Part shown: positions 1-64,000 of the stretch, piece after piece
Layout: every line of letters begins with the position of its first letter
Position numbering within the stretch: position 1 is the stretch's first letter
From: Candidatus Methanoperedens sp.
GTDB taxonomy: Archaea > Halobacteriota > Methanosarcinia > Methanosarcinales > Methanoperedenaceae
Direction: 5' to 3'
DNA length: 64,000 nt
NCBI GenBank assembly: GCA_026552955.1
Contig: JAPMTS010000012.1
Location: forward strand, 1 to 64,000
Position numbers and translations under genes: made by a program
Notes under the pieces: generated by a model
Database searches by the model: none
What the model was told of the DNA's origin: nothing
Seen by the model: only the letters and a program-made list of their open reading frames with translations

Positions 1-369
1 CTTGATCTTAAAAAACTTCCTGTGAGTAAACAGTATTCCGCTGTTCGATACAATAAGCGTGTCTGCAATATCAATCTTCATAATAACAGTGTTACCCTTG
101 CATCTATTAAAGGAAGGGTCAAAGGCGCGTTTCCGATCCCTGAATATTACAAACAGTATCTTTCGTGGGAATTGAGAACGTTCCGATGTTTGAAATGTGG
201 TTTCCAAATCCATGCTGACCTGAACGCCGCCAGAAATATAGCCTTTATCGGTAAAACTGATATTGGTAGGCTGACTGTAACTCAGCCATACATCACATGT
301 AATGATACTGGAGTTGGAATTTTGGTTGAACATAGTGATAATGCCCCGGTCTTTATAGACCGGGGTTAA
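1..369 (+). pseudogene. tnpB: Internally deleted TnpB remnant, cut by the window edge
   Basis: The frame is open from base 1 and ends at TAA 367-369, so the gene begins outside the window. The visible part has a TnpB-type beta-barrel segment (KGRVKGAF near residue 40 of the visible frame). It then runs directly into the C-terminal zinc-ribbon half and RuvC-III region (CLKCG, then ADLNAARNIA). In the TnpB family the RuvC-I and RuvC-II segments, with their catalytic Asp and Glu, lie between these parts, about 150-200 residues that are missing here without loss of frame. I read it as a nuclease-dead deletion derivative of an IS200/IS605-type tnpB. A repurposed TnpB-like protein is a remote alternative. 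Confidence 0.75.
344..365 (+). other. Perfect hairpin at the right end of the TnpB remnant
   Basis: An 8-bp perfect inverted repeat, CCCCGGTC / GACCGGGG with a 6-nt loop, overlaps the last codons of the TnpB remnant. Subterminal hairpins at the right end are typical of IS200/IS605 elements and also form the scaffold end of TnpB-associated RNAs. It could additionally act as a transcription stop between this gene and the convergent srp19. Confidence 0.6.
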
Positions 370-371
370 AG

Positions 372-665
372 TTACTTCTGTCCCCGTGTCTTGCTTATAT
401 GTGCAGCAATCTGTTTTGCCATGACTGATTTTGGTCCTTTTTTATCAATAAGCACTCTTCCGCTTATGATCCACCAAGATTTTGGGTGGGCCTTATCAGA
501 TTCAACAACAGGAGTAAGATTCAATTCAAGGGCAGCTTTCTCGATCTCTCTTAAGACAGGGGATCTTATTGAATCTTTCATGGAAAGAATCCGTCCTTCC
601 CCCCTGGATTTCGTGGCATCAAGGTACACAGGCCAGATGACTTGCTTGGTTTTATCTTTTAACAT
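372..665 (-). CDS. srp19: Signal recognition particle 19 kDa protein SRP19
   Basis: A 97-residue protein that binds the tip of 7S RNA helices 6 and 8 and organises the archaeal SRP for SRP54 binding. The family start VIWPVYLD followed by KSRGEGR is clear, and the basic C-terminus is typical. The frame is open to 722, inside the end of the phosphate permease gene, but the family normally begins just before VIWPxYLD, so I place the start at ATG 665. It is the last gene of the minus-strand phosphate block. Its job is unrelated to phosphate, so the linkage is probably only transcriptional. Confidence 0.9.
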   Translation of the reverse strand: MLKDKTKQVIWPVYLDATKSRGEGRILSMKDSIRSPVLREIEKAALELNLTPVVESDKAHPKSWWIISGRVLIDKKGPKSVMAKQIAAHISKTRGQK

Positions 666-708
666 TATATTCCTTTTATCTTCCGAGACTAATAATACTT
701 TCCGGAAA

Positions 709-1719
709 TCACAATATTGCATTAATTAACAGGAAAACCGATGCAGATATGATAGCTGTCATGGGAATAGTGAGTATCCATGCACCCACGATCTTTCGCG
801 CTACCCCCCATCTCACAGCCGATAGCTTATCAGTCGCTCCTACGCCCATTATCGATGAAGATATCACATGCGTAGTGCTGACCGGAATTCCGAATGCCGC
901 CATGCTTGCAAGCACGATGCCCCCGGAGGTCTCGGCGCAGAATCCCTGGTAAGGTCTTAACTTTGTGATCTTTTGTGCCATTGTTTTTACGATCCTCCAT
1001 CCTCCGAGAAATGTGCCAAGAGAAATGGAAATGTGGGCTGCAAGTATTACCCATAAAGGCACATTGAAGGTCGCAAGCGATCCATACGCTACAAGAAGAA
1101 CAGTGATTATGCCCATAGTTTTTTGTGCATCATTTGTTCCATGAGTTACCGAATAAAAAAAGGCTGAAAATAGTTGAAGTCGCTTGAAATATATATTGAT
1201 CTTCGAAGGAGCGATCCTGTAAAATGCCCTGATGACTATTGTTGTCAGGATGAAAGCAGCGACCAAACCGATAATCGGTGATATTACCATGAAGGCAACA
1301 ACTTTTTCGACCCCTACAGGATTGATCGAAGCGCTTCCGATAGCTGCCAATCCTGCGCCTGTAAGACCGCCTACAAGCGCATGGCTGCTTGAAGTGGGAA
1401 GCCCGAAATACCATGTAATCAGGTCCCATACGATAGCTCCGACAAGGGCTGCAAATATCATCATAACCAGGATCTCTTTGTCCTGGATAAGTTCGATCTT
1501 TATTATCCCTTTACCTATGGTAGCTGCTATAGCTGTTGAAAAGAAAAGCGGCCCTATGAGATTTCCCACAGCGGCCATTCCAACAGCTCTTATCGGCGAC
1601 AATACCTTGGTGGCGACTACTGTTGATATTGCATTTGCCGAATCATGAAAACCATTTATGAAATCAAAGAACAAAGCCAGCGCTACGGTAAATATTATGA
1701 ATTCCTGTAAAAATAGCAA
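709..1719 (-). CDS. pit: PiT-family inorganic phosphate permease
   Basis: A 336-residue multi-spanning membrane protein with the two PiT signatures: GFHDSANAIST near residue 23 and THGTNDAQKTMG near residue 193. PiT carriers are low-affinity cation:phosphate symporters. The gene follows the DUF47 gene by 10 nt, the usual pairing, and closes a cluster that also encodes the high-affinity Pst transporter. Length and signatures are normal for the family and no damage is seen. Confidence 0.93.
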   Translation of the reverse strand: MLFLQEFIIFTVALALFFDFINGFHDSANAISTVVATKVLSPIRAVGMAAVGNLIGPLFFSTAIAATIGKGIIKIELIQDKEILVMMIFAALVGAIVWDLITWYFGLPTSSSHALVGGLTGAGLAAIGSASINPVGVEKVVAFMVISPIIGLVAAFILTTIVIRAFYRIAPSKINIYFKRLQLFSAFFYSVTHGTNDAQKTMGIITVLLVAYGSLATFNVPLWVILAAHISISLGTFLGGWRIVKTMAQKITKLRPYQGFCAETSGGIVLASMAAFGIPVSTTHVISSSIMGVGATDKLSAVRWGVARKIVGAWILTIPMTAIISASVFLLINAIL

Positions 1720-1729
1720 AATACCACCT

Positions 1730-2359
1730 TTAACTATTCTTAACTACTATGTCGCTTATTACATTCGCAGCATCCTCGCATTTGTCGGTGGCGAACTCAA
1801 GCCTTTCATATATCTCTTTCAATTTCATTATCTCAACCGCGTCTTTTTGTTTGAAAAGCTGCGCTACCGAAGATTTATAAATATCGTCAGCGACATTTTC
1901 CAGCCTGTTTACTTCGATACACCTCTTTTCTATCTCTTTCGGATTCTTGATGTTTCGGAGCCCACAGATGGCAAGATTTAATTCAGCTGTTTGCTTCAGT
2001 ACAACTTCGCCCAATTTAATCATGTTCTCTTCCGGTTTTTTGATCTCATAAAGAACCAAGCGAGTTGCTGTGCCATCGATATAATCAAGCACATCATCAA
2101 AAGCCGAAGCAAGCGCCGATATATCTTCGTGATCGATAGGAGTTATAAATGTTTTATTCAGTTCCTCAAAGATCTCATGGACAAAATCATCACCCTGGTG
2201 CTCTATATCTTTTATTTTTTGCTGTTTTTCCTTGATATTTTCATAATTATTAAGCATCTCAAGAAATGCTTTAGAGCCCTCCAGAACGTTATTTGATTCG
2301 TTCTCAAGCATGCTAAAAAAGTGTTTATCCTGCGGGATTAACCATTCTTTAAGTCCCAT
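1730..2359 (-). CDS. DUF47 / PhoU-like Pit accessory protein
   Basis: A 209-residue all-helical protein of the DUF47 (TIGR00153) family, a PhoU-like fold with acidic metal-binding patches; the HEDISALASAFDDVLDYIDG region is the family hallmark. DUF47 proteins are almost always encoded next to PiT permeases and are thought to control them. Here the gene lies 10 nt before pit. It is distinct from the true PhoU gene upstream and from the AbrB-PhoU regulator at 8601, so the locus holds three PhoU-fold proteins. Confidence 0.88.
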   Translation of the reverse strand: MGLKEWLIPQDKHFFSMLENESNNVLEGSKAFLEMLNNYENIKEKQQKIKDIEHQGDDFVHEIFEELNKTFITPIDHEDISALASAFDDVLDYIDGTATRLVLYEIKKPEENMIKLGEVVLKQTAELNLAICGLRNIKNPKEIEKRCIEVNRLENVADDIYKSSVAQLFKQKDAVEIMKLKEIYERLEFATDKCEDAANVISDIVVKNS

Positions 2360-2441
2360 AATTCAATCTCCTGTAATAACCTGTTTTTGTTGATCCATAA
2401 TCTTATTGTTTTCTATATTCTTCACACTACCACATCATATT

Positions 2442-3104
2442 TTAATTCAACTCCACCCTTTCTCCTGTCACCATGAAGACAACGTTTTCAGAGAGGTTGG
2501 TTATGTGATCCCCTATCCTTTCAAGATACCTTGCCACAAAAGTAAGATGCTGGGCGCCTGTTATCTTTTTCGGGTCTTCGATCATATAGGATATCAGTTC
2601 TCTTCTTACCTGGTCAAAGAGCATATCGATCTCATCATCCCGCTTCGCAACAACCTTTGCAAGCTCAATATCCTTGTTTTCAAAGGCAGTCATCAGATTC
2701 TTAAGCATATCCTGGGATATATCTGACATTCGCGGTATATCTACAAGAGGTTTTATGGGTGGTGAATCGGCCGTAATTTTTGTGATTACCGCAATTTCAA
2801 GGGCAAGGTCTCCCATCCTCTCAAGATCAATGGACATCTTCAATACGGATACTATGAGCCTCAAGTCTCTTGCCATGGGTTGCTGCAGCGCAAGGAGACG
2901 CATGCAGTTATCCTCGATATTGTGATCCAGAGCATCAATTTCATGATCCATTTCTATGACCTTTTGCGCCATTCCAACATCGCGATTCTTAAGGGAAAGC
3001 ACCGAATCTCCTATCGCTCTGCTTACAAGGCTTCCCATGCTGATTATTTCTTCTTTCAACGTATGAAGATCTTTGTGATACAACTCTCGAACCATATTAG
3101 CCAA
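2442..3104 (-). CDS. phoU: Phosphate transport system regulator PhoU
   Basis: A 220-residue protein made of two three-helix PhoU repeats, each carrying an acidic metal-binding motif ([14 protein letters not shown] near residue 48 and [13 protein letters not shown] near residue 153). PhoU relays Pst transporter activity to signalling and prevents toxic phosphate uptake. The gene overlaps the end of pstB by 8 nt, giving the canonical pstB-phoU order and probable translational coupling. Confidence 0.92.
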
Positions 3105-3855
3105 ACCTCCCTACTATGTAATCTTCTGTGCTCTTCTCCCTGGGTTTCTTGAATATCTGATCTGTTTCTCCAAATTCTATGAGCTTCCCATAAAGAAAAA
3201 AAGCGGTATGATCACTTACTCTTGCTGCCTGCTGCATATTATGCGTTACTATAACAAGAGTATATTTTTCTTTAAGTTCTATCATCAGGTCTTCTATTTT
3301 ACTTGTAGATATGGGATCCAGTGCTGAGCAGGGTTCATCGAACAGGATAACTTCCGGCTCAACTGCAAGTGCTCTTGCAATGCAGAGGCGCTGCTGCTGG
3401 CCGCCTGATAAACTCACGCCTGATTTGTTAAGATCATTCTTAACTTCATCCCAGAGGGCTGCTTTCTTGAGACTTTCTTCAACTGTCCTGTCCAGTATCT
3501 TTTTATCCTTCACGCCATTAAGTCTCAATCCAGCCACAACATTATCATATATGGACATGGTAGGGAAAGGATTTGGTTTCTGGAATACCATACCTATTCG
3601 CCTTCTTATGTTCACAGAATCCACATCCCTATCATAGATATCCTTGCCGTCGATAAGCACTTTTCCCGAAACCCTGGCCCCTGCTACTACTTCATGCATT
3701 CTATTGATGCATCGGATAAATGTGGATTTTCCACATCCTGAAGGACCAATGATGGCCGTTATCCTGTTTTTCCGGATTTCAAGATCAATGGTATGAAGCA
3801 CCTGTTTATTTCCAAACGATGCATTGAGATTTTCTACCGTGATTTTATTTTCCAT
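3097..3855 (-). CDS. pstB: Phosphate ABC transporter ATP-binding protein PstB
   Basis: A 252-residue ABC ATPase with Walker [10 protein letters not shown] (about residue 37), the PstB-typical Q-loop region [13 protein letters not shown] signature LSGGQQQRL, Walker B VILFDEP and switch histidine in VTHNMQQA. It energises phosphate import through PstC and PstA on the cytoplasmic face. It lies 12 nt after pstA and overlaps phoU. Confidence 0.96.
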
Positions 3856-3867
3856 AGTAATACTCCT

Positions 3868-4803
3868 TTAGCCGAATTTCTTTCGGGCTGCGAACCTCAC
3901 GCCAATATTTAAAATAAGGATCATGACAATCAATATGAGAGCTCCCGCCCATGCTTTGGCATGCCAGTCAGGAAATGGTGTTATTGCGTACGTATATATC
4001 TGTACAGGGAGGGTTGATATTGGTTTATCTATCCCTCCTGCCCAGAACATATTGCCAAACGATGTAAACAAAAGAGGCGCGGTCTCACCTGATATCCTTG
4101 CGATCGCTAATAGTGCCCCTGTGATTATGGCGCTTTTTCCTGTACCAAGAACAATGTATAATGTTGTCTTCCACCCCGGTATTCCAAGCGCCAGGGATGC
4201 CTCTTTGATAGAAGATGGCACAAGTTTGAGTGATTCTTCAGTAGTCCGGGTAACAATGGGTATCATTAACACCGACAATGCCACACCTCCGGCGATTGCT
4301 GAGAAGCTTTTGAAATAAAGAACAATTAAGGTATAACCAACCATACCTGCCACTATCGATGGAGTACCGGTCAGGACATCAGCCATGAAACTTACAAAAC
4401 GTCCGAACCTGTTTTCTCCGTATTCTGAAAGATAGACACCAGCAAGAATTCCTATAGGAAGCCCGATCAAGCAGGCTATTCCCACGACGATGAAGGTCCC
4501 TTCTATTGCATTCCCCAGTCCTCCGCCCGGTTCTCCGACTGGTCTGGGAAGCTGTGTAATAAAATCCATATCTATAGCAGGTAATCCGTTGCTGATCACT
4601 GTATAGAGGATGCTCAAAAGCGGGATTATAGCGATAGTTACGCAGGCAGCAGCCAGGAAGGACATGATCCTGTCGATCAATTTTCTTTTATAGCGTCTGG
4701 GGTCAATGGGTAGAGAAAATCCCCGACTTATAGCCGGGGGATGAATCGTACCCCTTGCGTTTTGCACATCATCCTCAAAAACCAAATTGTAGTCCTTTTC
4801 CAT
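3868..4803 (-). CDS. pstA: Phosphate ABC transporter permease PstA with IS-derived N-terminus
   Basis: A 311-residue permease of the MetI-like fold with the EAA-type loop KEASLALGIPGWKTT near residue 200. From about residue 31 (LPIDPRRYKRK) it is ordinary PstA. The first 30 or so codons are read through the right end of the inserted IscB element: the start ATG at 4803 lies inside the iscB tail, and residues translated as GTIHPPAISRGFS are the element's terminal hairpin sequence. An older start probably lay at the pstC stop (ATGA at 6249-6246), about 1.5 kb upstream. Whether the new start gives a working protein is not visible from sequence, but the permease core is intact. Confidence 0.9.
   Translation of the reverse strand: MEKDYNLVFEDDVQNARGTIHPPAISRGFSLPIDPRRYKRKLIDRIMSFLAAACVTIAIIPLLSILYTVISNGLPAIDMDFITQLPRPVGEPGGGLGNAIEGTFIVVGIACLIGLPIGILAGVYLSEYGENRFGRFVSFMADVLTGTPSIVAGMVGYTLIVLYFKSFSAIAGGVALSVLMIPIVTRTTEESLKLVPSSIKEASLALGIPGWKTTLYIVLGTGKSAIITGALLAIARISGETAPLLFTSFGNMFWAGGIDKPISTLPVQIYTYAITPFPDWHAKAWAGALILIVMILILNIGVRFAARKKFG
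4721..4739 (-). other. Right-end hairpin of the IscB element
   Basis: On the minus strand an 8-bp stem CCCCGGCT / AGTCGGGG with a 3-nt loop is preceded by GATTCATC and followed by TTTTCTC. A closely similar end (GATTCATC, C-rich/G-rich stem, then ATTCTC) occurs on the minus strand near 52527-52565, just upstream of the TnpB gene. Both copies have GCAA-GGG-like sequence before GATTCATC, so they derive from related element ends. Here the hairpin is translated as part of pstA. Confidence 0.65.
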
Positions 4804-6163
4804 ACGTGATCAACTCTACATTTTTAATATTTGAATTAATATCCTTTCCGTTCTCATTCTGTAATCGTATCCAAGCGCCATAATTGAACACGCCCTTAAC
4901 AGTATATGCTTGTCCCTTACATCTTACAAGATCATTTGGCTGAAACTTGTATCTCTCTCTTCGGATAGAGGGGTTGAATCCTTTTCTATTTGTTTGAAGA
5001 GAACGATTATTTCTTCTGGTTTGCTTAACCACATGAGGTCGGCATCTTTCCTGGTCTGATCCTTTTGATATTGCAAAAGCATCGTTCACATGCGATTTCT
5101 CTAATACCAATTCTATCCTGAGCTTCTTGGTGATGTAGCCAAAGGTGTAATTGATTGATACTTTTTCATACAATTCTTTTAATCTCCTGACCAATTCCCA
5201 TCTAACCGTATTCATGAACGCTGCGGCTTTTAGCGGTTTCTTACAATGTTCTTCGATCTCAGGATGACCGAATTCTTTTGCTGTCTTATTCCCTTTCTTC
5301 TGATTGCATTTATGGCAGGCGATAGTCAAGTTGGAAACACGGTCGCTTCCACTTCTTGAGGAAGGAATAACATGTTCTATTTCAAGTGGGATATCTGTCT
5401 TTTCACAATAAGCACACTTGCGTTGAAACTTCTCAAGCAGATATTCTCTTATTTCGTAGCCCTGTAATTCGCCTTGCCGATACTCTATTCCTGAGATTTC
5501 AGGATTTTGTATTTTCTGTGCATCGAAACTAGCTACTTCAATCTCTATTTCGGTAACAGGAAGCAGTTTTTTGATTTTCTTGACTAATTCCAGATGAGTT
5601 TTGATCTTATGTTCTATGGAAGGAGCAAACCATCCTTTCGGGATATTCCTATTCAGGAATCTTGGCTCTCGATATTGAGTATTCCTGCTTCTTCTACCTC
5701 GCCGATACATCTGTTTTTCTTTGAGCTTATTAGGGATATCGGTTCTTAAATGTACTGCGCCTGATATTAGCTCTGCTGTTCTGGTTCTTGCAGAGTAACC
5801 TATTGTTTTGAATGCGGTGTCTATTCCTAAGATTATTTCTTGTTTCGTTTCTCCCGTAGCATATTTTAACTGGATTGTAAATGGAAGTCGCTTAACTACC
5901 TTAGCTTTTCCCATTTTCAACAAATGTTTTGCCTTTGCTGGTTTAGTTGGCATCAAAGGCTGACCTCTCATGTTTAACACATATACAGGAACTCTCAAGT
6001 CCTGTTTCCTGTGTTCAGATTGGTTCACTTCGGAGCGGTTATCTAAAGTTTTTGAATCGGATACACTAAGAATTTCTTCTCTGTTTAATATCCGATCACA
6101 GTTGCAACCGACTTGTGAAGCATCGGTAGGTGTGTATGTATTTCTTTTAGATAACTTTTTCAT
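4775..6163 (-). CDS. iscB: IscB RNA-guided nuclease (RuvC-HNH, Cas9 ancestor family)
   Basis: About 462 residues from ATG 6163. In order: PLMP motif (residues 69-72), RuvC-I LGIDTAFKTIG (Asp115), an arginine-rich bridge helix (RRGRRSRNTQYREPRF), RuvC-II EIEIEVASFD (Glu207/209), an HNH domain with CxxC pairs (Cys250/253 and Cys283/286) and EHVIP (His264), and RuvC-III KSHVNDAFAI (His358, Asp361). All catalytic positions are present, so it should be active. IscB cuts DNA guided by an omega RNA encoded just upstream. ATG 6163 has a strong ribosome site (AGGAG), but IscB homology begins only near VPVYVLNM, so TTG 5998 or ATG 5971 could be the real start. Confidence 0.92.
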   Translation of the reverse strand: MKKLSKRNTYTPTDASQVGCNCDRILNREEILSVSDSKTLDNRSEVNQSEHRKQDLRVPVYVLNMRGQPLMPTKPAKAKHLLKMGKAKVVKRLPFTIQLKYATGETKQEIILGIDTAFKTIGYSARTRTAELISGAVHLRTDIPNKLKEKQMYRRGRRSRNTQYREPRFLNRNIPKGWFAPSIEHKIKTHLELVKKIKKLLPVTEIEIEVASFDAQKIQNPEISGIEYRQGELQGYEIREYLLEKFQRKCAYCEKTDIPLEIEHVIPSSRSGSDRVSNLTIACHKCNQKKGNKTAKEFGHPEIEEHCKKPLKAAAFMNTVRWELVRRLKELYEKVSINYTFGYITKKLRIELVLEKSHVNDAFAISKGSDQERCRPHVVKQTRRNNRSLQTNRKGFNPSIRRERYKFQPNDLVRCKGQAYTVKGVFNYGAWIRLQNENGKDINSNIKNVELITYGKGLQFGF

Positions 6164-6243
6164 TTTTTGACTCCTAATCAATCAGTTACCCATATCCCTC
6201 ACGGGACACGCCTCCGACTTCTATTCGGGGGTGATTGACTCCA
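5999..6243 (-). ncRNA. Candidate omega RNA of the IscB element
   Basis: IscB omega RNAs are transcribed from immediately upstream of iscB, with the guide at the 5' end copied from host DNA flanking the left end. Only about 80 nt separate pstC from ATG 6163, too short for a usual omega RNA. The next 165 nt encode a non-conserved N-terminal stretch and contain several inverted repeats: 6056-6063 with 6089-6096 (ATCGGATA/TATCCGAT), 6107-6111 with 6123-6127 (ACCGA/TCGGT), and 6195-6198 with 6203-6206. I infer that the RNA occupies this region and overlaps the open frame. No covariance model was run. Confidence 0.5.
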
Positions 6244-6245
6244 TT

Positions 6246-7205
6246 TCATGCCCTTCCCCCTCCTTCCACCCTGAGCAGCTTCCAAACCAGCACCCTGGCC
6301 GCAATATTGATTATTATTGATACAACCAGGAGTAAAAGCCCGACCTCAATAAGGGAAGAGACATAGAGCCCTGATGTAGCTTCCACGAACTCATTTGCGA
6401 TAACAGAAGCCATAGTATATGATGGTGCAAAAAGCGACTCGGATATCCTGGGACTGTTCCCGATGACCATGGTCACTGCCATGGTTTCGCCTATTGCCCT
6501 CCCGAACCCGAGAATTACCGCCCCGAATATACCCGATCTGGCATAGGGTAAAACAGCTATCCTTGTAGTCTCCCAGCCTGTCGCCCCAAGAGCGAGGGCA
6601 GCTTCTCGCTGCTGTACCGGCACTGTCATTATGACTTCTCTGGATACCGATGAAGTTATTGGGATTATCATGATCGCAAGTATCACGCCGCCTGTGAGCA
6701 TGGATAGGCCGTACATGGGACCCTGGAACAGGGGCAGAAAACCAAGATACGTAGAAAGCGGCGGCGCAAGATAATCGCGGGTGAATGGAGCAAGAATGAA
6801 TATGCCCCACAATCCTATTATTACACTGGGGATCGCCGCCAGCAATTCTATGATAAAAGAAAGAGGTGTTCTTAATTTAGGGGGGGCCAACTCTGAAAGA
6901 TATATAGCTATCCCGATGCTGAATGGGACGGCTATGACCAGTGCAAGGAACGATGAAACAATAGTCCCGAAGATAAAAGGAAGAGCCCCGAATATCTCAT
7001 TTACGGGGTCCCAGGTCGTTGTTGCCAGGAAATTTAAGCCAAAAGTATTCCTTGAAAGTTCGGATCCGATAAAAAGCTCCCTGAATAAAAAAAATGCAAG
7101 GATCAATATGCCAAGAGCAAATAATCCGACTACTGCCTCAAAAATAAAATCACCGGAGAACTTACTCCGGCTGAAACGGAAAAAAGACATTTTTGGTCGA
7201 TCCAT
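6246..7205 (-). CDS. pstC: Phosphate ABC transporter permease PstC
   Basis: A 319-residue permease with six or more hydrophobic helices and the EAA loop REAALALGATGWETTRIAVL near residue 210, followed by GRAIGETMAV. It forms the membrane channel with PstA. The start codon abuts the pstS stop without a gap. Its TGA stop overlaps an ATG (ATGA, 6249-6246), the trace of direct coupling to an original pstA start before the IscB element inserted. Confidence 0.95.
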   Translation of the reverse strand: MDRPKMSFFRFSRSKFSGDFIFEAVVGLFALGILILAFFLFRELFIGSELSRNTFGLNFLATTTWDPVNEIFGALPFIFGTIVSSFLALVIAVPFSIGIAIYLSELAPPKLRTPLSFIIELLAAIPSVIIGLWGIFILAPFTRDYLAPPLSTYLGFLPLFQGPMYGLSMLTGGVILAIMIIPITSSVSREVIMTVPVQQREAALALGATGWETTRIAVLPYARSGIFGAVILGFGRAIGETMAVTMVIGNSPRISESLFAPSYTMASVIANEFVEATSGLYVSSLIEVGLLLLVVSIIINIAARVLVWKLLRVEGGGRA

Positions 7206-8303
7206 CTAAATGAGTGTTTGTCCATTGAAGTTCATAAGTCTTATGGTTTTTTCATTAAGGCTCACGATTTCATCAGGCAATGGTACATAGAGCAGTTCGG
7301 AGGAATATTTCTGTCCATCATGTACTGCCCACCAGAGGAATTCAGCAAGGGCTTTACCATTTGTCAAATCTGCCTGGTCTTTGTAAACAAGAAGATATGT
7401 AAAGCTGCCTATAGGATATGAATTGTCTCCGGGTGCGTCCACGATGCTCACAGAGGACCAGCTGGCATCACCTGCAGGTAGATTTGGCACGGCTCCTGCT
7501 GCTGCACTTGCTGTTGTTTCAAGCGTTGGCTCGATGAATTTTCCTGCTTTGTTCTTGATATTAGCATATGCGATATTCTGGAGTTTAGCGAAAGCCAGCT
7601 CAACATAACCTATGGAATAAGGATTCTGTCTTAAGAGACCTGAAACGCCTTCGTTGCCTTTCCCGCCAAGACCAACCGGCCAGTTGACTGATTTACCCTT
7701 TCCCACCTTTGATTTCCAGTCCGGGCTGACTGCTGTCAGGTAATCCGTAAATACAAATGTAGTCCCGCTTCCATCGCTCCTGTGAGCTACGATAATATCT
7801 TTATCCGGGAACTGGATGTCAGGATTTGGCGAGGTAATTCGGGGATCATTCCATTTTTTGATCTTGCCGAGGAAAATATCTGCAACAACATCGCCGCTTA
7901 ATTTCACTCCCTTCTGTAGGCCAGGCAGGTTGTATGCTACAACAACTGCGCCTATGGTTTCCGGTATTTGAAGTATCCCTGAAACACTTAAAAATTCCTG
8001 CTCCGTAAGCGGCGCATCGGTGGCTCCGAAATTCACTGTTTTTGCAGTTATCTGCTGTATTCCGGCTCCGCTTCCAACACTCTGGTAATTGATCTGGATA
8101 TTCGGATTTAACTTATTATATTCCGAACTCCATTTGGATAGCAGAGGGTAGGGAAATGTTGCGCCTGCGCCGATTATGGTTATGGTCCGGGGGTCTTTGG
8201 CTGATGTTGTTGTTTCAGTCTGTACTCCGGCAGGCTTGCTTACGCATCCTGCTAACAGCACACCGACAAGAATAAGAAATATAATTAAATATCTTTTTTT
8301 CAT
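7206..8303 (-). CDS. pstS: Phosphate-binding lipoprotein PstS
   Basis: A 365-residue extracellular phosphate-binding protein. The lipobox LLAGC near residue 20 predicts lipid anchoring at the outer face of the membrane. PstS motifs follow: GAGATFPYPLLSKW near residue 46, QSVGSGAGIQQI, and HRSDGSGTTFVFTDYL near residue 175, which includes the phosphate-ligating Ser/Asp/Gly/Thr cluster. It is the first gene of the operon, transcribed away from the divergent regulator gene at 8601. Confidence 0.96.
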   Translation of the reverse strand: MKKRYLIIFLILVGVLLAGCVSKPAGVQTETTTSAKDPRTITIIGAGATFPYPLLSKWSSEYNKLNPNIQINYQSVGSGAGIQQITAKTVNFGATDAPLTEQEFLSVSGILQIPETIGAVVVAYNLPGLQKGVKLSGDVVADIFLGKIKKWNDPRITSPNPDIQFPDKDIIVAHRSDGSGTTFVFTDYLTAVSPDWKSKVGKGKSVNWPVGLGGKGNEGVSGLLRQNPYSIGYVELAFAKLQNIAYANIKNKAGKFIEPTLETTASAAAGAVPNLPAGDASWSSVSIVDAPGDNSYPIGSFTYLLVYKDQADLTNGKALAEFLWWAVHDGQKYSSELLYVPLPDEIVSLNEKTIRLMNFNGQTLI

Positions 8304-8359
8304 TTCATTATCACATTATATAATCGGGTTTTGAATAATATATATGTTCCCCCAAGAAA

Positions 8360-8384
8360 CTATATATACTATATAAAATCAGTA
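8360..8384 (+). repeat. 25-bp operator-like direct repeat, copy 1
   Basis: The sequence is CTATATATACTATA, then TAAAATCAGTA. It matches copy 2 at 8562-8586 in 23 of 25 positions, in the same orientation. A partial third copy (AACTATATATTTT) lies at 8538-8550. Copy 1 is nearer the pstS start. The repeat includes TATA-like sequence, so a bound regulator would compete with TBP. Confidence 0.6.
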
Positions 8385-8561
8385 GAAATCGAAAATTCAC
8401 CCCCTATTTTCTTGAAACGCAGATATGTTGCATCGGTTATTTATCGAAGTTCAATCAAAAAAAGAAGAATTTTCAAAAAAATTCTCACTTTATCGGGGGT
8501 CATTTTCAAATATCACGAATTACTATTTCTCATGTAAAACTATATATTTTCTCACAATAAT

Positions 8562-8586
8562 CTATATATACTATAGAATATCAGTA
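8562..8586 (+). repeat. 25-bp operator-like direct repeat, copy 2
   Basis: Copy 2 reads CTATATATACTATA, then GAATATCAGTA, and ends 14 nt before the ATG of the AbrB-PhoU gene at 8601. Binding here would block transcription start or the leader, which fits autoregulation. See copy 1 at 8360-8384. Confidence 0.6.
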
Positions 8587-8600
8587 TAAAATAAGATATC

Positions 8601-9602
8601 ATGGAAACACGAAAAGTTTACGTAAGCGGCGGCTCTACCTATGTAATATCACTGCCCAAGAAGTGGGTCAAGCAGGTGAACCTGAAAGCAGGGGACTCGC
8701 TGGTGGTCACAGAGCATGGCAGTTCATTGCAGATCGAGTCAAGTATAATTGAAAAAGAATCACGGGCAAAGGAAATCAGGATATCACAGGTGAAATCGAG
8801 CGAATCACTTGAGCGTCTATTGATCGCTTTTTACCTGGTGGGTTACGATACGATCAACATAAAACTGGACAGGAAGGACCATCTTACATACCGGGAGAGT
8901 ATACGCAAGATCATTGACTATTTGATCGGTGTTGAAATAGTGGAGGATACCAACGAGATAATGATACTTGAGATAATGCTGGAATATAAACGTTTGAATA
9001 CCCGCCAGATACTCCAGAGAATGTTTTCCATAGACAAGTCAATGCTTCTTGATCTTGGCAGGGCTATGAAAACTTCGGACATAAGGCTGGCAAAAGATGT
9101 GATAGCAAGAGAGAAAGAAATCGACAGGCTTTATTTCCTGGTTGTGAGGCAGCTTAAGAGCGCTGTGGAATTCCAGCCTGTTGCTGAAAAACTCGGGATA
9201 GAATCCCAGAGGGATTGCCTTGGATACAGGATCGTGGTGAAAGTCCTTGAGAGAATTGCAGACCACATAGAAAACATGGCAAAAAGCTATATTCAGTTAT
9301 CTGAGATCCCTGACGAAATAAAGATGGATGAATTTATTGATCTTATTAATACTATGGCCCCAACGTTTGAGAAATCCCTCCGGGCATTATTTACCAGGAG
9401 TGATGAAATGGCTGAACTGGTTTTCCAGGAATTAAAGAATATCGAAAAAAATTATTCCGATATTTCAAAAGAATTGTTCAATAGAGAAGATATACAAATT
9501 GCGATCTTAGAGAAATCAATGCTTGACAGCCTTGGAAGAATAGCCAACTATAGCGGGGATATCGCAGAAGTAGCCATCAATATGTCTAAAGAAGTATATT
9601 GA
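8601..9602 (+). CDS. AbrB-domain PhoU-family phosphate regulator
   Basis: 333 residues. The N-terminal 45 residues form a SpoVT/AbrB swapped-hairpin DNA-binding domain (RKVYVSGGSTYVISLPKKWV, then LKAGDSLVV). Two PhoU helical repeats follow (about 110-210 and 225-330), with acidic motifs such as REKEIDRLYFLVVRQL. This archaeal architecture links PhoU-type sensing directly to DNA binding, in place of the bacterial PhoR/PhoB relay. Divergent orientation from pstS and the repeats in the intergenic region suggest that it regulates the Pst operon and itself. Confidence 0.88.
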   Translation: METRKVYVSGGSTYVISLPKKWVKQVNLKAGDSLVVTEHGSSLQIESSIIEKESRAKEIRISQVKSSESLERLLIAFYLVGYDTINIKLDRKDHLTYRESIRKIIDYLIGVEIVEDTNEIMILEIMLEYKRLNTRQILQRMFSIDKSMLLDLGRAMKTSDIRLAKDVIAREKEIDRLYFLVVRQLKSAVEFQPVAEKLGIESQRDCLGYRIVVKVLERIADHIENMAKSYIQLSEIPDEIKMDEFIDLINTMAPTFEKSLRALFTRSDEMAELVFQELKNIEKNYSDISKELFNREDIQIAILEKSMLDSLGRIANYSGDIAEVAINMSKEVY

Positions 9603-9752
9603 ATTTCTGCAAAAAAAATCCACACGGTAAATCCGCGTGTATTCTCGTAATTTGAAAAAACATGATTCTGGCCAGTATTTTTTTTCCGGAAAATATGAAA
9701 TAGCACGGTATGAAAATGACCTTATAAGAATACGTGTCTTATTCATACAAAT

Positions 9753-10676
9753 ATGAGCCTGATATTAATAGCAATAGGTGGAAATGCAATATTACACCCG
9801 GAAAAGGGAAATCCGCAAGAGCAGCAGGAAAAGATAGATGGAACATGCAAGGAGATTGCCAGGATAATAAGAGGAGGTGTTGATGTGGTCCTTACACACG
9901 GCAACGGGCCCCAGATCGGAAATATCCTTGCGATGCAGGAAGAATGCGGACTTGTGCATCCCCAGCCGCTGGATATCTGCGGAGCCCAGACCCAGGGAAT
10001 GCTTGGTTATTTGCTGCAGAGGTCACTTTTGAACATGTTCCGGGAAATCGGGATCAAGAAACAGGTGACGACAATTATTACCCAGGTGATTGTTGATGGA
10101 TCATGCGAATCATTCCAAAACCCCACAAAGCCGATAGGTCTTTATTATCAGGAAGAAAGGGCAAAGACAATGATGAATGCAGGTGTAAAGATGATCCATG
10201 ATAGAAAAGGATACAGAAGAATAGTTCCCTCGCCAATGCCCTTCAACATTGTGGAAGAAGATATCATTAAGAAACTAATTTCTGAAGGTGTACTGGTTAT
10301 CACAGCGGGCGGGGGAGGTATCCCAGTCATTGAAAGAAACGGCGTACTCGAAGGTATTGAAGCTGTGGTTGATAAAGACCTGACAGGAAGCCTGCTGGCA
10401 AACAAGATCGGGGCTGAAATTTTTTTGATACTTACGGATGTTGAAAATGCGGCTTTGAATTATAGAAAAACCAACCAGGTCGACCTTCGGGAAATCACTG
10501 TTCATGAAGCGGAACTATACATAAAAGAGGGACATTTCGGAAAAGGAAGCATGGAACCCAAGATGCTTGCTGCTGTCAGGTTTATAAGGTCGGGGGGAAA
10601 ATCGGCCATCATATCAAGCCTTGATAAAGCAATTGATGCACTTGCTGGAAAAGCTGGTACAAGAATTATTGCCTGA
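9753..10676 (+). CDS. arcC: Carbamate kinase
   Basis: A 307-residue amino-acid kinase-fold protein with IAIGGNAILHP at the N-terminus, THGNGPQIGN near residue 48 and the nucleotide-binding AGGGGIPV near residue 187, all carbamate kinase hallmarks. It interconverts carbamoyl phosphate plus ADP with ATP plus carbamate. No arginine deiminase or ornithine carbamoyltransferase gene is nearby, so its pathway role here is not shown. The next gene encodes another phosphoryl-transfer enzyme, possibly functionally linked. Confidence 0.92.
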   Translation: MSLILIAIGGNAILHPEKGNPQEQQEKIDGTCKEIARIIRGGVDVVLTHGNGPQIGNILAMQEECGLVHPQPLDICGAQTQGMLGYLLQRSLLNMFREIGIKKQVTTIITQVIVDGSCESFQNPTKPIGLYYQEERAKTMMNAGVKMIHDRKGYRRIVPSPMPFNIVEEDIIKKLISEGVLVITAGGGGIPVIERNGVLEGIEAVVDKDLTGSLLANKIGAEIFLILTDVENAALNYRKTNQVDLREITVHEAELYIKEGHFGKGSMEPKMLAAVRFIRSGGKSAIISSLDKAIDALAGKAGTRIIA

Positions 10677-10936
10677 AGTGTGGATTCGGCGCTAATATAC
10701 TTTCAAGTGTCATTGGTACAGGGAAAAAAAATAGGACGTAGGACACGGATTGCGCGGATACTCACGGATCCACCCGCGCGGAGACGCCAACGCCAAAAGG
10801 GTAAAGGGGAAATTGGAAATTTAATAGAAATCATAAAAAGATATTAGCCATTAAATTCCTTAACCTATAATCGATGGACTACTCTTTAACTTCCGGTATG
10901 TTTAAATTGAATGATAGCAAACCCATATAACGCTTT
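10677..10936. other. Intergenic region with GC-rich palindromic patch
   Basis: 260 nt without a supported gene. Around 10735-10795 is a GC-rich patch with CACGGAT-type repeated words and GCGCGGAT / CCGCGCGG complementary segments, unlike the AT-rich surroundings. It could be a degenerate interspersed repeat. The 80 nt before 10937 are AT-rich and probably hold the promoter of the next gene. Confidence 0.35.
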
Positions 10937-12271
10937 ATGAAAACAAAAGTTATAATAATGGGGGCAGCAGGGCGCGATTTCCATAATTTTAATGTTTTCT
11001 TCAGGAATAATGCAGATTACGAAGTGGTGGGATTCACGGCAGCCCAGATCCCGGGCATATCCGGGCGCGTCTATCCGAAGCAGTTGGCGGGGCGGTTGTA
11101 TTCCAGAGATATACCTATATACCCTGAAGAAAAATTAACACAGATCATTAAAGAGAATAACGTAGACCAGGTAATACTTGCTTATTCTGACCTCTCGCAT
11201 GCAAATGTCATGCAAAAAGCTTCAATTGTTCTTGCAGCAGGTGCGGATTTCCGGTTGATGGGGACAAAAAGCACCATGCTTCGATCAAAGAAACCTGTGA
11301 TATCGGTATGCGCGGTCAGAACCGGTTCGGGCAAGAGCCCCACTTCACAAAAAATTGTAGGAATACTAAAGGCAAAAGGTATCAGTGTAGTTGTTGTACG
11401 CCACCCGATGCCGTATGGTGACCTCCTGAAGCAGGAATGCCAGAGGTTTGCATTGATGGAAGATTGTTCGAGCAACGCTTGCACGATAGAGGAGAGGGAA
11501 GAATATGAGCCATATATCTGCTGCGGAACCGTTGTTTATAGTGGAGTTGACTTCAGTAAGATACTGAAAGCCGCCCAGGATGAAGCCGATATCATCATCT
11601 GGGATGGCGGAAATAATGACATCCCATTTTTTAAACCTGATCTCCATATCGTTATTGCGGATCCTCTCAGGCCAGGCCATGAACTCACCTATTATCCCGG
11701 GGAAGTTAATATCCGCCTTGCGGACATAGTGATCGTCAATAAAGTGGACTCAGCCCGGAAAGAAGATGTGGAAACCGTGATCAGGAATGTAAGATCCATA
11801 AATGATCACGCAAGGATCATAAAAGCCAATTCTGCAATAACCGTCGAAGATCAGGAATTAATAAAAGGAAAGCGAGTCCTGGTTGTAGAGGACGGCCCTA
11901 CTCTCACTCATGGGGGAATGGCATTTGGCGCCGGTACGATTGCAGCAAGAAAATTCGAAGCTTCACAGATCATTGACCCGCGTCCCACCACCCTGGGTTC
12001 CATTCATACTGTTTATCAGGATTTCCCCCATATTGGCGCAGTCCTTCCTGCTATGGGATACAGCAAAGATCAGATGAAAGAACTTGAAGATACTATCAAC
12101 GCTTCGGACTGCGATGTCGTCATAGCAGGAACGCCGATAGATCTTGGAAGATTATTGAAGCTTAATAAACCGGTTATCCGGGTAAGATACACGATAGAGG
12201 AAGTGGATGAAACTCTTGATGAAATTATTGAGGATTTCTTAAGAGTGCGGCCAGTTTTCCAAAATCAGTGA
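10937..12271 (+). CDS. Cyclic 2,3-diphosphoglycerate synthetase-like P-loop protein
   Basis: A 444-residue protein with a Rossmann-like N-terminal part (VIIMGAAGRDFHNFNVFFR), a P-loop AVRTGSGKS near residue 132 and IIWDGGNNDIPFF near residue 218. This matches the archaeal cyclic 2,3-diphosphoglycerate synthetase family, often annotated simply as a GTPase. In some methanogens the family makes cDPG, a compatible solute and phosphate store. Its function here is not proven, since many organisms encoding it are not known to accumulate cDPG. Confidence 0.75.
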   Translation: MKTKVIIMGAAGRDFHNFNVFFRNNADYEVVGFTAAQIPGISGRVYPKQLAGRLYSRDIPIYPEEKLTQIIKENNVDQVILAYSDLSHANVMQKASIVLAAGADFRLMGTKSTMLRSKKPVISVCAVRTGSGKSPTSQKIVGILKAKGISVVVVRHPMPYGDLLKQECQRFALMEDCSSNACTIEEREEYEPYICCGTVVYSGVDFSKILKAAQDEADIIIWDGGNNDIPFFKPDLHIVIADPLRPGHELTYYPGEVNIRLADIVIVNKVDSARKEDVETVIRNVRSINDHARIIKANSAITVEDQELIKGKRVLVVEDGPTLTHGGMAFGAGTIAARKFEASQIIDPRPTTLGSIHTVYQDFPHIGAVLPAMGYSKDQMKELEDTINASDCDVVIAGTPIDLGRLLKLNKPVIRVRYTIEEVDETLDEIIEDFLRVRPVFQNQ

Positions 12272-12278
12272 AAACGTC

Positions 12279-13025
12279 TTATGATATAAGCTTCATTAGT
12301 AGTTTTCGACCTTCCCAGGTCTTGAAAATAGGAGTATTCCAATCCTGTTTAATTTTTTTTCGTTGGGTTTTTACTTCCTTTTGTTTTATGGGATTATAAC
12401 CTGTTTTTACCTGCGTTTCCCTGTAAACCAGTATTCCGCATCTTTGCCATACAGGTGTTTCAGCAAGATTTATTCCATTCTGGAATACAAGCTCATGAAT
12501 GTCGTTTGCTTTCATATTCTTAAGGCGTATTGCAGCCTCATTTTCGTTGAATCCTGATTTTAGCAGTGTGTAATATCCATAGGAACTTACATGATTTCTC
12601 CAGGTCTCGGCCTGTCTCCATAAAAGATATTGATAAATATCCTCTTTTCCCAGGAGGATGATCCTTGAATCAAAGGAAACCGGCTTTTCAAGCTCCAACC
12701 GGATAGTCAGCGCCGAGGATACAAATCCCGGGATAATAGAATCGATTTTCTCCACCCTGTTATTGTAAGGTATCTCATAGAAAAAGAAGGAGATCTCATC
12801 CGAGAATGTAAAAGCAAAGAGGGGATTCAGGCCGCTTTCCTTAAAAAATAATTCTATAGAATCCGCCATTGCATGGGCAAATCTTTCATCATATGGTTTT
12901 TGGAGCCCTTCGAGCGTGCGGCGAAAACTCCGGCCATCGATCCTTACAGCAAAAGGAGGGAACACCCTGAGGTGGGAATATATTTCCCTCTCTTTCATTT
13001 CATTTTCTGAAAAATCATCATCCAA
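12279..13025 (-). CDS. thg1: Thg1-like tRNA 3'-5' polymerase
   Basis: 248 residues. The metal-binding motif RIDGRSF (near residue 28) and FSDEISFFFYE (near 75) are the catalytic signatures of the tRNA-His guanylyltransferase / Thg1-like family, and the HINxLYN-type region is replaced by GYYTLLKSG. Archaeal members add or repair nucleotides at tRNA 5' ends in the 3'-5' direction. The gene is convergent with 10937-12271. An internal ATG at 12998 (MKEREIYSHLR) is an equally plausible start. Confidence 0.82.
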   Translation of the reverse strand: MDDDFSENEMKEREIYSHLRVFPPFAVRIDGRSFRRTLEGLQKPYDERFAHAMADSIELFFKESGLNPLFAFTFSDEISFFFYEIPYNNRVEKIDSIIPGFVSSALTIRLELEKPVSFDSRIILLGKEDIYQYLLWRQAETWRNHVSSYGYYTLLKSGFNENEAAIRLKNMKANDIHELVFQNGINLAETPVWQRCGILVYRETQVKTGYNPIKQKEVKTQRKKIKQDWNTPIFKTWEGRKLLMKLIS

Positions 13026-13031
13026 GGTTTA

Positions 13032-13325
13032 TTATCGGTCCTCTTCTTCAGGAATATCATACTCTTCCGCGATCTCTTCAGGTTTCTTGAACTGGTCTTT
13101 GACATGCCTGATCAGGATAACATCTGCAATTGCCGTAACCCATCTGAAAGGGACAACAACCCCTTTGCTGCTCGTATCGAACATATTGGGATTCAATTTT
13201 GTTGCAGCAAGACCTGTTGCTTTTTTTTCACTTACTTCAAGTACGACATCATTTACTTTTCCAATATATACTCCTTTTTCCGTGTAAATATTTAATCCGA
13301 ATAGTGTTGAAACCTCAGCCTGCAT
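13032..13325 (-). CDS. PRC-barrel domain protein
   Basis: A 97-residue PRC-barrel protein (GLNIYTEKGVYIGKVNDVVLE at the N-terminus, then a second half ending in an acidic tail EEYDIPEEEDR). Small archaeal PRC-barrel proteins are RNA- or division-associated adaptors with poorly known roles. The frame is open to 13466, but a strong ribosome site (GGAGGTGAT) sits just before ATG 13325, which fixes the start. It is divergent from gltX and co-directional with the Thg1-like gene 6 nt downstream. Confidence 0.82.
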   Translation of the reverse strand: MQAEVSTLFGLNIYTEKGVYIGKVNDVVLEVSEKKATGLAATKLNPNMFDTSSKGVVVPFRWVTAIADVILIRHVKDQFKKPEEIAEEYDIPEEEDR

Positions 13326-13415
13326 AATATCACCTCCACTAAATATGAATGATATCAATATAAACTTAATTGATACGCAGAAGGTTAATATTCCTATATG
13401 GTGATTTAGGCACCA

Positions 13416-15116
13416 ATGTTGACAACTGATGATATCAAAATACTTATAAAAAAATATGCGCTGCAAAATGCGGTAAAATACAATAAGCTGCCCCAGGCCG
13501 GTTCGGTCATGGGTAAAGTCATGGCAGCACCGGAACTGCGGACAAAGGCAAGGGAAGTGAATTCGCTCATAGGAGAAGTGCTGGATGAGATAAACAGGAT
13601 GTCTCCTGATTCATGGGAACAGGAACTGGAGAGGCTTGCACCTGAACTTATCGCAGAACTCAAGGAAAAGAAAGAGCCGGATAAAGGCCTTCCCCCGCTT
13701 ACCATAAAGGGCAAGCTTGTGATGAGGTTCGCGCCAAATCCCAATGGTCCGCCAACCATTGGGAGTTCAAGAGGTATTATTGTGAACTCGGAATATACGA
13801 AAAAATATAATGGCAAATTCATTGTCCGTTTTGATGATACAGACCCTGCCACAAAACGCCCCATGCTGGAAGCGTATGACTGGTATCTGGATGACTGCGA
13901 ATGGCTTGGCGCAAAACCGGACGAGGTGGTCATAGCCTCGGACAGGATCCAGAAATATTATGAGGTCGCCCAACAGCTCATTGAGAAAGGTTCGGCATAC
14001 GTCTGCTTCTGTGAGCAGGAAGAGTTCAAAGCGTTAAAGGATGTAAAGAAAGCCTGTCCGCACCGGGAAGAGGAAGTAGGGAAGAACCTTGAATCCTGGA
14101 AGAAGATGATATCAGGGGAGTACAAAGAGCAGGAGGCTGTGCTTCGGATCAAGACAGATATAGCTCATAAGGACCCTGCCATACGGGACTGGGTAGCATT
14201 CCGGATTATTAAAACACCGCATCCAAGACCTGCTGTAGGTGGTAAATATAATGTCTGGCCGCTTCTTGATTTTGAAGGAGCGGTTGAAGACCACTTCCTG
14301 GGTACCACGCTTATTATCCGGGGGAAGGACCTCGCAGACAGCGAGATCCGCCAGAGATATATTTATAAGTATATGGATTGGAAGTATCCTGAAACCATGC
14401 ACTGGGGACGCGTGCAGATACACGAGTTCGGGAAATTAAGCACGAGCGGCCTGAAAAAAGCGATATCAGAAGGAACATATACAGGGTGGGATGACCCGCG
14501 CTTACCTACGATCCGGGCGCTCCGGCGGCGCGGCATACGATCAGAGGCCCTTCGCAAATTCATGATAGAACTCGGTCTAGGCGAGACCGATATTAGTCTC
14601 AGCCTGGACACGCTTTATGCCGAGAACCGGAAAATCGTTGATCCTGCAGCCAACAGGTATTTTTTTGTCTGGAATCCTGTTGAACTTGAAGTAGAGGGTG
14701 CAGAACCAAAAGTGGCAAAAGCGCCGTTTCATCCTTCCAGGGGAGAGATGAGACAGATCCCTGTTGGAACAAAGATACTTATCTGCAAGAGCGACGTGGA
14801 TAACTTGAAAGAGGGAGAGCGTCTGCGTTTGAAGGACCTTTATAATATACAAGTAACGGGGATCTCGCCTCTTACTGCCAAATTCATCGGTACCGATATG
14901 GATCTAGTCAAGAAGGAAAAAGGGCGCATCATCCATTGGGCTGCGCCTGATGGACAGAAGGTGCGGATTCTTTCACCTGATGGCGAATATTCGGGGATTG
15001 CCGAGCATGGATTAGAAAAGGAGCTGGATAAAGTAGTGCAATTTGAAAGGTTTGGCTTCGTGAGGATTGACAGCATCAAGGATGATGAAGTCCTGGCGTA
15101 TTTTACGCATAAGTGA
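13416..15116 (+). CDS. gltX: Glutamyl-tRNA synthetase, archaeal type
   Basis: A 566-residue class I synthetase with the HIGH-equivalent PNPNGPPTIGSSRG near residue 107 and the KMSKS-equivalent LSTSGLKK near residue 342, both typical of archaeal/eukaryotic-type GluRS. A C-terminal beta-barrel anticodon-binding region follows. The long N-terminal helical extension before the HIGH motif is normal for archaea. It charges tRNA-Glu and, in organisms lacking GlnRS, usually tRNA-Gln for transamidation. Confidence 0.96.
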   Translation: MLTTDDIKILIKKYALQNAVKYNKLPQAGSVMGKVMAAPELRTKAREVNSLIGEVLDEINRMSPDSWEQELERLAPELIAELKEKKEPDKGLPPLTIKGKLVMRFAPNPNGPPTIGSSRGIIVNSEYTKKYNGKFIVRFDDTDPATKRPMLEAYDWYLDDCEWLGAKPDEVVIASDRIQKYYEVAQQLIEKGSAYVCFCEQEEFKALKDVKKACPHREEEVGKNLESWKKMISGEYKEQEAVLRIKTDIAHKDPAIRDWVAFRIIKTPHPRPAVGGKYNVWPLLDFEGAVEDHFLGTTLIIRGKDLADSEIRQRYIYKYMDWKYPETMHWGRVQIHEFGKLSTSGLKKAISEGTYTGWDDPRLPTIRALRRRGIRSEALRKFMIELGLGETDISLSLDTLYAENRKIVDPAANRYFFVWNPVELEVEGAEPKVAKAPFHPSRGEMRQIPVGTKILICKSDVDNLKEGERLRLKDLYNIQVTGISPLTAKFIGTDMDLVKKEKGRIIHWAAPDGQKVRILSPDGEYSGIAEHGLEKELDKVVQFERFGFVRIDSIKDDEVLAYFTHK

Positions 15117-15167
15117 CAAAAAAAAAGTGCATACTTATTTTTATAGTGTCAGTAGATATCCTTTTAT

Positions 15168-15617
15168 TTACCCCCCTAACACAGTTCGTTTGTTCAAACG
15201 CATCCCTACAATCCTTCCTATCATTATACCAGCAAGAATACTATAAGCAAAGGCTGTGAGGACAGAACCGTGTATCAAATTCCCAAAAAGCGATGTTCTT
15301 GATGCGGAAAAAGCCACATATATTAGCATTACAATAATACAAATCGTATCAAAACGAGAAACGAATTTTGCCTTCTCTTCATGCCAGTGAATAATAAACA
15401 TACGTGTTGCAATGAATCCAAGCAATAGACCCAACAGAAATCCGATAAGAGATAGCCCAATGCCTATAATGCCTTTCAAGACTTCAAATAACATAAGCTC
15501 GGTCAGGATGATACCTATCATATAAAATATCCTCATCCGAAAAATAAGCTTTCTGTCTCTGTGTTTCTCCTCCGGATATTCTTTTATATTCAGAAAATTT
15601 AAGATCTTTTTGGTCAT
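15168..15617 (-). CDS. Small polytopic membrane protein, unknown function
   Basis: 149 residues with four predicted membrane helices (about residues 30-50, 53-75, 87-108 and 112-135 from ATG 15617) and no recognised family motif. The frame extends to 15668, but the extra 17 codons are read from the orphan TnpB right end upstream, while AAAGGA precedes ATG 15617. The upstream transposon remnant therefore abuts its promoter. It is convergent with gltX. Confidence 0.6.
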   Translation of the reverse strand: MTKKILNFLNIKEYPEEKHRDRKLIFRMRIFYMIGIILTELMLFEVLKGIIGIGLSLIGFLLGLLLGFIATRMFIIHWHEEKAKFVSRFDTICIIVMLIYVAFSASRTSLFGNLIHGSVLTAFAYSILAGIMIGRIVGMRLNKRTVLGG

Positions 15618-15649
15618 TGAAGTTCCGTCCTTTGTATGTTTTTTGGCTT

Positions 15650-15760
15650 GTGAACTACCACCCTCCAAGTAAGTGGCTTCCCGTTTCCTTGTTGCTCCTC
15701 TATTGAGATTGCTCTACGGGCTTGAATTCCGGTAATACCTACCGTACAATTTAACGTTCG
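15650..15760 (-). mobile_element. Orphan TnpB right end (3' tnpB fragment)
   Basis: Read on the minus strand, this segment aligns with the last about 105 nt of the tnpB element at 53690-53799. Shared words include TACGGTAGGTATTACCGGAA versus the TACGGCAGGTATTGCCGGAA block, then AATTCA-GCCCGT, AGAGCAATC, CGGGAAGCC and the terminal GGTAGTTCAC. No tnpB body remains. In TnpB systems this is the omega-RNA scaffold region, so a solo RNA with a host-derived guide (bases below 15650) is conceivable. Confidence 0.75.
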
Positions 15761-15832
15761 TCTCTTTTTAATTATCATCGCAGATACATGGTCTTACCAT
15801 TTGATATATAAAATGAGAAGGCCATATTCATA

Positions 15833-16201
15833 TTATGTCTGTTTCTTGACTTTATTCAATAATTTATACCATTCATGAAAAAACAATACTAATCCCAAAA
15901 ATGCTATGAGTCTGAATAGTCCATAAGTTGTGGAGTCCGGTTCTAATTCCCCAAGACCTTCAAAAAAATTATGAAATGGCATAAAAACTCCTGTGATGGT
16001 TATGAATATGCTGCTTCTTATGAAACTTCCTTTTTGTGAAATTATTTCATCCGAATTCCTACAATCCTTTTTTAGGGACTTCCAAGTCAAAGCTATTTGA
16101 ATACCAAGATAAACCATGAACATGTAGAGTATAACTATAATTGCTTCAATAATTCTATATAAAGTATAATCATCAATTATGCTACCTAAAAACCTATCCA
16201 T
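15833..16201 (-). CDS. Small membrane protein, unknown function
   Basis: A 122-residue hydrophobic protein with three predicted membrane helices (from about residue 16 to 38, 63 to 80 and 95 to 113). No family recognised. ATG 16201 (MDRFLGSI) is taken as the start; ATG 16210 adds three residues. It is separated from the next leftward gene by the orphan TnpB end, so it is probably its own transcription unit. Confidence 0.5.
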   Translation of the reverse strand: MDRFLGSIIDDYTLYRIIEAIIVILYMFMVYLGIQIALTWKSLKKDCRNSDEIISQKGSFIRSSIFITITGVFMPFHNFFEGLGELEPDSTTYGLFRLIAFLGLVLFFHEWYKLLNKVKKQT

Positions 16202-16210
16202 GATAAACAA

Positions 16211-16507
16211 ATCCTTACTTTTTCCTTATATATAAGACTTTTCCCCAACTTTATCCAAAAATGCTTGAAAAAATGAAAGCAAAAAATCCTGGAATTGTTA
16301 ATCCAGAATTATCAACTGGGGATTTTTAACCCGGAGAAAATGGGGAAAATTAGACCGGAAATGACACTGGCTGCCACCATACCGAGTTAATGATAATAAT
16401 CAGTATAACAAGCATTTATTTTATATTTCAAAAGAGATACATATATATTGGATGGAACTTCATATAAGATTAATTGGAAAAATCTGTAAATAAGAGTGAT
16501 AAATAAT
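16211..16507. other. Intergenic region, AT-rich
   Basis: About 300 nt without a supported gene. It has a short inverted repeat CTGGA / TCCAG near 16292-16310. A TATA-like stretch near 16438-16450 could drive the small gene at 16508. Confidence 0.35.
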
Positions 16508-16612
16508 ATGAACTATAAATTAATAAGCATAAAATTTATAAGCTTTATAGCTTTGCTCGCGGTGATTGCATCGATGACAGGAATTGCCATTGCTAAATTA
16601 GCCATCGGTTAA
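16508..16612 (+). CDS. Possible 34-residue transmembrane peptide
   Basis: ATG to TAA encodes a 34-residue peptide that is one continuous hydrophobic helix with a basic N-terminus (MNYKLISIKF, then FIALLAVIASMTGIAIAKL). GAGTGA lies 8-13 nt upstream of the ATG as a possible ribosome site, with TATA-like sequence further upstream. The composition is that of a small membrane protein or bare signal peptide. Without homologues it could be fortuitous. Confidence 0.35.
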   Translation: MNYKLISIKFISFIALLAVIASMTGIAIAKLAIG

Positions 16613-16969
16613 TAGGTATAAAAGGTTCTATCAGTGTTTTTTTAATTTGTTATGGTGCTAATGAATTTAGGATAGGATAGGAGGAACCATAATTAAAAAT
16701 GAATTTTGGATAGGATAGGATAGGATAGTATGGTTCCCCTTAGCTATCCATTGGGTTGAACCTTTATATATTTTTTCCATGATTATGCCCAAATCTTGCG
16801 TGAACCTTTTCTTTCAATACGACCTGTGAATTTGCTTTCTTTATAGTTATTGAGGAGATATGGCAGGAATTTGTGTGAACGAAGTTTGTTCTATTTTGTC
16901 CTCCCAATGTGGGTAACAAGATTCCTGGATGGGGTTTCTCCCGTCCTGGTATTCGATGCCTTACCTTAT
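16613..16969. repeat. Intergenic region with GGATA tandem repeats
   Basis: About 350 nt. GGATA is repeated twice at 16670-16679 and four times at 16708-16727. The arrays are flanked by an inverted pair GGAACCATA (16683-16691) / TATGGTTCC (16729-16737), so they sit in or next to a potential hairpin. The rest (16740-16969), just after the cytochrome stop codon, shows no convincing gene. Confidence 0.55.
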
Positions 16970-19900
16970 TCAATCTACAGAATCTTTCCATGTGATCCAA
17001 TCTATCAAGCCATTGAAAACATTGGTAGCATGGTTGTTGATATTGGCCCCAATGACAAATTGACCATCAGCAGTTATTATCTGATCACCTTCATAAAGCC
17101 TTTTCGTTGGAGTCAACTGTAACTGATCGGAATCTGTGGCATTTACATAACCTGCCCAATATTCATCAGCACCATTTCCATCTGTACCCTGGTCATCGAC
17201 AAAGATATCAGCAGGTATACCTCCAATCTTTCCTGAATTCCATACAACTTTAATAATATACCAATGGTTGGCTACTATTGGATAGTACGTATAATTAGTT
17301 AAGACTGGTTTCCACACGTCTCCACCATGATTGTCTACAGGTTTTACCCAGAAGGCTATAGAGGTCACTCCAGATGGAGGTTTATAATTCGGGAAACTCA
17401 CTGAATCGTTATTTCTCCAAACCGATATCTGATAATTTCCACTTCCATCCCTGGCGAATATTCGTTGAATCGTACTACTACCTCCACTATCTACCAAAGA
17501 AGGTTTGATCCTTGTCTCAAGAGTCATTGCAGTAGATGATTGCATGCATTGAGTATTATTCTCGAAATCTATGTAGTTATTCGAACCATCGCCATGGAAA
17601 TAGCCATCTCCCACAAATGACTGACCAGGGTCATTTACTATTCCTTTAATTACGCTTTCATTATCAACAACAATAATACTACCTGAGGCTTCATTTAATT
17701 GGAAGATCGTTGGTCCTGCTGGGCATGCCTGACCTGTTATTGTTACAGGTCCTGTTTCTGCAGGATTATTGTATTCGTCATATATAGAATTAGTATTCGC
17801 AGCGACAGTGTCAACATCTATATCATCACTACTATCCAGAGGTGAGCTCAATGTCAATGCAGCGTTCGAATCTCCTGCATTATGGTTTACGCTTATAATG
17901 GTTCTTGAATTGTCAACATCCCCCAGGTTAAAATCACCGGGAGAAAGATTTCCTGATTGACCTGTATTCGTATAAACACCCTCGCTAAATGTTACAACTA
18001 TCCAGTTTCTGCCAATAGCACCTTCAACTTTTACTATTCTTGGAGGACTCAATTGGTCAAAGCTTTCAAAGTATGTCAGCGTCTTTGCTACATTCCAGAC
18101 TTTAGCATCGTCTATTTTCCCGAACATACCTTTGCGAGATCCATCTCCCCACATTAATCCACCGATAGATAGTGCTGATGCGCACCATTGACCTTCATAG
18201 CACCTACTTTCGTTCTTAATGTTCATTTCACTGTATGGGAACATATCATTTTCTCCTGTTCCTGGTTGCGAATAGCATTGGTTAACATTTGGATAGCTTG
18301 TGGTTACATCTTCTCCATTTACATATATTCGTATTCTTCCGACTGAGAGGTCATTTGGATTCCTATCTGGCAAATCTGGATCAAAGACTGCTGCTATATG
18401 TGTCCACTGATTCAAGGGAATTGGAACTGTGCTATAGGCACCTCTTAAGCCATTACAATCTGCACTATTCCATACCGTTTCTCCACCGTTGACATTTGTC
18501 AACAATGCTGCTCTGAGAGTGCCTCCAATATTTTTTAGCAAAAGAGCATATCCACCTTCAGTATATGTATGTTTAGAGAAAATGTGATTCTCTCCTCCAG
18601 CCTGAGAATCCGTTGGATATACCCAGGCTTCAAGTGTCATATTTCTCTTCATTTCAGAATAGACCCATGTTCCATGGTATCCAGCATCTGTTGACCAGCG
18701 ATCATTCTCAGTGCCAAGTTCCACTGGTTGATTGCCATTTACTTGTATGGCCTGTCCAGATTTCCCTGATACAAAAGATCCTGTTCCTCCTCCAGCATAT
18801 TGGCTGTACCACCTTCCATCCATCTGGAATGAACCTGAATCCTTAAGGTTGTTATCGAACCTCATATCAGCCGCAAGATCAGGATTAAAAGTCCTTGTAC
18901 CTCCTGAACCTGTTCTAGAATTCATAGTATGCAGCGTGGCTACACCTGTACTGCCCATTCTATCCGATACATGACAGCTTGCACTTCCACAACTCATGCC
19001 GGCATGCCAATCGCTGTAATAATAGTGGCAGTTATTGCACATAGTATTCCAGATCGTGCTTCCAGAACCATTATTAATCGTTGATCTGAGTTTTGAACCG
19101 ATACCTGATTCATGGGTAACATGGCAGTCACTGCATGAAAGAACAAAATTTGCACCAGCTATTCTCTCTTCATGATTATATGCGGGTCTTGAAAATAGTT
19201 GATCACCCCTGCCTCTTGGAATCACGGGCCAGCATGTATCATTACCTACGCATAGATCGAGATCCCATCCTTCAGCTTGTCCGCATGCATACCAATTGGG
19301 ACATGTGCCATAGCCATTTGGCTGATTTGCTGAATTCAAGCCATGCGGTTCATCGCTTCCCCAGCTTATTCCGCCATGATGGCCAAACTCTGCCTGCGGA
19401 ACACTATGGCAGTCAAGACAGAACGTCACATAATCAGGCAGCTGGGGGCCTGAAAGGGTGTCCCCTCTGGGTGTGCGATAGGTTCCAGAGCCTGCAAAAG
19501 CATTCATCTTTTCTATAGACTCATCACCCCACACTTTTGTAATGTTGGAAAATAATGTAACTGCACTCTTGGTCGGCACCGAAACGGTGGGCACACCTGT
19601 TATGATGTGAACATTATGGCAGGAAACGCATTCAAGCGTATATGTCTTGCCATCTTTGCCAAAGGATTTACCAAGGGCATGGCCCGCATGACCGTTGTGA
19701 CATTGATCGCACAAATTCTGTTTATTCTCTTTTGTCATAGCTGCGTATCCACCTGGGGCGCCGTGCACTTCGTGGCAATCAGTGCAATTCTTGCCGCCGT
19801 GTACAGATGTTTCATATTCAGAAGAATTGGTATAGAATTGCGGATTTGCTGTTGCAGAAGCACCTGGTGGGTGACAGTTATTACAGTTTGAATTGCTCTG

Positions 19901-21166
19901 ATCATTCTCATAGCCATTTTTCAGGCGATGGCTAACTGGATTAACTCCTGCTGTAATGTGATTTGAAGTGGTATTATGACATTTGTCGCATCCTTGATCT
20001 GCACCTGGATTGCCGTTTGCAGCAATATCCTGCCATGACATGCGGTTATAATTATTGATCCTTCCATGTCCGGTCACATAATATCCATAGGTTGTATTGT
20101 CACCTGTTTTATTCGCAGCAGTCTCACCATTAACCACAGCAGGATCGGAATCATGACAGCCTGCGCACCATTTCTCCTTTCCAACTTTTAATGTATTATC
20201 TGTGGTGTTATACACCCCAGCCCAGTTATTTTTTGCGCCAGTGTCCATGTCGTTCACACCGTCATATGCACCGTTGGGACTATGGCATGTATTGCAGACC
20301 GTGGTGTTTTCAAGGTTCTGCCCATCTGCTAGGAGTGGCGGTAATTGTGTGCCATGGCAATTTGAACACAAAATTTTTGGCCCATAATTTGCTGTTATAT
20401 GAGCGTCATGTGCTCCGCCCCCCATGCCTTTAAAACCATTGACATGCTGATGGCATATTGTACACTTCGTGCCAACAACTTCTCCCATATTCGTATGATT
20501 CTGTTCTGGAGCATTTCCATCATTCCTGAAATGCGCAGTTTTGCTATGACAGACTTCACAGATGCCATCATATGTTGTATCCCCGTCTGCAAAGGAGTTC
20601 ATTCCTTCGGGATTAAAGAATTTTACGCTCCTGGTGCCATTATTCGGGGTTGTTATTGTGGTTCTTATTATATTCCCATATATGATTGCAAATGTATCTG
20701 TGGCTTTCACTTCATTTAAATTGAGAGGTCCTTCTATATTCAAAGTATCCGCGGTATTTCCCATGATTTTATATAAACTGGAATTCATAGCTGTATTTGC
20801 TATGAGCATATATCCCATGTACTGATCTGCAGTCCATCCTGCACCTGCCTTTGAAAGCGTTGTGCTGGTAACGTTTGTTGAGGTCCCCTCAAAGACATAA
20901 CTTTCAGTTCCATAGCTGGTGACCTGTTCATTATGATGAATCGTATGACAGGTATAGCACTTAATTGACCACTCTCCGTAATTTGATGTACTATTGGAAT
21001 GCGTTATTACAAATGGTGCAACTGAACCATCATGACAACCACAATGTTTATCAGGCTGGTTATTGCTGCTTTCAGCCTCGTATGCTGATACTTCCGCTAC
21101 AAAAGGGATACTCAATGCTATCATAAAGACAACCATATAACGTGTAAATATTCCTGACAAGTTCAA
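16970..21166 (-). CDS. Giant secreted multihaem c-type cytochrome with two LamG domains
   Basis: 1398 residues. A signal peptide (hydrophobic to about residue 28) precedes a cytochrome region (about 40-730) with 14 CXXCH haem motifs (such as CYTCH, CEVCH, CTICH, CNTCH), plus one CX4CH (CGSASCH, near 723) and an N-terminal CGCH. Then come a LamG/concanavalin-like domain (about 760-1022), an Ig-like domain (about 1035-1150, ITGVxF-type VVTFSEGVYT) and a second LamG-like domain (about 1165-1398). No C-terminal anchor or sorting signal is visible. It probably moves electrons outside the cell while binding surface glycans or minerals. TTG 21166 follows a GGTGG site; ATG 21136 would also keep the signal. 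Confidence 0.88.
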   Translation of the reverse strand: MNLSGIFTRYMVVFMIALSIPFVAEVSAYEAESSNNQPDKHCGCHDGSVAPFVITHSNSTSNYGEWSIKCYTCHTIHHNEQVTSYGTESYVFEGTSTNVTSTTLSKAGAGWTADQYMGYMLIANTAMNSSLYKIMGNTADTLNIEGPLNLNEVKATDTFAIIYGNIIRTTITTPNNGTRSVKFFNPEGMNSFADGDTTYDGICEVCHSKTAHFRNDGNAPEQNHTNMGEVVGTKCTICHQHVNGFKGMGGGAHDAHITANYGPKILCSNCHGTQLPPLLADGQNLENTTVCNTCHSPNGAYDGVNDMDTGAKNNWAGVYNTTDNTLKVGKEKWCAGCHDSDPAVVNGETAANKTGDNTTYGYYVTGHGRINNYNRMSWQDIAANGNPGADQGCDKCHNTTSNHITAGVNPVSHRLKNGYENDQSNSNCNNCHPPGASATANPQFYTNSSEYETSVHGGKNCTDCHEVHGAPGGYAAMTKENKQNLCDQCHNGHAGHALGKSFGKDGKTYTLECVSCHNVHIITGVPTVSVPTKSAVTLFSNITKVWGDESIEKMNAFAGSGTYRTPRGDTLSGPQLPDYVTFCLDCHSVPQAEFGHHGGISWGSDEPHGLNSANQPNGYGTCPNWYACGQAEGWDLDLCVGNDTCWPVIPRGRGDQLFSRPAYNHEERIAGANFVLSCSDCHVTHESGIGSKLRSTINNGSGSTIWNTMCNNCHYYYSDWHAGMSCGSASCHVSDRMGSTGVATLHTMNSRTGSGGTRTFNPDLAADMRFDNNLKDSGSFQMDGRWYSQYAGGGTGSFVSGKSGQAIQVNGNQPVELGTENDRWSTDAGYHGTWVYSEMKRNMTLEAWVYPTDSQAGGENHIFSKHTYTEGGYALLLKNIGGTLRAALLTNVNGGETVWNSADCNGLRGAYSTVPIPLNQWTHIAAVFDPDLPDRNPNDLSVGRIRIYVNGEDVTTSYPNVNQCYSQPGTGENDMFPYSEMNIKNESRCYEGQWCASALSIGGLMWGDGSRKGMFGKIDDAKVWNVAKTLTYFESFDQLSPPRIVKVEGAIGRNWIVVTFSEGVYTNTGQSGNLSPGDFNLGDVDNSRTIISVNHNAGDSNAALTLSSPLDSSDDIDVDTVAANTNSIYDEYNNPAETGPVTITGQACPAGPTIFQLNEASGSIIVVDNESVIKGIVNDPGQSFVGDGYFHGDGSNNYIDFENNTQCMQSSTAMTLETRIKPSLVDSGGSSTIQRIFARDGSGNYQISVWRNNDSVSFPNYKPPSGVTSIAFWVKPVDNHGGDVWKPVLTNYTYYPIVANHWYIIKVVWNSGKIGGIPADIFVDDQGTDGNGADEYWAGYVNATDSDQLQLTPTKRLYEGDQIITADGQFVIGANINNHATNVFNGLIDWITWKDSVD

Positions 21167-21249
21167 AGCTTATCCACCTATCCAGTATATGTTTTTAACC
21201 ATTTTACTATATAAAAGTTTTGACCATTATCAATAATGATAATGTGCTC

Positions 21250-23172
21250 CTAAAATCTTGAAGTAATCCTGTCAGAGTATTTCGCCACTACGCACGACCC
21301 TGTGCATTTCCCGCATTGTGTGCAAAGGTTCCCAATTTTGAGATCAGGCTCAAGAACAATCGCATTTACAGGACAGACTTTAAGACACACCCTGCATTTC
21401 GTACACTTTCTTACTCGTATCAACTGCTTTGCGGTGTTTTCAAAAAGAGATCTGGCATCTTCTTTTCCCTGAGCATTAACGGAAATGTGCCCGGATGAGA
21501 ATATCCTGATATTTCCACTTTTTGCTTTGATCAGCAACACACCAAGGTCTTCTGAAAAAGCATTTTCACCCAGGATATTTGCAATATTTTGCACTTCCCT
21601 GGGTAAGAGCCCGGTGATCTTTCCTTCCATGGTATATCCTCCGGTCTTACATGGTGAGATCCCCCCTGTTACTGTGATACCGAATTCTTCTTCAGGAGTC
21701 CGGGGTTTTGTATTGATCTTAAGTTCCTCAGCAAGGCGAAGCATCTTGGGAGGAAGCGTTTTCCAGCGCCAGAATCCATGCCTGATAAAAGCTTCATCTA
21801 GTCCGTGTTCTTTTCCCCATTTCAAGAGATACTCATTCCAGCGCGTAAAAAGTTCAGGATGCAGCTGGCCGAACCTGTAATATTCCGCGCTGAGTTCAGC
21901 AGGGCATAACCAGCATCCTACGCGTTCAAAACCCTCGTCGTACAGGGGATTATATTCAAGTTTCCGGTAAAAAATATAAAGCCACACTTCGATAGCCCGC
22001 CAGTTGCGGATAGGGAATACCGACACCTGGCCGGGGATGAACGGATTTTCCTCTTTTGGTTTGATCCTTGAGCGCATGAAGGATTCAAACCTCCTTTTTC
22101 CATCGATCGTAAGGCACGTTCTTCCTGTACCGGTGCAATCTTCTATGACAGAATTGATGGGCGCAAGTTTGCAGACCTTGCAGCACCACCTGAAATCCTT
22201 TGCCGGAGGACCGAAACTGGGCAGATTCTCCCAGAATGTTTCATTTACTTTGACTTCAATAAGCTCGATATCGTTTTCTTCACAGAACCTTCGTGCAAAA
22301 TCAACGGTCTCAGGGAACTCGATACCGGTATTTGCAAAGAATACTTTTACGGGCTTTTTCACGGCGCTGCGAGTAAGGTCAAGCGTGACCAGGCTGTCCT
22401 TTCCACCTGAAAAAGAAACATAGACCGGCGTATCTCGAAAATCCATCTGGTTGGCAATTCCCCTGATGGTATTGACCGCATCTTTCACAATTTGTTTCAT
22501 ATGGGGCGCATTGGCGCGGATGACATCTTCAAGTCCGGGTTTTGCAAATAGGAAAGATGCTTTTCCTGATACTACTTTTCTTATCTTGATTGATTGTCCT
22601 TTCTTGTATAGCTCAGAGCTGTCCCTGTATGATACCCCGAAACCATACATGTTCTTGCCTGTTACAAGGACGGTGTCCCCTTTCTTGATATCATCAGAGC
22701 TTTCTATTACTTCATTCCCATCTATGTTCTTCCCACTAAGATGCCGCCCCCCGGATGATATCCTGATGATCTTCTTATTTAATCCTGAATCGATAAGCGC
22801 ACATGCCCCTTCCACCATCAGGTCAAGTTTGAAAGCAAGTTCTGACATATCGAATCTCAATATCCCGAAATGGAGCCCATCCACGATTATTTCATCGGTT
22901 TTATCTTCACCCGGGATCTTATTTAAAAGGATAAGCTTTTCAGCGATGGGATTTTCACCAAAAGTTCCCAAGATAAGGTCATCCAATAATTTTGTTTCAT
23001 ACGGTGAAGCAAAACGAACATCTCCGGGTCCGGATAAATCTACCTTTGTTCCTTTTTCCCTGCAAATTGCGCAAGTTTCCGTAAGGATGGGGACATTGCA
23101 TTTCCTGCACCAGAAAAGATGACTCTCTTCAAGGTCGAAGGTTGCGTTTTGTTTATTTCTTTTTATGTGCAT
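21250..23172 (-). CDS. PUA / PAPS-reductase-like / ferredoxin fusion protein
   Basis: 640 residues. An N-terminal zinc-ribbon-like part (CRKCNVPILTETCAICREKG) precedes a PUA-like RNA-binding domain (about 130-205). A PP-loop ATPase domain of the PAPS reductase family (SFSGGKDSLVTLDLT near 255) follows, with an internal Cys cluster (WCCKVC near 330, GCWLCPAE near 425). It ends in a 2[4Fe-4S] ferredoxin domain (CTKCRVCLKVCP and CTQCGKCTGSC near 590-630). This is a known methanogen-type protein. The PUA domain argues against simple sulfate assimilation and for RNA or tRNA thiolation-like chemistry. Function unproven. Confidence 0.82.
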   Translation of the reverse strand: MHIKRNKQNATFDLEESHLFWCRKCNVPILTETCAICREKGTKVDLSGPGDVRFASPYETKLLDDLILGTFGENPIAEKLILLNKIPGEDKTDEIIVDGLHFGILRFDMSELAFKLDLMVEGACALIDSGLNKKIIRISSGGRHLSGKNIDGNEVIESSDDIKKGDTVLVTGKNMYGFGVSYRDSSELYKKGQSIKIRKVVSGKASFLFAKPGLEDVIRANAPHMKQIVKDAVNTIRGIANQMDFRDTPVYVSFSGGKDSLVTLDLTRSAVKKPVKVFFANTGIEFPETVDFARRFCEENDIELIEVKVNETFWENLPSFGPPAKDFRWCCKVCKLAPINSVIEDCTGTGRTCLTIDGKRRFESFMRSRIKPKEENPFIPGQVSVFPIRNWRAIEVWLYIFYRKLEYNPLYDEGFERVGCWLCPAELSAEYYRFGQLHPELFTRWNEYLLKWGKEHGLDEAFIRHGFWRWKTLPPKMLRLAEELKINTKPRTPEEEFGITVTGGISPCKTGGYTMEGKITGLLPREVQNIANILGENAFSEDLGVLLIKAKSGNIRIFSSGHISVNAQGKEDARSLFENTAKQLIRVRKCTKCRVCLKVCPVNAIVLEPDLKIGNLCTQCGKCTGSCVVAKYSDRITSRF

Positions 23173-23176
23173 TTTA

Positions 23177-23839
23177 TCAATCTGCGATCAATTTGTCCCC
23201 AAAAGTTCCAAGTTTATCAAGATCAGGTTTGGTAAGCCTGAATTCGGTGCTCCATCTTCCTGCAAGCTCATTTGCTTCTGTGGGATCATCAGCCATGAAT
23301 ATCTTTGTTGTGTAAAATTCCTCATTTGAAGAATACCATTTGTCGCCAAAGTATACATCTTTTTCATATACTACAAATGACGGTACTGTGGATTCGATGA
23401 AATAATAATCAACACCTCTTATAGTCCAATTTAAATACCTGTCTGTTTTTCCTGCATCCTTGACGCGTATTGCCAGCCATGCATGTTCTCTGTCAGGAGC
23501 CACGATTATTTTTGTAGGGAGCTTATATTTTTTCCTTACATGATCCCACAGGAATGTGGTCATTCGTGAGCAGTCAAACTCATTTGTTTCATAAAGCTTA
23601 TTCCAGCCCTTTTTATTAAAATTCTCAAGATCAAGAGAAATAGTATCAATAAGGAGATCGTTTGAAGTGAAAGTGTTTACTATAGGTAAGGGTGTCTGAA
23701 CTTGATTGTATTCAGGTTTGTATATAGTATTTTCAGGATAATATGTGCTCTCAGATAGCATATTATCATTCCTGTCAGTACAACCTGAAAAAATAATTAT
23801 TGTAACTATCGTTAAGAAAATAATTACATTTTTTCTCAT
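23177..23839 (-). CDS. Putative lipoprotein with transglutaminase-like Cys-His pattern
   Basis: 220 residues from ATG 23839, with signal peptide and lipobox IIFSGC near residue 19. The mid-region has EFDCSRMTTFLWDH (Cys), APDREHAWLAI (His) and YFIEST (acidic), spaced like the catalytic triad of transglutaminase or papain-like folds. That link is pattern recognition only. The frame is open to 23878 within the preceding gene, but the signal peptide favours 23839. It overlaps nothing after this trimming and probably shares a transcript with the AMP phosphorylase gene. Confidence 0.6.
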   Translation of the reverse strand: MRKNVIIFLTIVTIIIFSGCTDRNDNMLSESTYYPENTIYKPEYNQVQTPLPIVNTFTSNDLLIDTISLDLENFNKKGWNKLYETNEFDCSRMTTFLWDHVRKKYKLPTKIIVAPDREHAWLAIRVKDAGKTDRYLNWTIRGVDYYFIESTVPSFVVYEKDVYFGDKWYSSNEEFYTTKIFMADDPTEANELAGRWSTEFRLTKPDLDKLGTFGDKLIAD

Positions 23840-23846
23840 TGTGGAT

Positions 23847-25364
23847 TTAAAATGTCTTGAAGGTCTGTACCCTTTCAAGAAGCATGCCTTCTACTATTAT
23901 CGGATAATCCTTTTGGGCGGTTTTTAATGCATTGGTCAATTTCCAGCTTTTATCCGCAAAGATTGTTATCAGTGGTTCGCCCTTCTTTACCATTTCACCC
24001 TTTTTCCTGTGTATCCAGACGCCTGCACCATTGTCAGTAGGGGCGCCTGCGATCCTTGCCAGTTCCACAATGCGCTTGTTATCGAACTCAATAACATAGC
24101 CGTCAGCAGGGGCTGTAAGTTCTCCCCTTTGATCTCCGGGTTTAATATCGGTATGAACAATATTCGGATTCCCACCCTGGATTTCAATGATCTGCTTGAG
24201 TTTTTCAAATGCTTTACCCAAACGAAGTGTTTCCATAGCCATTTCCTTGCCGCTGCCTCTTGTTGCCACACCTCCCATTTCAAGAAGAATACCTGCAAGT
24301 CCCGTGCTCTTTTCAATGAGACTGTTAGGACCCTGCATTGTTTCCAGCACTTTCAACGCTTCTCTTACTTCGATGGCAGGACCGATTGTCCTTCCAACCG
24401 GTGATGCACCGTAGGTCATAGCGCATTCCACTTTCATTCCAAGGCGCTCACCAAGGTCGATCAAATCTCTGGCAAGTTTTTTTCCTTCTTCCATGGAATG
24501 TACTTTTGTCCCGCTTCCCACAGGAATATCGATAACAACACAATCTGCACCCACAGCTCCTTTTTTAGCCATTATTGAAGCAAGAAGCTGACAGCGTGGA
24601 TCTATAGAAAGGGGATATTCCGCGCGTATGAGCTTGTCATCGGCTGGTGCTATGTTTGTAGCCCCTCCCCATACGATAACACCTCCTACTTTCTCAGTCA
24701 TGGTCTTGATCTCATCTGCGGTGAAGGCGACAGGAGCAAGTACTTCCATCAGGTCAGCCGTTCCAGCAGCACCGGTTATTGCGCGTGAGCTAGTCTTGGG
24801 AATGAGAAGTCCATTCGCTGCTATGATCGGGACCACAAGCAGGGAGATCTTATTGCCGGGAACTCCTCCTATACTGTGTTTATCCATGATGGGATGGGTA
24901 TCGAATTCAATTTTTTCCCCGGTGCTTATCATAGCCCTGGTCAGCCATTCAACCTCATCAGAGGTCATCCCATGGATATATGAGCTTGTCACAAATGCCG
25001 ACATCTCGATTTCCGTAAGATTCTCTCTTACAATGTCCTGCACTATCTGGTGGATCTCTTCCTGCGTTAACTTCTGGTGATCCATCATTTTCTTTATGAA
25101 ACCAACTGAATTAGGTCTTGATGTGGGAATAAGATCCAGGGTAAGAGGGCAGACTTTCCCGAGTTTTTCGCAGCATTCCTGGTATACCCCTACCGTGCCT
25201 TTTGGGATCATATCGCCCGTTTCGACGATAGCTGTCAAATAACTGTGATCTTTCAACTGGACGCGGTCTCCGCCCCTGACTCCAAGTTCTATTGCGTCCT
25301 GGGCATTGATTACTACTTTATACTTACCTGCTTTGATCTGAAGTGACTGCACGTTAAGTTCCAT
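23847..25364 (-). CDS. deoA: AMP phosphorylase (archaeal nucleoside phosphorylase family)
   Basis: 505 residues. The N-terminal extension of about 85 residues is typical of archaeal AMP phosphorylases and absent from bacterial thymidine phosphorylases. The signature MDKHSIGGVPGNK near residue 170 and SSRAITGAAGTADLME near 200 mark the phosphoribosyl-transferring core. AMP phosphorylase converts AMP to ribose 1,5-bisphosphate and adenine, feeding the archaeal type III RuBisCO pathway. R15P isomerase and RuBisCO genes are not in this window. Confidence 0.92.
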   Translation of the reverse strand: MELNVQSLQIKAGKYKVVINAQDAIELGVRGGDRVQLKDHSYLTAIVETGDMIPKGTVGVYQECCEKLGKVCPLTLDLIPTSRPNSVGFIKKMMDHQKLTQEEIHQIVQDIVRENLTEIEMSAFVTSSYIHGMTSDEVEWLTRAMISTGEKIEFDTHPIMDKHSIGGVPGNKISLLVVPIIAANGLLIPKTSSRAITGAAGTADLMEVLAPVAFTADEIKTMTEKVGGVIVWGGATNIAPADDKLIRAEYPLSIDPRCQLLASIMAKKGAVGADCVVIDIPVGSGTKVHSMEEGKKLARDLIDLGERLGMKVECAMTYGASPVGRTIGPAIEVREALKVLETMQGPNSLIEKSTGLAGILLEMGGVATRGSGKEMAMETLRLGKAFEKLKQIIEIQGGNPNIVHTDIKPGDQRGELTAPADGYVIEFDNKRIVELARIAGAPTDNGAGVWIHRKKGEMVKKGEPLITIFADKSWKLTNALKTAQKDYPIIVEGMLLERVQTFKTF

Positions 25365-25643
25365 TTTATTGTACCCTCATAATTTTATTTTATTCAATCA
25401 ATTTAGTACTTGAAATACTTAGCATTATCGCTGAAAAAATAGTTCGATAAGAAAAAAAATCTATACTTATCATTAAATCCCAGTAAAAATAATGGGTTTT
25501 GAACGAAATAAAGCTTTATTGAACCTTTTAAGACTTATATGAATTAATGTGTACTTTAAAATTCAATTTATACTGTAAAAATGTATATATTCTAACAGGT
25601 TTATCTAAATTTTGCATCAAATTGGATGCAATAAGGTGAAAAC
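25365..25643. promoter_or_regulatory. AT-rich divergent intergenic region
   Basis: 279 nt between the divergent AMP phosphorylase gene and the DUF5667-like gene. It is strongly AT-rich and has no gene-like frame. TATA-like stretches near 25540-25590 suit the rightward gene. No clear operator repeat was seen. Confidence 0.4.
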
Positions 25644-26810
25644 ATGAATATTATAAGGTTAATGGTGACAGGAATTATCATTCTTGCATTCACTCTGAAT
25701 ATGATCGGTTTAGCCCAGGAAGATATATCTCCTGACGAGCTTGTCGATGATATAGAGGAATATAATGGATCAATTGGTCCGGATAATGCCCTGTATGGAT
25801 TGAAACTTGCATTTGAGGGACTGGATGAAAGTTTCACATTTAATACCACTGAAAAGCTTGAGAAAAAGATATACCATTCAAGACTTCGGATATCTGAAGC
25901 AAAAACCGAATTGAAAAACAAAAACGATGAAGGAGCAAAGAAAGCATTTGAATATTATAAAGAGAAAATGAAGGAGACGCAAGATTCAATTGCAGAAGAA
26001 AAGGACAACGATTCAGGGATGCTCAATGCACAGAAGATGATCACAAAACATCATTATATCCTTGAAAGACTTCTGGAATTACATCCAAATAATGCCGGTT
26101 TATTGAATGCATATAATAACAGTATCGAGCTTGAAAACAAGTTTGAAGAAAAGACGGACAGGAAAGTTGAACGGATCCTGACAAAAGAAGGAAAACACTA
26201 TTTGAAGGACGTAAAGAGGGGAGATAAAGAGGATAGAGCAGACAGCGACCTTCAAGCCTTTGAATATGAATTGAAATTGGAAGCAAGTCCGAATGATAAC
26301 AATACACAGATAAAGATCGAGTTGAAAGTCAGGTCCAATCAAACGGATAATGGTTCAATTGCAGATGAGATCCAAAACAAGCTGAAGTTGAGCAAAGAAA
26401 ATATCTCAAGTGTTATCAAGATCGATGATTCATATAATAACGAACTCAAATCGATACTTGTTGCACAGGCCAGTGTCGGTTCAAATATATCCAATATCAA
26501 AGTTGAATACAGTTTTCCCCTCAATGAAACAAACAGGACGAAAATGATCGATGGTATCTATAATAAGCTCTCAAATCTAACCACAAAACAAATTCTTAAC
26601 GTCCTGGAAATAAAAACACTTCAAGAGGAGATAAAATCTGAAGAAAATGATAACAGATTGGATGAAAACGATAGTGAATCTCAGGAAGACGATAGTGAAT
26701 TAAAGGAAAACGGTAAAGTGCCTGAACAATGGTCTGATAAAAAAGATAAACTGGACGATGATAAGTATGGAAAAACAAGACAAGAAGAAGACAATAAGAG
26801 AGATGACTGA
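25644..26810 (+). CDS. Secreted DUF5667-like protein with charged C-terminus
   Basis: 388 residues. A signal peptide (IIILAFTLNMIGLAQ) is followed by a helical DUF5667-type region: GPDNALYGLKLAFEGLDE near residue 48, then KLEKKIYHSRLRISEAKTEL. A middle beta-rich part follows, then a long highly charged tail (from about 325) rich in Glu, Asp and Lys. DUF5667 proteins are secreted archaeal and bacterial proteins of unknown role. A hairpin terminator follows, so it appears to be transcribed alone. Confidence 0.65.
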   Translation: MNIIRLMVTGIIILAFTLNMIGLAQEDISPDELVDDIEEYNGSIGPDNALYGLKLAFEGLDESFTFNTTEKLEKKIYHSRLRISEAKTELKNKNDEGAKKAFEYYKEKMKETQDSIAEEKDNDSGMLNAQKMITKHHYILERLLELHPNNAGLLNAYNNSIELENKFEEKTDRKVERILTKEGKHYLKDVKRGDKEDRADSDLQAFEYELKLEASPNDNNTQIKIELKVRSNQTDNGSIADEIQNKLKLSKENISSVIKIDDSYNNELKSILVAQASVGSNISNIKVEYSFPLNETNRTKMIDGIYNKLSNLTTKQILNVLEIKTLQEEIKSEENDNRLDENDSESQEDDSELKENGKVPEQWSDKKDKLDDDKYGKTRQEEDNKRDD

Positions 26811-26846
26811 AGGGATCTCCGGAATGCAAGATCAGAAGGAGAAAAG

Positions 26847-26873
26847 AAAAGATGGGTTCTTACCCATCTTTTT
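26847..26873 (+). terminator. Hairpin plus T-tract terminator
   Basis: A perfect 11-bp stem AAAAGATGGGT / ACCCATCTTTT with a TCTT loop is followed by T-rich sequence, 37 nt after the DUF5667-like gene. It resembles a bacterial intrinsic terminator. Archaeal RNA polymerase mainly needs the T-tract, which is also present. Confidence 0.65.
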
Positions 26874-26945
26874 CTGGACAGATTAATTGCAAATAGATTA
26901 TTATCACCGGAATTACAATATATCTGTTCAACGAAAGAGAATCTT

Positions 26946-27854
26946 ATGAATTGGAAGATCCTGCATCTGGTTATACTTTTTACTATCTGGATTTCAGTGG
27001 CCAATGCTGAGCCTGATAATTATAAAGTAATATATACAATAGATGTTAAGGAGAACGGTTCAGCTCTATGGGATGTGGAATACCGTACACTCCTTTCCAC
27101 CCAGGATGCAGTGTATTCATTTGAGAATTATTCATCGCAATTAAACTCAAAGTATCTTATTGAGTTTAAGGAATTGATGGAAAGATCGGCCCAGGAAGCA
27201 TCCAACGGGACATCAAGGAAAATGGATGCAACGGATTTCAAGGGCGAGGCAACGATACATTCTACTCCTACGGGCAAATTTGGTGTGGTTCACTACAATT
27301 TTACCTGGAACAGCTTTGCCAGGAACGATCAAAATATCAGCATAGGAGATGCATTCGTGGGAGGATTATATCTTTCAAATGATAATACGCTGATAATTCG
27401 TTACCCTCAGGATTATACGGTGCAGCAGATCATCCCCCAACCTGACAAGAGCACAGATGAATTGGTCTGGTACGGTCTTCGTTCATTCGGGAAAGGAGAA
27501 CCCCGGATAATACTTACTAAACCATCATTTCCCTGGATAACAACGGCTGCAGCAATCATTATTATATTCTCCATTGTTTTGGGGATTTTCCTGGTAACGC
27601 GCAAAAAAGATGCGGATACTGAACGGGAGGTTCATGAAACCAATATCGAGATACCGGAAATCGAAATGATGGACCTGGAAGACAGGATCCTGAAACTCTT
27701 GAAAGAAAATGGGAGCGCTCTTTACCAGTCCGAAATAGGAAGACAGCTCGGTCTTCCAAAATCAACGGTCAGCTCGGCATTGAATCAACTGCATGATAAG
27801 AACCTGATCCAGAAGATCAGGAAAGGACGGGAAAACCTGATCCGTATGATCTGA
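26946..27854 (+). CDS. Membrane-anchored winged-helix sensor/regulator
   Basis: 302 residues. A signal peptide (ILFTIWISVANA) leads a beta-rich extracytoplasmic domain (about 25-190), one transmembrane helix (about 200-218), then a cytoplasmic winged HTH (about 240-302: DRILKLLKENGSALYQSEIG, then LGLPKSTVSSALNQL). This architecture is common in methanogens and halophiles and suggests direct coupling of an external signal to transcription. The ligand and targets are unknown. The neighbouring secreted DUF5667-like protein may belong to the same response. Confidence 0.75.
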   Translation: MNWKILHLVILFTIWISVANAEPDNYKVIYTIDVKENGSALWDVEYRTLLSTQDAVYSFENYSSQLNSKYLIEFKELMERSAQEASNGTSRKMDATDFKGEATIHSTPTGKFGVVHYNFTWNSFARNDQNISIGDAFVGGLYLSNDNTLIIRYPQDYTVQQIIPQPDKSTDELVWYGLRSFGKGEPRIILTKPSFPWITTAAAIIIIFSIVLGIFLVTRKKDADTEREVHETNIEIPEIEMMDLEDRILKLLKENGSALYQSEIGRQLGLPKSTVSSALNQLHDKNLIQKIRKGRENLIRMI

Positions 27855-27859
27855 CCGGA

Positions 27860-28522
27860 TCAGAGAAGCTTCAGCATATATTTGAGTTCGTCCACTCTTA
27901 GCTGCCCCGGAGCTACAGGAATATCCACATATCCGTAGGTCATAACAGAACCGTATAGGGGAGAAATGGCACGCGAATGCTTTCCAATGTCACCCATGGC
28001 GATTGTACAGACTGGTCCGCATGAATGTAATGTGACTTCAAACAAATGCAGTACATCGTCAAGCGAATGAGGCATTACGGCAAGCTTGGCAATATCAGCT
28101 CCTGCATCGAATGACTCCCGGATAGAATCCTCCATTGTCTTAACATCAGGTGTGTTCTGGAAATCATGCGTAGAAATTATTATCTTCTTTCCGGCATTCG
28201 TTGCTTTTTTTACTACAATATCCCTGTCCGGGGCGCACAGCTCAATATCAACCGCATCTGCATACGGTATGAGGGAGATCAACTCCTGGATGCGCCGGGT
28301 TTCACTACCTGTCCATGCCCCGCCTTCCTTTTTCATTCGATTCGTAATAATAACTGGGAGGCGAAGTTCTTTAAGATCCTTAAGTATTTTATGGGGATCT
28401 TCGCTGATCAGGTCTATCCTCAATTCAAGTATGTCAGCACCCAGTTCTTTTGCCTTGATCGATGTAGTTATGGGATTTTTCCCGATTGATGCCACGACTG
28501 ATCTATTACAGGGGAATGCCAT
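27860..28522 (-). CDS. aroD: 3-dehydroquinate dehydratase, type I
   Basis: A 220-residue TIM barrel with the type I signatures ADILELRIDLI near residue 29, the catalytic His region IISTHDF near 115 and the Schiff-base lysine in AKLAVMP near 144. It removes water from 3-dehydroquinate in the shikimate pathway for aromatic amino acids. No other aro gene is adjacent. It is convergent with the membrane regulator gene, 5 nt apart. Confidence 0.93.
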   Translation of the reverse strand: MAFPCNRSVVASIGKNPITTSIKAKELGADILELRIDLISEDPHKILKDLKELRLPVIITNRMKKEGGAWTGSETRRIQELISLIPYADAVDIELCAPDRDIVVKKATNAGKKIIISTHDFQNTPDVKTMEDSIRESFDAGADIAKLAVMPHSLDDVLHLFEVTLHSCGPVCTIAMGDIGKHSRAISPLYGSVMTYGYVDIPVAPGQLRVDELKYMLKLL

Positions 28523-28647
28523 AGCAGATATGATATCTTTAATAAGTGATAAGGATTATGAAATCGGGAAAAGGCCAGTATCCGAAAAATTGTAGTATCC
28601 TAAAAAATGAATATATTTATATGGTTTGAGGAAAATAAAAGAAAATA

Positions 28648-28920
28648 ATGAAGAGTTTATCTGGAAAAATCATTAGAGCAGCTTCAAGCCTGGTTCTTCC
28701 CGTGGATGAAAAACGCATCGGGGAATGCAAGAGATGCGGAGCTTGTTGTATGTTCTTATATAAATGTCCTTTTCTTAAATTTGAAAATCACGGTTCAAAT
28801 AAATCTATATGCACCATCCATAGTTTAAGGCCTCTCCAGTGCAGGAAATATCCAAGGACTGAATGGGAAAAAGCACATGAACCCTGTGGATACGATTTTG
28901 TAAAGGAACAAACTATTTAG
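28648..28920 (+). CDS. Small YkgJ-type cysteine-cluster protein
   Basis: A 90-residue protein with the YkgJ/CxxCxxCC pattern: CKRCGACCMFLYKCPF near residue 27, then CTIHSLRPLQCRKYP near 58 and a late cysteine in EPCGYD. This family is thought to bind zinc or an iron-sulfur cluster, with unknown function. It is a compact version of the fold; a longer paralogue lies at 56288. It sits just before the pspA operon, 34 nt away, and may be co-transcribed with it. Confidence 0.72.
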   Translation: MKSLSGKIIRAASSLVLPVDEKRIGECKRCGACCMFLYKCPFLKFENHGSNKSICTIHSLRPLQCRKYPRTEWEKAHEPCGYDFVKEQTI

Positions 28921-28954
28921 GTGAAGGAAATAGTATCAAAGGAGAGGTAATAAA

Positions 28955-29656
28955 ATGGGGCTCATTGATAGAACAAGTACGATAATACAGGCAAAGATTA
29001 ATAAGATCCTGGGAAAATTTGAAGATCCAAGAGAAACTCTTGATTATTCTTATGAAAAGCAGGTTGAACTTTTACAGAACGTGAAGCGCGGTGTTGCAGA
29101 GGTCACGACTTCGAAGAAGAGGCTTGAGCTTCAGAAAATGAAACTGGAAGAGAATATCAAGAAACTTGATGACCAGGCACGTGAAGCCATAATAGCCGGA
29201 CGGGAAGATCTTGCAAAAATAGCGCTTGAGAGAAAGAGCGCATCCCAGGCAGAAATTGGCAGTCTCACTGTGCAGATAGCGGATATCAAGAACCAGCAGG
29301 ATAAGCTGGTTGCAACTGAAAAACGCCTGTCTGCAAAGATAGAATCCTTCCGCTCAACAAAGGAAACAATAAAAGCCCAGTACAGCGCTGCCGAAGCACA
29401 GGTCAAGATAACTGAATCCGTGAGCGGTATCAGCGAGGAAATGAGCGATGTGGGAATGGCGGTCCAGCGGGCAAAAGACAAGACTGAGAATATGAAGGCA
29501 CGCGCCTCTGCTCTTGATGAACTTGTGGATTCAGGGACGCTTGAAGACGTAATGGGTGGTTCACAGGATGATATTGACCGGGAACTTTCAAAGATAAAAT
29601 CAAAGGGAGAAGTTGACATGCAGCTTGAAGCCCTGAAAAAGGAGTTGGGAAAATGA
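28955..29656 (+). CDS. pspA: PspA/IM30 (Vipp1) family membrane-stress protein
   Basis: A 233-residue, almost entirely coiled-coil protein starting with the amphipathic helix typical of PspA (LIDRTSTIIQAKINKIL). ESCRT-III-related PspA/Vipp1 proteins polymerise on damaged membranes. The stop overlaps the next start (4 nt), giving a coupled pspA-pspAA pair, with a membrane protein gene following. Confidence 0.9.
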   Translation: MGLIDRTSTIIQAKINKILGKFEDPRETLDYSYEKQVELLQNVKRGVAEVTTSKKRLELQKMKLEENIKKLDDQAREAIIAGREDLAKIALERKSASQAEIGSLTVQIADIKNQQDKLVATEKRLSAKIESFRSTKETIKAQYSAAEAQVKITESVSGISEEMSDVGMAVQRAKDKTENMKARASALDELVDSGTLEDVMGGSQDDIDRELSKIKSKGEVDMQLEALKKELGK

Positions 29657-29931
29657 TCGTGAGATTAATGGGAGAAGGCCAGTACGAACTTGATAAAAAG
29701 CATGTGGATGAAGTCAACAAGATCGATAATAACATTGTGAAAATAGTAAATACGGGAAATGAGACAGATTTCATGAGCGAATTCAAGAAACTTTCAGATT
29801 ATGTCCGAAAGAACGGAAAAAAAATATCGGATGACGTGATCAAGCCAAGCGGGATCATCATTCCGCCCTCTGACCTGACGCTTGATGAAGCAAAGAAGAT
29901 CTTTGCGGGTGATGGGCTTTTTCCAGATTGA
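29653..29931 (+). CDS. pspAA: PspA-associated protein PspAA
   Basis: 92 residues with the PspAA family start (MIVRLMGEGQYELD) and the FKKLSDYVRKNGKKI block. PspAA is found only next to PspA in archaea and some bacteria and is thought to modulate it. It overlaps pspA by 4 nt and precedes the Sm_multidrug_ex gene by 3 nt, so the three genes form an operon. Confidence 0.85.
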   Translation: MIVRLMGEGQYELDKKHVDEVNKIDNNIVKIVNTGNETDFMSEFKKLSDYVRKNGKKISDDVIKPSGIIIPPSDLTLDEAKKIFAGDGLFPD

Positions 29932-29934
29932 TCG

Positions 29935-30369
29935 ATGGAACTATTGGTAAAACTGCTGACAGTATTTGGTCTCGGAGCAGTTGAGGTATGGGTGGCTATA
30001 CCCGCGGGCTTTGCAATGAAGCTTCCCCCGTCTGTGATAGCTATCACCGCAGCATCGGGTGCAATGTTTGGTTCGTTCATAATATTGAACATTGGCGAAA
30101 AAATAAGGAACAGGCTGTCACGACACACCAATGATAAGCGAAATAAATACATGCACGGGATATATGACCGCTATGGGGTTGCAGGGCTTGGGTTATTAGC
30201 CCCTTTACTTATCGGGGCTCCCCTTGGGACAATACTTGGGATAGCTATTGGTTTGCCAGCCACCCGGCTATTTTTCTGGATGGGTCTGGGAATAATAGTA
30301 TGCAGCGTCGGGTTAACAATAGTCACTGAATTCGGTTTGAAAAGTGTCTGGTTTTTTTTGAAGTCTTGA
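29935..30369 (+). CDS. Small multidrug export-type membrane protein (COG2426)
   Basis: 144 residues with four predicted helices and the family segments AVEVWVAIPAGFAMKL near residue 18 and GLLAPLLIGAPLGT near 83, matching the Sm_multidrug_ex / COG2426 family. The name comes from an old annotation, and the transport function is not established. As the third gene of the pspA operon it may act in membrane stress. Confidence 0.75.
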   Translation: MELLVKLLTVFGLGAVEVWVAIPAGFAMKLPPSVIAITAASGAMFGSFIILNIGEKIRNRLSRHTNDKRNKYMHGIYDRYGVAGLGLLAPLLIGAPLGTILGIAIGLPATRLFFWMGLGIIVCSVGLTIVTEFGLKSVWFFLKS

Positions 30370-30390
30370 TTTTCCGTCAATCACGCCGAG

Positions 30391-30813
30391 TCAGGGATTA
30401 ATGCGAAGTGTAAAACTGGTGTTGCCCAACATAGTATCATAATATAGTTTTGTCCTGAGAAGCGATTTCACTCTTACAATCAATTCAATAATATCAAATG
30501 GTTTAGTTATAAAATCATCTGCTCCCGCTTCGATTGCTTTATTCCTATCCTCTGTTTCATGTAAAGATGTAACTATAACGATAGGTATATGATTGGTTTT
30601 AGGATCATCTTTAAGTTTTTTGCAGACTTGATATCCATTTATCCCTGGCATAATCAAGTCAAGCAGTATAATATCAGGAGGATTTGACTCCACAATGATT
30701 AATGCTTCATTCCCATCGAAAGCTTTCAAAATATCATATTCTTTCGATAGATAACCCTCTAAAAGTTCAATATTAATCGGGTCATCATCAACGATAAGGA
30801 CTTTAGGTTTCAT
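30391..30813 (-). CDS. Stand-alone response regulator receiver protein
   Basis: A 140-residue single REC domain: acidic pocket VDDDPIN (Asp9-11), phospho-acceptor Asp52 in LLDLIMPG, conserved Thr/Ser in IVTSLHE and Lys in FITKPFD. It has no output domain, so it acts by protein contact, as a phospho-shuttle or CheY-like effector. No kinase gene is adjacent. The kinases at 42713 and 46868 are possible partners but distant. Confidence 0.88.
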   Translation of the reverse strand: MKPKVLIVDDDPINIELLEGYLSKEYDILKAFDGNEALIIVESNPPDIILLDLIMPGINGYQVCKKLKDDPKTNHIPIVIVTSLHETEDRNKAIEAGADDFITKPFDIIELIVRVKSLLRTKLYYDTMLGNTSFTLRINP

Positions 30814-31055
30814 AATATCTTTATTCTTTGTGTTCTTTTAGAATCAATGTTAGCATCTGGAGGTTCGATCTCAACCTGTTAGAGTTCAGGTACTCCTATT
30901 ACTGCAAATATTAGATTTCACATCAATATAAACAAGCGTGTGAAGAACAGAATGCATAACTCGCCATACGGGGAGATGTGCCTTCCAATTCGTTTACACA
31001 TTTTTATGCTCTGGGCGCACGTCGGCTAAAACGATGCAACTACGCAAAAATAATC

Positions 31056-31913
31056 CTATAGTATTATCCATATACCTGCTATTGTTGCGCATGTTCCAAG
31101 CACCAGTGAAATATTCAATTTTTCTTTCAAAGTAAAAAGTGCGATCAAGCTTGAGAGAACAGGGGTTATTGCCGCAAGACCTGTGGCTTTTGCGGCTCCG
31201 ATCTTGGTAAGGCTCACGAAGAAAAAGTAACTCCCAAAGCCCATGCCAACAATTCCTCCAAGTCCCAGTAAAATATATGCTTCTTTCTTGAATTTGAATA
31301 TGGTCATGGCGCCTTTATTCATTGAATAATAAAGATATAATAAAATTAATGGCACAGGCATACTGATAAGTGCCGACTGGAACGGATCAACATCCTTTAA
31401 ACCGGTCTTTGTCGCAACAATGGAAAAAGAATATAAAAATGCGGCAAGTACTGCCACTGATACGCCAAGTTTGATGTTCTTCTCACCTATTGTACTTCTA
31501 CCCCTGCTCAGTACCCATATCCCGGTCACAATCAGAATTGTGCCGATAACAACTTCTTTGCGGATGGTTTCTCCCAATAGGAGAACGCTTAAAAGGATGG
31601 TCAGCAAGGGGAAAGTAAAAAGAATAGGAATGAACCTGGAAACCGATATGTTCTCAAGTCCTTTCATATATGCCGCCCCTCCAAGGATCAGCCTGAAGAG
31701 GCCCCCTATGTTCAGGTATAAAAATCCCATAAGTGTAAAATCAAAATGTCCGCCCCTGATGATCAAAAAAAGTACCAGCAGGAAGAGCATGGCAAAAAAA
31801 GTACGGATCAAAATAGCAGGTATTGCTCCTGCCCCGATTCCTTTTTTATAGAATACAGCCGCTAAAGACCAACAAAATGCAGCCGCTAAAGCATAGAATT
31901 CTCCTGAGATCAC
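31056..31913 (-). CDS. EamA/DMT-family transporter
   Basis: A 285-residue protein with ten predicted membrane helices in two EamA repeats (FYALAAAFCWSLAAVFYKKG at the N-terminus; VAVLAAFLYSFSIVATKTGL near residue 150). DMT carriers export amino acids, nucleotide sugars or other metabolites. The substrate cannot be read from sequence. Confidence 0.85.
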   Translation of the reverse strand: MISGEFYALAAAFCWSLAAVFYKKGIGAGAIPAILIRTFFAMLFLLVLFLIIRGGHFDFTLMGFLYLNIGGLFRLILGGAAYMKGLENISVSRFIPILFTFPLLTILLSVLLLGETIRKEVVIGTILIVTGIWVLSRGRSTIGEKNIKLGVSVAVLAAFLYSFSIVATKTGLKDVDPFQSALISMPVPLILLYLYYSMNKGAMTIFKFKKEAYILLGLGGIVGMGFGSYFFFVSLTKIGAAKATGLAAITPVLSSLIALFTLKEKLNISLVLGTCATIAGIWIIL

Positions 31914-31968
31914 GTGGGTATTAAGGATGAAGGGGGTATTTTTGCCTATCTGAAAAAATCATGCCAGC

Positions 31969-32754
31969 CTACAAAAGAGCTTCTATCTCCTTAAAATCTA
32001 CCTTTGCCGTAGAATCAAGTGTAAGCGGTGTTACCGAAATGTGCCCGTTTTTCATGACCGCTTTTACATCAGTTCCTTCTTCCGCATCCCTGATAAGATC
32101 ACCATTTATCCAGTAATACGGCCTGCCCCTAGGATCAAAACGCTCTTCTACTCCTGTAATAAATATCTTCTTTGCAAGTCGTGTAATATCGATCTGTGTA
32201 TCCATATTCACATGTTTTGGTATATTGATGTTCAGCAGATCCACACCTTCCGGAAGGCCCTTGCTCAATACTTTTCGTGCAATCCTGTTAACTATTTTTA
32301 TTCCAACTTCAAAATCATAACTATAGGTGCGGTGGTCATCAAATTTATCCCCCTCGTCAAGCACCTGGATGGAAGCGGCCAGCGCCGGAATACCATAGCT
32401 TGCAGCTTCAAGGGCTGCTCCTATGGTGCCACTTGTCGTTACGGTATCCGTACTGATGTTCTCACCCACATTGAAACCTGAAAGAACCATGTCAGGCTGC
32501 TTCTTCAGGATGGAAAATAAACCTATAATAACAGAATCGGTTGGCGTTCCCGCAACAGCGTATGCCCTAAAACCGTTCACATTGGCAATTGATACTCTTA
32601 GCGGTTCAAAGATGGATATCCCGCGCCCCACACCGCTTTTCTGGGTAGAGGGCGCAACGACCGTGACTTCCCCAAGATCACACACACTATCATACGCTGC
32701 TTTCAGCCCGGTGGAATACACCCCATCATCATTGGTCAAAAGGATATTTTTCAT
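31969..32754 (-). CDS. surE: 5'/3'-nucleotidase SurE
   Basis: 261 residues with the SurE signature LLTNDDGVYSTG at the N-terminus (metal-binding NDD), Ser in APSTQKSG near residue 39 and LSGFNVGENIS near 91. SurE removes phosphate from nucleoside 5'- and 3'-monophosphates and is widespread in archaea. Length is normal. It is divergent from eS17. Confidence 0.92.
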   Translation of the reverse strand: MKNILLTNDDGVYSTGLKAAYDSVCDLGEVTVVAPSTQKSGVGRGISIFEPLRVSIANVNGFRAYAVAGTPTDSVIIGLFSILKKQPDMVLSGFNVGENISTDTVTTSGTIGAALEAASYGIPALAASIQVLDEGDKFDDHRTYSYDFEVGIKIVNRIARKVLSKGLPEGVDLLNINIPKHVNMDTQIDITRLAKKIFITGVEERFDPRGRPYYWINGDLIRDAEEGTDVKAVMKNGHISVTPLTLDSTAKVDFKEIEALL

Positions 32755-32873
32755 TCGTAGAAGATGGGCCCAATATCAAATAAATCTGTGGTTTTCCGGA
32801 TCCACTATTTTGAACTCCAGAAATCTATATGAATAATGGAGTTGTATGCGAAGGAAAATGGAGATAAACAATT

Positions 32874-33074
32874 ATGGGAAATATTAGACAAGGATATATA
32901 AAATCATTAACTGCCCAATTACTTGAGAAACACAGCGATGCGTTCAGCCTGGATTTTAATACGAACAAGGAAAACGTCACCAAATTCACAGACATCGAAA
33001 GTAAAGTTATTAGAAATAGAGTTGCCGGGTATGTTGTGAGGCAGTTGAGAGTAAAAGCTACACGAAAGAGATAA
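32874..33074 (+). CDS. rps17e: Small ribosomal subunit protein eS17
   Basis: A 66-residue protein, the normal length of archaeal eS17. It begins [17 protein letters not shown] and has the conserved block [17 protein letters not shown]. It is a small-subunit protein unique to archaea and eukaryotes. It leads a compact run with dapA (6 nt) and dapB, a linkage often seen in Methanosarcinales. Confidence 0.93.
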
Positions 33075-33080
33075 ATAATT

Positions 33081-33956
33081 ATGATACGCGGTGTTCTGCC
33101 TGCCCTTATAACTCCTTTCACAAAGGATAATAAGGTAGACAAAGAAGGTCTGAAGCAGAATATTGGATTCCTTATTGAGAATGGTGTTTCCGGAATAGTT
33201 CCCTGTGGAACCACAGGTGAATCTGCAACTCTTTCCATACAAGAACATGAAAAGGTCATTGAAATAGCGGTCGAATGCTCCACCGTTCCGGTCGTAGCGG
33301 GGACAGGTTCAAATAATACGATTGAGGCATTGGAGTTGACCCGTTCTGCCAGAGATGCAGGCGCCGATGCAGCCCTTTTAATTACTCCATATTATAACAA
33401 ACCAAATGACCGGGGAATGCTTGCACACTTTAAGAAGATAGCAAATGAAGTTGACATTCCGATAATACTATACAATGTACCCTCACGAACAGGCGTAAAT
33501 CTCAAACCTGAAGTTGTGGCAGAACTGGCAAAAGAATGTAATATAATCGGGGTAAAAGAAGCAAGTGGTAATCTCGATCAGGTTACAAAGATCCTGGAAC
33601 TCACACAGGATGATGATTTCGTGGTCCTTTCAGGCGATGATGGACTGACACTTCCCATAATGGCACTTGGCGGAGCCGGTGTAATTTCGGTCGTAGCAAA
33701 CATTGCCCCGAAACTTACGGTTTCATTGGTTGAGGCTTTTAAAAATGGAAATATTGAAGAGGCCAGAAAATTACATCTCAAGCTTGCCCCGCTCATACGA
33801 GCTGTATTTTTAGAGACAAATCCCATCCCGATCAAGAAGGCTGTTGAACTCATGGGACTTCCGGCAGGGGATCTAAGACTTCCTCTTGCAAGCATGAACG
33901 ATGATAACGAACGAAAGTTAAAAACTGCCTTGAATGACCTTCATCTTTTGAAGTGA
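33081..33956 (+). CDS. dapA: 4-hydroxy-tetrahydrodipicolinate synthase
   Basis: A 291-residue TIM-barrel aldolase with GTTGESATLS near residue 42, catalytic Tyr in ILYNVPSRTG near 133 and Schiff-base Lys in IGVKEASGN near 160. It condenses pyruvate and aspartate semialdehyde in lysine and diaminopimelate synthesis. dapB follows after 4 nt, so the first two pathway steps are co-expressed. Confidence 0.95.
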   Translation: MIRGVLPALITPFTKDNKVDKEGLKQNIGFLIENGVSGIVPCGTTGESATLSIQEHEKVIEIAVECSTVPVVAGTGSNNTIEALELTRSARDAGADAALLITPYYNKPNDRGMLAHFKKIANEVDIPIILYNVPSRTGVNLKPEVVAELAKECNIIGVKEASGNLDQVTKILELTQDDDFVVLSGDDGLTLPIMALGGAGVISVVANIAPKLTVSLVEAFKNGNIEEARKLHLKLAPLIRAVFLETNPIPIKKAVELMGLPAGDLRLPLASMNDDNERKLKTALNDLHLLK

Positions 33957-33960
33957 TCCT

Positions 33961-34755
33961 ATGATAAAAATAGCGGTTACAGGTGCTTGCGGGAAAATGG
34001 GCGGTCTTATTATCGAAAATGTGCTTAAATCCGCGGACTTGAAGCTAGTCTGTGCCATTGATGTCACGAATATCGGAAAGGACATAGGAGAAGTAATGAA
34101 GACAGGAAAAATAGGTGTTCCTGTAACGGATGCGAATGATATTGAAAATGTCCTGAAGCTGGCAAAACCCGATGTTCTTATAGATTTCACGATAGCTCAG
34201 GCTGCGGTGAAAAATGTAACCGCCTGCGCCAGGAATAAGGTCAATCTGGTCGTGGGGACGACCGGTTTTACAAAAGACCAGATATCCCACATGAATAAAG
34301 AAATATCGGAAAATAGTATAAGGGCGGTCATCTCACCGAATTTCTCTATTGGCGTGAATGTTTTCTGGGGTTTGCTTGCAGAAGCGGCAAAGCGCCTTGA
34401 TGATTATGATATCGAAATTATTGAAGCCCACCATAACCAGAAGAAGGATGCACCAAGCGGTACTGCAGTGAAGGCCGCTAAAGTCATCTCGGATACGCTT
34501 GGCGGGAAGGAGCTTGTTTACGGAAGATATGGGCTTGCTCCCAGGCATAAGGAAATTGGTATTCATGCAGTGCGCGGCGGGGACATCGTGGGAGATCATA
34601 CTGTCCTTTTTGCCGGTGATGGCGAAAGAATTGAGATCAAGCACCAGGCGCACAGCAGGCAGGCATTCGCAAAAGGGGCTGTTAGGGCAGCTATCTGGAT
34701 TTATGCGGCCAGGCCTGGCATCTATGAAATGGCAGATGTGCTGGAAATTAAATAA
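33961..34755 (+). CDS. dapB: 4-hydroxy-tetrahydrodipicolinate reductase
   Basis: 264 residues. The N-terminal nucleotide-binding motif is VTGACGKMG, the substrate/catalytic block is EAHHNQKKDAPSGTAVK near residue 158, and RGGDIVGDH follows. It reduces the DapA product with NAD(P)H. It lies directly after dapA and 11 nt before a TusA-like gene. Confidence 0.95.
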   Translation: MIKIAVTGACGKMGGLIIENVLKSADLKLVCAIDVTNIGKDIGEVMKTGKIGVPVTDANDIENVLKLAKPDVLIDFTIAQAAVKNVTACARNKVNLVVGTTGFTKDQISHMNKEISENSIRAVISPNFSIGVNVFWGLLAEAAKRLDDYDIEIIEAHHNQKKDAPSGTAVKAAKVISDTLGGKELVYGRYGLAPRHKEIGIHAVRGGDIVGDHTVLFAGDGERIEIKHQAHSRQAFAKGAVRAAIWIYAARPGIYEMADVLEIK

Positions 34756-34766
34756 CACGTGGAGAG

Positions 34767-35021
34767 TTGATCACAATGGATGAAAATGATAAGATCAAAC
34801 CGAAATTGCTCGTAGATTGCGTGGGGCTCTATTGTCCGATACCGATTTTTAATACCACGACTGAAATGGAAAAGATCGAACCCGGAGAAGTCCTGGAAAT
34901 GGTAACCGGAGACCCGGCTGCCGTGCAGGATATTCCGCGATGGGCAAAAAGAGCGGGACATAAGTTATTAAAACTCTTTAAAGAAGGGGAAGAGTTTCAT
35001 TTCTTAATACAGAAAGGTTAA
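34767..35021 (+). CDS. TusA-family sulfur carrier protein
   Basis: 84 residues with the TusA Cys-Pro motif in GLYCPIPIF near residue 20 and the conserved TGDPAAVQDIPRWAKRAGH. The persulfide-carrying Cys is present. TusA-like proteins pass sulfur for tRNA thiolation or other cofactors. The 11-nt spacing from dapB indicates co-transcription. A T10 tract follows directly. Confidence 0.87.
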   Translation: MITMDENDKIKPKLLVDCVGLYCPIPIFNTTTEMEKIEPGEVLEMVTGDPAAVQDIPRWAKRAGHKLLKLFKEGEEFHFLIQKG

Positions 35022-35029
35022 AACGTTGC

Positions 35030-35039
35030 TTTTTTTTTT
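35030..35039 (+). terminator. T10 tract ending the rps17e-dapA-dapB-tusA unit
   Basis: A run of ten T residues starts 9 nt after the tusA-like stop codon. Long T-tracts are sufficient archaeal terminators. No strong stem precedes it. Confidence 0.6.
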
Positions 35040-35291
35040 ATGCTAGAAGCTTTAGCGTTTTTGGCCCCTGTTGTTCGAGTCGGCATTGCTTCCGATCAGT
35101 GTTTTGTGGCCCTGATCCCTGCCTCTCTATCATAGCCCTAACCAGTCGCTGTAAATCCTTCAAAAATTTTAAAATAAAAACAATTAATGATAATAATAGC
35201 AATAATTATAATAACAAAACCATACAAACATATAAATAATAATGTGCTTTATTGGCAATCTAATTAAAAATTGGTATGGGAAAAAAAAGGT
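35040..35291. other. Intergenic region upstream of the large surface protein
   Basis: About 250 nt without a supported gene. The first half has mixed composition. The second half (35165-35265) is very AT-rich with TAATAATA-type runs and TATA-like sequence near 35228-35245, a likely promoter for the surface protein gene. Confidence 0.4.
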
Positions 35292-38200
35292 ATGTATATC
35301 ATTATCAATAAATTATTGCCTGGTCTTTCAAGACTATTACCTGTACTCGTAATAAGTCTTATATTTATTCAATTCCTGTGTGTATCTGCCCTCGCACAAA
35401 AAGTGGAATATCACGATGGATATGATCTGGTCTATTACGACGATGGGTCAAAGGATATAATAAACGGAGCTTTGAATTTTCTTCGATGGGATGGTATATG
35501 GAGACCAAACGATGAATTGAATATTTCCAATGGAAGCTGGCCTTATTTATATTCCGGAAATGCAACAACTGCGGATTTCAAGGTAGATGATACCACCCTG
35601 ACTATTCCAAAAGCAAATACACAATTTAAATTGAAACCAAATTCGATCAGTTATAATATAGTATATTCAAAATCAGAATTGTTGGGGAAAGAAACATCCA
35701 TCAATCTAACGGACGCATTTATATATTTTCCTTATAAGTTGAAATCCAAAAAATCCCAAAATGAATATAAAGATAAATATAATATCAAATACGGCAACTT
35801 TCATTTTAAGGCAGGGATGGAACATATAGCGGTACATGACGACACGCCCAGGATTTATATAGAGGATGGAAAAGTATTCCAGGATGTAACATATCTTTTC
35901 CCACCTGATTACGAATTCAAAATAGATAATGGTGAAATTCGATTAGTTTTTAATAAAAAAGCACTCGATAAATTGACGGGCAATGTCACTATTGAGATCA
36001 GAACATGGGACATAACTGATATCAATCATTGGGGCGGAAATGTAACATTTTCTCAAACTACAGATGTAAAAGCAACCGGCAATGTGGAACTCAAACAAAC
36101 AGTTACTGATTATGCATTATATACCAGGTTCGATGAAGGAATTGGGACAATAATACATAATGAAAATACCTTAAATAGACCCCTGGGTGATCTTTTAGGT
36201 GCTTTGGGAGCTGGTACCTATACAACTGGTAAATATGGGACTGCTATTCATTTTAATGGGATTGATAATAAAGTTTTGTTCAATGATCACCCGGACTTCC
36301 GGTTGCCGGGTGATTTTACGATTTCATATTACATTAAATTGACTTCAGATGTGGATAATCAAGATACAGATATAACAAGAAAAGGCAGCACTGCTACTGC
36401 GAATCCTAAATCATGGTGGAAAATTGAGCTTACAAATAATTTAATGCATGGCTCTATAACAAAAGATGGTGTTACAGCAGTTGAGTCATACGATACAGTG
36501 GATCGCAGGGATGGAATGTGGCATTTTGTTGCATATAACAGGGGAGGGACCACATGCAGTTTGATAGTAGATGGGGTTACGATAAAAGCAAATACATGCC
36601 CGACAGATGCTGTAAACACTGCTTTATTGAGCATAGGGGCGAAGGATACCTATGTGCAAACAACAGGATTGGATTTTACTCATGGAACTATAGATGAGGT
36701 AAGAATATATAATCGTAAATTATCAGCTTCGGAACTTACATCTATTCGGAATAATGAACATTATACAGCAGGTACAGTCACTCGTAACCTTGTTTCTATT
36801 ATCCAGGCAGGGGAGGAAATAAAAGAGTTAGGATGCTATGGAACATGGGATAGTTCAATAACGAAAGTGGATATTATGGCAAGTTCCGATAATAGCATTT
36901 GGAATACGATAAAATCAAATGCAGCTCCAAATATTAATTATGCTGTTAATTCAGGTAACAATTATAATTATTCAAGATGTTCGCTGAGTGCAACTGACTC
37001 TTCAAAGACCCCGATAATTCAAAGTATCAGGGCAAATATAGGTATAAAATCTGCAGGTTTTAACGGTACAAATGCTCCGATGCTCTCATCAGTATCGATC
37101 TCATCGAACAACGCAAACTCATCAAAAGCCAAAGTAGGTAACGTCGTCAATGTAACCTTCACAGCGAACGAAACGTTATTGACCACGCCAACAGCGACCA
37201 TTGCCGGGCAGTCAGCCACAGTAACCAGCACAGGAGGAAACTCATACAATGCAACATACACTATGGTCAGCAGTGATCCGGAAGGAGCAATATCGTTCAC
37301 GATAAACTTCACAGATGCTGCAGGCAATCCGGGAACACAGGTAACTGCAGTAATGGATACAAGTTCAGTCACCTTTGATAAGAGTACTCCGGTGCTCTTA
37401 TCAGTATCGATCTCATCGAACAAAGCAAACCCAGCACTTGCAATGGTTGGAGATAATATAACAATCACTTTGACTGCAAATGAATCCCTGTTATCCGATC
37501 CAGTGGTGACAATTAAAGGTCATGGAGCCACAGTAACCAATTCCAGAGGATATTCATATAATGCAATATACACTATGGTCAGCAATGATACGGAAGGTGT
37601 AGTTTCATTCACTATAAACTTCACGGATACTGCAGGCAATCCGGGAATACAGGTAACATTGACAACTGATGAAAGTTCAGTCACCTTCTACAATACTTCA
37701 CCTGCTATCATAAACCCTGGAAACAATAGCATTAACAGAACGGGTTACGTCAATGTGACAGTAATTCTGGATAAGATCGGCACAGCCCAATACTTGAACT
37801 GGAATGGTGTGAACTACTCCATGACGCCTAATACTTCACAACCTGAAGGAACTATTTTCTACAAGAACATGACCGAACTTTTGAGCCGAAATTACATTCT
37901 TAAAGTGTATGCTAACGACTCAAATGGTCTGGTCAATGTTTCAGAAACAAGAATTGTGGTGGTCAACAGGACAATAATTAGTAAGACCATAGGAGAAGTC
38001 ATTAATTACACAACCCATAAAGTTAATTCTTCGATAGAAATAATATCACCCAGCAAGAACGTTACTGTCACTATTCTGAACGGGACAAATGCTTCAGTAG
38101 GAGGAGCTGTTCTGACTTCGATTTCGGTCGACTCCCTTGCTCAAGTGAATTCAACCTTCGTAGCAAATCTGGGCAGCAATGAGAAGCTGATTGGTGAGAA

Positions 38201-39155
38201 TCTCTCCATGGGTCCACAAGGCGCTATCTTCAGCCCTGACATACAGATACGCTTCAACTTTACCGATGCAATGCTTATAGAGGCAGGGATCACTGCTTCG
38301 GAATTGAAGGTCAAGTTCTACAATACCACCACAAATACCTGGGTCGTACAAACGCCATACACTCTAAATGAAACTGGTAAATATATAACTGCAAACGTGA
38401 GCCATTTGAGCATCTTTGCCCTGATGGGAACGACCACATCAACCACAGGTAGTGGAGATGGTGGAAGCACTGGCGGTGGAGGAGGCGGTGGGGGTGGAGG
38501 AGGTGGGGGTGGAGGAGGTGGTAAATCAGATGAGAACTCAACCAATATCGAAGTGATCGAGAAATATGATATAGAGATATTAAAGGATGTTCTAACATCA
38601 ATCAGGTACAAAGATCCTAAGAATCCCATAATGTTCGTCAATATCACAGGCAACAAAAGCCTGGGTGTAATCACGGCATCTGTAGAAGTATTGAAAAATA
38701 CTTCGACAATCGTGAAGGTACCACCTGATGGGCTTGTTTATAAGAACGCCAACATCTGGGTTGGAACCTCTGGCATGGCAATGCCAAAGAACATCAAGGA
38801 AGCTCTCATCAAATTCAAAGTAGATAACTCATGGTTGAGTGCAAACGGTGTTGCGGCAAAGAACATCGTGCTGATGAAATGGGACGGAAGCAGCTGGACA
38901 AACCTTGAGACAATGGTGTCGTCCAAAGACGACATTAACACATATTTGGAGGGAAAGACCAATTCTTTTTCACCATTTGCAATAACAGTTGTGAAATCTT
39001 CCGGAACATCATCTCAGGTGACCATCCAGAATGGGACTTCGACATTGCAAAAGATCATAGAAACACCAACACCAGAGAAAAAGAGCACGCCTGGATTTGA
39101 TATTGTCCTGGCTGTTGCTTCAATTTCTGCATTGTTGGGGCGAAAGAGAAGATGA
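35292..39155 (+). CDS. Large PGF-CTERM surface protein with LamG and Ig-like repeats
   Basis: 1287 residues from ATG 35292 (AAAAAAGGT site; the frame also opens at TTG 35271). In order: signal peptide (LVISLIFIQFLCVSALA), beta-rich N-terminal region, LamG domain (about 270-490), a tandem pair of 104-residue Ig-like repeats (about 596-803), further beta domains, a Gly run of about 18 residues (near 1060-1078), and a PGF-pre-PGF domain (about 1090-1230). The C-terminus STPGFDIVLAVASISALLGRKRR-like tail is a PGF-CTERM signal for archaeosortase A. Many N-x-S/T sites suggest heavy glycosylation. Probable role: adhesion or cell envelope. Confidence 0.85.
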   Translation: MYIIINKLLPGLSRLLPVLVISLIFIQFLCVSALAQKVEYHDGYDLVYYDDGSKDIINGALNFLRWDGIWRPNDELNISNGSWPYLYSGNATTADFKVDDTTLTIPKANTQFKLKPNSISYNIVYSKSELLGKETSINLTDAFIYFPYKLKSKKSQNEYKDKYNIKYGNFHFKAGMEHIAVHDDTPRIYIEDGKVFQDVTYLFPPDYEFKIDNGEIRLVFNKKALDKLTGNVTIEIRTWDITDINHWGGNVTFSQTTDVKATGNVELKQTVTDYALYTRFDEGIGTIIHNENTLNRPLGDLLGALGAGTYTTGKYGTAIHFNGIDNKVLFNDHPDFRLPGDFTISYYIKLTSDVDNQDTDITRKGSTATANPKSWWKIELTNNLMHGSITKDGVTAVESYDTVDRRDGMWHFVAYNRGGTTCSLIVDGVTIKANTCPTDAVNTALLSIGAKDTYVQTTGLDFTHGTIDEVRIYNRKLSASELTSIRNNEHYTAGTVTRNLVSIIQAGEEIKELGCYGTWDSSITKVDIMASSDNSIWNTIKSNAAPNINYAVNSGNNYNYSRCSLSATDSSKTPIIQSIRANIGIKSAGFNGTNAPMLSSVSISSNNANSSKAKVGNVVNVTFTANETLLTTPTATIAGQSATVTSTGGNSYNATYTMVSSDPEGAISFTINFTDAAGNPGTQVTAVMDTSSVTFDKSTPVLLSVSISSNKANPALAMVGDNITITLTANESLLSDPVVTIKGHGATVTNSRGYSYNAIYTMVSNDTEGVVSFTINFTDTAGNPGIQVTLTTDESSVTFYNTSPAIINPGNNSINRTGYVNVTVILDKIGTAQYLNWNGVNYSMTPNTSQPEGTIFYKNMTELLSRNYILKVYANDSNGLVNVSETRIVVVNRTIISKTIGEVINYTTHKVNSSIEIISPSKNVTVTILNGTNASVGGAVLTSISVDSLAQVNSTFVANLGSNEKLIGENLSMGPQGAIFSPDIQIRFNFTDAMLIEAGITASELKVKFYNTTTNTWVVQTPYTLNETGKYITANVSHLSIFALMGTTTSTTGSGDGGSTGGGGGGGGGGGGGGGGGKSDENSTNIEVIEKYDIEILKDVLTSIRYKDPKNPIMFVNITGNKSLGVITASVEVLKNTSTIVKVPPDGLVYKNANIWVGTSGMAMPKNIKEALIKFKVDNSWLSANGVAAKNIVLMKWDGSSWTNLETMVSSKDDINTYLEGKTNSFSPFAITVVKSSGTSSQVTIQNGTSTLQKIIETPTPEKKSTPGFDIVLAVASISALLGRKRR
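37077..37700 (+). repeat. Tandem 312-bp Ig-like coding repeat
   Basis: Two in-frame units (37077-37388 and 37389-about 37700, 104 codons each) encode similar Ig-like domains. Both share the words LSSVSISSN/LLSVSISSN, TFTANETLL/TLTANESLL, AISFTINFTD/VVSFTINFTD and AGNPG. Nucleotide identity is high at unit starts and ends, pointing to fairly recent duplication. Confidence 0.8.
38470..38523 (+). repeat. Poly-glycine coding tract
   Basis: A G-rich simple sequence of GGT/GGA/GGC/GGG codons encodes an uninterrupted run of about 18 glycines. It is a flexible linker before the PGF-pre-PGF domain and a likely site of replication slippage. Confidence 0.85.
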
Positions 39156-39310
39156 AAAATAAAATTGAGAACCTTGGAATCTTACAGGCAATTGAAGACA
39201 AAAAGCTCAATGCATCTCTATCCATAAAGCTCACGTAACTTGGGCTTGGGATTGATACAAATTTATGCTTATCCAATGTGGAAACGATCGTAGAAAGAAA
39301 ACGGAATATA

Positions 39311-40219
39311 TTACTCATATTCAGGTCTATTTTTGACATTTAATTTTTCCTCAATCTTCGTAAACATCCACGGGACAACGCACACCGAGGAAAATCCTAG
39401 CGCTCCATACCTGACATATATAAAAATAGGGTTTATTAAAGACAATAATTCTGATATTAAGTAGATCAAACCTAAAAACAAAATGCCTATAAATGCCCTT
39501 TTAACCGCCTGTTTCTTATTTTTCACATCGGAAAAACGGATTTTTTCTTCCTCCAATAAATAACCAAAACCCACAGAACCCATCACAAGGCCTAATTCGA
39601 TCTGTTCTTTCAAAAGACTTCCCTGCAACGATGTTATCAAAACAAGTACTACTGGCAGGCACATTGCAATTAGATATTTGGTGCTGCGCCCCTGTCTATT
39701 TATTATATTGAGGAACCCACTTTCACTTTTATATGAAATAAATGCGACCATAAGACCGAAAATGATCCCGCCAACGACATCACCTGTATAATGTACACCC
39801 AGATAGATCCGCGATAAGGAAATCAAGAAAATCGCAATGATTCCCACTATTATGATCTGCGTTCTTTTACTTCGAAATCCCAGGTAGCCATAAAAACCAG
39901 AGGATACCTGTGCATGACCGCTTGGGAACCCAAATTCATTTTCAGTGACTTTATGAAGATAAGTAGGAGGTCTTAGCATGCCGAAAAGGTTCTTGGCAAG
40001 AATTGCCAGGTATGCAGAAAAAAAAATTACATACATCGCCCTTATGCCCATTTTTTTGTTAAGGCACCAGAAAATGATAGATGCAAGGAGGATATAGACA
40101 GGCTCGCTGCCAGCATCGGTTAAAGCCTTAAATAACGTATCCAGTAGAGGAGTCCCAATATTCCGAAAAAATATATTGATATTTTCGTTGAAAAGGAATT
40201 GAAACGGCCCTCCTGCCAT
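39311..40219 (-). CDS. PAP2-family membrane phosphatase
   Basis: 302 residues. The PAP2 catalytic triplet is complete: KNLFGMLRPP (motif 1), GFPSGHAQVSS (motif 2) and SRIYLGVHYTGDVVGG (motif 3), followed by extra membrane helices. Such enzymes dephosphorylate isoprenoid or other lipid phosphates at the outer face. The C-terminal half (about 180-302) adds four helices beyond the minimal fold. Confidence 0.88.
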   Translation of the reverse strand: MAGGPFQFLFNENINIFFRNIGTPLLDTLFKALTDAGSEPVYILLASIIFWCLNKKMGIRAMYVIFFSAYLAILAKNLFGMLRPPTYLHKVTENEFGFPSGHAQVSSGFYGYLGFRSKRTQIIIVGIIAIFLISLSRIYLGVHYTGDVVGGIIFGLMVAFISYKSESGFLNIINRQGRSTKYLIAMCLPVVLVLITSLQGSLLKEQIELGLVMGSVGFGYLLEEEKIRFSDVKNKKQAVKRAFIGILFLGLIYLISELLSLINPIFIYVRYGALGFSSVCVVPWMFTKIEEKLNVKNRPEYE

Positions 40220-40336
40220 GTTATGACCTCAAAAGACAATCTATCTGTAGTATCAATCCCTTATTTTAAGTAATATATTTACCGCAAATGAATGGATAAA
40301 CACAGATTGAACCTGTGTTCTTCCACGACTGATTAG

Positions 40337-40516
40337 TTATGATCCCTTTACAATAGCTTTTGGTGAGCGGGCTATCTTCTTGCGTTTTGCGCCTGCAGAA
40401 GTATATCGCTGCATCGGGCCGGGGCGTTTATGACTGAGTTCGGCTTCAGGGACCATTATTATATTCCCTTTTCGTCCTTTTACCCTGCCCCATTTTGTTA
40501 TACCTGTTTTTCCCAT
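40337..40516 (-). CDS. DUF5350-type small basic protein
   Basis: A 59-residue basic protein starting MGKTGITKWGRVKGRKGNII and containing KRPGPMQRYTSAGAKRKK, which matches the methanogen DUF5350 family as I remember it. The composition resembles an RNA- or ribosome-binding peptide; function unknown. The frame opens at TTG 40534, but GGAGG stands before ATG 40516. The roughly 210 nt upstream contain potential alternative hairpins (see 40640-40740). Confidence 0.75.
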   Translation of the reverse strand: MGKTGITKWGRVKGRKGNIIMVPEAELSHKRPGPMQRYTSAGAKRKKIARSPKAIVKGS

Positions 40517-40639
40517 GTAATTTATATCCTCCAATGATTTGGTTTGGCTTCAGAATACTTCCGTTTATTCATAAACCTTTCCCCGTTTCAATTCTCTTCT
40601 TTAATGTGCAGAATAGTTAAAATGCTTTCCATATCCTGA

Positions 40640-40740
40640 TGAAAAAGGAGGCATGAGCGGGAGTTTTCAATTATCCTGGAAAGCCTCCCGATCATGTGTG
40701 GCTCTTACCGAACACGGCAGTAAGAATAATTGAAGTTCAG
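40640..40740 (-). promoter_or_regulatory. Structured region upstream of the DUF5350 gene
   Basis: Several complementary segments compete here: GGAGGC (40647-40652) with GCCTCC (40683-40688); TTCAATTAT (40666-40674) with ATAATTGAA (40726-40734); and CTTACCG (40704-40710) with CGG-CA-GTAAG (40715-40724). The first two pairs interlock, so only one can form fully at a time. It lies in the probable leader of the DUF5350 gene. It could be a leader regulator or a small RNA; no known family is recognised. Confidence 0.35.
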
Positions 40741-40746
40741 TTTGAC

Positions 40747-40974
40747 CTACAGCTTTTCTGACTTCGATAAATTCCCGGTAAAACGTTTTCGTTCTGAATT
40801 TACAGTGATCCTGGATATAATTCTTTTTTCAGGGATTTTGTATGCCCATCCTCCAAAACTGTCTACATACAAAATGTTCTCATTATAATCCTCTTCGACA
40901 AATTGAACCTGTCCTGTATGTTTTTCATTCAATCCAACTTTAAATTCTACGACATCTCCTCTTGAGTATCTCAT
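40747..40974 (-). CDS. Small beta-rich protein, unknown function
   Basis: 75 residues with a strong ribosome site (GGAGGGATT) before ATG 40974. The fold looks like a small SH3/KOW-like barrel (RGDVVEFKVGLNEKHTGQVQ, then ILYVDSFGGWAYKIPEKRI), but I recognise no family. It is transcribed from one arm of the repeated intergenic element at 40996-41160, with a TATAAA near 41007-41012. Confidence 0.6.
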   Translation of the reverse strand: MRYSRGDVVEFKVGLNEKHTGQVQFVEEDYNENILYVDSFGGWAYKIPEKRIISRITVNSERKRFTGNLSKSEKL

Positions 40975-40995
40975 AATCCCTCCTGCTATTCTTTT

Positions 40996-41160
40996 TTATG
41001 TCCCGCTTTATACCCGAAATGAAAAGGAAGGAAAGGAAAAAGATCCTTTCCCATAAGTTCCCACTCCTTTGGGTCCTATAGTTTTTATGTACATTTCACT
41101 GTACAATTCTACAATACTTTCATACTCAGATATTTCCTGTTATTACATAAGTTCATAACT
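40996..41160. repeat. Structured intergenic repeat, copy A
   Basis: This segment resembles copy B at 49455-49600 in the same orientation. Shared blocks: GGAAGGAAAGGAAAAA / ATCCTTTCCCAT, CCCACTCCTTTGGG, and ATACTTTCATAC-x-AGATATTTCCTGTTATTACA. The core GGAAAGGA / TCCTTTCC stem with an A-rich loop is kept in both. Copy A has an extra 30-nt patch with two TGTACA palindromes. Both copies lie between a leftward small gene and a rightward regulator or repeat protein gene. Confidence 0.75.
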
Positions 41161-41196
41161 TATTAATCATGATAAATTTAGTATAGAAACTGTACA
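41088..41196 (+). promoter_or_regulatory. Three TGTACA boxes before the RHH regulator gene
   Basis: The palindrome TGTACA occurs at 41088-41093, 41100-41105 and 41191-41196, within 150 nt of the start of a ribbon-helix-helix protein gene at 41238. RHH proteins usually bind short palindromes and repress their own operons, so these are candidate operators. This is inferred from position only. Confidence 0.4.
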
Positions 41197-41237
41197 GAAA
41201 CATTAATCTATCTGTGTAATATTTAGGTTATAGTCCC

Positions 41238-42716
41238 ATGAATCTCAGAAAAAGTATCTCTCTGGACGAAGAGTATATTAAGAAAATTGAGCCACTCCTT
41301 CAAAAACACAATGGAAATCTGAGCGCGGTCATACGTGAAATCATTGATCTTGCAGATTATGCTTCCAAGGATCCCGATTACATTAAGAGGCTTATTTCGG
41401 GAATGAAAAATAAGCAAAGCATGACCTCTTCGACTCTTGCCTGGACTTTGAAAAATCTCGCCGGCAGGCGTCCGGATCGGGAATTTGTTAATAACATCCT
41501 GGGGGATGATATCTATTCTATCACTTTTCTTGAAAAGCGTTTGAATGAACTTCTGGGAGAAGTTTATTGGGATTCTTCGATCAAAATAACTTCGGATAAT
41601 GACAGGGCGCCACAGGATGCTTCATTTATCATAACCGGAAAGAACCAGGATATGAACATGTTCATAGGAGCTTTTATAGCTGTATTCGTGTCCGAGAAAT
41701 ATGATCTTGGCATATCAAGCACAAGAAATGAAAATAACTCTTTTGAAATGCATATGGTAAGGGGGACAAGGGAATGGGCGTTAGAAAGCACAAATGATCA
41801 TTTCGGGTATATGGAACCTGCTTTTTCCGAATTCTACAAAAGACCGGATTTCTGGAATATGGTACTTATCCTGTATTCAAAGATGAATTATGACATAGTT
41901 GTAATACCAAAACAGTTCTTTGAAGAGATCCTTGGTGGAAAGTCATCTCATAAAATAACAACAATTATTGAAAAATTCTACGGTTCTCCAATAAACCAGA
42001 TACCTGTGGAGGATTTATTAAAAAAAATTAAGGATGTTTACTTATGTACGGGCATGATAGAAAATGCTGACATTGACAAAGAATCGCTAATACTATACCA
42101 TTCATTTACCGAACCCGAATCCATCAAAAAGCTTGCCAATATGTTTGTTGAATTACTCAGGTTGAGCGGACATGCATATAATTATGTAACAAGCAGAAAT
42201 CTCATAGTCTTAAATCCCATACCGGGAACAGGCAAGATACTTATAAAAATGATGGATACAATGAAGAAATCAGGGGTAGGGTTTGAGAAATATTATGAAG
42301 ACCTTCTGAAAATGTTAGATATGTTAAAAAATATGCCTTCAAATGAAGAGCTTATTAGATCATTGGGCCGAAAATTCGGAATAATGATAATAGAAAATTA
42401 CCAAAAAAATGAAGTGATAAGTACCTGGGATGAAGAAACTTTCTTAACTTACATGAGAGAAACCAGCACTATCCTCAAAATGGATTCAACCTGGGAAATC
42501 ATAAGCAAGAATGCGATTTACGGCAGGATCAGAAGTTTTCCATGGGCAGAAAATGACACCCGTATAAATAATCTTAATTGTACGTTCATAAAGGGGATGT
42601 TCCATGGTTGGATTTCACATGCCTTTGGCGAAGAGACGGAAATTATCCTTACAATGCCCTCAAAAGATTCAGGGAATGATTTCAGTGAAATCTATATTGA
42701 TTTGAGATTATCATGA
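41238..42716 (+). CDS. Ribbon-helix-helix protein with large archaeal sensory-like region
   Basis: 492 residues. The first 45 match a ribbon-helix-helix DNA-binding fold (RKSISLDEEYIKKIEPLLQK, then NLSAVIREIIDLADYA). The remaining 440 residues have two similar alpha/beta segments (about 100-180 and 420-490, each with a GxFxxxxVS/SHAFGEE-like pattern) around a helical middle. I recognise no family for this part. It is the first gene of the Kai/kinase unit and overlaps the kinase start (ATGA), so it probably regulates or anchors that pathway. Confidence 0.65.
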   Translation: MNLRKSISLDEEYIKKIEPLLQKHNGNLSAVIREIIDLADYASKDPDYIKRLISGMKNKQSMTSSTLAWTLKNLAGRRPDREFVNNILGDDIYSITFLEKRLNELLGEVYWDSSIKITSDNDRAPQDASFIITGKNQDMNMFIGAFIAVFVSEKYDLGISSTRNENNSFEMHMVRGTREWALESTNDHFGYMEPAFSEFYKRPDFWNMVLILYSKMNYDIVVIPKQFFEEILGGKSSHKITTIIEKFYGSPINQIPVEDLLKKIKDVYLCTGMIENADIDKESLILYHSFTEPESIKKLANMFVELLRLSGHAYNYVTSRNLIVLNPIPGTGKILIKMMDTMKKSGVGFEKYYEDLLKMLDMLKNMPSNEELIRSLGRKFGIMIIENYQKNEVISTWDEETFLTYMRETSTILKMDSTWEIISKNAIYGRIRSFPWAENDTRINNLNCTFIKGMFHGWISHAFGEETEIILTMPSKDSGNDFSEIYIDLRLS

Positions 42717-44425
42717 AAGATGAAGTCCACCTATTGCCAAAATTGATCTTAGAAATAAATGATGCCAAAGATTTCCAATCCGCAATAGAAGTTGCATTGA
42801 AGAAAATATGTAAAATAACAGGCTGGAATTATGGGGATGCGTGGATCAAAAGCAAGGAGGGATCAGTGCTTGAAAAAATTCCTGCAGGATATTGCAGTTC
42901 CGGAAGTCCTGTAAAGTTCAAGGAATTAAGCAAAAAGTTTAGATTTCCTCTGGGCACAGGGGTGCCAGGGCGTACCTGGCTCTCAAAAAAGCATGAATGG
43001 GTGCCTGATGTTTCAATAGTTTCCGAAATAGATTTCCCCCGCGCCAAAATTGCCAGGGAGGCGGGATTCAGGGCATGTCTCGGAGTTCCGATCATTGCCA
43101 ATGACGAAGTCCTCGCTGTTCTCACCTTTCTCATGTTTGAATCCAGAGATGAAGAAATGCGACTTGTTGATTTCATTTCGGTGGCTGCGGCCCAACTGGG
43201 TTCTGTAATCCAGAGAAAAAAGGCAGAAGAAGAGATCAGGAAACTGAATGCCCAGCTTGAGCGGAGGGTGGTGGAACGTACGGCAGAACTTGTAACTGCC
43301 AACGAAGAATTGAAGGCTGAGATGATGGAGCGAAAGAGGATTGAGGAGACACTGCGGGAGAATCAGGACTTATTGCAGGCCATCATTCATGGCACAAATG
43401 ACGCGATTTTTGTAAAAGACCGGGAGTGCAGGGTCATTATGGCCAACCCTGCCACCCTGCGCATTATCGGCAAAACGGCGCAAGAGGTTATTGGCAAGAA
43501 AGATACAGAAATATACACAGATCCTGAAATTGGCCTCTCGACTATGGAAAACGATTGCCGCATTATGGAGTCCGGTAATTCCGAAATAGTAGAGGAAATA
43601 ATCGAAGGACCGCATGGAAAGCAGATATTCCTCTCTACCAAGTGCCCACGAATTGATGCTGATGGCAGGATCATCGGGATCATTGGCGTTGCTTGTGACA
43701 TTACTGAACGTAAACGGGCTGAGAATGAGCTGCGAAAAACCCATGATGAGTCAGAATTACGTGTTCAGGAACGGACAGCACAGCTGAAGGACTCTCTTAA
43801 AGAAAAAGAAATACTGCTGCGTGAGATACACCATCGAGTAAAGAACAATATGCAGATCATATCCGGTTTATTGATGCTCCAGGAAGAATTCAGCAATGAT
43901 GAAAAATTTATTGAAATGATAAAGGAAAGCCAGAACAGGATAGTTTCTATGGCCCTTGTTCATGAGAAACTTTATAGATCTGAAAGTTTAGCAAAAATTG
44001 ATTTTAAAGAATATATTGATGCCCTGGTAAGTGGCCTGTTCGAGTCCTATGGGATCACTGAAAACAGGATTGGTCTGAAGGTAGATGCGGAAAATATTTC
44101 TATGGGAATTGATGCCGCAATACCTTGTGGATTGATAATCAATGAACTGATTTCGAATTCCCTGAAACATGCATTTCCCGAAGAGAAAAAAGGTGAAATT
44201 GAAATATCCCTGAGTTCAATGGGTGAAGATATTATAGAAATCTCAGTACAGGATAACGGTATTGGCATTCCGGATGACCTGGATTTTAGAAACACCCAAT
44301 CTCTGGGTCTGCATATCGTTAACTTATTGGTAGAAGACCAGTTGCATGGTGAGATAACGCTGGATAAAGAAAGAGGGACTGAATTTAGAATCAGGTTTGG
44401 AGGAATCAATGTTAAAAGAAAATAA
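42713..44425 (+). CDS. GAF-PAS histidine kinase (HisKA_2 type)
   Basis: 570 residues, soluble. In order: GAF domain (about 10-165), coiled coil (about 170-215), PAS domain (about 222-335), coiled coil, HisKA_2-type dimerisation box with phospho-acceptor His near residue 373 ([17 protein letters not shown]), and HATPase (N-box [16 protein letters not shown]-box DNGIGIP). No membrane segment, so it senses a cytoplasmic signal. It overlaps the RHH gene by 4 nt and kaiC by 17 nt. The last 215 residues are very similar to those of the kinase at 46868. Confidence 0.9.
   Translation: MKDEVHLLPKLILEINDAKDFQSAIEVALKKICKITGWNYGDAWIKSKEGSVLEKIPAGYCSSGSPVKFKELSKKFRFPLGTGVPGRTWLSKKHEWVPDVSIVSEIDFPRAKIAREAGFRACLGVPIIANDEVLAVLTFLMFESRDEEMRLVDFISVAAAQLGSVIQRKKAEEEIRKLNAQLERRVVERTAELVTANEELKAEMMERKRIEETLRENQDLLQAIIHGTNDAIFVKDRECRVIMANPATLRIIGKTAQEVIGKKDTEIYTDPEIGLSTMENDCRIMESGNSEIVEEIIEGPHGKQIFLSTKCPRIDADGRIIGIIGVACDITERKRAENELRKTHDESELRVQERTAQLKDSLKEKEILLREIHHRVKNNMQIISGLLMLQEEFSNDEKFIEMIKESQNRIVSMALVHEKLYRSESLAKIDFKEYIDALVSGLFESYGITENRIGLKVDAENISMGIDAAIPCGLIINELISNSLKHAFPEEKKGEIEISLSSMGEDIIEISVQDNGIGIPDDLDFRNTQSLGLHIVNLLVEDQLHGEITLDKERGTEFRIRFGGINVKRK
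43754..44398 (+). repeat. Duplicated kinase-core DNA, copy 1
   Basis: The 3' 645 nt of the first kinase gene align without gaps to 47891-48535 in the second, with long identical runs (for example AGAAAAAGAAATACTGCTGC). The encoded cores share [22 protein letters not shown] and [10 protein letters not shown]. The sensor halves upstream differ. This is a direct repeat about 4.1 kb apart. Confidence 0.8.
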
Positions 44426-46136
44426 TATAAAAACGTCTGATATTTGTCTTCTAAAATGCCAGACAGGAATAAGAGGATTGGATGAGATCACGGATGGGGG
44501 AATTCCAGGAGGACGCCCCACGCTGGTATGCGGCAGTGCAGGGTGTGGGAAAACGTTGTTTGCCATGGAATTCCTGGTTCATGGAGCTATTGAATTTGAT
44601 GAACCCGGAGTTTTCATGTCTTTTGAGGAATCTTCAGAAGAACTGGCCCAGAATGTTGCTTCCCTGGGTTTTGACCTGAAGGAACTTGAATCGACCCATA
44701 AGCTGCTTCTTGATCATGTCAGCATCGAGCGGGGGGAAATCGAAGAAACAGGTGAATACGACCTCGAAGGATTGTTCATCCGCCTCAATCATTCTATTGA
44801 TTCGATCGGGGCTAAACGCGTAGTGCTGGATACCATAGAATCGCTCTTTGGGGGATTGGCCAATGAGGGCATCCTGCGTGCTGAACTTCGAAGGTTATTC
44901 CGATGGCTGAAAGAAAAAGGCGTTACTGCGATCATTACAGGAGAAAAAGGAGAAGGCACCCTGACGCGGCACGGGCTGGAAGAGTATGTCTCAGATTGTG
45001 TTATCCTGCTTGACAACAGGGTGGAAGGGCAGATCTCCACACGCCGTTTGCGCATAATCAAATATAGAGGCTCAGCGCACGGCACAAATGAGTATCCGTT
45101 CCTGATTGACGAAAATGGGATTTCAGTGCTTCCCATCACATCACTCGGATTGCAGCATAAAGTATCCAGTGAACGGATATCCTCCGGCATTCCCCGTCTT
45201 GATACCATGCTTGGGGGAAAAGGATACTATCGCGGCAGCAGTATCCTTATCTCAGGCACAGCAGGAACAGGGAAAACAAGCATTGCAGCCAATTTTGCCA
45301 ATTCGGCCTGCGAACGCGGTGAGCGATGTCTTTATTTTGCATTTGAGGAATCAACAAGCCAGCTTACGCGTAATATGGGTTCTATCGGCGTTGATCTTGA
45401 GCCATGGATAAGGCAGAAGCTCCTGAATATCTACGCAGTGCGTCCCACACTTTACGGTCTTGAAATGCATCTCGTAAAGATGTACAAACTGATACGGGAA
45501 TTCAAACCCAATGTCGTTATCATCGACCCGATCACAAATCTAATAGCTGTAGGCAGTGATAATGAAGTCAAATCAATGCTGTCGCGTCTCATTGATTTTC
45601 TAAAAGCGGACCAGATAACAGCCTTATTTACAAACCTGTCACATGCCAGAAGCAAATTTGAACATACAGAGTTTGGCATCTCATCATTGATGGATACGTG
45701 GCTCCTGCTGCGCGATATTGAGATCGGCGGTGAACGCAATCGCGGATTGTATATACTGAAGTCTCGCGGCATGGCACATTCTAACCAGATACGTGAATTC
45801 CTGTTGACAGATAATGGGATAAACCTTGTGGATGTATATCTCGGTCCGGCAGGCTTACTGACAGGCACTGCACGTATCGCGCAGGAAGCACATGATAAAG
45901 CTGCGCAAACTTTGCACAAACAGGAAATTGAACAAAAGAAGCATGAGCTTCATCGCAAGCTCGCGGTCATAGAAGCTCAGATCGCAGCCCTGAACTCTGA
46001 GTTTGAAGAGTCGCAGGAGGAAGTCAATAAACTCATCCGGCAAGAAGAGTCACTGGAAAGAGCCCTTGCTGAAGAGCGCGCAAAGATGACGCACCTTCGT
46101 AAAGCAGACGATCCCATTCCAGACGAGAAACCGTGA
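44409..46136 (+). CDS. kaiC: KaiC-family double-ATPase
   Basis: 575 residues from ATG 44409, which has a strong GGAGG site. There are two RecA-like domains: CI with Walker A GSAGCGKT (42-49) and catalytic Glu73-Glu74, and CII with GTAGTGKT (283-290) and Glu313-Glu314. The CII loop GISSLMDTW has Ser425-Ser426 where cyanobacterial KaiC has its Ser-Thr phosphorylation pair. A C-terminal coiled coil (about 500-565) replaces the cyanobacterial KaiA-binding tail. A KaiB gene follows 13 nt downstream. It is likely an ATP-driven switch or timer; no KaiA is encoded. Confidence 0.92.
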
Positions 46137-46149
46137 GGAGGAAAAAAAT

Positions 46150-46479
46150 ATGAGAAGTACGGAAGAGATAACGGGGCCAGGATCTGAAAAATCCAAACCG
46201 GACATTTATGTCCTGAGGCTATATGTAGCAGGACAGACGCCCAAATCCATGACCGCATTTGCCAACCTGAAGAAGCTCTGTGTAGAACATCTTGCTGGCA
46301 AATATAAGATCGAAGTGATCGATCTTCTGAAAAATCCTCAGCTTGCCAGGGGAGACCAGATACTTGCCATTCCTACCCTGGTAAGGAAACTTCCCCCACC
46401 TTTAAAGAAAATTATAGGTGATCTCTCTAATACGGAACGTGTTCTTGTGGGGCTTGATATTCGCCCCCTCAAAGATTAA
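46150..46479 (+). CDS. kaiB: KaiB-like protein 1
   Basis: 109 residues with the thioredoxin-like KaiB fold: [18 protein letters not shown], then [39 protein letters not shown] and a GLDIRP end. KaiB changes fold to bind the CI ring of KaiC. GGAGG stands before the start. The N-terminal 15 residues are a short polar extension. It pairs with the second KaiB 44 nt downstream. Confidence 0.92.
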
Positions 46480-46523
46480 GTAGGAGGAGAAAAAGTATTA
46501 TTTCAGGGAAAAGGGGAAAAATA

Positions 46524-46862
46524 ATGAATGAAACAGAAATAACGGACGATAAGGAAGAATTCGACAGGTTACTCCAAAAGGGAGACACGCAGACATATCT
46601 TCTACGTTTATATATTGCGGGGATGACGGACAAATCTGCACAGGCAGTGCAGAACATAAGAAAAATATGCGATGAAAACCTCAATGGAAGATACGAACTT
46701 GAGGTGATCGATATCTATCAGCAGCCTGAGCTTGCTCATGATGCGCAAATAATCGCAGCACCTATGCTTGTCAAGAAACTTCCTCTTCCTCTGAGGAGAC
46801 TTATAGGAGATATGACAGATAAAGAGCGTATTCTTGTGGGATTGGATTTGAGGCCAAAATAA
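46524..46862 (+). CDS. kaiB: KaiB-like protein 2
   Basis: 112 residues, clearly homologous to the preceding Kai[21 protein letters not shown], then [45 protein letters not shown]. The tandem arrangement points to gene duplication. Divergence in the N-terminus and around the fold-switch region suggests different partners or timing. The next kinase gene begins 5 nt later. Confidence 0.92.
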
Positions 46863-46867
46863 AAAAT

Positions 46868-48550
46868 ATGAATATGAACGAAAGGTCGCATAAAGAACTT
46901 CTGCTCGAAATTGAGAACCTGCATGCGCAGCTTGCGGAAGCCAAAGAAACATTGGCCGCAATCAGGAGCGGGGAGGTGGATGCCATTGTGGTATCGGGGA
47001 AAAAAGGCGAGCAGGTTTTCACGCTGGAAGGAGCAGAGCAGCCCTACCGCATCCTTATCGAGGAAATGATGGAGGGGGCTGTCATGCTGGCTTCAGATGA
47101 TACTATCCTTTACTGTAACAGCAGCTTTGCAGGAATGCTGAAAACTCCCCTTGAAAAACTAATAGGTACCAGAATTACAAATTATATCGAACCAGCCGAT
47201 GAGGCGGTATTCCGGAAATTGCTTATTCAGGGAAGAAAGCAGGGTACTCCGGGAGAAATTACCATGCTGGCTCGTGATAGAACATCTGTACCGACGCACC
47301 TTTCCCTTAACACCTTGTGGATGGATGATTTTCAGTTAGTCTATCTGGTCACCACGGATTTGACCGAGCAAAAGCGAATACAGGATGAGCTGCGCAGGGC
47401 TCGAGATGAATTAGAAAAACGAGTAGAGGAGCGAACTGTAGAACTGGTAAAATCCAATATGACGTTGCAGGCTGAAATCATCGAGCGCAAGCAGATCGAG
47501 AAGGCGCTAAAGGAGAGCAAGGATAACTATCGAACACTTGCCGACAGCATCTCCGATCCCTTCTTCGCCCTGAATAAGGACTTCCGCTTCACTTACTGGA
47601 ACCACGCAGCTGAGAAGGACACCGGCATTTCGACTAACTCCATCATTGGGAAGTACTTTTTCGATGTCTTTCCGGAACTCAAAGGAACTCAGGTCGAACG
47701 GGAGTACAAAGAAGCTATCGCCACAGGCAAAACCAGGTTTCTTGAGAACCATCGGAACCGGCAGGGGGGAGCGGTTACCTATCATGATTTGAGCGTTTAT
47801 CCGACTGCGAACGGAATAGAGGTTTTCTCCAGGGACGTCACCGAGCGCAAGCGGGTTGAGGAGGCGCTGCGCAAAGCTCACGACGAGTTAGAATTACGTG
47901 TCCAGGACAGGACAGCACGGCTGAAAGAATCTCTTGAAGAAAAAGAAATACTGCTGCGTGAGATCCACCACAGGGTAAAGAACAACATGCAGGTCATATA
48001 CGGTTTATTGATTCTTCAGGAAGAATTCAGTAATAATGAGAAAATCAGTGAAATGATAAAAGAAAGCCAGAACAGGATTACTTCTATGGCCCTTATTCAC
48101 GAGAAACTTTATAGATCCGAAAGCTTATCAAAAATTTATTATAAAGAATATATTGATGACCTGGTGAGCGGCCTGTTTGAGTCTTATGGATTCACTGAGG
48201 ACAAAATTGGGTTGAAGGTAAATGCAGAAAATATTTCTATGGAAATTGATACTGCAATCCCGGTTGGATTGATAATCAATGAACTGGTTTCGAATTCCCT
48301 GAAACATGCATTTCCCGAAGGGAAAAAAGGTGAAATTGAAATATCCCTGAGTTCAATAGGTGAATATATGATTGAACTTTTAGTAAAGGATAACGGTGTT
48401 GGCATCCCCCATGACGTTGATTTTAGAAATACCGAATCCCTTGGCCTTCATATTGTTAACATACTGGTGGAAAACCAATTGCATGGTGAGATATCAATGA
48501 ACAATGACAACGGAACTGAATTCAGGATCAGATTCAGGAGAATGAAATGA
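46868..48550 (+). CDS. Two-PAS histidine kinase (HisKA_2 type)
   Basis: 560 residues, soluble. N-terminal coiled coil ([20 protein letters not shown]), PAS 1 (about 55-170), coiled coil, PAS 2 (about 215-320), then the kinase core with phospho-acceptor His near residue 365 ([17 protein letters not shown]) and HATPase ([19 protein letters not shown]). It is the paralogue of the kinase at 42713, with different sensor domains. It overlaps the response regulator start by 4 nt, so the two are translationally coupled and probably a cognate pair. Confidence 0.9.
47891..48535 (+). repeat. Duplicated kinase-core DNA, copy 2
   Basis: Partner of 43754-44398 in the same orientation. Recombination between the two copies would delete kaiC, both kaiB genes and the sensor half of one kinase, leaving one hybrid kinase. 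Confidence 0.8.
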
Positions 48551-49269
48551 TGGCAGCAACGAAGATACTGGTTGTTGAAGATGAAGCTATTGTGGCAGAA
48601 TCTATAAGAATAAAGTTGAAGAAGATGGGGTATTCCGTTATTTCAACAGCATCAAGCGCAGATGAGGCTATCAGGAAGACCTGGGAGTATTTACCAGACC
48701 TGGTACTTATGGATATTGTGCTTCAGGGTGAAATGGATGGAATTGAAGCTGCAGGGCAAATACACACACTTTTTGATATTCCCGTTGTCTATCTCACTGC
48801 CTATTCGGATGAAAAAACCCTGCTAAGGGCAAAAATAACGGAACCTTTTGGGTATATCATTAAACCCTTCAAAGAAAGAGAATTGCATGTAGCTATTGAA
48901 ATTTCTCTATTCAAACATGATATGGAAAAGAAACTAAAGGAGAGGAATAAGTGGTTTTCCGTAACGCTCAATAGCATCAGCGATGGTGTGATAGCCACCG
49001 ACTCAAAAGGCTGTGTAATATTCATGAATACTGTCGCACAATCCATGACAGGATGGGAATTGGATATGGCGGAAGGGAAACCACTGAAAGAAGTCCTCAA
49101 CATAGTTTCTGAAAAAATAGGGCCGGTAAATGAAAATCTGCTTCAGGCCGAGGACGGAACGAGAATACCAATCGATATAAGTACTAATTCAATTAAAGAT
49201 GATAAGGGAAATATCCTGGGTGTGGCTATGGTCTTTCGATGTCTGGAACCGCGAAAGGTTCCAAAATAA
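48547..49269 (+). CDS. Response regulator with PAS output domain
   Basis: 240 residues. REC domain (about 5-120) with Glu11-Asp12, phospho-acceptor Asp56 in LMDIVLQ, Thr in YLTAYSD and Lys in IIKPF. A PAS domain follows (about 135-235: [20 protein letters not shown]). There is no DNA-binding domain, so output is through protein contact or a further kinase. It is the last gene of the kai unit. REC-PAS proteins of this type are frequent in methanogens. Confidence 0.88.
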
Positions 49270-49283
49270 TGACTTCAGGGGAA

Positions 49284-49451
49284 TCAGTTAATCAGGTCTG
49301 GCCAAAAAGGAATAGTCCTATATTTGAAAACTGTCCTCTTGTATGCTATTCTGGCCTCTCCTCTTGAAAATTCAACATCCAAAATATATCCTGCCTCCGC
49401 AAGTTGCTCTATAAAATAAGGAATTTTGCGTAAATTAATGGGATTATTCAT
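49284..49451 (-). CDS. Possible 55-residue protein
   Basis: ATG to TGA encodes MNNPINLRKIPYFIEQLAEA and so on, with a soluble composition and a basic middle (SRGEARIAYKRT). It lacks a ribosome site, and a TATAAAT lies only about 15 nt upstream. Its position relative to repeat copy B mirrors that of the gene at 40747-40974 relative to copy A, which is the main reason to keep it. No homology is recognised. Confidence 0.3.
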   Translation of the reverse strand: MNNPINLRKIPYFIEQLAEAGYILDVEFSRGEARIAYKRTVFKYRTIPFWPDLIN

Positions 49452-49454
49452 ATT

Positions 49455-49600
49455 TCATGTCTGATTTATATCCGAATTTAAAGGGAAGGAAAGGAAAAAA
49501 ATCCTTTCCCATTAAGTCCCCACTCCTTTGGGCATCTTCCTCTACAATACTATAATACTTTCATACCAAGATATTTCCTGTTATTACAAAAATTCACAAT
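49455..49600. repeat. Structured intergenic repeat, copy B
   Basis: Second copy of the element at 40996-41160. The strong stem GGAAAGGA (49488-49495) / TCCTTTCC (49502-49509) with an A-rich loop is retained, as are CCCACTCCTTTGGG and the 3' block ending TGTTATTACA. It lacks the TGTACA-containing insert of copy A. The two copies bracket the kai unit as direct repeats about 8.45 kb apart. Confidence 0.75.
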
Positions 49601-49670
49601 TCAATAATTTTGGTAAAGATACCTTTATGAAGAAATTTAATAATTAATAAACATAACTGGAAGAAAGAAA

Positions 49671-50714
49671 ATGACAGATGAGAAAGTAATAGCTTATATA
49701 AAAAAATGCCTCGATGCGGGAAGGATGGCAGAAGCAATAGATACCTCAAAAATCACAGGAATGCCGCTTTCGAATGAACAACTGGAAATATACATCCGGA
49801 AATATCTTGAGAACGGGTGGATGCAAAAGGCCATTGATGGGGCAAAAGCAGCCGGTATAGAACTTTCAAAGGATTTGCTTAGCAAATATATGGATAACTA
49901 TCTTGAAGATGAAAAAATCTACTCGGCAGTTGATGCTTCCAGAATAATCGGAGTGCCTCTTCCAAAGGAAAAGATTGCAGTTATTGCGAAAGAGTGCCTT
50001 CGCAAAGGAAAGATCTCATCAGGTCTTGAAGCCTACAAGATAATCAAAGAAAAACCACCCCAGGAAGAACTAATTATTTGCGGTAACATGTGTTTCAAAG
50101 ACGGAAAGCTTTCGGATGGCCTGGAGGCATACAAATTGGCAAATAAGGCCCCATCTGCGGATGATCTGATGATTTGCGGAAATATGTGTTTCAATACAGG
50201 ACAGATCACCCCAGGCCTTGAGGCTTACAAATTGGCAAATAAAACCCCTGCAAAAGAAATACTTCGTATATGCGGTGAAGCATGTCTCCTGGAAAAACGC
50301 ACCGATGATGCAAGAAAAGCTTTTGTGGCAGCGCAGAAAGGTGAAGAAGCTGGAACCTCAAGCCTGAATGTCAGGGAAATATCTTATGAGGAATTGAAAA
50401 CTTCACAAATTGACAGCTCCTGGAAAGGTTTTGGGCGAAAGCATTGTTCGGATTGTGAAAACAGGATTAACATAAAAGAAAGATATTTTGAGGTTTCAAA
50501 ATGCCCCGAAACAAAAGAAGATGAAGAAAAGCTTGATAAGCTTATGAAAAAACAATATGGGATTTCGCATTTTCTCATTGAGCTGGATATCCTGGGAAGC
50601 GGAAAAGGTTTAATTAACTCCGCTGTTTGCCCAAGTTGCGGGTCGCAGAATGTGGTTTTGAGTTCTGTGGACGATGTGGGGTATATGGAAATCAAAATAA
50701 GGAAAAAGGATTAA
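49671..50714 (+). CDS. TPR-like helical repeat protein with zinc-ribbon C-terminus
   Basis: 347 residues. The first 230 consist of about seven helical repeats of roughly 30-35 residues. The most regular are ICGNMCFKDGKLSDGLEAYK and ICGNMCFNTGQITPGLEAYK, each ending in a KLANK/KIIKE-type turn. The C-terminal 110 residues have CSDC (near 264) and CPSCGSQN (near 322) pairs that could hold a metal. I recognise no family. It is transcribed from repeat copy B and may be a scaffold for the neighbouring signalling proteins. Confidence 0.65.
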   Translation: MTDEKVIAYIKKCLDAGRMAEAIDTSKITGMPLSNEQLEIYIRKYLENGWMQKAIDGAKAAGIELSKDLLSKYMDNYLEDEKIYSAVDASRIIGVPLPKEKIAVIAKECLRKGKISSGLEAYKIIKEKPPQEELIICGNMCFKDGKLSDGLEAYKLANKAPSADDLMICGNMCFNTGQITPGLEAYKLANKTPAKEILRICGEACLLEKRTDDARKAFVAAQKGEEAGTSSLNVREISYEELKTSQIDSSWKGFGRKHCSDCENRINIKERYFEVSKCPETKEDEEKLDKLMKKQYGISHFLIELDILGSGKGLINSAVCPSCGSQNVVLSSVDDVGYMEIKIRKKD

Positions 50715-50754
50715 CCTGGATTACGCGTGGAAAAAGCCCGGGTAAATAAGGGAA

Positions 50755-51705
50755 TTATATCCCGTTTATGCCATAAGATTCTAAAATCACTTCGCTATTC
50801 AGGTGGCCTGCGTGGTATGTCTTACCCGTTTCAAGGTCATTTACGGTAATTTCAGCCGGTGCGAACACATTGGCGTCGATCTTGAAGAAATCATATCCGG
50901 CATCCTTGAATGTCTTATAGAATGGTTTGCCATAATCCTTCGAAGTGCCAGAAGGTACCATTTTGAATTTATCCTCTTCAAATCCCCTGACGGTAAGGAA
51001 TACGGAGCCGTAATATATCACGCTGTCATTGGTGCTCCCCATGGCCTTCAGATCATCTTTGACGACCGGGGCGATTGGAGCGCATCCTGTGCCACTTATT
51101 ATTTTTGTAGTATCGTATCCCAGCTCATTCAGTTTGAATATTGCCGTTTCGACCACGCGTCCTGAAACCTGTACTGAACCAACGATACTGGCTGTGGGCG
51201 CTACAAGGGCAATTACATTTTCTGATTCAACATGGCATGCTTCTGCTATCGTGTCAATTACCTTATCATCAGGTAGCTGGTTTGATTCAAGGGCGATAAC
51301 TGCATATTCATAATCATCTTCATATTTTATACGTTCATACGTTTTCTTGGGTTTTAGCGCAAGCGCCCTTGCAGGACCTGAACCCATGGCGAAATATTTG
51401 TCCACACTTATCCTCCACCCTGCTTTTTGCGCTCCAAGGCATGACATTGCAGGATGATCCGTTGTAACATCGATGAATGCAAGCGGTATATTACTTATTT
51501 TATGCACTGATACTGAACAACCTCCGAACCCCCCCATACAGATCTCAGTGAACAAAAGACCGGCTTCATATCCTCCCGGCACGTTTATTCCGCAATCTAT
51601 GACTTTTCCACCATTTTTCAATTCTAATGCTTTAATTTTTAATTCTTCAGACCAATCCATCATTTCTTCTGCAATTTCCATTGCTTTTTCGTTGACACTT
51701 AGCAA
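50755..51705 (-). CDS. mch: Methenyltetrahydromethanopterin cyclohydrolase
   Basis: 316 residues, the full length of the family, with hallmark stretches [44 protein letters not shown] and [10 protein letters not shown]. Mch interconverts methenyl- and formyl-tetrahydromethanopterin, a C1 step shared by methanogenesis, reverse methanogenesis and some methylotrophy. The start is TTG 51705, preceded by GGTGGTGA. It is a stand-alone gene here, divergent from the LUD gene. It is the clearest sign of a methane-metabolising archaeon in this window. Confidence 0.96.
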
Positions 51706-51861
51706 AATAATTCACCACCTTGTAGTACGTGTAGTTAGTAGGAAAAACATGTTTATAAGGTTTTTGACTTATCCATATCAGGCAATTATTGATAGCGATT
51801 TTTAGCATTGTAATACCTATTTATATATAATGAATTTCATCATTTATTTGGGAGATACGTA

Positions 51862-52476
51862 ATGAAATATGATACTTTAGCATCAATAGAGGCAGTCAAA
51901 AGAGCAATGGACGCCTTGAAAACACGCAATGTCAATGTGGAACTGGTAAAAACCAAAGAAGAAGCTCTCGAAAAAATAATTAAACTGATACCTGCAGGGA
52001 AAGAAGTGATGACAGGCGGCTCGACAACACTTGATCAAATCGGTTTGACGGATCTGCTTATATCCGGGAAACATCCCTGGAAAAACCTGAAAGACCAGAT
52101 CCTTGCGGAAAAATATCCTGCAAAACAGATGGAGCTTCGTAAGAAAAGCATTACATCAGAATACTTCCTCACAAGTGTTCATGCCGTTGCAGAAACAGGA
52201 GAAATAATGATAGTAAATGCAACAGGAAGCTCGATCCCTTCCTGCGCTTTCTCCTCGGATAATGTTATCTGGATCGTGGGTACCCAAAAGATCGTTCCAA
52301 CACTGGAAGATGGATTCAAACGCATACGTGAGCATTGTGTTCCTCTGGAAGATAAACGTATGAAAAGTATCGGTTATCCTGGTACAACGATTGGAAAATA
52401 TCTGATCTTTGAAAGGGAAATAAACGAAAACAGAAAGATAAATCTCATTTTCGTAAATGAAAAGCTGGGTTTCTGA
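51862..52476 (+). CDS. LUD-domain protein (LutC/YkgG-like)
   Basis: 204 residues with the LUD fold: GKEVMTGGSTTLDQIGL near residue 50, EYFLTSVHAVAETGEIM near 95 and NATGSSIPSCAF near 120. LUD proteins act with iron-sulfur proteins in lactate oxidation or related redox steps. Here it is solitary, without LutA or LutB partners nearby. GGGAGA precedes the start. It is immediately followed by the TnpB element. Confidence 0.82.
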   Translation: MKYDTLASIEAVKRAMDALKTRNVNVELVKTKEEALEKIIKLIPAGKEVMTGGSTTLDQIGLTDLLISGKHPWKNLKDQILAEKYPAKQMELRKKSITSEYFLTSVHAVAETGEIMIVNATGSSIPSCAFSSDNVIWIVGTQKIVPTLEDGFKRIREHCVPLEDKRMKSIGYPGTTIGKYLIFEREINENRKINLIFVNEKLGF

Positions 52477-52526
52477 TTTTCATTTTTTTGTTTTCTTTGT
52501 GCATTTATCTCCGTGGGTTCAAAGGG

Positions 52527-53799
52527 TTGAGAATACCCCTTCCGATAGGTGGGGGATGAATCAGACCCTTTGCAATTGTAATACCTATCCCGAAAAAAGT
52601 ATTGTTTCAGATAGCATGAGAAAATCATTTCAATTTCGGATATACCCTAACAAAAAGCAAGAAGTAGCTCTTGAGAGGACTCTTTCTACTTGCTGACATC
52701 TTTACAATGATGCTCTTGCAGAGAGAAAACGAAATGCTGAACTTAACAGACTTCAAAAATCATTCGATATATTCCCGTGGGGATATCCTGAATGGATTAA
52801 TTACTATGACCAAGCCAATCAACTACCATTGACAAAGACAACATTCCAGAAAGAAGTACATTCTCAGGTACTACAGAATACCCTGAAGCGTGTCGAACGA
52901 AGTTTTCAGAACTTCTTTAATGGTGCAGGATATCCGAGATTTCAAGGAAGGAATAGGTACAATTCATTCACATATCCAGGTAGCGGCCTGAAACTTGAAG
53001 ATGGAAAACTTATCTTATCTAAGATAGGGGCAATCAAAATCATCTTACATCGTGAAATCGAAGGCAAAATCAAGACCTGTACTATCAAGAGAGATGTCGA
53101 TCAATGGTATGTTTCATTCTCATGTCAAATTGATATTCCGATCATTCCTATTGAAATCAGGACCATAACGGGAATAGATGTCGGATTAAAATCCCTGATA
53201 ACATTCAGCAATGGAGAGCAGATTGAACCTCCAAAGTATCTTAGAGCATCCGAGAAAAGACTTGCACGAGAACAGATACATCTATCAAAGAAAGAGAAAG
53301 GTTCAGAGAATAGGAATAAGCAACGAATCATTGTTGCGAAAGTACATCAGAGAATCAGATTTCAGAGAAAGGATTTCAATCATAAATTAAGTACAAATCT
53401 TGTGGATAACTATGACCATGTAGTGTTTGAAAAATTGCAAATACAAAACATGCTTAAAAATCATTGTCTTGCAAAATCAATAGTAGATGCTTCAAGGTCA
53501 CAATTAATCAATGTAACTATCTACAAAGCAGAATACGCTGGTAAAATAATGGAATTGGTTAATCCAAACGGAACATCGCAAACATGCATATGTGGATATC
53601 CTGTACCGAAAACATTAGCCGTAAGGGTACATTCATGCCCTTCCTGTGGATTGGTACTGGATAGAGACCATGTATCTGCGATGATAATCAAGAATAGAAG
53701 TAGTACGGCAGGTATTGCCGGAATTCAGGCCCGTCAGAGCAATCCCGATAGGGAAGCAATGAAGCGGGAAGCCCCTTGTGAGAGCAAGGGGTAGTTCAC
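52527..53799 (+). mobile_element. TnpB-only IS200/IS605-type element
   Basis: tnpB without tnpA. The right end is clear: hairpin CCCCTTG / CAAGGGG (53772-53791) then TAGTTCAC, ending about 53799. The left boundary is uncertain. A C/G stem with GGGGATGAATC at 52535-52556 is similar to the right end of the IscB element but inverted relative to tnpB, so it may belong to another inserted end. Confidence 0.65.
52616..53794 (+). pseudogene. tnpB: TnpB with one in-frame TGA stop
   Basis: The frame starts MRKSFQFRIYPNKKQ and stops at TGA 52694-52696 (after LSTC). It then continues in the same frame as HLYNDALAERKRN to TAG 53792-53794. Reading through the stop gives a complete TnpB of about 392 residues with intact RuvC-I (GIDVGLKSL), RuvC-II (VFEKLQIQ) and zinc-ribbon/RuvC-III (CICG, CPSCG, LDRDH). 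The family usually has Arg at the stop, so one C-to-T change (CGA to TGA) explains it. Re-initiation further on would lose the N-terminal domain. The 3' 100 nt double as the expected omega-RNA scaffold. Confidence 0.85.
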
Positions 53800-53820
53800 T
53801 CCACAGGTCATTGAAATGGC
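53700..53820 (+). ncRNA. Candidate TnpB omega RNA (3' end of tnpB plus guide)
   Basis: TnpB guide RNAs cover the 3' end of tnpB and the right end, with the guide being the host sequence just past it. Here the scaffold would end at TAGTTCAC (53792-53799), and the guide would start at 53800 (TCCACAGGTCATTGAAATGG). The matching orphan end at 15650-15760 supports conservation of the scaffold. Transcription is not shown. Confidence 0.45.
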
Positions 53821-53836
53821 AGCTTGAACCTGGCAA

Positions 53837-54241
53837 TTATTCTCTTGCAACTTCTCTTACTATATCACCCGCAGTCAATATTCCGATAGGCCTGTGCGAT
53901 GCACCTACTCCCCCTTCTGAAAAAACAAGCAGCCTGTGAATATGTTTTTCTCTCATGATAATTGCAGCTTCGGTCAAAGTGGATGTGGGTTTTACGGATT
54001 CAAGATTGTGGGTCATGACATTCTCCGCACATATATTCTCATAATTTCCTTTACCTATGACTTTCAATATATCGGTATCCGTTATGACACCCATAGCCTC
54101 ACCGTCATGGTTTGTTACGATGACAGATGATATCCTTTTTCTGCTAAGCACGTTCGCGATATGCTTTACGGTATCATTCATCGGGACGGTTATAACATCC
54201 CGGGTCATTATATCTCTTGACAATCTATTTTCAAACCTCAT
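53837..54241 (-). CDS. Two-CBS-domain protein
   Basis: 134 residues from ATG 54241, which has an AAGGA site (ATG 54262 adds seven residues). Two CBS motifs form one Bateman module: IMTRDVITVPMNDTVKHIAN with GVITDTDIL, and VMTHNLESVKPTSTLTEAA with GILTAGDIV. CBS pairs bind adenine nucleotides and signal energy state. It is convergent with the TnpB element and lies beside the cytochrome pair. Confidence 0.88.
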   Translation of the reverse strand: MRFENRLSRDIMTRDVITVPMNDTVKHIANVLSRKRISSVIVTNHDGEAMGVITDTDILKVIGKGNYENICAENVMTHNLESVKPTSTLTEAAIIMREKHIHRLLVFSEGGVGASHRPIGILTAGDIVREVARE

Positions 54242-54419
54242 ATTATATTCCTTCTCTGACATTAAACTTAATCGTTCTTTTGATATATAATTAATTGATA
54301 TGATTAATAATAAATAATAATTAATATCAGAGATCTATTATTGTGATTAAGTTAATCCATTTTGAAAAAAAAAAGCTATCTTTCAGACTGATGAAAAATA
54401 GCAAATACATTTACCTGGA

Positions 54420-55169
54420 TTAAGAATTGCCACCTTTTTCGTTCATTTGTCTCATTGCTTCTTCGTACTCCAGGGGATGCTCATGTTTCATCTGTTCCTC
54501 TGAAAGGTTGCCAGTGAGCCATGCTTTTGACATTGGGAATACTTCAGGGCAATAATGGACATTCCACCAGTGAACAATGAAGATGAACAATGTAGCAAGT
54601 AATGCCTCATCAGTATGCACGATAGTCGATAAATGAACATATGCATATGGGATTACTTCCATAGCCTGAAAAGGGAATAACATTATAAGACCTGTTACGC
54701 AAAGCATTACCATTCCCCAGAATGCGCCCCAATAATCAAATTTTTCTTTCCAGCTATATCTGCCATATTTCGGGTGGTCAGCTTTACCGAGGTAAAACAA
54801 GATTGTCTGCCAGAAATCCTTAGCATCCTTCAACGTAGGCCATACTTTTCTATCAAGCAATGATTCCTTATCCACAAAAACATGATACACGACATGATAT
54901 ACTCCAAGAACTACCATCCCTATGCCTGCAGCATGGTGAATCTGGGTTCTCATGGAAAACCCTCCAAGAAGATTTATAATTACCGGTGACCACCACGCAT
55001 CCGGAAATTTTAGAGGCATTCCGCTCACCACTAAAAGCATGAAAGTCCCGATCATTATCCAATGCTGTGCAAGTTGATTGAAAGTAAACCTTTTAAAAAA
55101 AATTTCACCCATATTTCTATCTCCGATTTTCCTGGAAGCTGAAACCTCTATTAATTTTTGCCGGGACAT
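54420..55169 (-). CDS. Membrane cytochrome b (formate dehydrogenase gamma / b561-like)
   Basis: 249 residues with four predicted membrane helices and several helix-embedded His residues (FNQLAQHWIMIG near 31-36, QIHHAAGIGMVVLGVYHVVYH near 76-95, FIVHWWNVHY near 200). These fit two b-type haems in the FdhI/HydC cytochrome b fold. It lies 3 nt after the multihaem cytochrome c gene, with an AGGAG site. Together they would take electrons from a membrane quinone or methanophenazine and hand them to cytochrome c outside. Confidence 0.85.
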   Translation of the reverse strand: MSRQKLIEVSASRKIGDRNMGEIFFKRFTFNQLAQHWIMIGTFMLLVVSGMPLKFPDAWWSPVIINLLGGFSMRTQIHHAAGIGMVVLGVYHVVYHVFVDKESLLDRKVWPTLKDAKDFWQTILFYLGKADHPKYGRYSWKEKFDYWGAFWGMVMLCVTGLIMLFPFQAMEVIPYAYVHLSTIVHTDEALLATLFIFIVHWWNVHYCPEVFPMSKAWLTGNLSEEQMKHEHPLEYEEAMRQMNEKGGNS

Positions 55170-55172
55170 TTT

Positions 55173-56126
55173 CTAAAATCTCCTGTGTATCTTGAGCCTT
55201 GAAAGGAAATCAAGAATAACCATCCCTGTAAAGAAACCTATTACGGTAGTGGTCAATATTTTGAAAAATATCGCTATCCAGTATGCAAGGTCAAAGGGAC
55301 CCAAATAATAATCCCTCATATGCGGATCCATACTTGATTTATTGAATACAAGTTCCCCTGTGTGCAAAGACTCTTTATCATGGACAAGACCTCCTGCCAC
55401 CTTTGCGTCAAAATTCACACCCACATGGCAATTCTCTTTTCCGCATGTCTTAGGAAGATTTTCAGGGTATGTACTAGATGTGGGATCTGTATGGGTCTTC
55501 GTTTTATGATTCTCATGGCAGTCAGCGCATGTTGCAACAAGAGTATAGCCTTTATCAAGTGCCCTCCAGTGGAACGATTCTTTATAAGTATCGAATCGGT
55601 CTGCCTTAATACCGTAATACCACGCGCTCATCATTTCCTTGTTTGAATGACATTTGGCGCATGTCACTGGACTGTTATGATGATTTGAAGATGAATTCGG
55701 GTCTTTTATAGCGCGAATCTCATGTATCCCATGGCAATCCGTACATGTTGCAGCTTCAGGATGGCCTTTTTCAATCGCATCCCAATGAATGCTCGTTTTA
55801 TAATCTTCGGTCTCTTTTACATGACATTTTGAGCAAATGTCTGTTATATGATTTCTTGTAGGCCTGCCTATAAAATCACCTGACATTACAGAATAAGAAA
55901 TAACACTGGCATTCGATGTATCCGCTCCTCCGTGACAATTGGCACAGTTAAATCCTTTATCGTAATGAATATTATTCCTGAATTCAGTGACCACCTTAGT
56001 GTGGCAATGATAGCATGAAACATCTTCCTGGGCCGCGGTGACCCCAATAAATAACGAGAACAAAATCGCCAAAATCAATACATATTTATTTTTTAATAAT
56101 AAATGAAATTTTTTGAATAGAGACAT
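55173..56126 (-). CDS. Membrane-anchored multihaem cytochrome c (seven haem motifs)
   Basis: 317 residues. A signal or anchor helix (VLILAILFSLFIGVTAAQ) precedes six CXXCH motifs (CYHCH, CANCH, CSKCH, CTDCH, CAKCH, CADCH) and one CX4CH (CGKENCH near 236). A C-terminal membrane helix (about 285-305) ends in a basic cytoplasmic tail. The layout fits the cytochrome c subunit of a quinol or methanophenazine:cytochrome c oxidoreductase, with cytochrome b encoded next. In ANME archaea such complexes start extracellular electron transfer; assignment here is by context. Confidence 0.88.
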   Translation of the reverse strand: MSLFKKFHLLLKNKYVLILAILFSLFIGVTAAQEDVSCYHCHTKVVTEFRNNIHYDKGFNCANCHGGADTSNASVISYSVMSGDFIGRPTRNHITDICSKCHVKETEDYKTSIHWDAIEKGHPEAATCTDCHGIHEIRAIKDPNSSSNHHNSPVTCAKCHSNKEMMSAWYYGIKADRFDTYKESFHWRALDKGYTLVATCADCHENHKTKTHTDPTSSTYPENLPKTCGKENCHVGVNFDAKVAGGLVHDKESLHTGELVFNKSSMDPHMRDYYLGPFDLAYWIAIFFKILTTTVIGFFTGMVILDFLSRLKIHRRF

Positions 56127-56287
56127 TCAATAATACCTCTCATATTTATACTATCCTTTTCTTCAGACCCCGTTTTTTCGTTTTTGATAAATCACTCTTA
56201 ACTTGATGCTTTATATAACTTATCATTTTTTTTATCATTATTTATTGTGTTCTTTCAAGTGATATAGGTAAAGAATAATATAAATAG

Positions 56288-57022
56288 ATGATAACTCCTT
56301 ATCAGAAAAAGTTGACAAAATCAGAATTCAAAGCTGTTGATATTGAAAAAGAAATCAAATGCATTAGTTCATTTCCTGATGAAGATTATATAAAGATAAT
56401 CCGTGAAGTGGGATTTGTTTGCGATTTCTGCGGCAAGTGCTGTACGAGTGAATTCAACGATCATGTCTTTCTGCTCGATGATGATGCGCAAAAGATAATC
56501 GAACGTATTGGCAGGGAATTCTTAAGGCCTGCGCCGTATTTTGATCTTTGTGACAATCTTGGAAGATTTTATGTTATGGGTTATGCCCTCAAAACAAAAC
56601 AAAACGGAGATTGCATTTTCTTCAGGGACGGAAGATGCGAACATTATGAAATTCGTCCCCGAATCTGTAGAATTTATCCTTATATGCTTCACAGGGAACC
56701 TGATGAGGCTGGAAATTTTGAATTCAGGCAAATCAGCGGCCTGGACCTGCATGGATCATATCATAATGAAATAAGTCATAAATCGTGTAAAGAAATACTC
56801 AAATCCGTAAAAGAATACGAATCGGGATTCCAGAGGCAAAAACTTGTGTTTCTCAAAGAGATCGATAAATATTTCAAAGATAATAATTTCAGGAACAGCT
56901 CTCAGATGTATGACAGGATGATGAGAGAGTTCAAAAAGGGAAAAGCAATAGAAGTCAATGTATTTTTCCAGGGCAAATTTGAAAAAGAGATCATATCCAA
57001 ACAAATTAATAAGCATGGATGA
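56288..57022 (+). CDS. YkgJ-family cysteine-cluster protein
   Basis: 244 residues with CDFCGKCCTSEF near residue 43, CIFFRDGRCEHYEIRPRICR near 104 and a later Cys (SHKSCKE near 162), the YkgJ metal or Fe-S binding pattern. The C-terminal 80 residues are helical and not part of the minimal domain. The function of the family is unknown. It is encoded between the cytochrome pair and the rhomboid gene. Confidence 0.8.
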   Translation: MITPYQKKLTKSEFKAVDIEKEIKCISSFPDEDYIKIIREVGFVCDFCGKCCTSEFNDHVFLLDDDAQKIIERIGREFLRPAPYFDLCDNLGRFYVMGYALKTKQNGDCIFFRDGRCEHYEIRPRICRIYPYMLHREPDEAGNFEFRQISGLDLHGSYHNEISHKSCKEILKSVKEYESGFQRQKLVFLKEIDKYFKDNNFRNSSQMYDRMMREFKKGKAIEVNVFFQGKFEKEIISKQINKHG

Positions 57023-57058
57023 TATTAAGATTATTTACCTTTAAAAAAATTGATATTT

Positions 57059-57859
57059 ATGAGCAAAGAATGTTATTACTGCGGTTTCAGGGACCCCATG
57101 CCGTTCACATGCAAATTCTGCGGCAATGCATACTGTTATAATCACCGGCTTCCCGAATCACATAATTGTCCCGGACTTCTGAAATATAAATCAAAATCAA
57201 GCGATTCCGGGATATTTTACAAGAGGGATTCCGTGGTAAGAAGAAAACCGAACCCTCTCCTGAATTCATTCAATAACATCATATCTGCAATAAAAAGTAG
57301 TTACTCATTAACAATACTCATTCTGGCTATAGTATCGTATTTACTGCAATATATTATTCCAGGATATTCATACTACTTTGCTCTTTCTCCCTTTGATATT
57401 TTCTCCCGCCCATGGACCCTTGTCACACATATTTTCCTTCATTCAGGACCGATACATCTTTTATTCAATATGATGTTCCTATTCTTTCTCGGACCTGAGC
57501 TTGAAAGACGGATAGGAGGAAAAAAATTCCTCACTGTATTTTTCATTTCCGGGATTATCGCAGCAATAGGTTATTCATTATGGTCAGTTTTCATTTTGAA
57601 ACAACATTCAACAGCAGTTGGAGCAAGCGGCGCCCTGTTCGGTATATTTGCATGTCTTGCTGTTCTTGCGCCGAATATCGTTATTTATGTTTATTTTATT
57701 CCTATGAAAATTCCCTATGCATTGATATTTTTCGTTCTTCTTGATATTTTGTTAATAGAAAGCGGCGACCTGGTAGCCCGAAGCGCGCACTTGAGCGGAG
57801 TCGTAGCAGGCCTGGCTTTTGGAAAACATTTAAAAAAGACAGGACGTTACCTGCGTTAA
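57059..57859 (+). CDS. Rhomboid intramembrane protease with AN1-type zinc finger
   Basis: 266 residues from ATG 57059 (the frame opens at TTG 57050). An N-terminal AN1-like zinc finger (CYYCGFRDPMPFTCKFCG, then CYNHRLPESHNCPG) precedes six membrane helices. The rhomboid Ser/His dyad is present: GASGALFG near residue 185 and SAHLSGVVAG near 248, with the HIFLHSGPIHLLFNM loop before. The archaeal AN1-rhomboid fusion is known, though its substrates are not. The active site is intact. Confidence 0.9.
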   Translation: MSKECYYCGFRDPMPFTCKFCGNAYCYNHRLPESHNCPGLLKYKSKSSDSGIFYKRDSVVRRKPNPLLNSFNNIISAIKSSYSLTILILAIVSYLLQYIIPGYSYYFALSPFDIFSRPWTLVTHIFLHSGPIHLLFNMMFLFFLGPELERRIGGKKFLTVFFISGIIAAIGYSLWSVFILKQHSTAVGASGALFGIFACLAVLAPNIVIYVYFIPMKIPYALIFFVLLDILLIESGDLVARSAHLSGVVAGLAFGKHLKKTGRYLR

Positions 57860-57860
57860 T

Positions 57861-58211
57861 CTATATTTCTACCGGTCCTGCCACTCGTTTATAATCACTA
57901 TGATATTCGTATAATGTATTGTCTGCTTTTAATATTATCTTGAATCCCGGAGTAATTACCTGTGCATACATCATACCTTTTTCAGGAAAGCCAAGGCTTG
58001 CATCCGGCCACTCTACAGCTTCCTCTTTTACAAAGGAAATATCTGAAATGGGAATTTTCAATCTTTCAGAAAGGTCTTTCCTGGCAATATCCACGACAGG
58101 CGAATATTCAGGAAGGACAGAATTATTGTAATTGATATTCTCATTCTGATTTTGTTCCAAGCATCCTGATATATAAATAGAAAAAATAAAAAGGATCATT
58201 AATCTTTTCAT
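57861..58211 (-). CDS. Small predicted lipoprotein
   Basis: 116 residues with a signal peptide and lipobox YISGC near residue 17, then a single small domain (VVDIARKDLSERLKIPISDI, then VEWPDASLGFPEKGMMYAQV). The latter pattern is seen in secreted bacterial and archaeal proteins of unknown function. It is convergent with the rhomboid gene, one base apart. Confidence 0.65.
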   Translation of the reverse strand: MKRLMILFIFSIYISGCLEQNQNENINYNNSVLPEYSPVVDIARKDLSERLKIPISDISFVKEEAVEWPDASLGFPEKGMMYAQVITPGFKIILKADNTLYEYHSDYKRVAGPVEI

Positions 58212-58253
58212 AATATCATATTATTTAATGAGCATATTTAACCTTGTGGGGCG

Positions 58254-58282
58254 CAGAAGTCCACTTCTGAAAGGTAGTTCAC
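58254..58282 (+). mobile_element. Solo IS right-end remnant
   Basis: A perfect hairpin CAGAAG / CTTCTG (58254-58259 and 58264-58269) is followed by AAAGGTAGTTCAC. The final GGTAGTTCAC is identical to the ends of the TnpB elements at 53790-53799 and 15650-15659 (minus strand). No coding part remains. It lies between the lipoprotein gene and ftsZ, within the likely ftsZ promoter region. Confidence 0.5.
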
Positions 58283-58351
58283 ACATGATGAGAATAATGC
58301 CACTATGTATGCAAGATATTTATATCAATTAGACTATATTAAACCAATAGA

Positions 58352-59317
58352 ATGAATGAAGAATTTACTGAAATAATCAAAGCAAATAGGCCGTCTGTAG
58401 CTGTTATCGGTCTTGGGGGCGCTGGGAGTAACATCATTTCCTTCCTTTCTGAAAAAAACATTGCGGGCGCAAAAATTATTGCGGCAAATTCTGAGATCAG
58501 CCACCTTATCCTCCAGACAGCAAATAAATTATTGCTACTGGGAAAAGAAACAAGCAAAGGTAAAGGATGCGGCGGATTTGCGGACATTGGAGCGCAATGT
58601 GCGCGAGAAAGCGAAGAAGAGATACGCAAAGAACTTAATGGCGCAAATATTGTATTTATCGTTGCAGGTCTGGGAGGCGGGACTGGCACGGGCTGTGCCC
58701 CTGTTGTTGCTGAAATTTCACATTCCATGGGCGCACTCACAATAGCATGCCTGACAATGCCTTTTGAAATAGAGGCCAAAAGGCGTGAAAACGCTAAAAA
58801 GGCCATACGCGCCCTTTCAGAAACATGTGATTCGGTGGTTTTGATAGACAACACAAAACTCAGGCAGGTGGCAGGAAACTTGCCTCTTAAGACGGCTTTT
58901 GGTGTGGCGAATTCACTTATCGGATCATTCATAAAGGGTGTTACCGAAACCATTACTATACCAAGCCTTATGAATCTTGACTTTGCCGATCTAAAAGCTG
59001 TGCTTGAAAAAAAAGGTGTTTCCTCATTCGGGATCGGAGAATCAGAAGGTCCTGACCGTGTAAAAAAAGCAGTATCAAAAGCAGTCTTGGCCCCCCTTCT
59101 TGATATTCCTGACCTTGGATCCGCGCATGGATTATTGATCCACATTAATGGCGGACGGGATCTGACCCTTGAAGAAGTGGCGCGTGTGGGTGAATTAATG
59201 GCAGAACAACTCCCCGGTACAAAAAAAATAATCTGGGGAGCCAACGTGGATGAGACCATGACCGGACGCATCCGGATCATGGCATTATTCGCAAGTGTTG
59301 GCAACCCGTTTGAATAA
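58352..59317 (+). CDS. ftsZ: Cell division GTPase FtsZ
   Basis: 321 residues. Tubulin-family motifs: GLGGAGSNII near residue 20, the signature GGGTGTGCAP near 111, PFEIEAKRRENA near 138, and the T7 synergy region MNLDFADLKAVL near 209. All GTPase elements are present. It ends soon after the core (ASVGNPFE) without the usual flexible linker and conserved C-terminal peptide. Some motifs deviate (IDNTKL for the IPNDRL-type loop), so it may be a divergent second FtsZ rather than the main one. Confidence 0.9.
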   Translation: MNEEFTEIIKANRPSVAVIGLGGAGSNIISFLSEKNIAGAKIIAANSEISHLILQTANKLLLLGKETSKGKGCGGFADIGAQCARESEEEIRKELNGANIVFIVAGLGGGTGTGCAPVVAEISHSMGALTIACLTMPFEIEAKRRENAKKAIRALSETCDSVVLIDNTKLRQVAGNLPLKTAFGVANSLIGSFIKGVTETITIPSLMNLDFADLKAVLEKKGVSSFGIGESEGPDRVKKAVSKAVLAPLLDIPDLGSAHGLLIHINGGRDLTLEEVARVGELMAEQLPGTKKIIWGANVDETMTGRIRIMALFASVGNPFE

Positions 59318-59328
59318 ATACCTGAATT

Positions 59329-60519
59329 CTACACAGCCTTCATTTTTTGGGCAAAAGACCTTCCGAATTCCACACATTTTTCAAGCTCCTCTTTTGAAGG
59401 CTGCCATTTGAATTTGATGCCTTCCAGAAGGATCTGTATCTTTGCCTTGCTGAGTGTTTCCTCAATAAGCTTGACGTTTTCTCCGCTCCAGCCGAATGAT
59501 CCAAAAGCGCCACCCACTTTATTCTTGAATTTCAATCCCTTAAGGTCCTCAAGTATGGGTTTTATGGTGGGCAACAGGCCATTATTCAACGTTGGTGAAC
59601 CGATAATAATACCTTTTGTCTTGAATATCTCAGTAAGCACATCATTCCTGTCACATACTGCCATATTGAAAAATTTATATTTTATTCCCTCTTTTTCAAG
59701 CCCCTCTGCTATGGCCTGCCCCATTTTTTCGGTTGCCTTCCACATGGTATCGTAAATGATCACAGCGGAGCCATCATTTTTCCCCTGTGCCCATTCATAA
59801 TATTTCGAAACTATCTGCATGGGGTCTTTTCTCCATATGATCCCATGACTCGGGGCGATAATATCTACAGGGATGTTCAATTTCTTGAACTCGTCTATTT
59901 TCCTGATGACAAGATCGCTAAATGGCGTGAGGATATTGGCGTAGAATTTTATGGCTTCCTGGTACACCTCTATCTCATCCACTTCATCATTAAAATGGGA
60001 AGATGATGCAAAATGCATTCCGAAAGCATCATTTGGCATCAATATATTTTTTCCGGTAAGATATGTGAACATACTGTCCGGCCAATGAAGCATAGGTGCA
60101 GCCACAAAAACGAGGTTGTTCTTGCCCAGGCTTATGCTATCTCCGGTTTTTACAACCTTGAAATTCCAATCCTCATGATAATGCTTGGGGATACTTTCCT
60201 TTCCTTTTTCTGAAACGACAACAGTCGCATCGGGAATAAGCTTCATCAGTTCGGGAAGGCCTCCCGAATGGTCTACTTCCGCATGGTTTGCGATCACGTA
60301 ATCTATCTTTTTGACATCAATGATCTTCCCTATGTTCTCTATCATCTCCTGCGAATAGGGACTCCAGACCGTATCCACGAGAGCTACTTTTTCATCAATT
60401 ATAAGGTATGCATTATAAGTCGTGCCTCTGTGCGTTGAATACTCATGCCCATGAAACTGCTTGATATTCCAGTCCACAACTCCAACCCAGTACACTCCTT
60501 CTTTTAATTCCACTGTCAT
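59329..60519 (-). CDS. fprA: A-type flavoprotein (FprA/FpaA family)
   Basis: 396 residues. An N-terminal metallo-beta-lactamase di-iron domain (NHAEVDHSGG near residue 78, HWPDSMFTYL near 145, PSHGIIWR near 224) is followed by a flavodoxin domain (VIIYDTMWKATEKM near 253, GSPTLNNGLLP near 307, GAFGSFGWSGE near 340). In methanogens this family reduces O2 to water with F420H2 or handles NO, protecting strict anaerobes. All iron ligands are visible. Confidence 0.93.
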   Translation of the reverse strand: MTVELKEGVYWVGVVDWNIKQFHGHEYSTHRGTTYNAYLIIDEKVALVDTVWSPYSQEMIENIGKIIDVKKIDYVIANHAEVDHSGGLPELMKLIPDATVVVSEKGKESIPKHYHEDWNFKVVKTGDSISLGKNNLVFVAAPMLHWPDSMFTYLTGKNILMPNDAFGMHFASSSHFNDEVDEIEVYQEAIKFYANILTPFSDLVIRKIDEFKKLNIPVDIIAPSHGIIWRKDPMQIVSKYYEWAQGKNDGSAVIIYDTMWKATEKMGQAIAEGLEKEGIKYKFFNMAVCDRNDVLTEIFKTKGIIIGSPTLNNGLLPTIKPILEDLKGLKFKNKVGGAFGSFGWSGENVKLIEETLSKAKIQILLEGIKFKWQPSKEELEKCVEFGRSFAQKMKAV

Positions 60520-60649
60520 TTATTTCACTCCTGTTTTTTTTTTAAAGCTGTACGGGAATTTTAGTGTTGATGATATTAAAGGCTATCTGATGCAAGAGAT
60601 TATATCAGTGTCTGGTTATGAAGCTGTAATATTTATCGAGGATAAATTA

Positions 60650-61378
60650 ATGTTAAAGAATCCTCTGCCGGACAGAATCCAGGCCATTGATTTCATAAAG
60701 GGTATCGATATTATACTCATGGTATTGTTTAACTATTCCATCACTTTAGATTATTTCGAGTTGATAAAAATACCTTCAGGTTATTTATATCACTCCCTTC
60801 TTCCGATTTCTATCGCTTCTGTTTTTATTTTCATGTCAGGTGTTACAGCTTGTATAAGCTATAAAAAACACAGGGAAAAATCAACCAGGCGGTATTTCAT
60901 GCGGGGAATGAAGCTTCTTTTTTTTGCATTCCTGATTACCTTATTCACGTATGTTTTTGTACGTCCGAATACGATATTTTTCGGCATATTGCATTTCTTT
61001 GCAGTTACTTCCTTTCTCCTTCCGATTTTCATAAAATATCATAAGCTGAACCTTATTGCAGGGTTATCGATCATTCTATCAGGGATTTATTTACAGCAAC
61101 AAACTTTCAACTCTCCATACCTGTTATGGGTTGGTTTCGTTCCTGAAAACTTTTCAACCTTCGATTATTTTCCCCTGATACCATGGCTGGGCGTCATTTT
61201 ACTCGGCATTTATTACAGTGATTATATCGTTAAGAAAACTGCCGATATTACATTTTGCAACGGATTTTCAAAAAAAGTTACGTTTTTAGGAAAACATTCG
61301 TTATTCGTTTATTTGATTCACCAACCACTACTTATAATGCTTTTAATAGCTTCCGGCTTCAAATTATTTTTCTCCTGA
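60650..61378 (+). CDS. DUF1624 / heparan-alpha-glucosaminide acetyltransferase-like membrane protein
   Basis: 242 residues from ATG 60650, preceded by GAGG. The frame is open from 60461 on the opposite side of the flavoprotein start, and the N-terminal part there is not conserved-looking. The family start RIQAIDFIKGIDIILMVLFN is followed by about seven membrane helices and a late H in YLIHQPLL. Related proteins transfer acyl groups across membranes to sugars. The substrate is unknown. Confidence 0.72.
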   Translation: MLKNPLPDRIQAIDFIKGIDIILMVLFNYSITLDYFELIKIPSGYLYHSLLPISIASVFIFMSGVTACISYKKHREKSTRRYFMRGMKLLFFAFLITLFTYVFVRPNTIFFGILHFFAVTSFLLPIFIKYHKLNLIAGLSIILSGIYLQQQTFNSPYLLWVGFVPENFSTFDYFPLIPWLGVILLGIYYSDYIVKKTADITFCNGFSKKVTFLGKHSLFVYLIHQPLLIMLLIASGFKLFFS

Positions 61379-61382
61379 TTCT

Positions 61383-63833
61383 TCATTTTTCCATCCTCTC
61401 CCTTATCTCCCTTGCCTCCTCGCTTATCCCCGTTCTCCCGAAAATCCCTGCTATTAATTCCACAGCCTCAAGGTTCCTCGCAGCCTGGTCAAGGTAATTG
61501 AGAACATCTCCTGCATATGCATAAACTCCATACTGCTTTTCAAGCTCACGTATGACCTCAAGAGGCGCATGACCCTCGGCGCATAATTCTATCACCCTTG
61601 CTGAGAATTTCTGCTCGGCACAGCCGCAGTACGGCGAATCTTTGCAGGTACAGGACATGAATTCCCGGGCAAAATCAAGCATAACGCGGCGCAGGTTCTC
61701 TTTGAGCTTTGAAAAACCGTCAGCAGAAAAAACGATATCAAGCCCGGCGCCAAAAACCCTTGTCGGGATATCAGTACCGAGGGCATCAGATAACTGTGAT
61801 GCATACCTGAAATATACCGAATCCAGGGTCTCAAGCCCGGTAACAATATCCAGGGGGGCAATTCCTTTAAGGACAGCGTTTTTTATCAGGAAAGTCTGCT
61901 CGACGCTCAGGAAATGAGATGCCACGATAAATCCAAGTTTCGTGGGGAAGTATCCGCCATCTTTTTTTTCAATAAAACCATATTCTTTGAGTTTATTCAG
62001 GAGGAACTCCATGTTCCCTTTCCCGAGCAGCATGTCATTTAATTTCCCGATATCGGAAAGCGAGTGTGCGATAACGATATTGGAAAGAGTTTCTTCAAGC
62101 TGTTCATCATCCCCGTAATCCACTCCAAAATGCTCAAGTTCACCGCGAAGCAGTCTGAATGCGATCTCATCCTCAGAATCACCTTTTCCGAACCGCCTTT
62201 CGGGGTCGGCAAGAAGCACGACGATGCCAAGGTCATGGTAATCCGGCCTCCCGGCGCGCCCCAGCATCTGCTGGAATTCACGAACGGTCAGCCATTCTAT
62301 ACCCATGGCAAGAGATTCAAATATCACCTGGGATGCGGGAAAATCCACACCTGCCGCAAGCGCTGCCGTTGTCACTACCACCGGAAGCTCTCCCTTGCCG
62401 AACTGCTCTTCCACGTTCTTTCTTTCAGGATAGGAAAGCCCTGCGTGATACGGGAGTGCTTTTATTGAAAGCCCCTCTGCCAGGATATGGCAGTTTCGCC
62501 GGGAATTCGTGAATACTATGGTCTGCCCACGAAATCCCTTTGAGGATCTCTTATCATACTCCTGGCGGGCAAGCCGTTCGATCATTCTCTTTTTTTCATA
62601 ACCAGGTGCAAATATCAGGTGTCTTTCAATAGGAACCGGCCTTTCCTCGAATTCAATCAAAGCAGCGTCAAGTTTTTCGGCAAGCCATCCGGGTTTTCCT
62701 ACCGTAGCTGAGAGATAGACATACTGGGCATCGGGTGCTATGAATTTCAGGCGCGCGATAAGACCATCGAGCCTGTGTCCCCTTTCCGTGTCTTCAAGTG
62801 TGTGCACCTCATCAATAACCACTGTACCAATAGTGCCAAGTGTTTGTGCTTTACCTGATCTCATTATAAAATCCATCCCTTCATAAGTGCCAACGATCAC
62901 ATCCGATGAGAGGGACGTGCGAATGCCTTTTATGCCTTTGGTTATGCGGCTTGTGCCTACGCGAAGAGATGTAGATGCAATGGATGAATACCTTCTTGTG
63001 AATTGTTCATATTTCTGGTTTGCAAGCGCAACAAGCGGAACCAAAAAGAGCATCTTGCCTTTATTATTCAGGATGTTTTGGAGTCCTGAAAGTTCGCCAA
63101 CAAGCGTTTTGCCGGTTGCGGTAGCCGAAATGATCAGCTGGTTCTTTCTGTCAAGGAGTCCTGCCCCCACCGAAAGCGCCTGCACCGGCATCAATTCCTC
63201 CATCTGTTGAAGCAGGATCTTTTTCAGTTCATCACGAACTGGCAGGTCTTTTACTTTTATTGTTCTTTCTACCTTGCAGGCTTCCATCGTATCAAACCTG
63301 GTAAGTCCAGAATCCAGTTTTCCCGGACTAAGCATTCCGAGCACCCGGTCAAGGTTCCTTGTTTTGAGTAAGATCTGGATGAGTCTTTCCTGTCCGTGCG
63401 CTCCGAGCTTGATGGATTTTGCCTCCTTAACAAGTTCTTTTCTTGCGCAATCCTCGCATACCGATTCGTTGTGAAATCGTATGAATTCGCCAGTTATTGG
63501 CTTGTAAGTTCCTTTCAGGAGGCACAGGCGACAGGTGTTCGTGTATCCGTAATCCAGCTGGTATGCTGCCAGAAGTTCTTTAAATCCTGCTTCTGACCCC
63601 TCATCCCCTTCCGCGATAAGTATCTTATCGGCAAGGCGCAGGAGTTCTATGAGTTCCTCCGGCGCCCTGAATTCCTCTTTTTCACCCTGCTTTATCCTGA
63701 ATTTCCCAACACGCGCGCCTTTTGTGGTATGCTTTAATATCAGGGTACCGTGAAAAGATGGCTCTTTGGAGTTGTCTTTTATGGGGAGAATGAGAAGCTT
63801 TGATTTCTGGGGGTGTATGATGACTGAAAGCAT
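61383..63833 (-). CDS. DUF5814-type archaeal DEAD/DEAH-box helicase
   Basis: 816 residues. The N-terminal 210 residues are a DUF5814-like region with a zinc-binding CRLC / CEDC pair (near 100-130). The SF2 helicase core has Walker A SATATGKT near 235, IDEVHT (motif II) near 337, LSATVG (III), VFTNSRR (IV) and MLGRAGRPD (VI) near 540. The C-terminal region carries a CTCKDSPYCGCAEQ cluster. Members occur in methanogens and halophiles, and the Ski2/Hel308-like layout suggests DNA or RNA repair. Roles are not established. It is convergent with the acyltransferase-like gene. Confidence 0.85.
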   Translation of the reverse strand: MLSVIIHPQKSKLLILPIKDNSKEPSFHGTLILKHTTKGARVGKFRIKQGEKEEFRAPEELIELLRLADKILIAEGDEGSEAGFKELLAAYQLDYGYTNTCRLCLLKGTYKPITGEFIRFHNESVCEDCARKELVKEAKSIKLGAHGQERLIQILLKTRNLDRVLGMLSPGKLDSGLTRFDTMEACKVERTIKVKDLPVRDELKKILLQQMEELMPVQALSVGAGLLDRKNQLIISATATGKTLVGELSGLQNILNNKGKMLFLVPLVALANQKYEQFTRRYSSIASTSLRVGTSRITKGIKGIRTSLSSDVIVGTYEGMDFIMRSGKAQTLGTIGTVVIDEVHTLEDTERGHRLDGLIARLKFIAPDAQYVYLSATVGKPGWLAEKLDAALIEFEERPVPIERHLIFAPGYEKKRMIERLARQEYDKRSSKGFRGQTIVFTNSRRNCHILAEGLSIKALPYHAGLSYPERKNVEEQFGKGELPVVVTTAALAAGVDFPASQVIFESLAMGIEWLTVREFQQMLGRAGRPDYHDLGIVVLLADPERRFGKGDSEDEIAFRLLRGELEHFGVDYGDDEQLEETLSNIVIAHSLSDIGKLNDMLLGKGNMEFLLNKLKEYGFIEKKDGGYFPTKLGFIVASHFLSVEQTFLIKNAVLKGIAPLDIVTGLETLDSVYFRYASQLSDALGTDIPTRVFGAGLDIVFSADGFSKLKENLRRVMLDFAREFMSCTCKDSPYCGCAEQKFSARVIELCAEGHAPLEVIRELEKQYGVYAYAGDVLNYLDQAARNLEAVELIAGIFGRTGISEEAREIRERMEK

Positions 63834-64000
63834 TTGGGGTATGAATGGCGGGTGGGGGATATTAATTATGGGGATGGAATTAAGAGAAGTTGATAGGTGA
63901 GGCTGCAGGATGGCTTAAAATAAATGAAATTTTAATAAAAATACTTTTCAAGGAGAAAAAAAGCCTTTTCGGAACAATGCAAAAGACCGATTTATCCGAT
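63834..64000. other. Right edge, no supported gene
   Basis: 167 nt upstream of the helicase gene. It is AT-rich in its second half and probably holds the helicase promoter. No gene start is recognisable before the window ends. Confidence 0.3.

What the first reader, a model, noticed from the sequence alone, without database searches (positions are those of the whole stretch)
5999..6243. Omega RNA that may overlap the 5' part of the iscB reading frame
Seen: the frame runs 62 codons upstream of the conserved IscB start, only about 80 nt separate it from pstC, and the region holds several stems (6056-6096, 6107-6127, 6195-6206). A strong ribosome site precedes ATG 6163. Either this IscB has an unusual N-terminal extension, or the omega RNA and the coding frame share DNA. 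Overlap would be an uncommon arrangement for IscB.
Basis: partly seen in the sequence, partly recalled or inferred. Interest (0 to 1): 0.65.

Follow-up and report, generated by a model that had tools for sequence, protein, structure and literature searches.

The report
Guide RNA doubles as coding sequence
In this methane-oxidising archaeon, and in a large group of related mobile elements across archaea and bacteria, the gene for an RNA-guided DNA cutter (IscB) appears to be translated from a start signal buried inside its own guide RNA, so one stretch of DNA must fold as the guide and also be read as message, which suggests a built-in choice between making the enzyme and making its guide.

Summary
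Confirmed and extended. A full-length HEARO/omegaRNA (RF02033, 112.8 bits, E 1e-23) lies at 6239-6018 (-) upstream of an intact iscB. The iscB frame is open through about 74% of it, with AGGAG + ATG 6163 inside the RNA. This is no local accident. 37 non-redundant HEARO+IscB loci (Methanoperedens, other archaeal phyla, some bacteria and viral contigs) keep the frame open: 1 in-frame stop, versus 160 and 150 in the other two frames. Permutation expects 32+-4 stops in 33 aligned loci; 0 are seen.

The peptide itself is not conserved as protein: no codon periodicity, and pN/pS is equal in all frames. The RNA is: 18 of 26 pairs show compensatory changes. Selection therefore keeps the omegaRNA translatable without caring what it encodes. 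Seven sister loci keep an omegaRNA-spanning ORF in another frame that stops exactly at the IscB start. The Shine-Dalgarno is the 5' strand of the omegaRNA nexus stem in most members, so folding (or IscB binding) should hide it. Best reading: IscB translation starts inside its omegaRNA, making mRNA and guide mutually exclusive fates of one transcript, probably with feedback control. Start site and switch are inferred, not measured. New variant of a known kind (OMEGA-IscB).

The parts
4692..6239 (-). whole IscB element, 1548 bp, inserted without target duplication after the first 10 nt of pstA (native ATGAAATGGA|ATAAAAG)
   Evidence: alignment with empty pstC-pstA junctions of sister species L230, L231, L232 and others
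6018..6239 (-). omegaRNA / HEARO scaffold
   Evidence: RF02033, 112.8 bits, full length
6240..6257 (-). expected guide segment (GGAAGGGCATGAAATGGA, last codons of pstC / start of pstA), outside the element
   Evidence: directly 5' of the scaffold; identical in the empty site of L230; guide role inferred from IscB biology
4686..4691 (-). ATAAAA, expected TAM next to the right element end
   Evidence: empty-site reconstruction; ATAAAA/NTAAA are reported IscB TAMs (PMC13180657)
6171..6175 (-). Shine-Dalgarno AGGAG; GGAGU 6174-6170 is the 5' strand of the nexus stem of the omegaRNA
   Evidence: cmscan structure line; SD scan
6032..6036 (-). GCUCC, 3' strand of the nexus stem, pairs with the Shine-Dalgarno
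   Evidence: cmscan structure line
6161..6163 (-). ATG, most likely IscB start codon, inside the omegaRNA at the place of stem-loop 2
   Evidence: SD + start codon with frame open to the omegaRNA end in 35 of 37 fused and 7 of 7 coupled loci, 1 of 18 ordinary loci
5993..6163 (-). 57-codon segment read as coding, of which 6163-6018 is omegaRNA
   Evidence: open in 37 loci, no codon periodicity, covarying RNA pairs
5996..5998 (-). TTG next to the core, possible secondary or ancestral start (weak SD AGGA 6010-6007)
   Evidence: strong and placed at the coupled start in Borrarchaeota, lost in about a third of fused loci
4775..6163 (-). iscB coding sequence as fused ORF, 462 aa; RRXRR (PLMP/RuvC) and HNH domains
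   Evidence: Pfam PF14239 E 1e-62, HNH_5 E 2e-13

Best explanation
This is an IS200/IS605-type OMEGA element whose IscB is translated from an ATG inside its own omegaRNA. The ribosome-binding site is the 5' strand of the nexus stem, and the ribosome reads through the rest of the scaffold into IscB. One transcript can therefore act either as mRNA (nexus stem open, ribosomes unfolding the scaffold) or as guide RNA (scaffold folded and bound by IscB, SD hidden), not both at once. The likely consequence is self-limiting expression: IscB that binds the fold in cis blocks further IscB synthesis and turns the transcript into guide RNA. Shown by sequence: the omegaRNA, the overlap, selection for an open frame without peptide selection, the SD within the nexus stem, and loss or weakness of the proximal start in most members. 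Inferred: actual initiation at the ATG, mutual exclusion, and feedback. I give about 0.85 to translation through the omegaRNA, and about 0.45 to the feedback switch.
For: (1) HEARO hit over the coding segment here and in the tested open-frame relatives. (2) Stops by frame 1/160/150 in 37 loci; permutation expects 32+-4, sees 0; 16 divergent representatives expect 16+-2.8, see 0; frames +1/+2 behave as expected. (3) Substitutions per codon position in the extension 0.152/0.140/0.144 against 0.091/0.071/0.305 in the core; pN/pS equal in all three frames (0.67-0.87) against 0.23-0.29 in the core: frame kept, peptide not. (4) Non-triplet indels in 289 of 320 fused pairs, yet the frame stays open across them; the RNA motif TTAAA is in phase 0 in 28 of 31 fused loci but 5/5/3 in ordinary ones. 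(5) 18 of 26 RNA pairs inside the coding segment have compensatory changes. (6) SD + start in the omegaRNA with open frame: 35/37 fused, 7/7 coupled, 1/18 ordinary; proximal SD + start: 13/37, 7/7, 17/18. (7) Seven sister loci hold a 59-62 aa ORF through the omegaRNA in another frame, ending at the IscB start (ATGTTAG or TTGA overlap). (8) The nexus pair covaries while staying SD-like: GGAG/CUCC, GGGG/CCCC, GAGG/CCUC, GGGA/UCCC.
Against: No transcript, ribosome or peptide data exist here. At this locus TTG 5998 with a weak SD could also start IscB. Fused loci were defined by the open frame, so the counts in (2) and (6) partly restate that, although the permutation, the SD and the phase tests do not depend on it. 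Standalone omegaRNA copies without IscB (L004, L013, L017, L021, L023, L028) also keep SD, ATG and open frame; these may be recent deletion derivatives, but they do not serve as a clean negative control. In Borrarchaeota and Hodarchaeota the SD lies just 3' of the nexus stem, so the nexus switch is not universal. The AlphaFold model of the extended protein was poor (pLDDT 47) and says nothing on the tail.
Confidence: 0.75

Rival explanations
1. Translation through the omegaRNA mainly serves coupling: ribosomes that read the leader keep the RNA unfolded and deliver themselves to a start at the IscB core, and fusion in frame is only one way of doing this.
For: Coupled arrangement with stop overlapping the IscB start in UBA203 and Borrarchaeota/Sifarchaeota loci; another viral group (L216-L218) and L214 also have an ORF through a HEARO ending 13-20 nt past the IscB start.
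Against: In fused loci there is no stop to end the leader, about a third lack any ATG/GTG/TTG near the core, and only 13 of 37 have a proximal start with an SD match.
Confidence: 0.15
2. IscB starts at TTG 5998 and the open frame upstream is a by-product of omegaRNA sequence.
For: TTG with SD-like AGGA at spacing 8 exists here; the extension evolves like RNA, not like protein.
Against: Zero frame-0 stops against 32+-4 expected, with frames +1/+2 at expectation; compensated indels; TTG replaced by ACG, TCG or CCG in many fused loci; SD + start codon in nearly all.
Confidence: 0.07
3. The extension is a new functional protein domain selected for its amino-acid sequence.
For: The peptide looks conserved by eye (MQKL..RNTYTPTD..) in many phyla.
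Against: No third-position excess and identical pN/pS in all frames; the visible conservation follows RNA motifs; +-1 indel pairs rewrite stretches of the peptide.
Confidence: 0.03

Closest known systems
OMEGA IscB with HEARO/omegaRNA (RF02033) in the 5' UTR
   Same: RRXRR + HNH nuclease, HEARO scaffold directly upstream, guide taken from flanking DNA, TAM-like ATAAAA on the other side
   Different: The start codon and SD lie inside the scaffold and the frame runs through it; published descriptions place the omegaRNA in the 5' UTR (PMC9755519), and a curation protocol replaced N-terminal insertions by a downstream start where one was available (PMC13180657)
DtIsrB omegaRNA, whose terminal hairpin SL7 holds the SD of IsrB (PMC9581776)
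   Same: Guide RNA structure and ribosome-binding site overlap; expression control was suggested by the authors
   Different: There the SD is at the 3' end of the RNA, immediately upstream of the coding region; here the SD is the nexus stem and most of the scaffold is read as coding
TnpB omegaRNA/reRNA overlapping the 3' end of the tnpB ORF, processed from its mRNA by TnpB (PMC10278001)
   Same: Guide RNA and coding sequence share DNA; mRNA and guide compete for one transcript
   Different: Overlap is at the 3' end (own knowledge of the family) and includes real protein-coding sequence; here it is at the 5' end, includes the start signal, and the encoded peptide is not under selection
Autogenous translational repression, as in ribosomal-protein operons
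   Same: Protein binding to a structured RNA in its own mRNA would hide the start site
   Different: Here the binding site is also the enzyme's guide scaffold (mechanism inferred, not tested)

Membership tests
IscB (OMEGA nuclease) | RRXRR/PLMP-RuvC and HNH domains | tested here: met
   PF14239 E 1e-62, HNH_5 E 2e-13, HNH E 5e-11
IscB (OMEGA nuclease) | RuvC and HNH catalytic residues kept | tested here: met
   D115, E209, H264, H358, D361 invariant in alignment A1; assignment of roles from knowledge of the family
IscB (OMEGA nuclease) | HEARO omegaRNA directly upstream on the same strand | tested here: met
   RF02033, 112.8 bits, 6239-6018 (-)
IscB (OMEGA nuclease) | omegaRNA lies in the untranslated 5' region, start codon 3' of the scaffold (usual layout, not a strict criterion of the protein or RNA family) | tested here: not met
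   ATG + SD inside scaffold, frame open. This is a departure in gene layout, not in protein or RNA family
IscB (OMEGA nuclease) | guide from DNA flanking the element, TAM on the other side | tested here: met
   empty-site reconstruction: GGAAGGGCATGAAATGGA | ATAAAA; use as guide and TAM not tested
IscB (OMEGA nuclease) | RNA-guided cleavage of the empty site | not testable with these tools
   needs biochemistry
IS200/IS605 element, autonomous | own TnpA (Y1) transposase | tested here: not met
   1548-bp element carries iscB only; Y1 genes or fragments are elsewhere in the genome, so it would move in trans if at all
RF02033 HEARO | covariance-model score above gathering threshold, full length | tested here: met
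   112.8 against 83 bits, positions 1-211

The most novel reading that the evidence does not exclude
A widespread lineage of OMEGA elements uses its guide-RNA scaffold as a translational switch: the nexus stem is the ribosome-binding site, IscB binding closes it, and each transcript is committed either to making IscB or to guiding it, with selection acting on the readability of the guide RNA rather than on the peptide it encodes.
Probability: 0.42. Interest if true: 0.82.

Novelty: new variant of a known kind. Interest (0 to 1): 0.68.

Why it matters
It would be a natural case in which a structured guide RNA is kept translatable without selection for the peptide, so RNA-fold and reading-frame constraints can be separated on the same bases. 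It offers a testable answer to how OMEGA systems balance nuclease and guide RNA, and how a potentially toxic nuclease limits itself. It also warns that automatic start-codon choice can mis-annotate IscB in this group, and that cloning the omegaRNA separately from the protein, as is usual, removes a native control layer.

Tried and rejected
Pseudoknot idea: I first read the bracketed pairs of the Rfam line as a pseudoknot; they are the nested nexus stem (corrected). Protein-domain idea: rejected because the extension has no codon periodicity. Standalone omegaRNAs as a control for frame decay: L004, L013, L017, L021, L023 and L028 keep the frame and L018 does not; inconclusive because the former look like recent deletion derivatives. 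AlphaFold of the extended protein: mean pLDDT 47, only six sequences in the alignment, unusable. The original HEARO and OMEGA papers (Nature 2009, Science 2021) are not in the library, so a passing remark there about overlap cannot be excluded; searches of the held papers for such a description found none. L014 and L029 are decayed copies and were not counted as fused.

Full report
WHAT IS THERE. The window belongs to a Candidatus Methanoperedens genome: sister genomes G003, G009 and G025 carry the same contigs as records named METP1 and Methanoperedens sp.. On the minus strand, between pstC (stop 6246) and pstA, lies an intact iscB (stop 4775; PF14239 E 1e-62, HNH_5 E 2e-13). cmscan finds exactly one Rfam family over threshold in the 64 kb: HEARO (RF02033), the IscB omegaRNA, at 6239-6018 on the minus strand, full length, 112.8 bits against a gathering score of 83. 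The iscB frame is open from TTG 6181; AGGAG (6175-6171) precedes ATG 6163; the conserved IscB core VPVYVLN begins at 5992. So 146 of the 222 omegaRNA bases run from the ATG on in the iscB frame.

ELEMENT BORDERS. Sister species with PstC 83-96% identical have the uninterrupted pstC-pstA junction. Against them the element is exactly 4692-6239 (1548 bp), with no target duplication...GGAAGGGCATGAAATGGA | element | ATAAAAGAAAATTG.... The left flank is where IscB guides come from, and is identical for 18 nt in the empty allele of G019. The right flank ATAAAA fits reported IscB TAMs (NTAAA, ATAAAA sites; PMC13180657). The omegaRNA and iscB have the same direction as the pst operon, so a pst transcript would contain both (inference).

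THE OVERLAP IS A LINEAGE TRAIT. HEARO searches in the order and one scan each of the genome and viral collections with the extended IscB gave the same layout in Methanoperedens, Ethanoperedens/GoM-Arc1 and related archaea, Woesearchaeota, Diapherotrites, Borrarchaeota, Hodarchaeota, Thermoplasmatota, and some bacteria (Actinomycetota, Clostridia, Ignavibacteria, Chlamydiae MAGs) and viral contigs. cmscan confirmed HEARO over the extension in the tested loci. L098 is an exception: its extension is long and no HEARO reached the threshold. Ordinary IscBs (Sutterella, Duodenibacillus, Methanobrevibacter, Bacillota, most viral contigs) lack it. On an IscB core tree of 145 rows the open-frame label needs 9 changes, while shuffled labels of the groups need 32-39 on average. 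Most cases fall in two separated groups of IscB, so the architecture has been gained, lost or exchanged several times.

FRAME KEPT, PEPTIDE NOT KEPT. Thirty-seven non-redundant fused loci have 1 stop in the IscB frame over the last 146 nt of omegaRNA plus spacer, against 160 and 150 in the other frames. Because these loci were chosen by openness, I tested this without that circularity. Shuffling letters within alignment columns keeps each column's composition. It predicts 32+-4 frame-0 stops in 33 sequences and 16+-2.8 in 16 divergent ones; none occur, while frames +1 and +2 are at expectation. Yet the extension has no codon periodicity (0.152/0.140/0.144 differences per position in close pairs; core 0.091/0.071/0.305) and pN/pS is the same in all three frames. 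Insertions and deletions of one or two bases are common between fused loci and are compensated, at times within eight bases (columns 68 and 76 of A2: eight sequences have the first gap, six the second, none both). The RNA motif TTAAA sits in frame phase 0 in 28 of 31 fused loci but is spread 5/5/3 in ordinary ones. The same segment shows RNA selection: 18 of 26 predicted pairs have compensatory changes. So the sequence evolves as an RNA that must stay free of stops in one frame.

START SIGNALS MOVED. An SD (4 or more bases) with a start codon inside the omegaRNA and frame open to its end is present in 35 of 37 fused and 7 of 7 coupled loci, but 1 of 18 ordinary ones. An SD with a start codon next to the core is present in 17 of 18 ordinary and 7 of 7 coupled loci, but only 13 of 37 fused ones, mostly weak. 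About a third of fused loci have no ATG, GTG or TTG near the core at all: the ancestral-looking TTG reads ACG, TCG or CCG in several of them.

A SECOND ARRANGEMENT MAKES THE SAME POINT. In UBA203 loci (L050, L095, L110) and Borrarchaeota/Sifarchaeota loci (L077, L078, L080, L083) an ORF of 59-62 codons runs through the omegaRNA in a different frame and stops on the IscB start codon (ATGTTAG; TTGA). A distant viral group (L216-L218) and L214 have similar ORFs through HEARO ending 13-20 nt past the IscB start. Translation through the omegaRNA is thus kept in more than one frame relation to IscB.

WHERE THE RIBOSOME WOULD BIND. In the Rfam structure line the SD is the 5' strand of the stem that closes the central multiloop. 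I equate this with the nexus stem of the solved IsrB/IscB omegaRNAs (PMC9581776, PMC9640706), which IscB contacts. In this lineage the stem covaries but stays purine-rich on the 5' side: GGAG/CUCC, GGGG/CCCC, GAGG/CCUC, GGGA/UCCC. The ATG lies where ordinary HEARO has stem-loop 2, whose pairs are often broken here. In Borrarchaeota and Hodarchaeota the nexus stem is ordinary (GCCUA/UUGGC) and the SD lies just behind it.

MECHANISM. Shown: overlap, selected readability, SD in a functional stem, weak or missing proximal start. Inferred: ribosomes start at ATG 6163 and make a 462-residue IscB with an unselected tail of about 57 residues; a translated transcript cannot be a folded guide; IscB bound to the fold hides the SD and so limits its own synthesis. 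The IsrB structure paper already proposed that omegaRNA binding could regulate IsrB expression through an SD in the terminal hairpin. TnpB is known to process its own mRNA into omegaRNA (PMC10278001, listed). The arrangement here differs in that the start signal and most of the scaffold are coding.

NOVELTY AND LIMITS. The held papers describe the omegaRNA as 5' UTR (PMC9755519), and one curation protocol swaps N-terminal insertions for a downstream start when available (PMC13180657), so the trait may have been screened out. Two key papers are not held. No expression data were available. Standalone omegaRNA copies keep the frame as well, and the structure model was poor.

Noticed in passing
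window 4692-4803 (-): The element sits in codon 4 of pstA. The pstA frame is re-joined through the element's right end, so PstA now has a hybrid N-terminus (MEKDYNLVFEDDVQNARGT...) starting inside the tail of iscB; the native pstA start runs 16 codons into the omegaRNA and stops.
   Followed up: partly
L002 (G000:C13:48653-48954) and L015: A second fused omegaRNA-iscB in the same genome; its omegaRNA and that of L015 are 302 nt with an extra segment of about 78 nt (26 codons) that keeps the frame.
   Followed up: partly
L004, L013, L017, L021, L023, L028: Copies of the omegaRNA without a downstream IscB in the sequence held keep SD, ATG and an open frame through the omegaRNA; in several the frame runs on well beyond it (L013 ends 3 nt after the omegaRNA).
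   Followed up: partly
L216, L217, L218, L214 (viral contigs): An ORF with its own SD-ATG runs through the HEARO region of a distant IscB group and ends 13-20 nt past the IscB start; looks like an independent coupled case (HEARO confirmed by cmscan in L214, L216, L217).
   Followed up: partly
L098 (Candidatus Methanolliviera): IscB with a 95-codon open extension but no HEARO hit at the gathering score; may have a diverged omegaRNA.
   Followed up: no
window 22-369 (+): TnpB C-terminal remnant (Cas12f1-like TNB domain).
   Followed up: no
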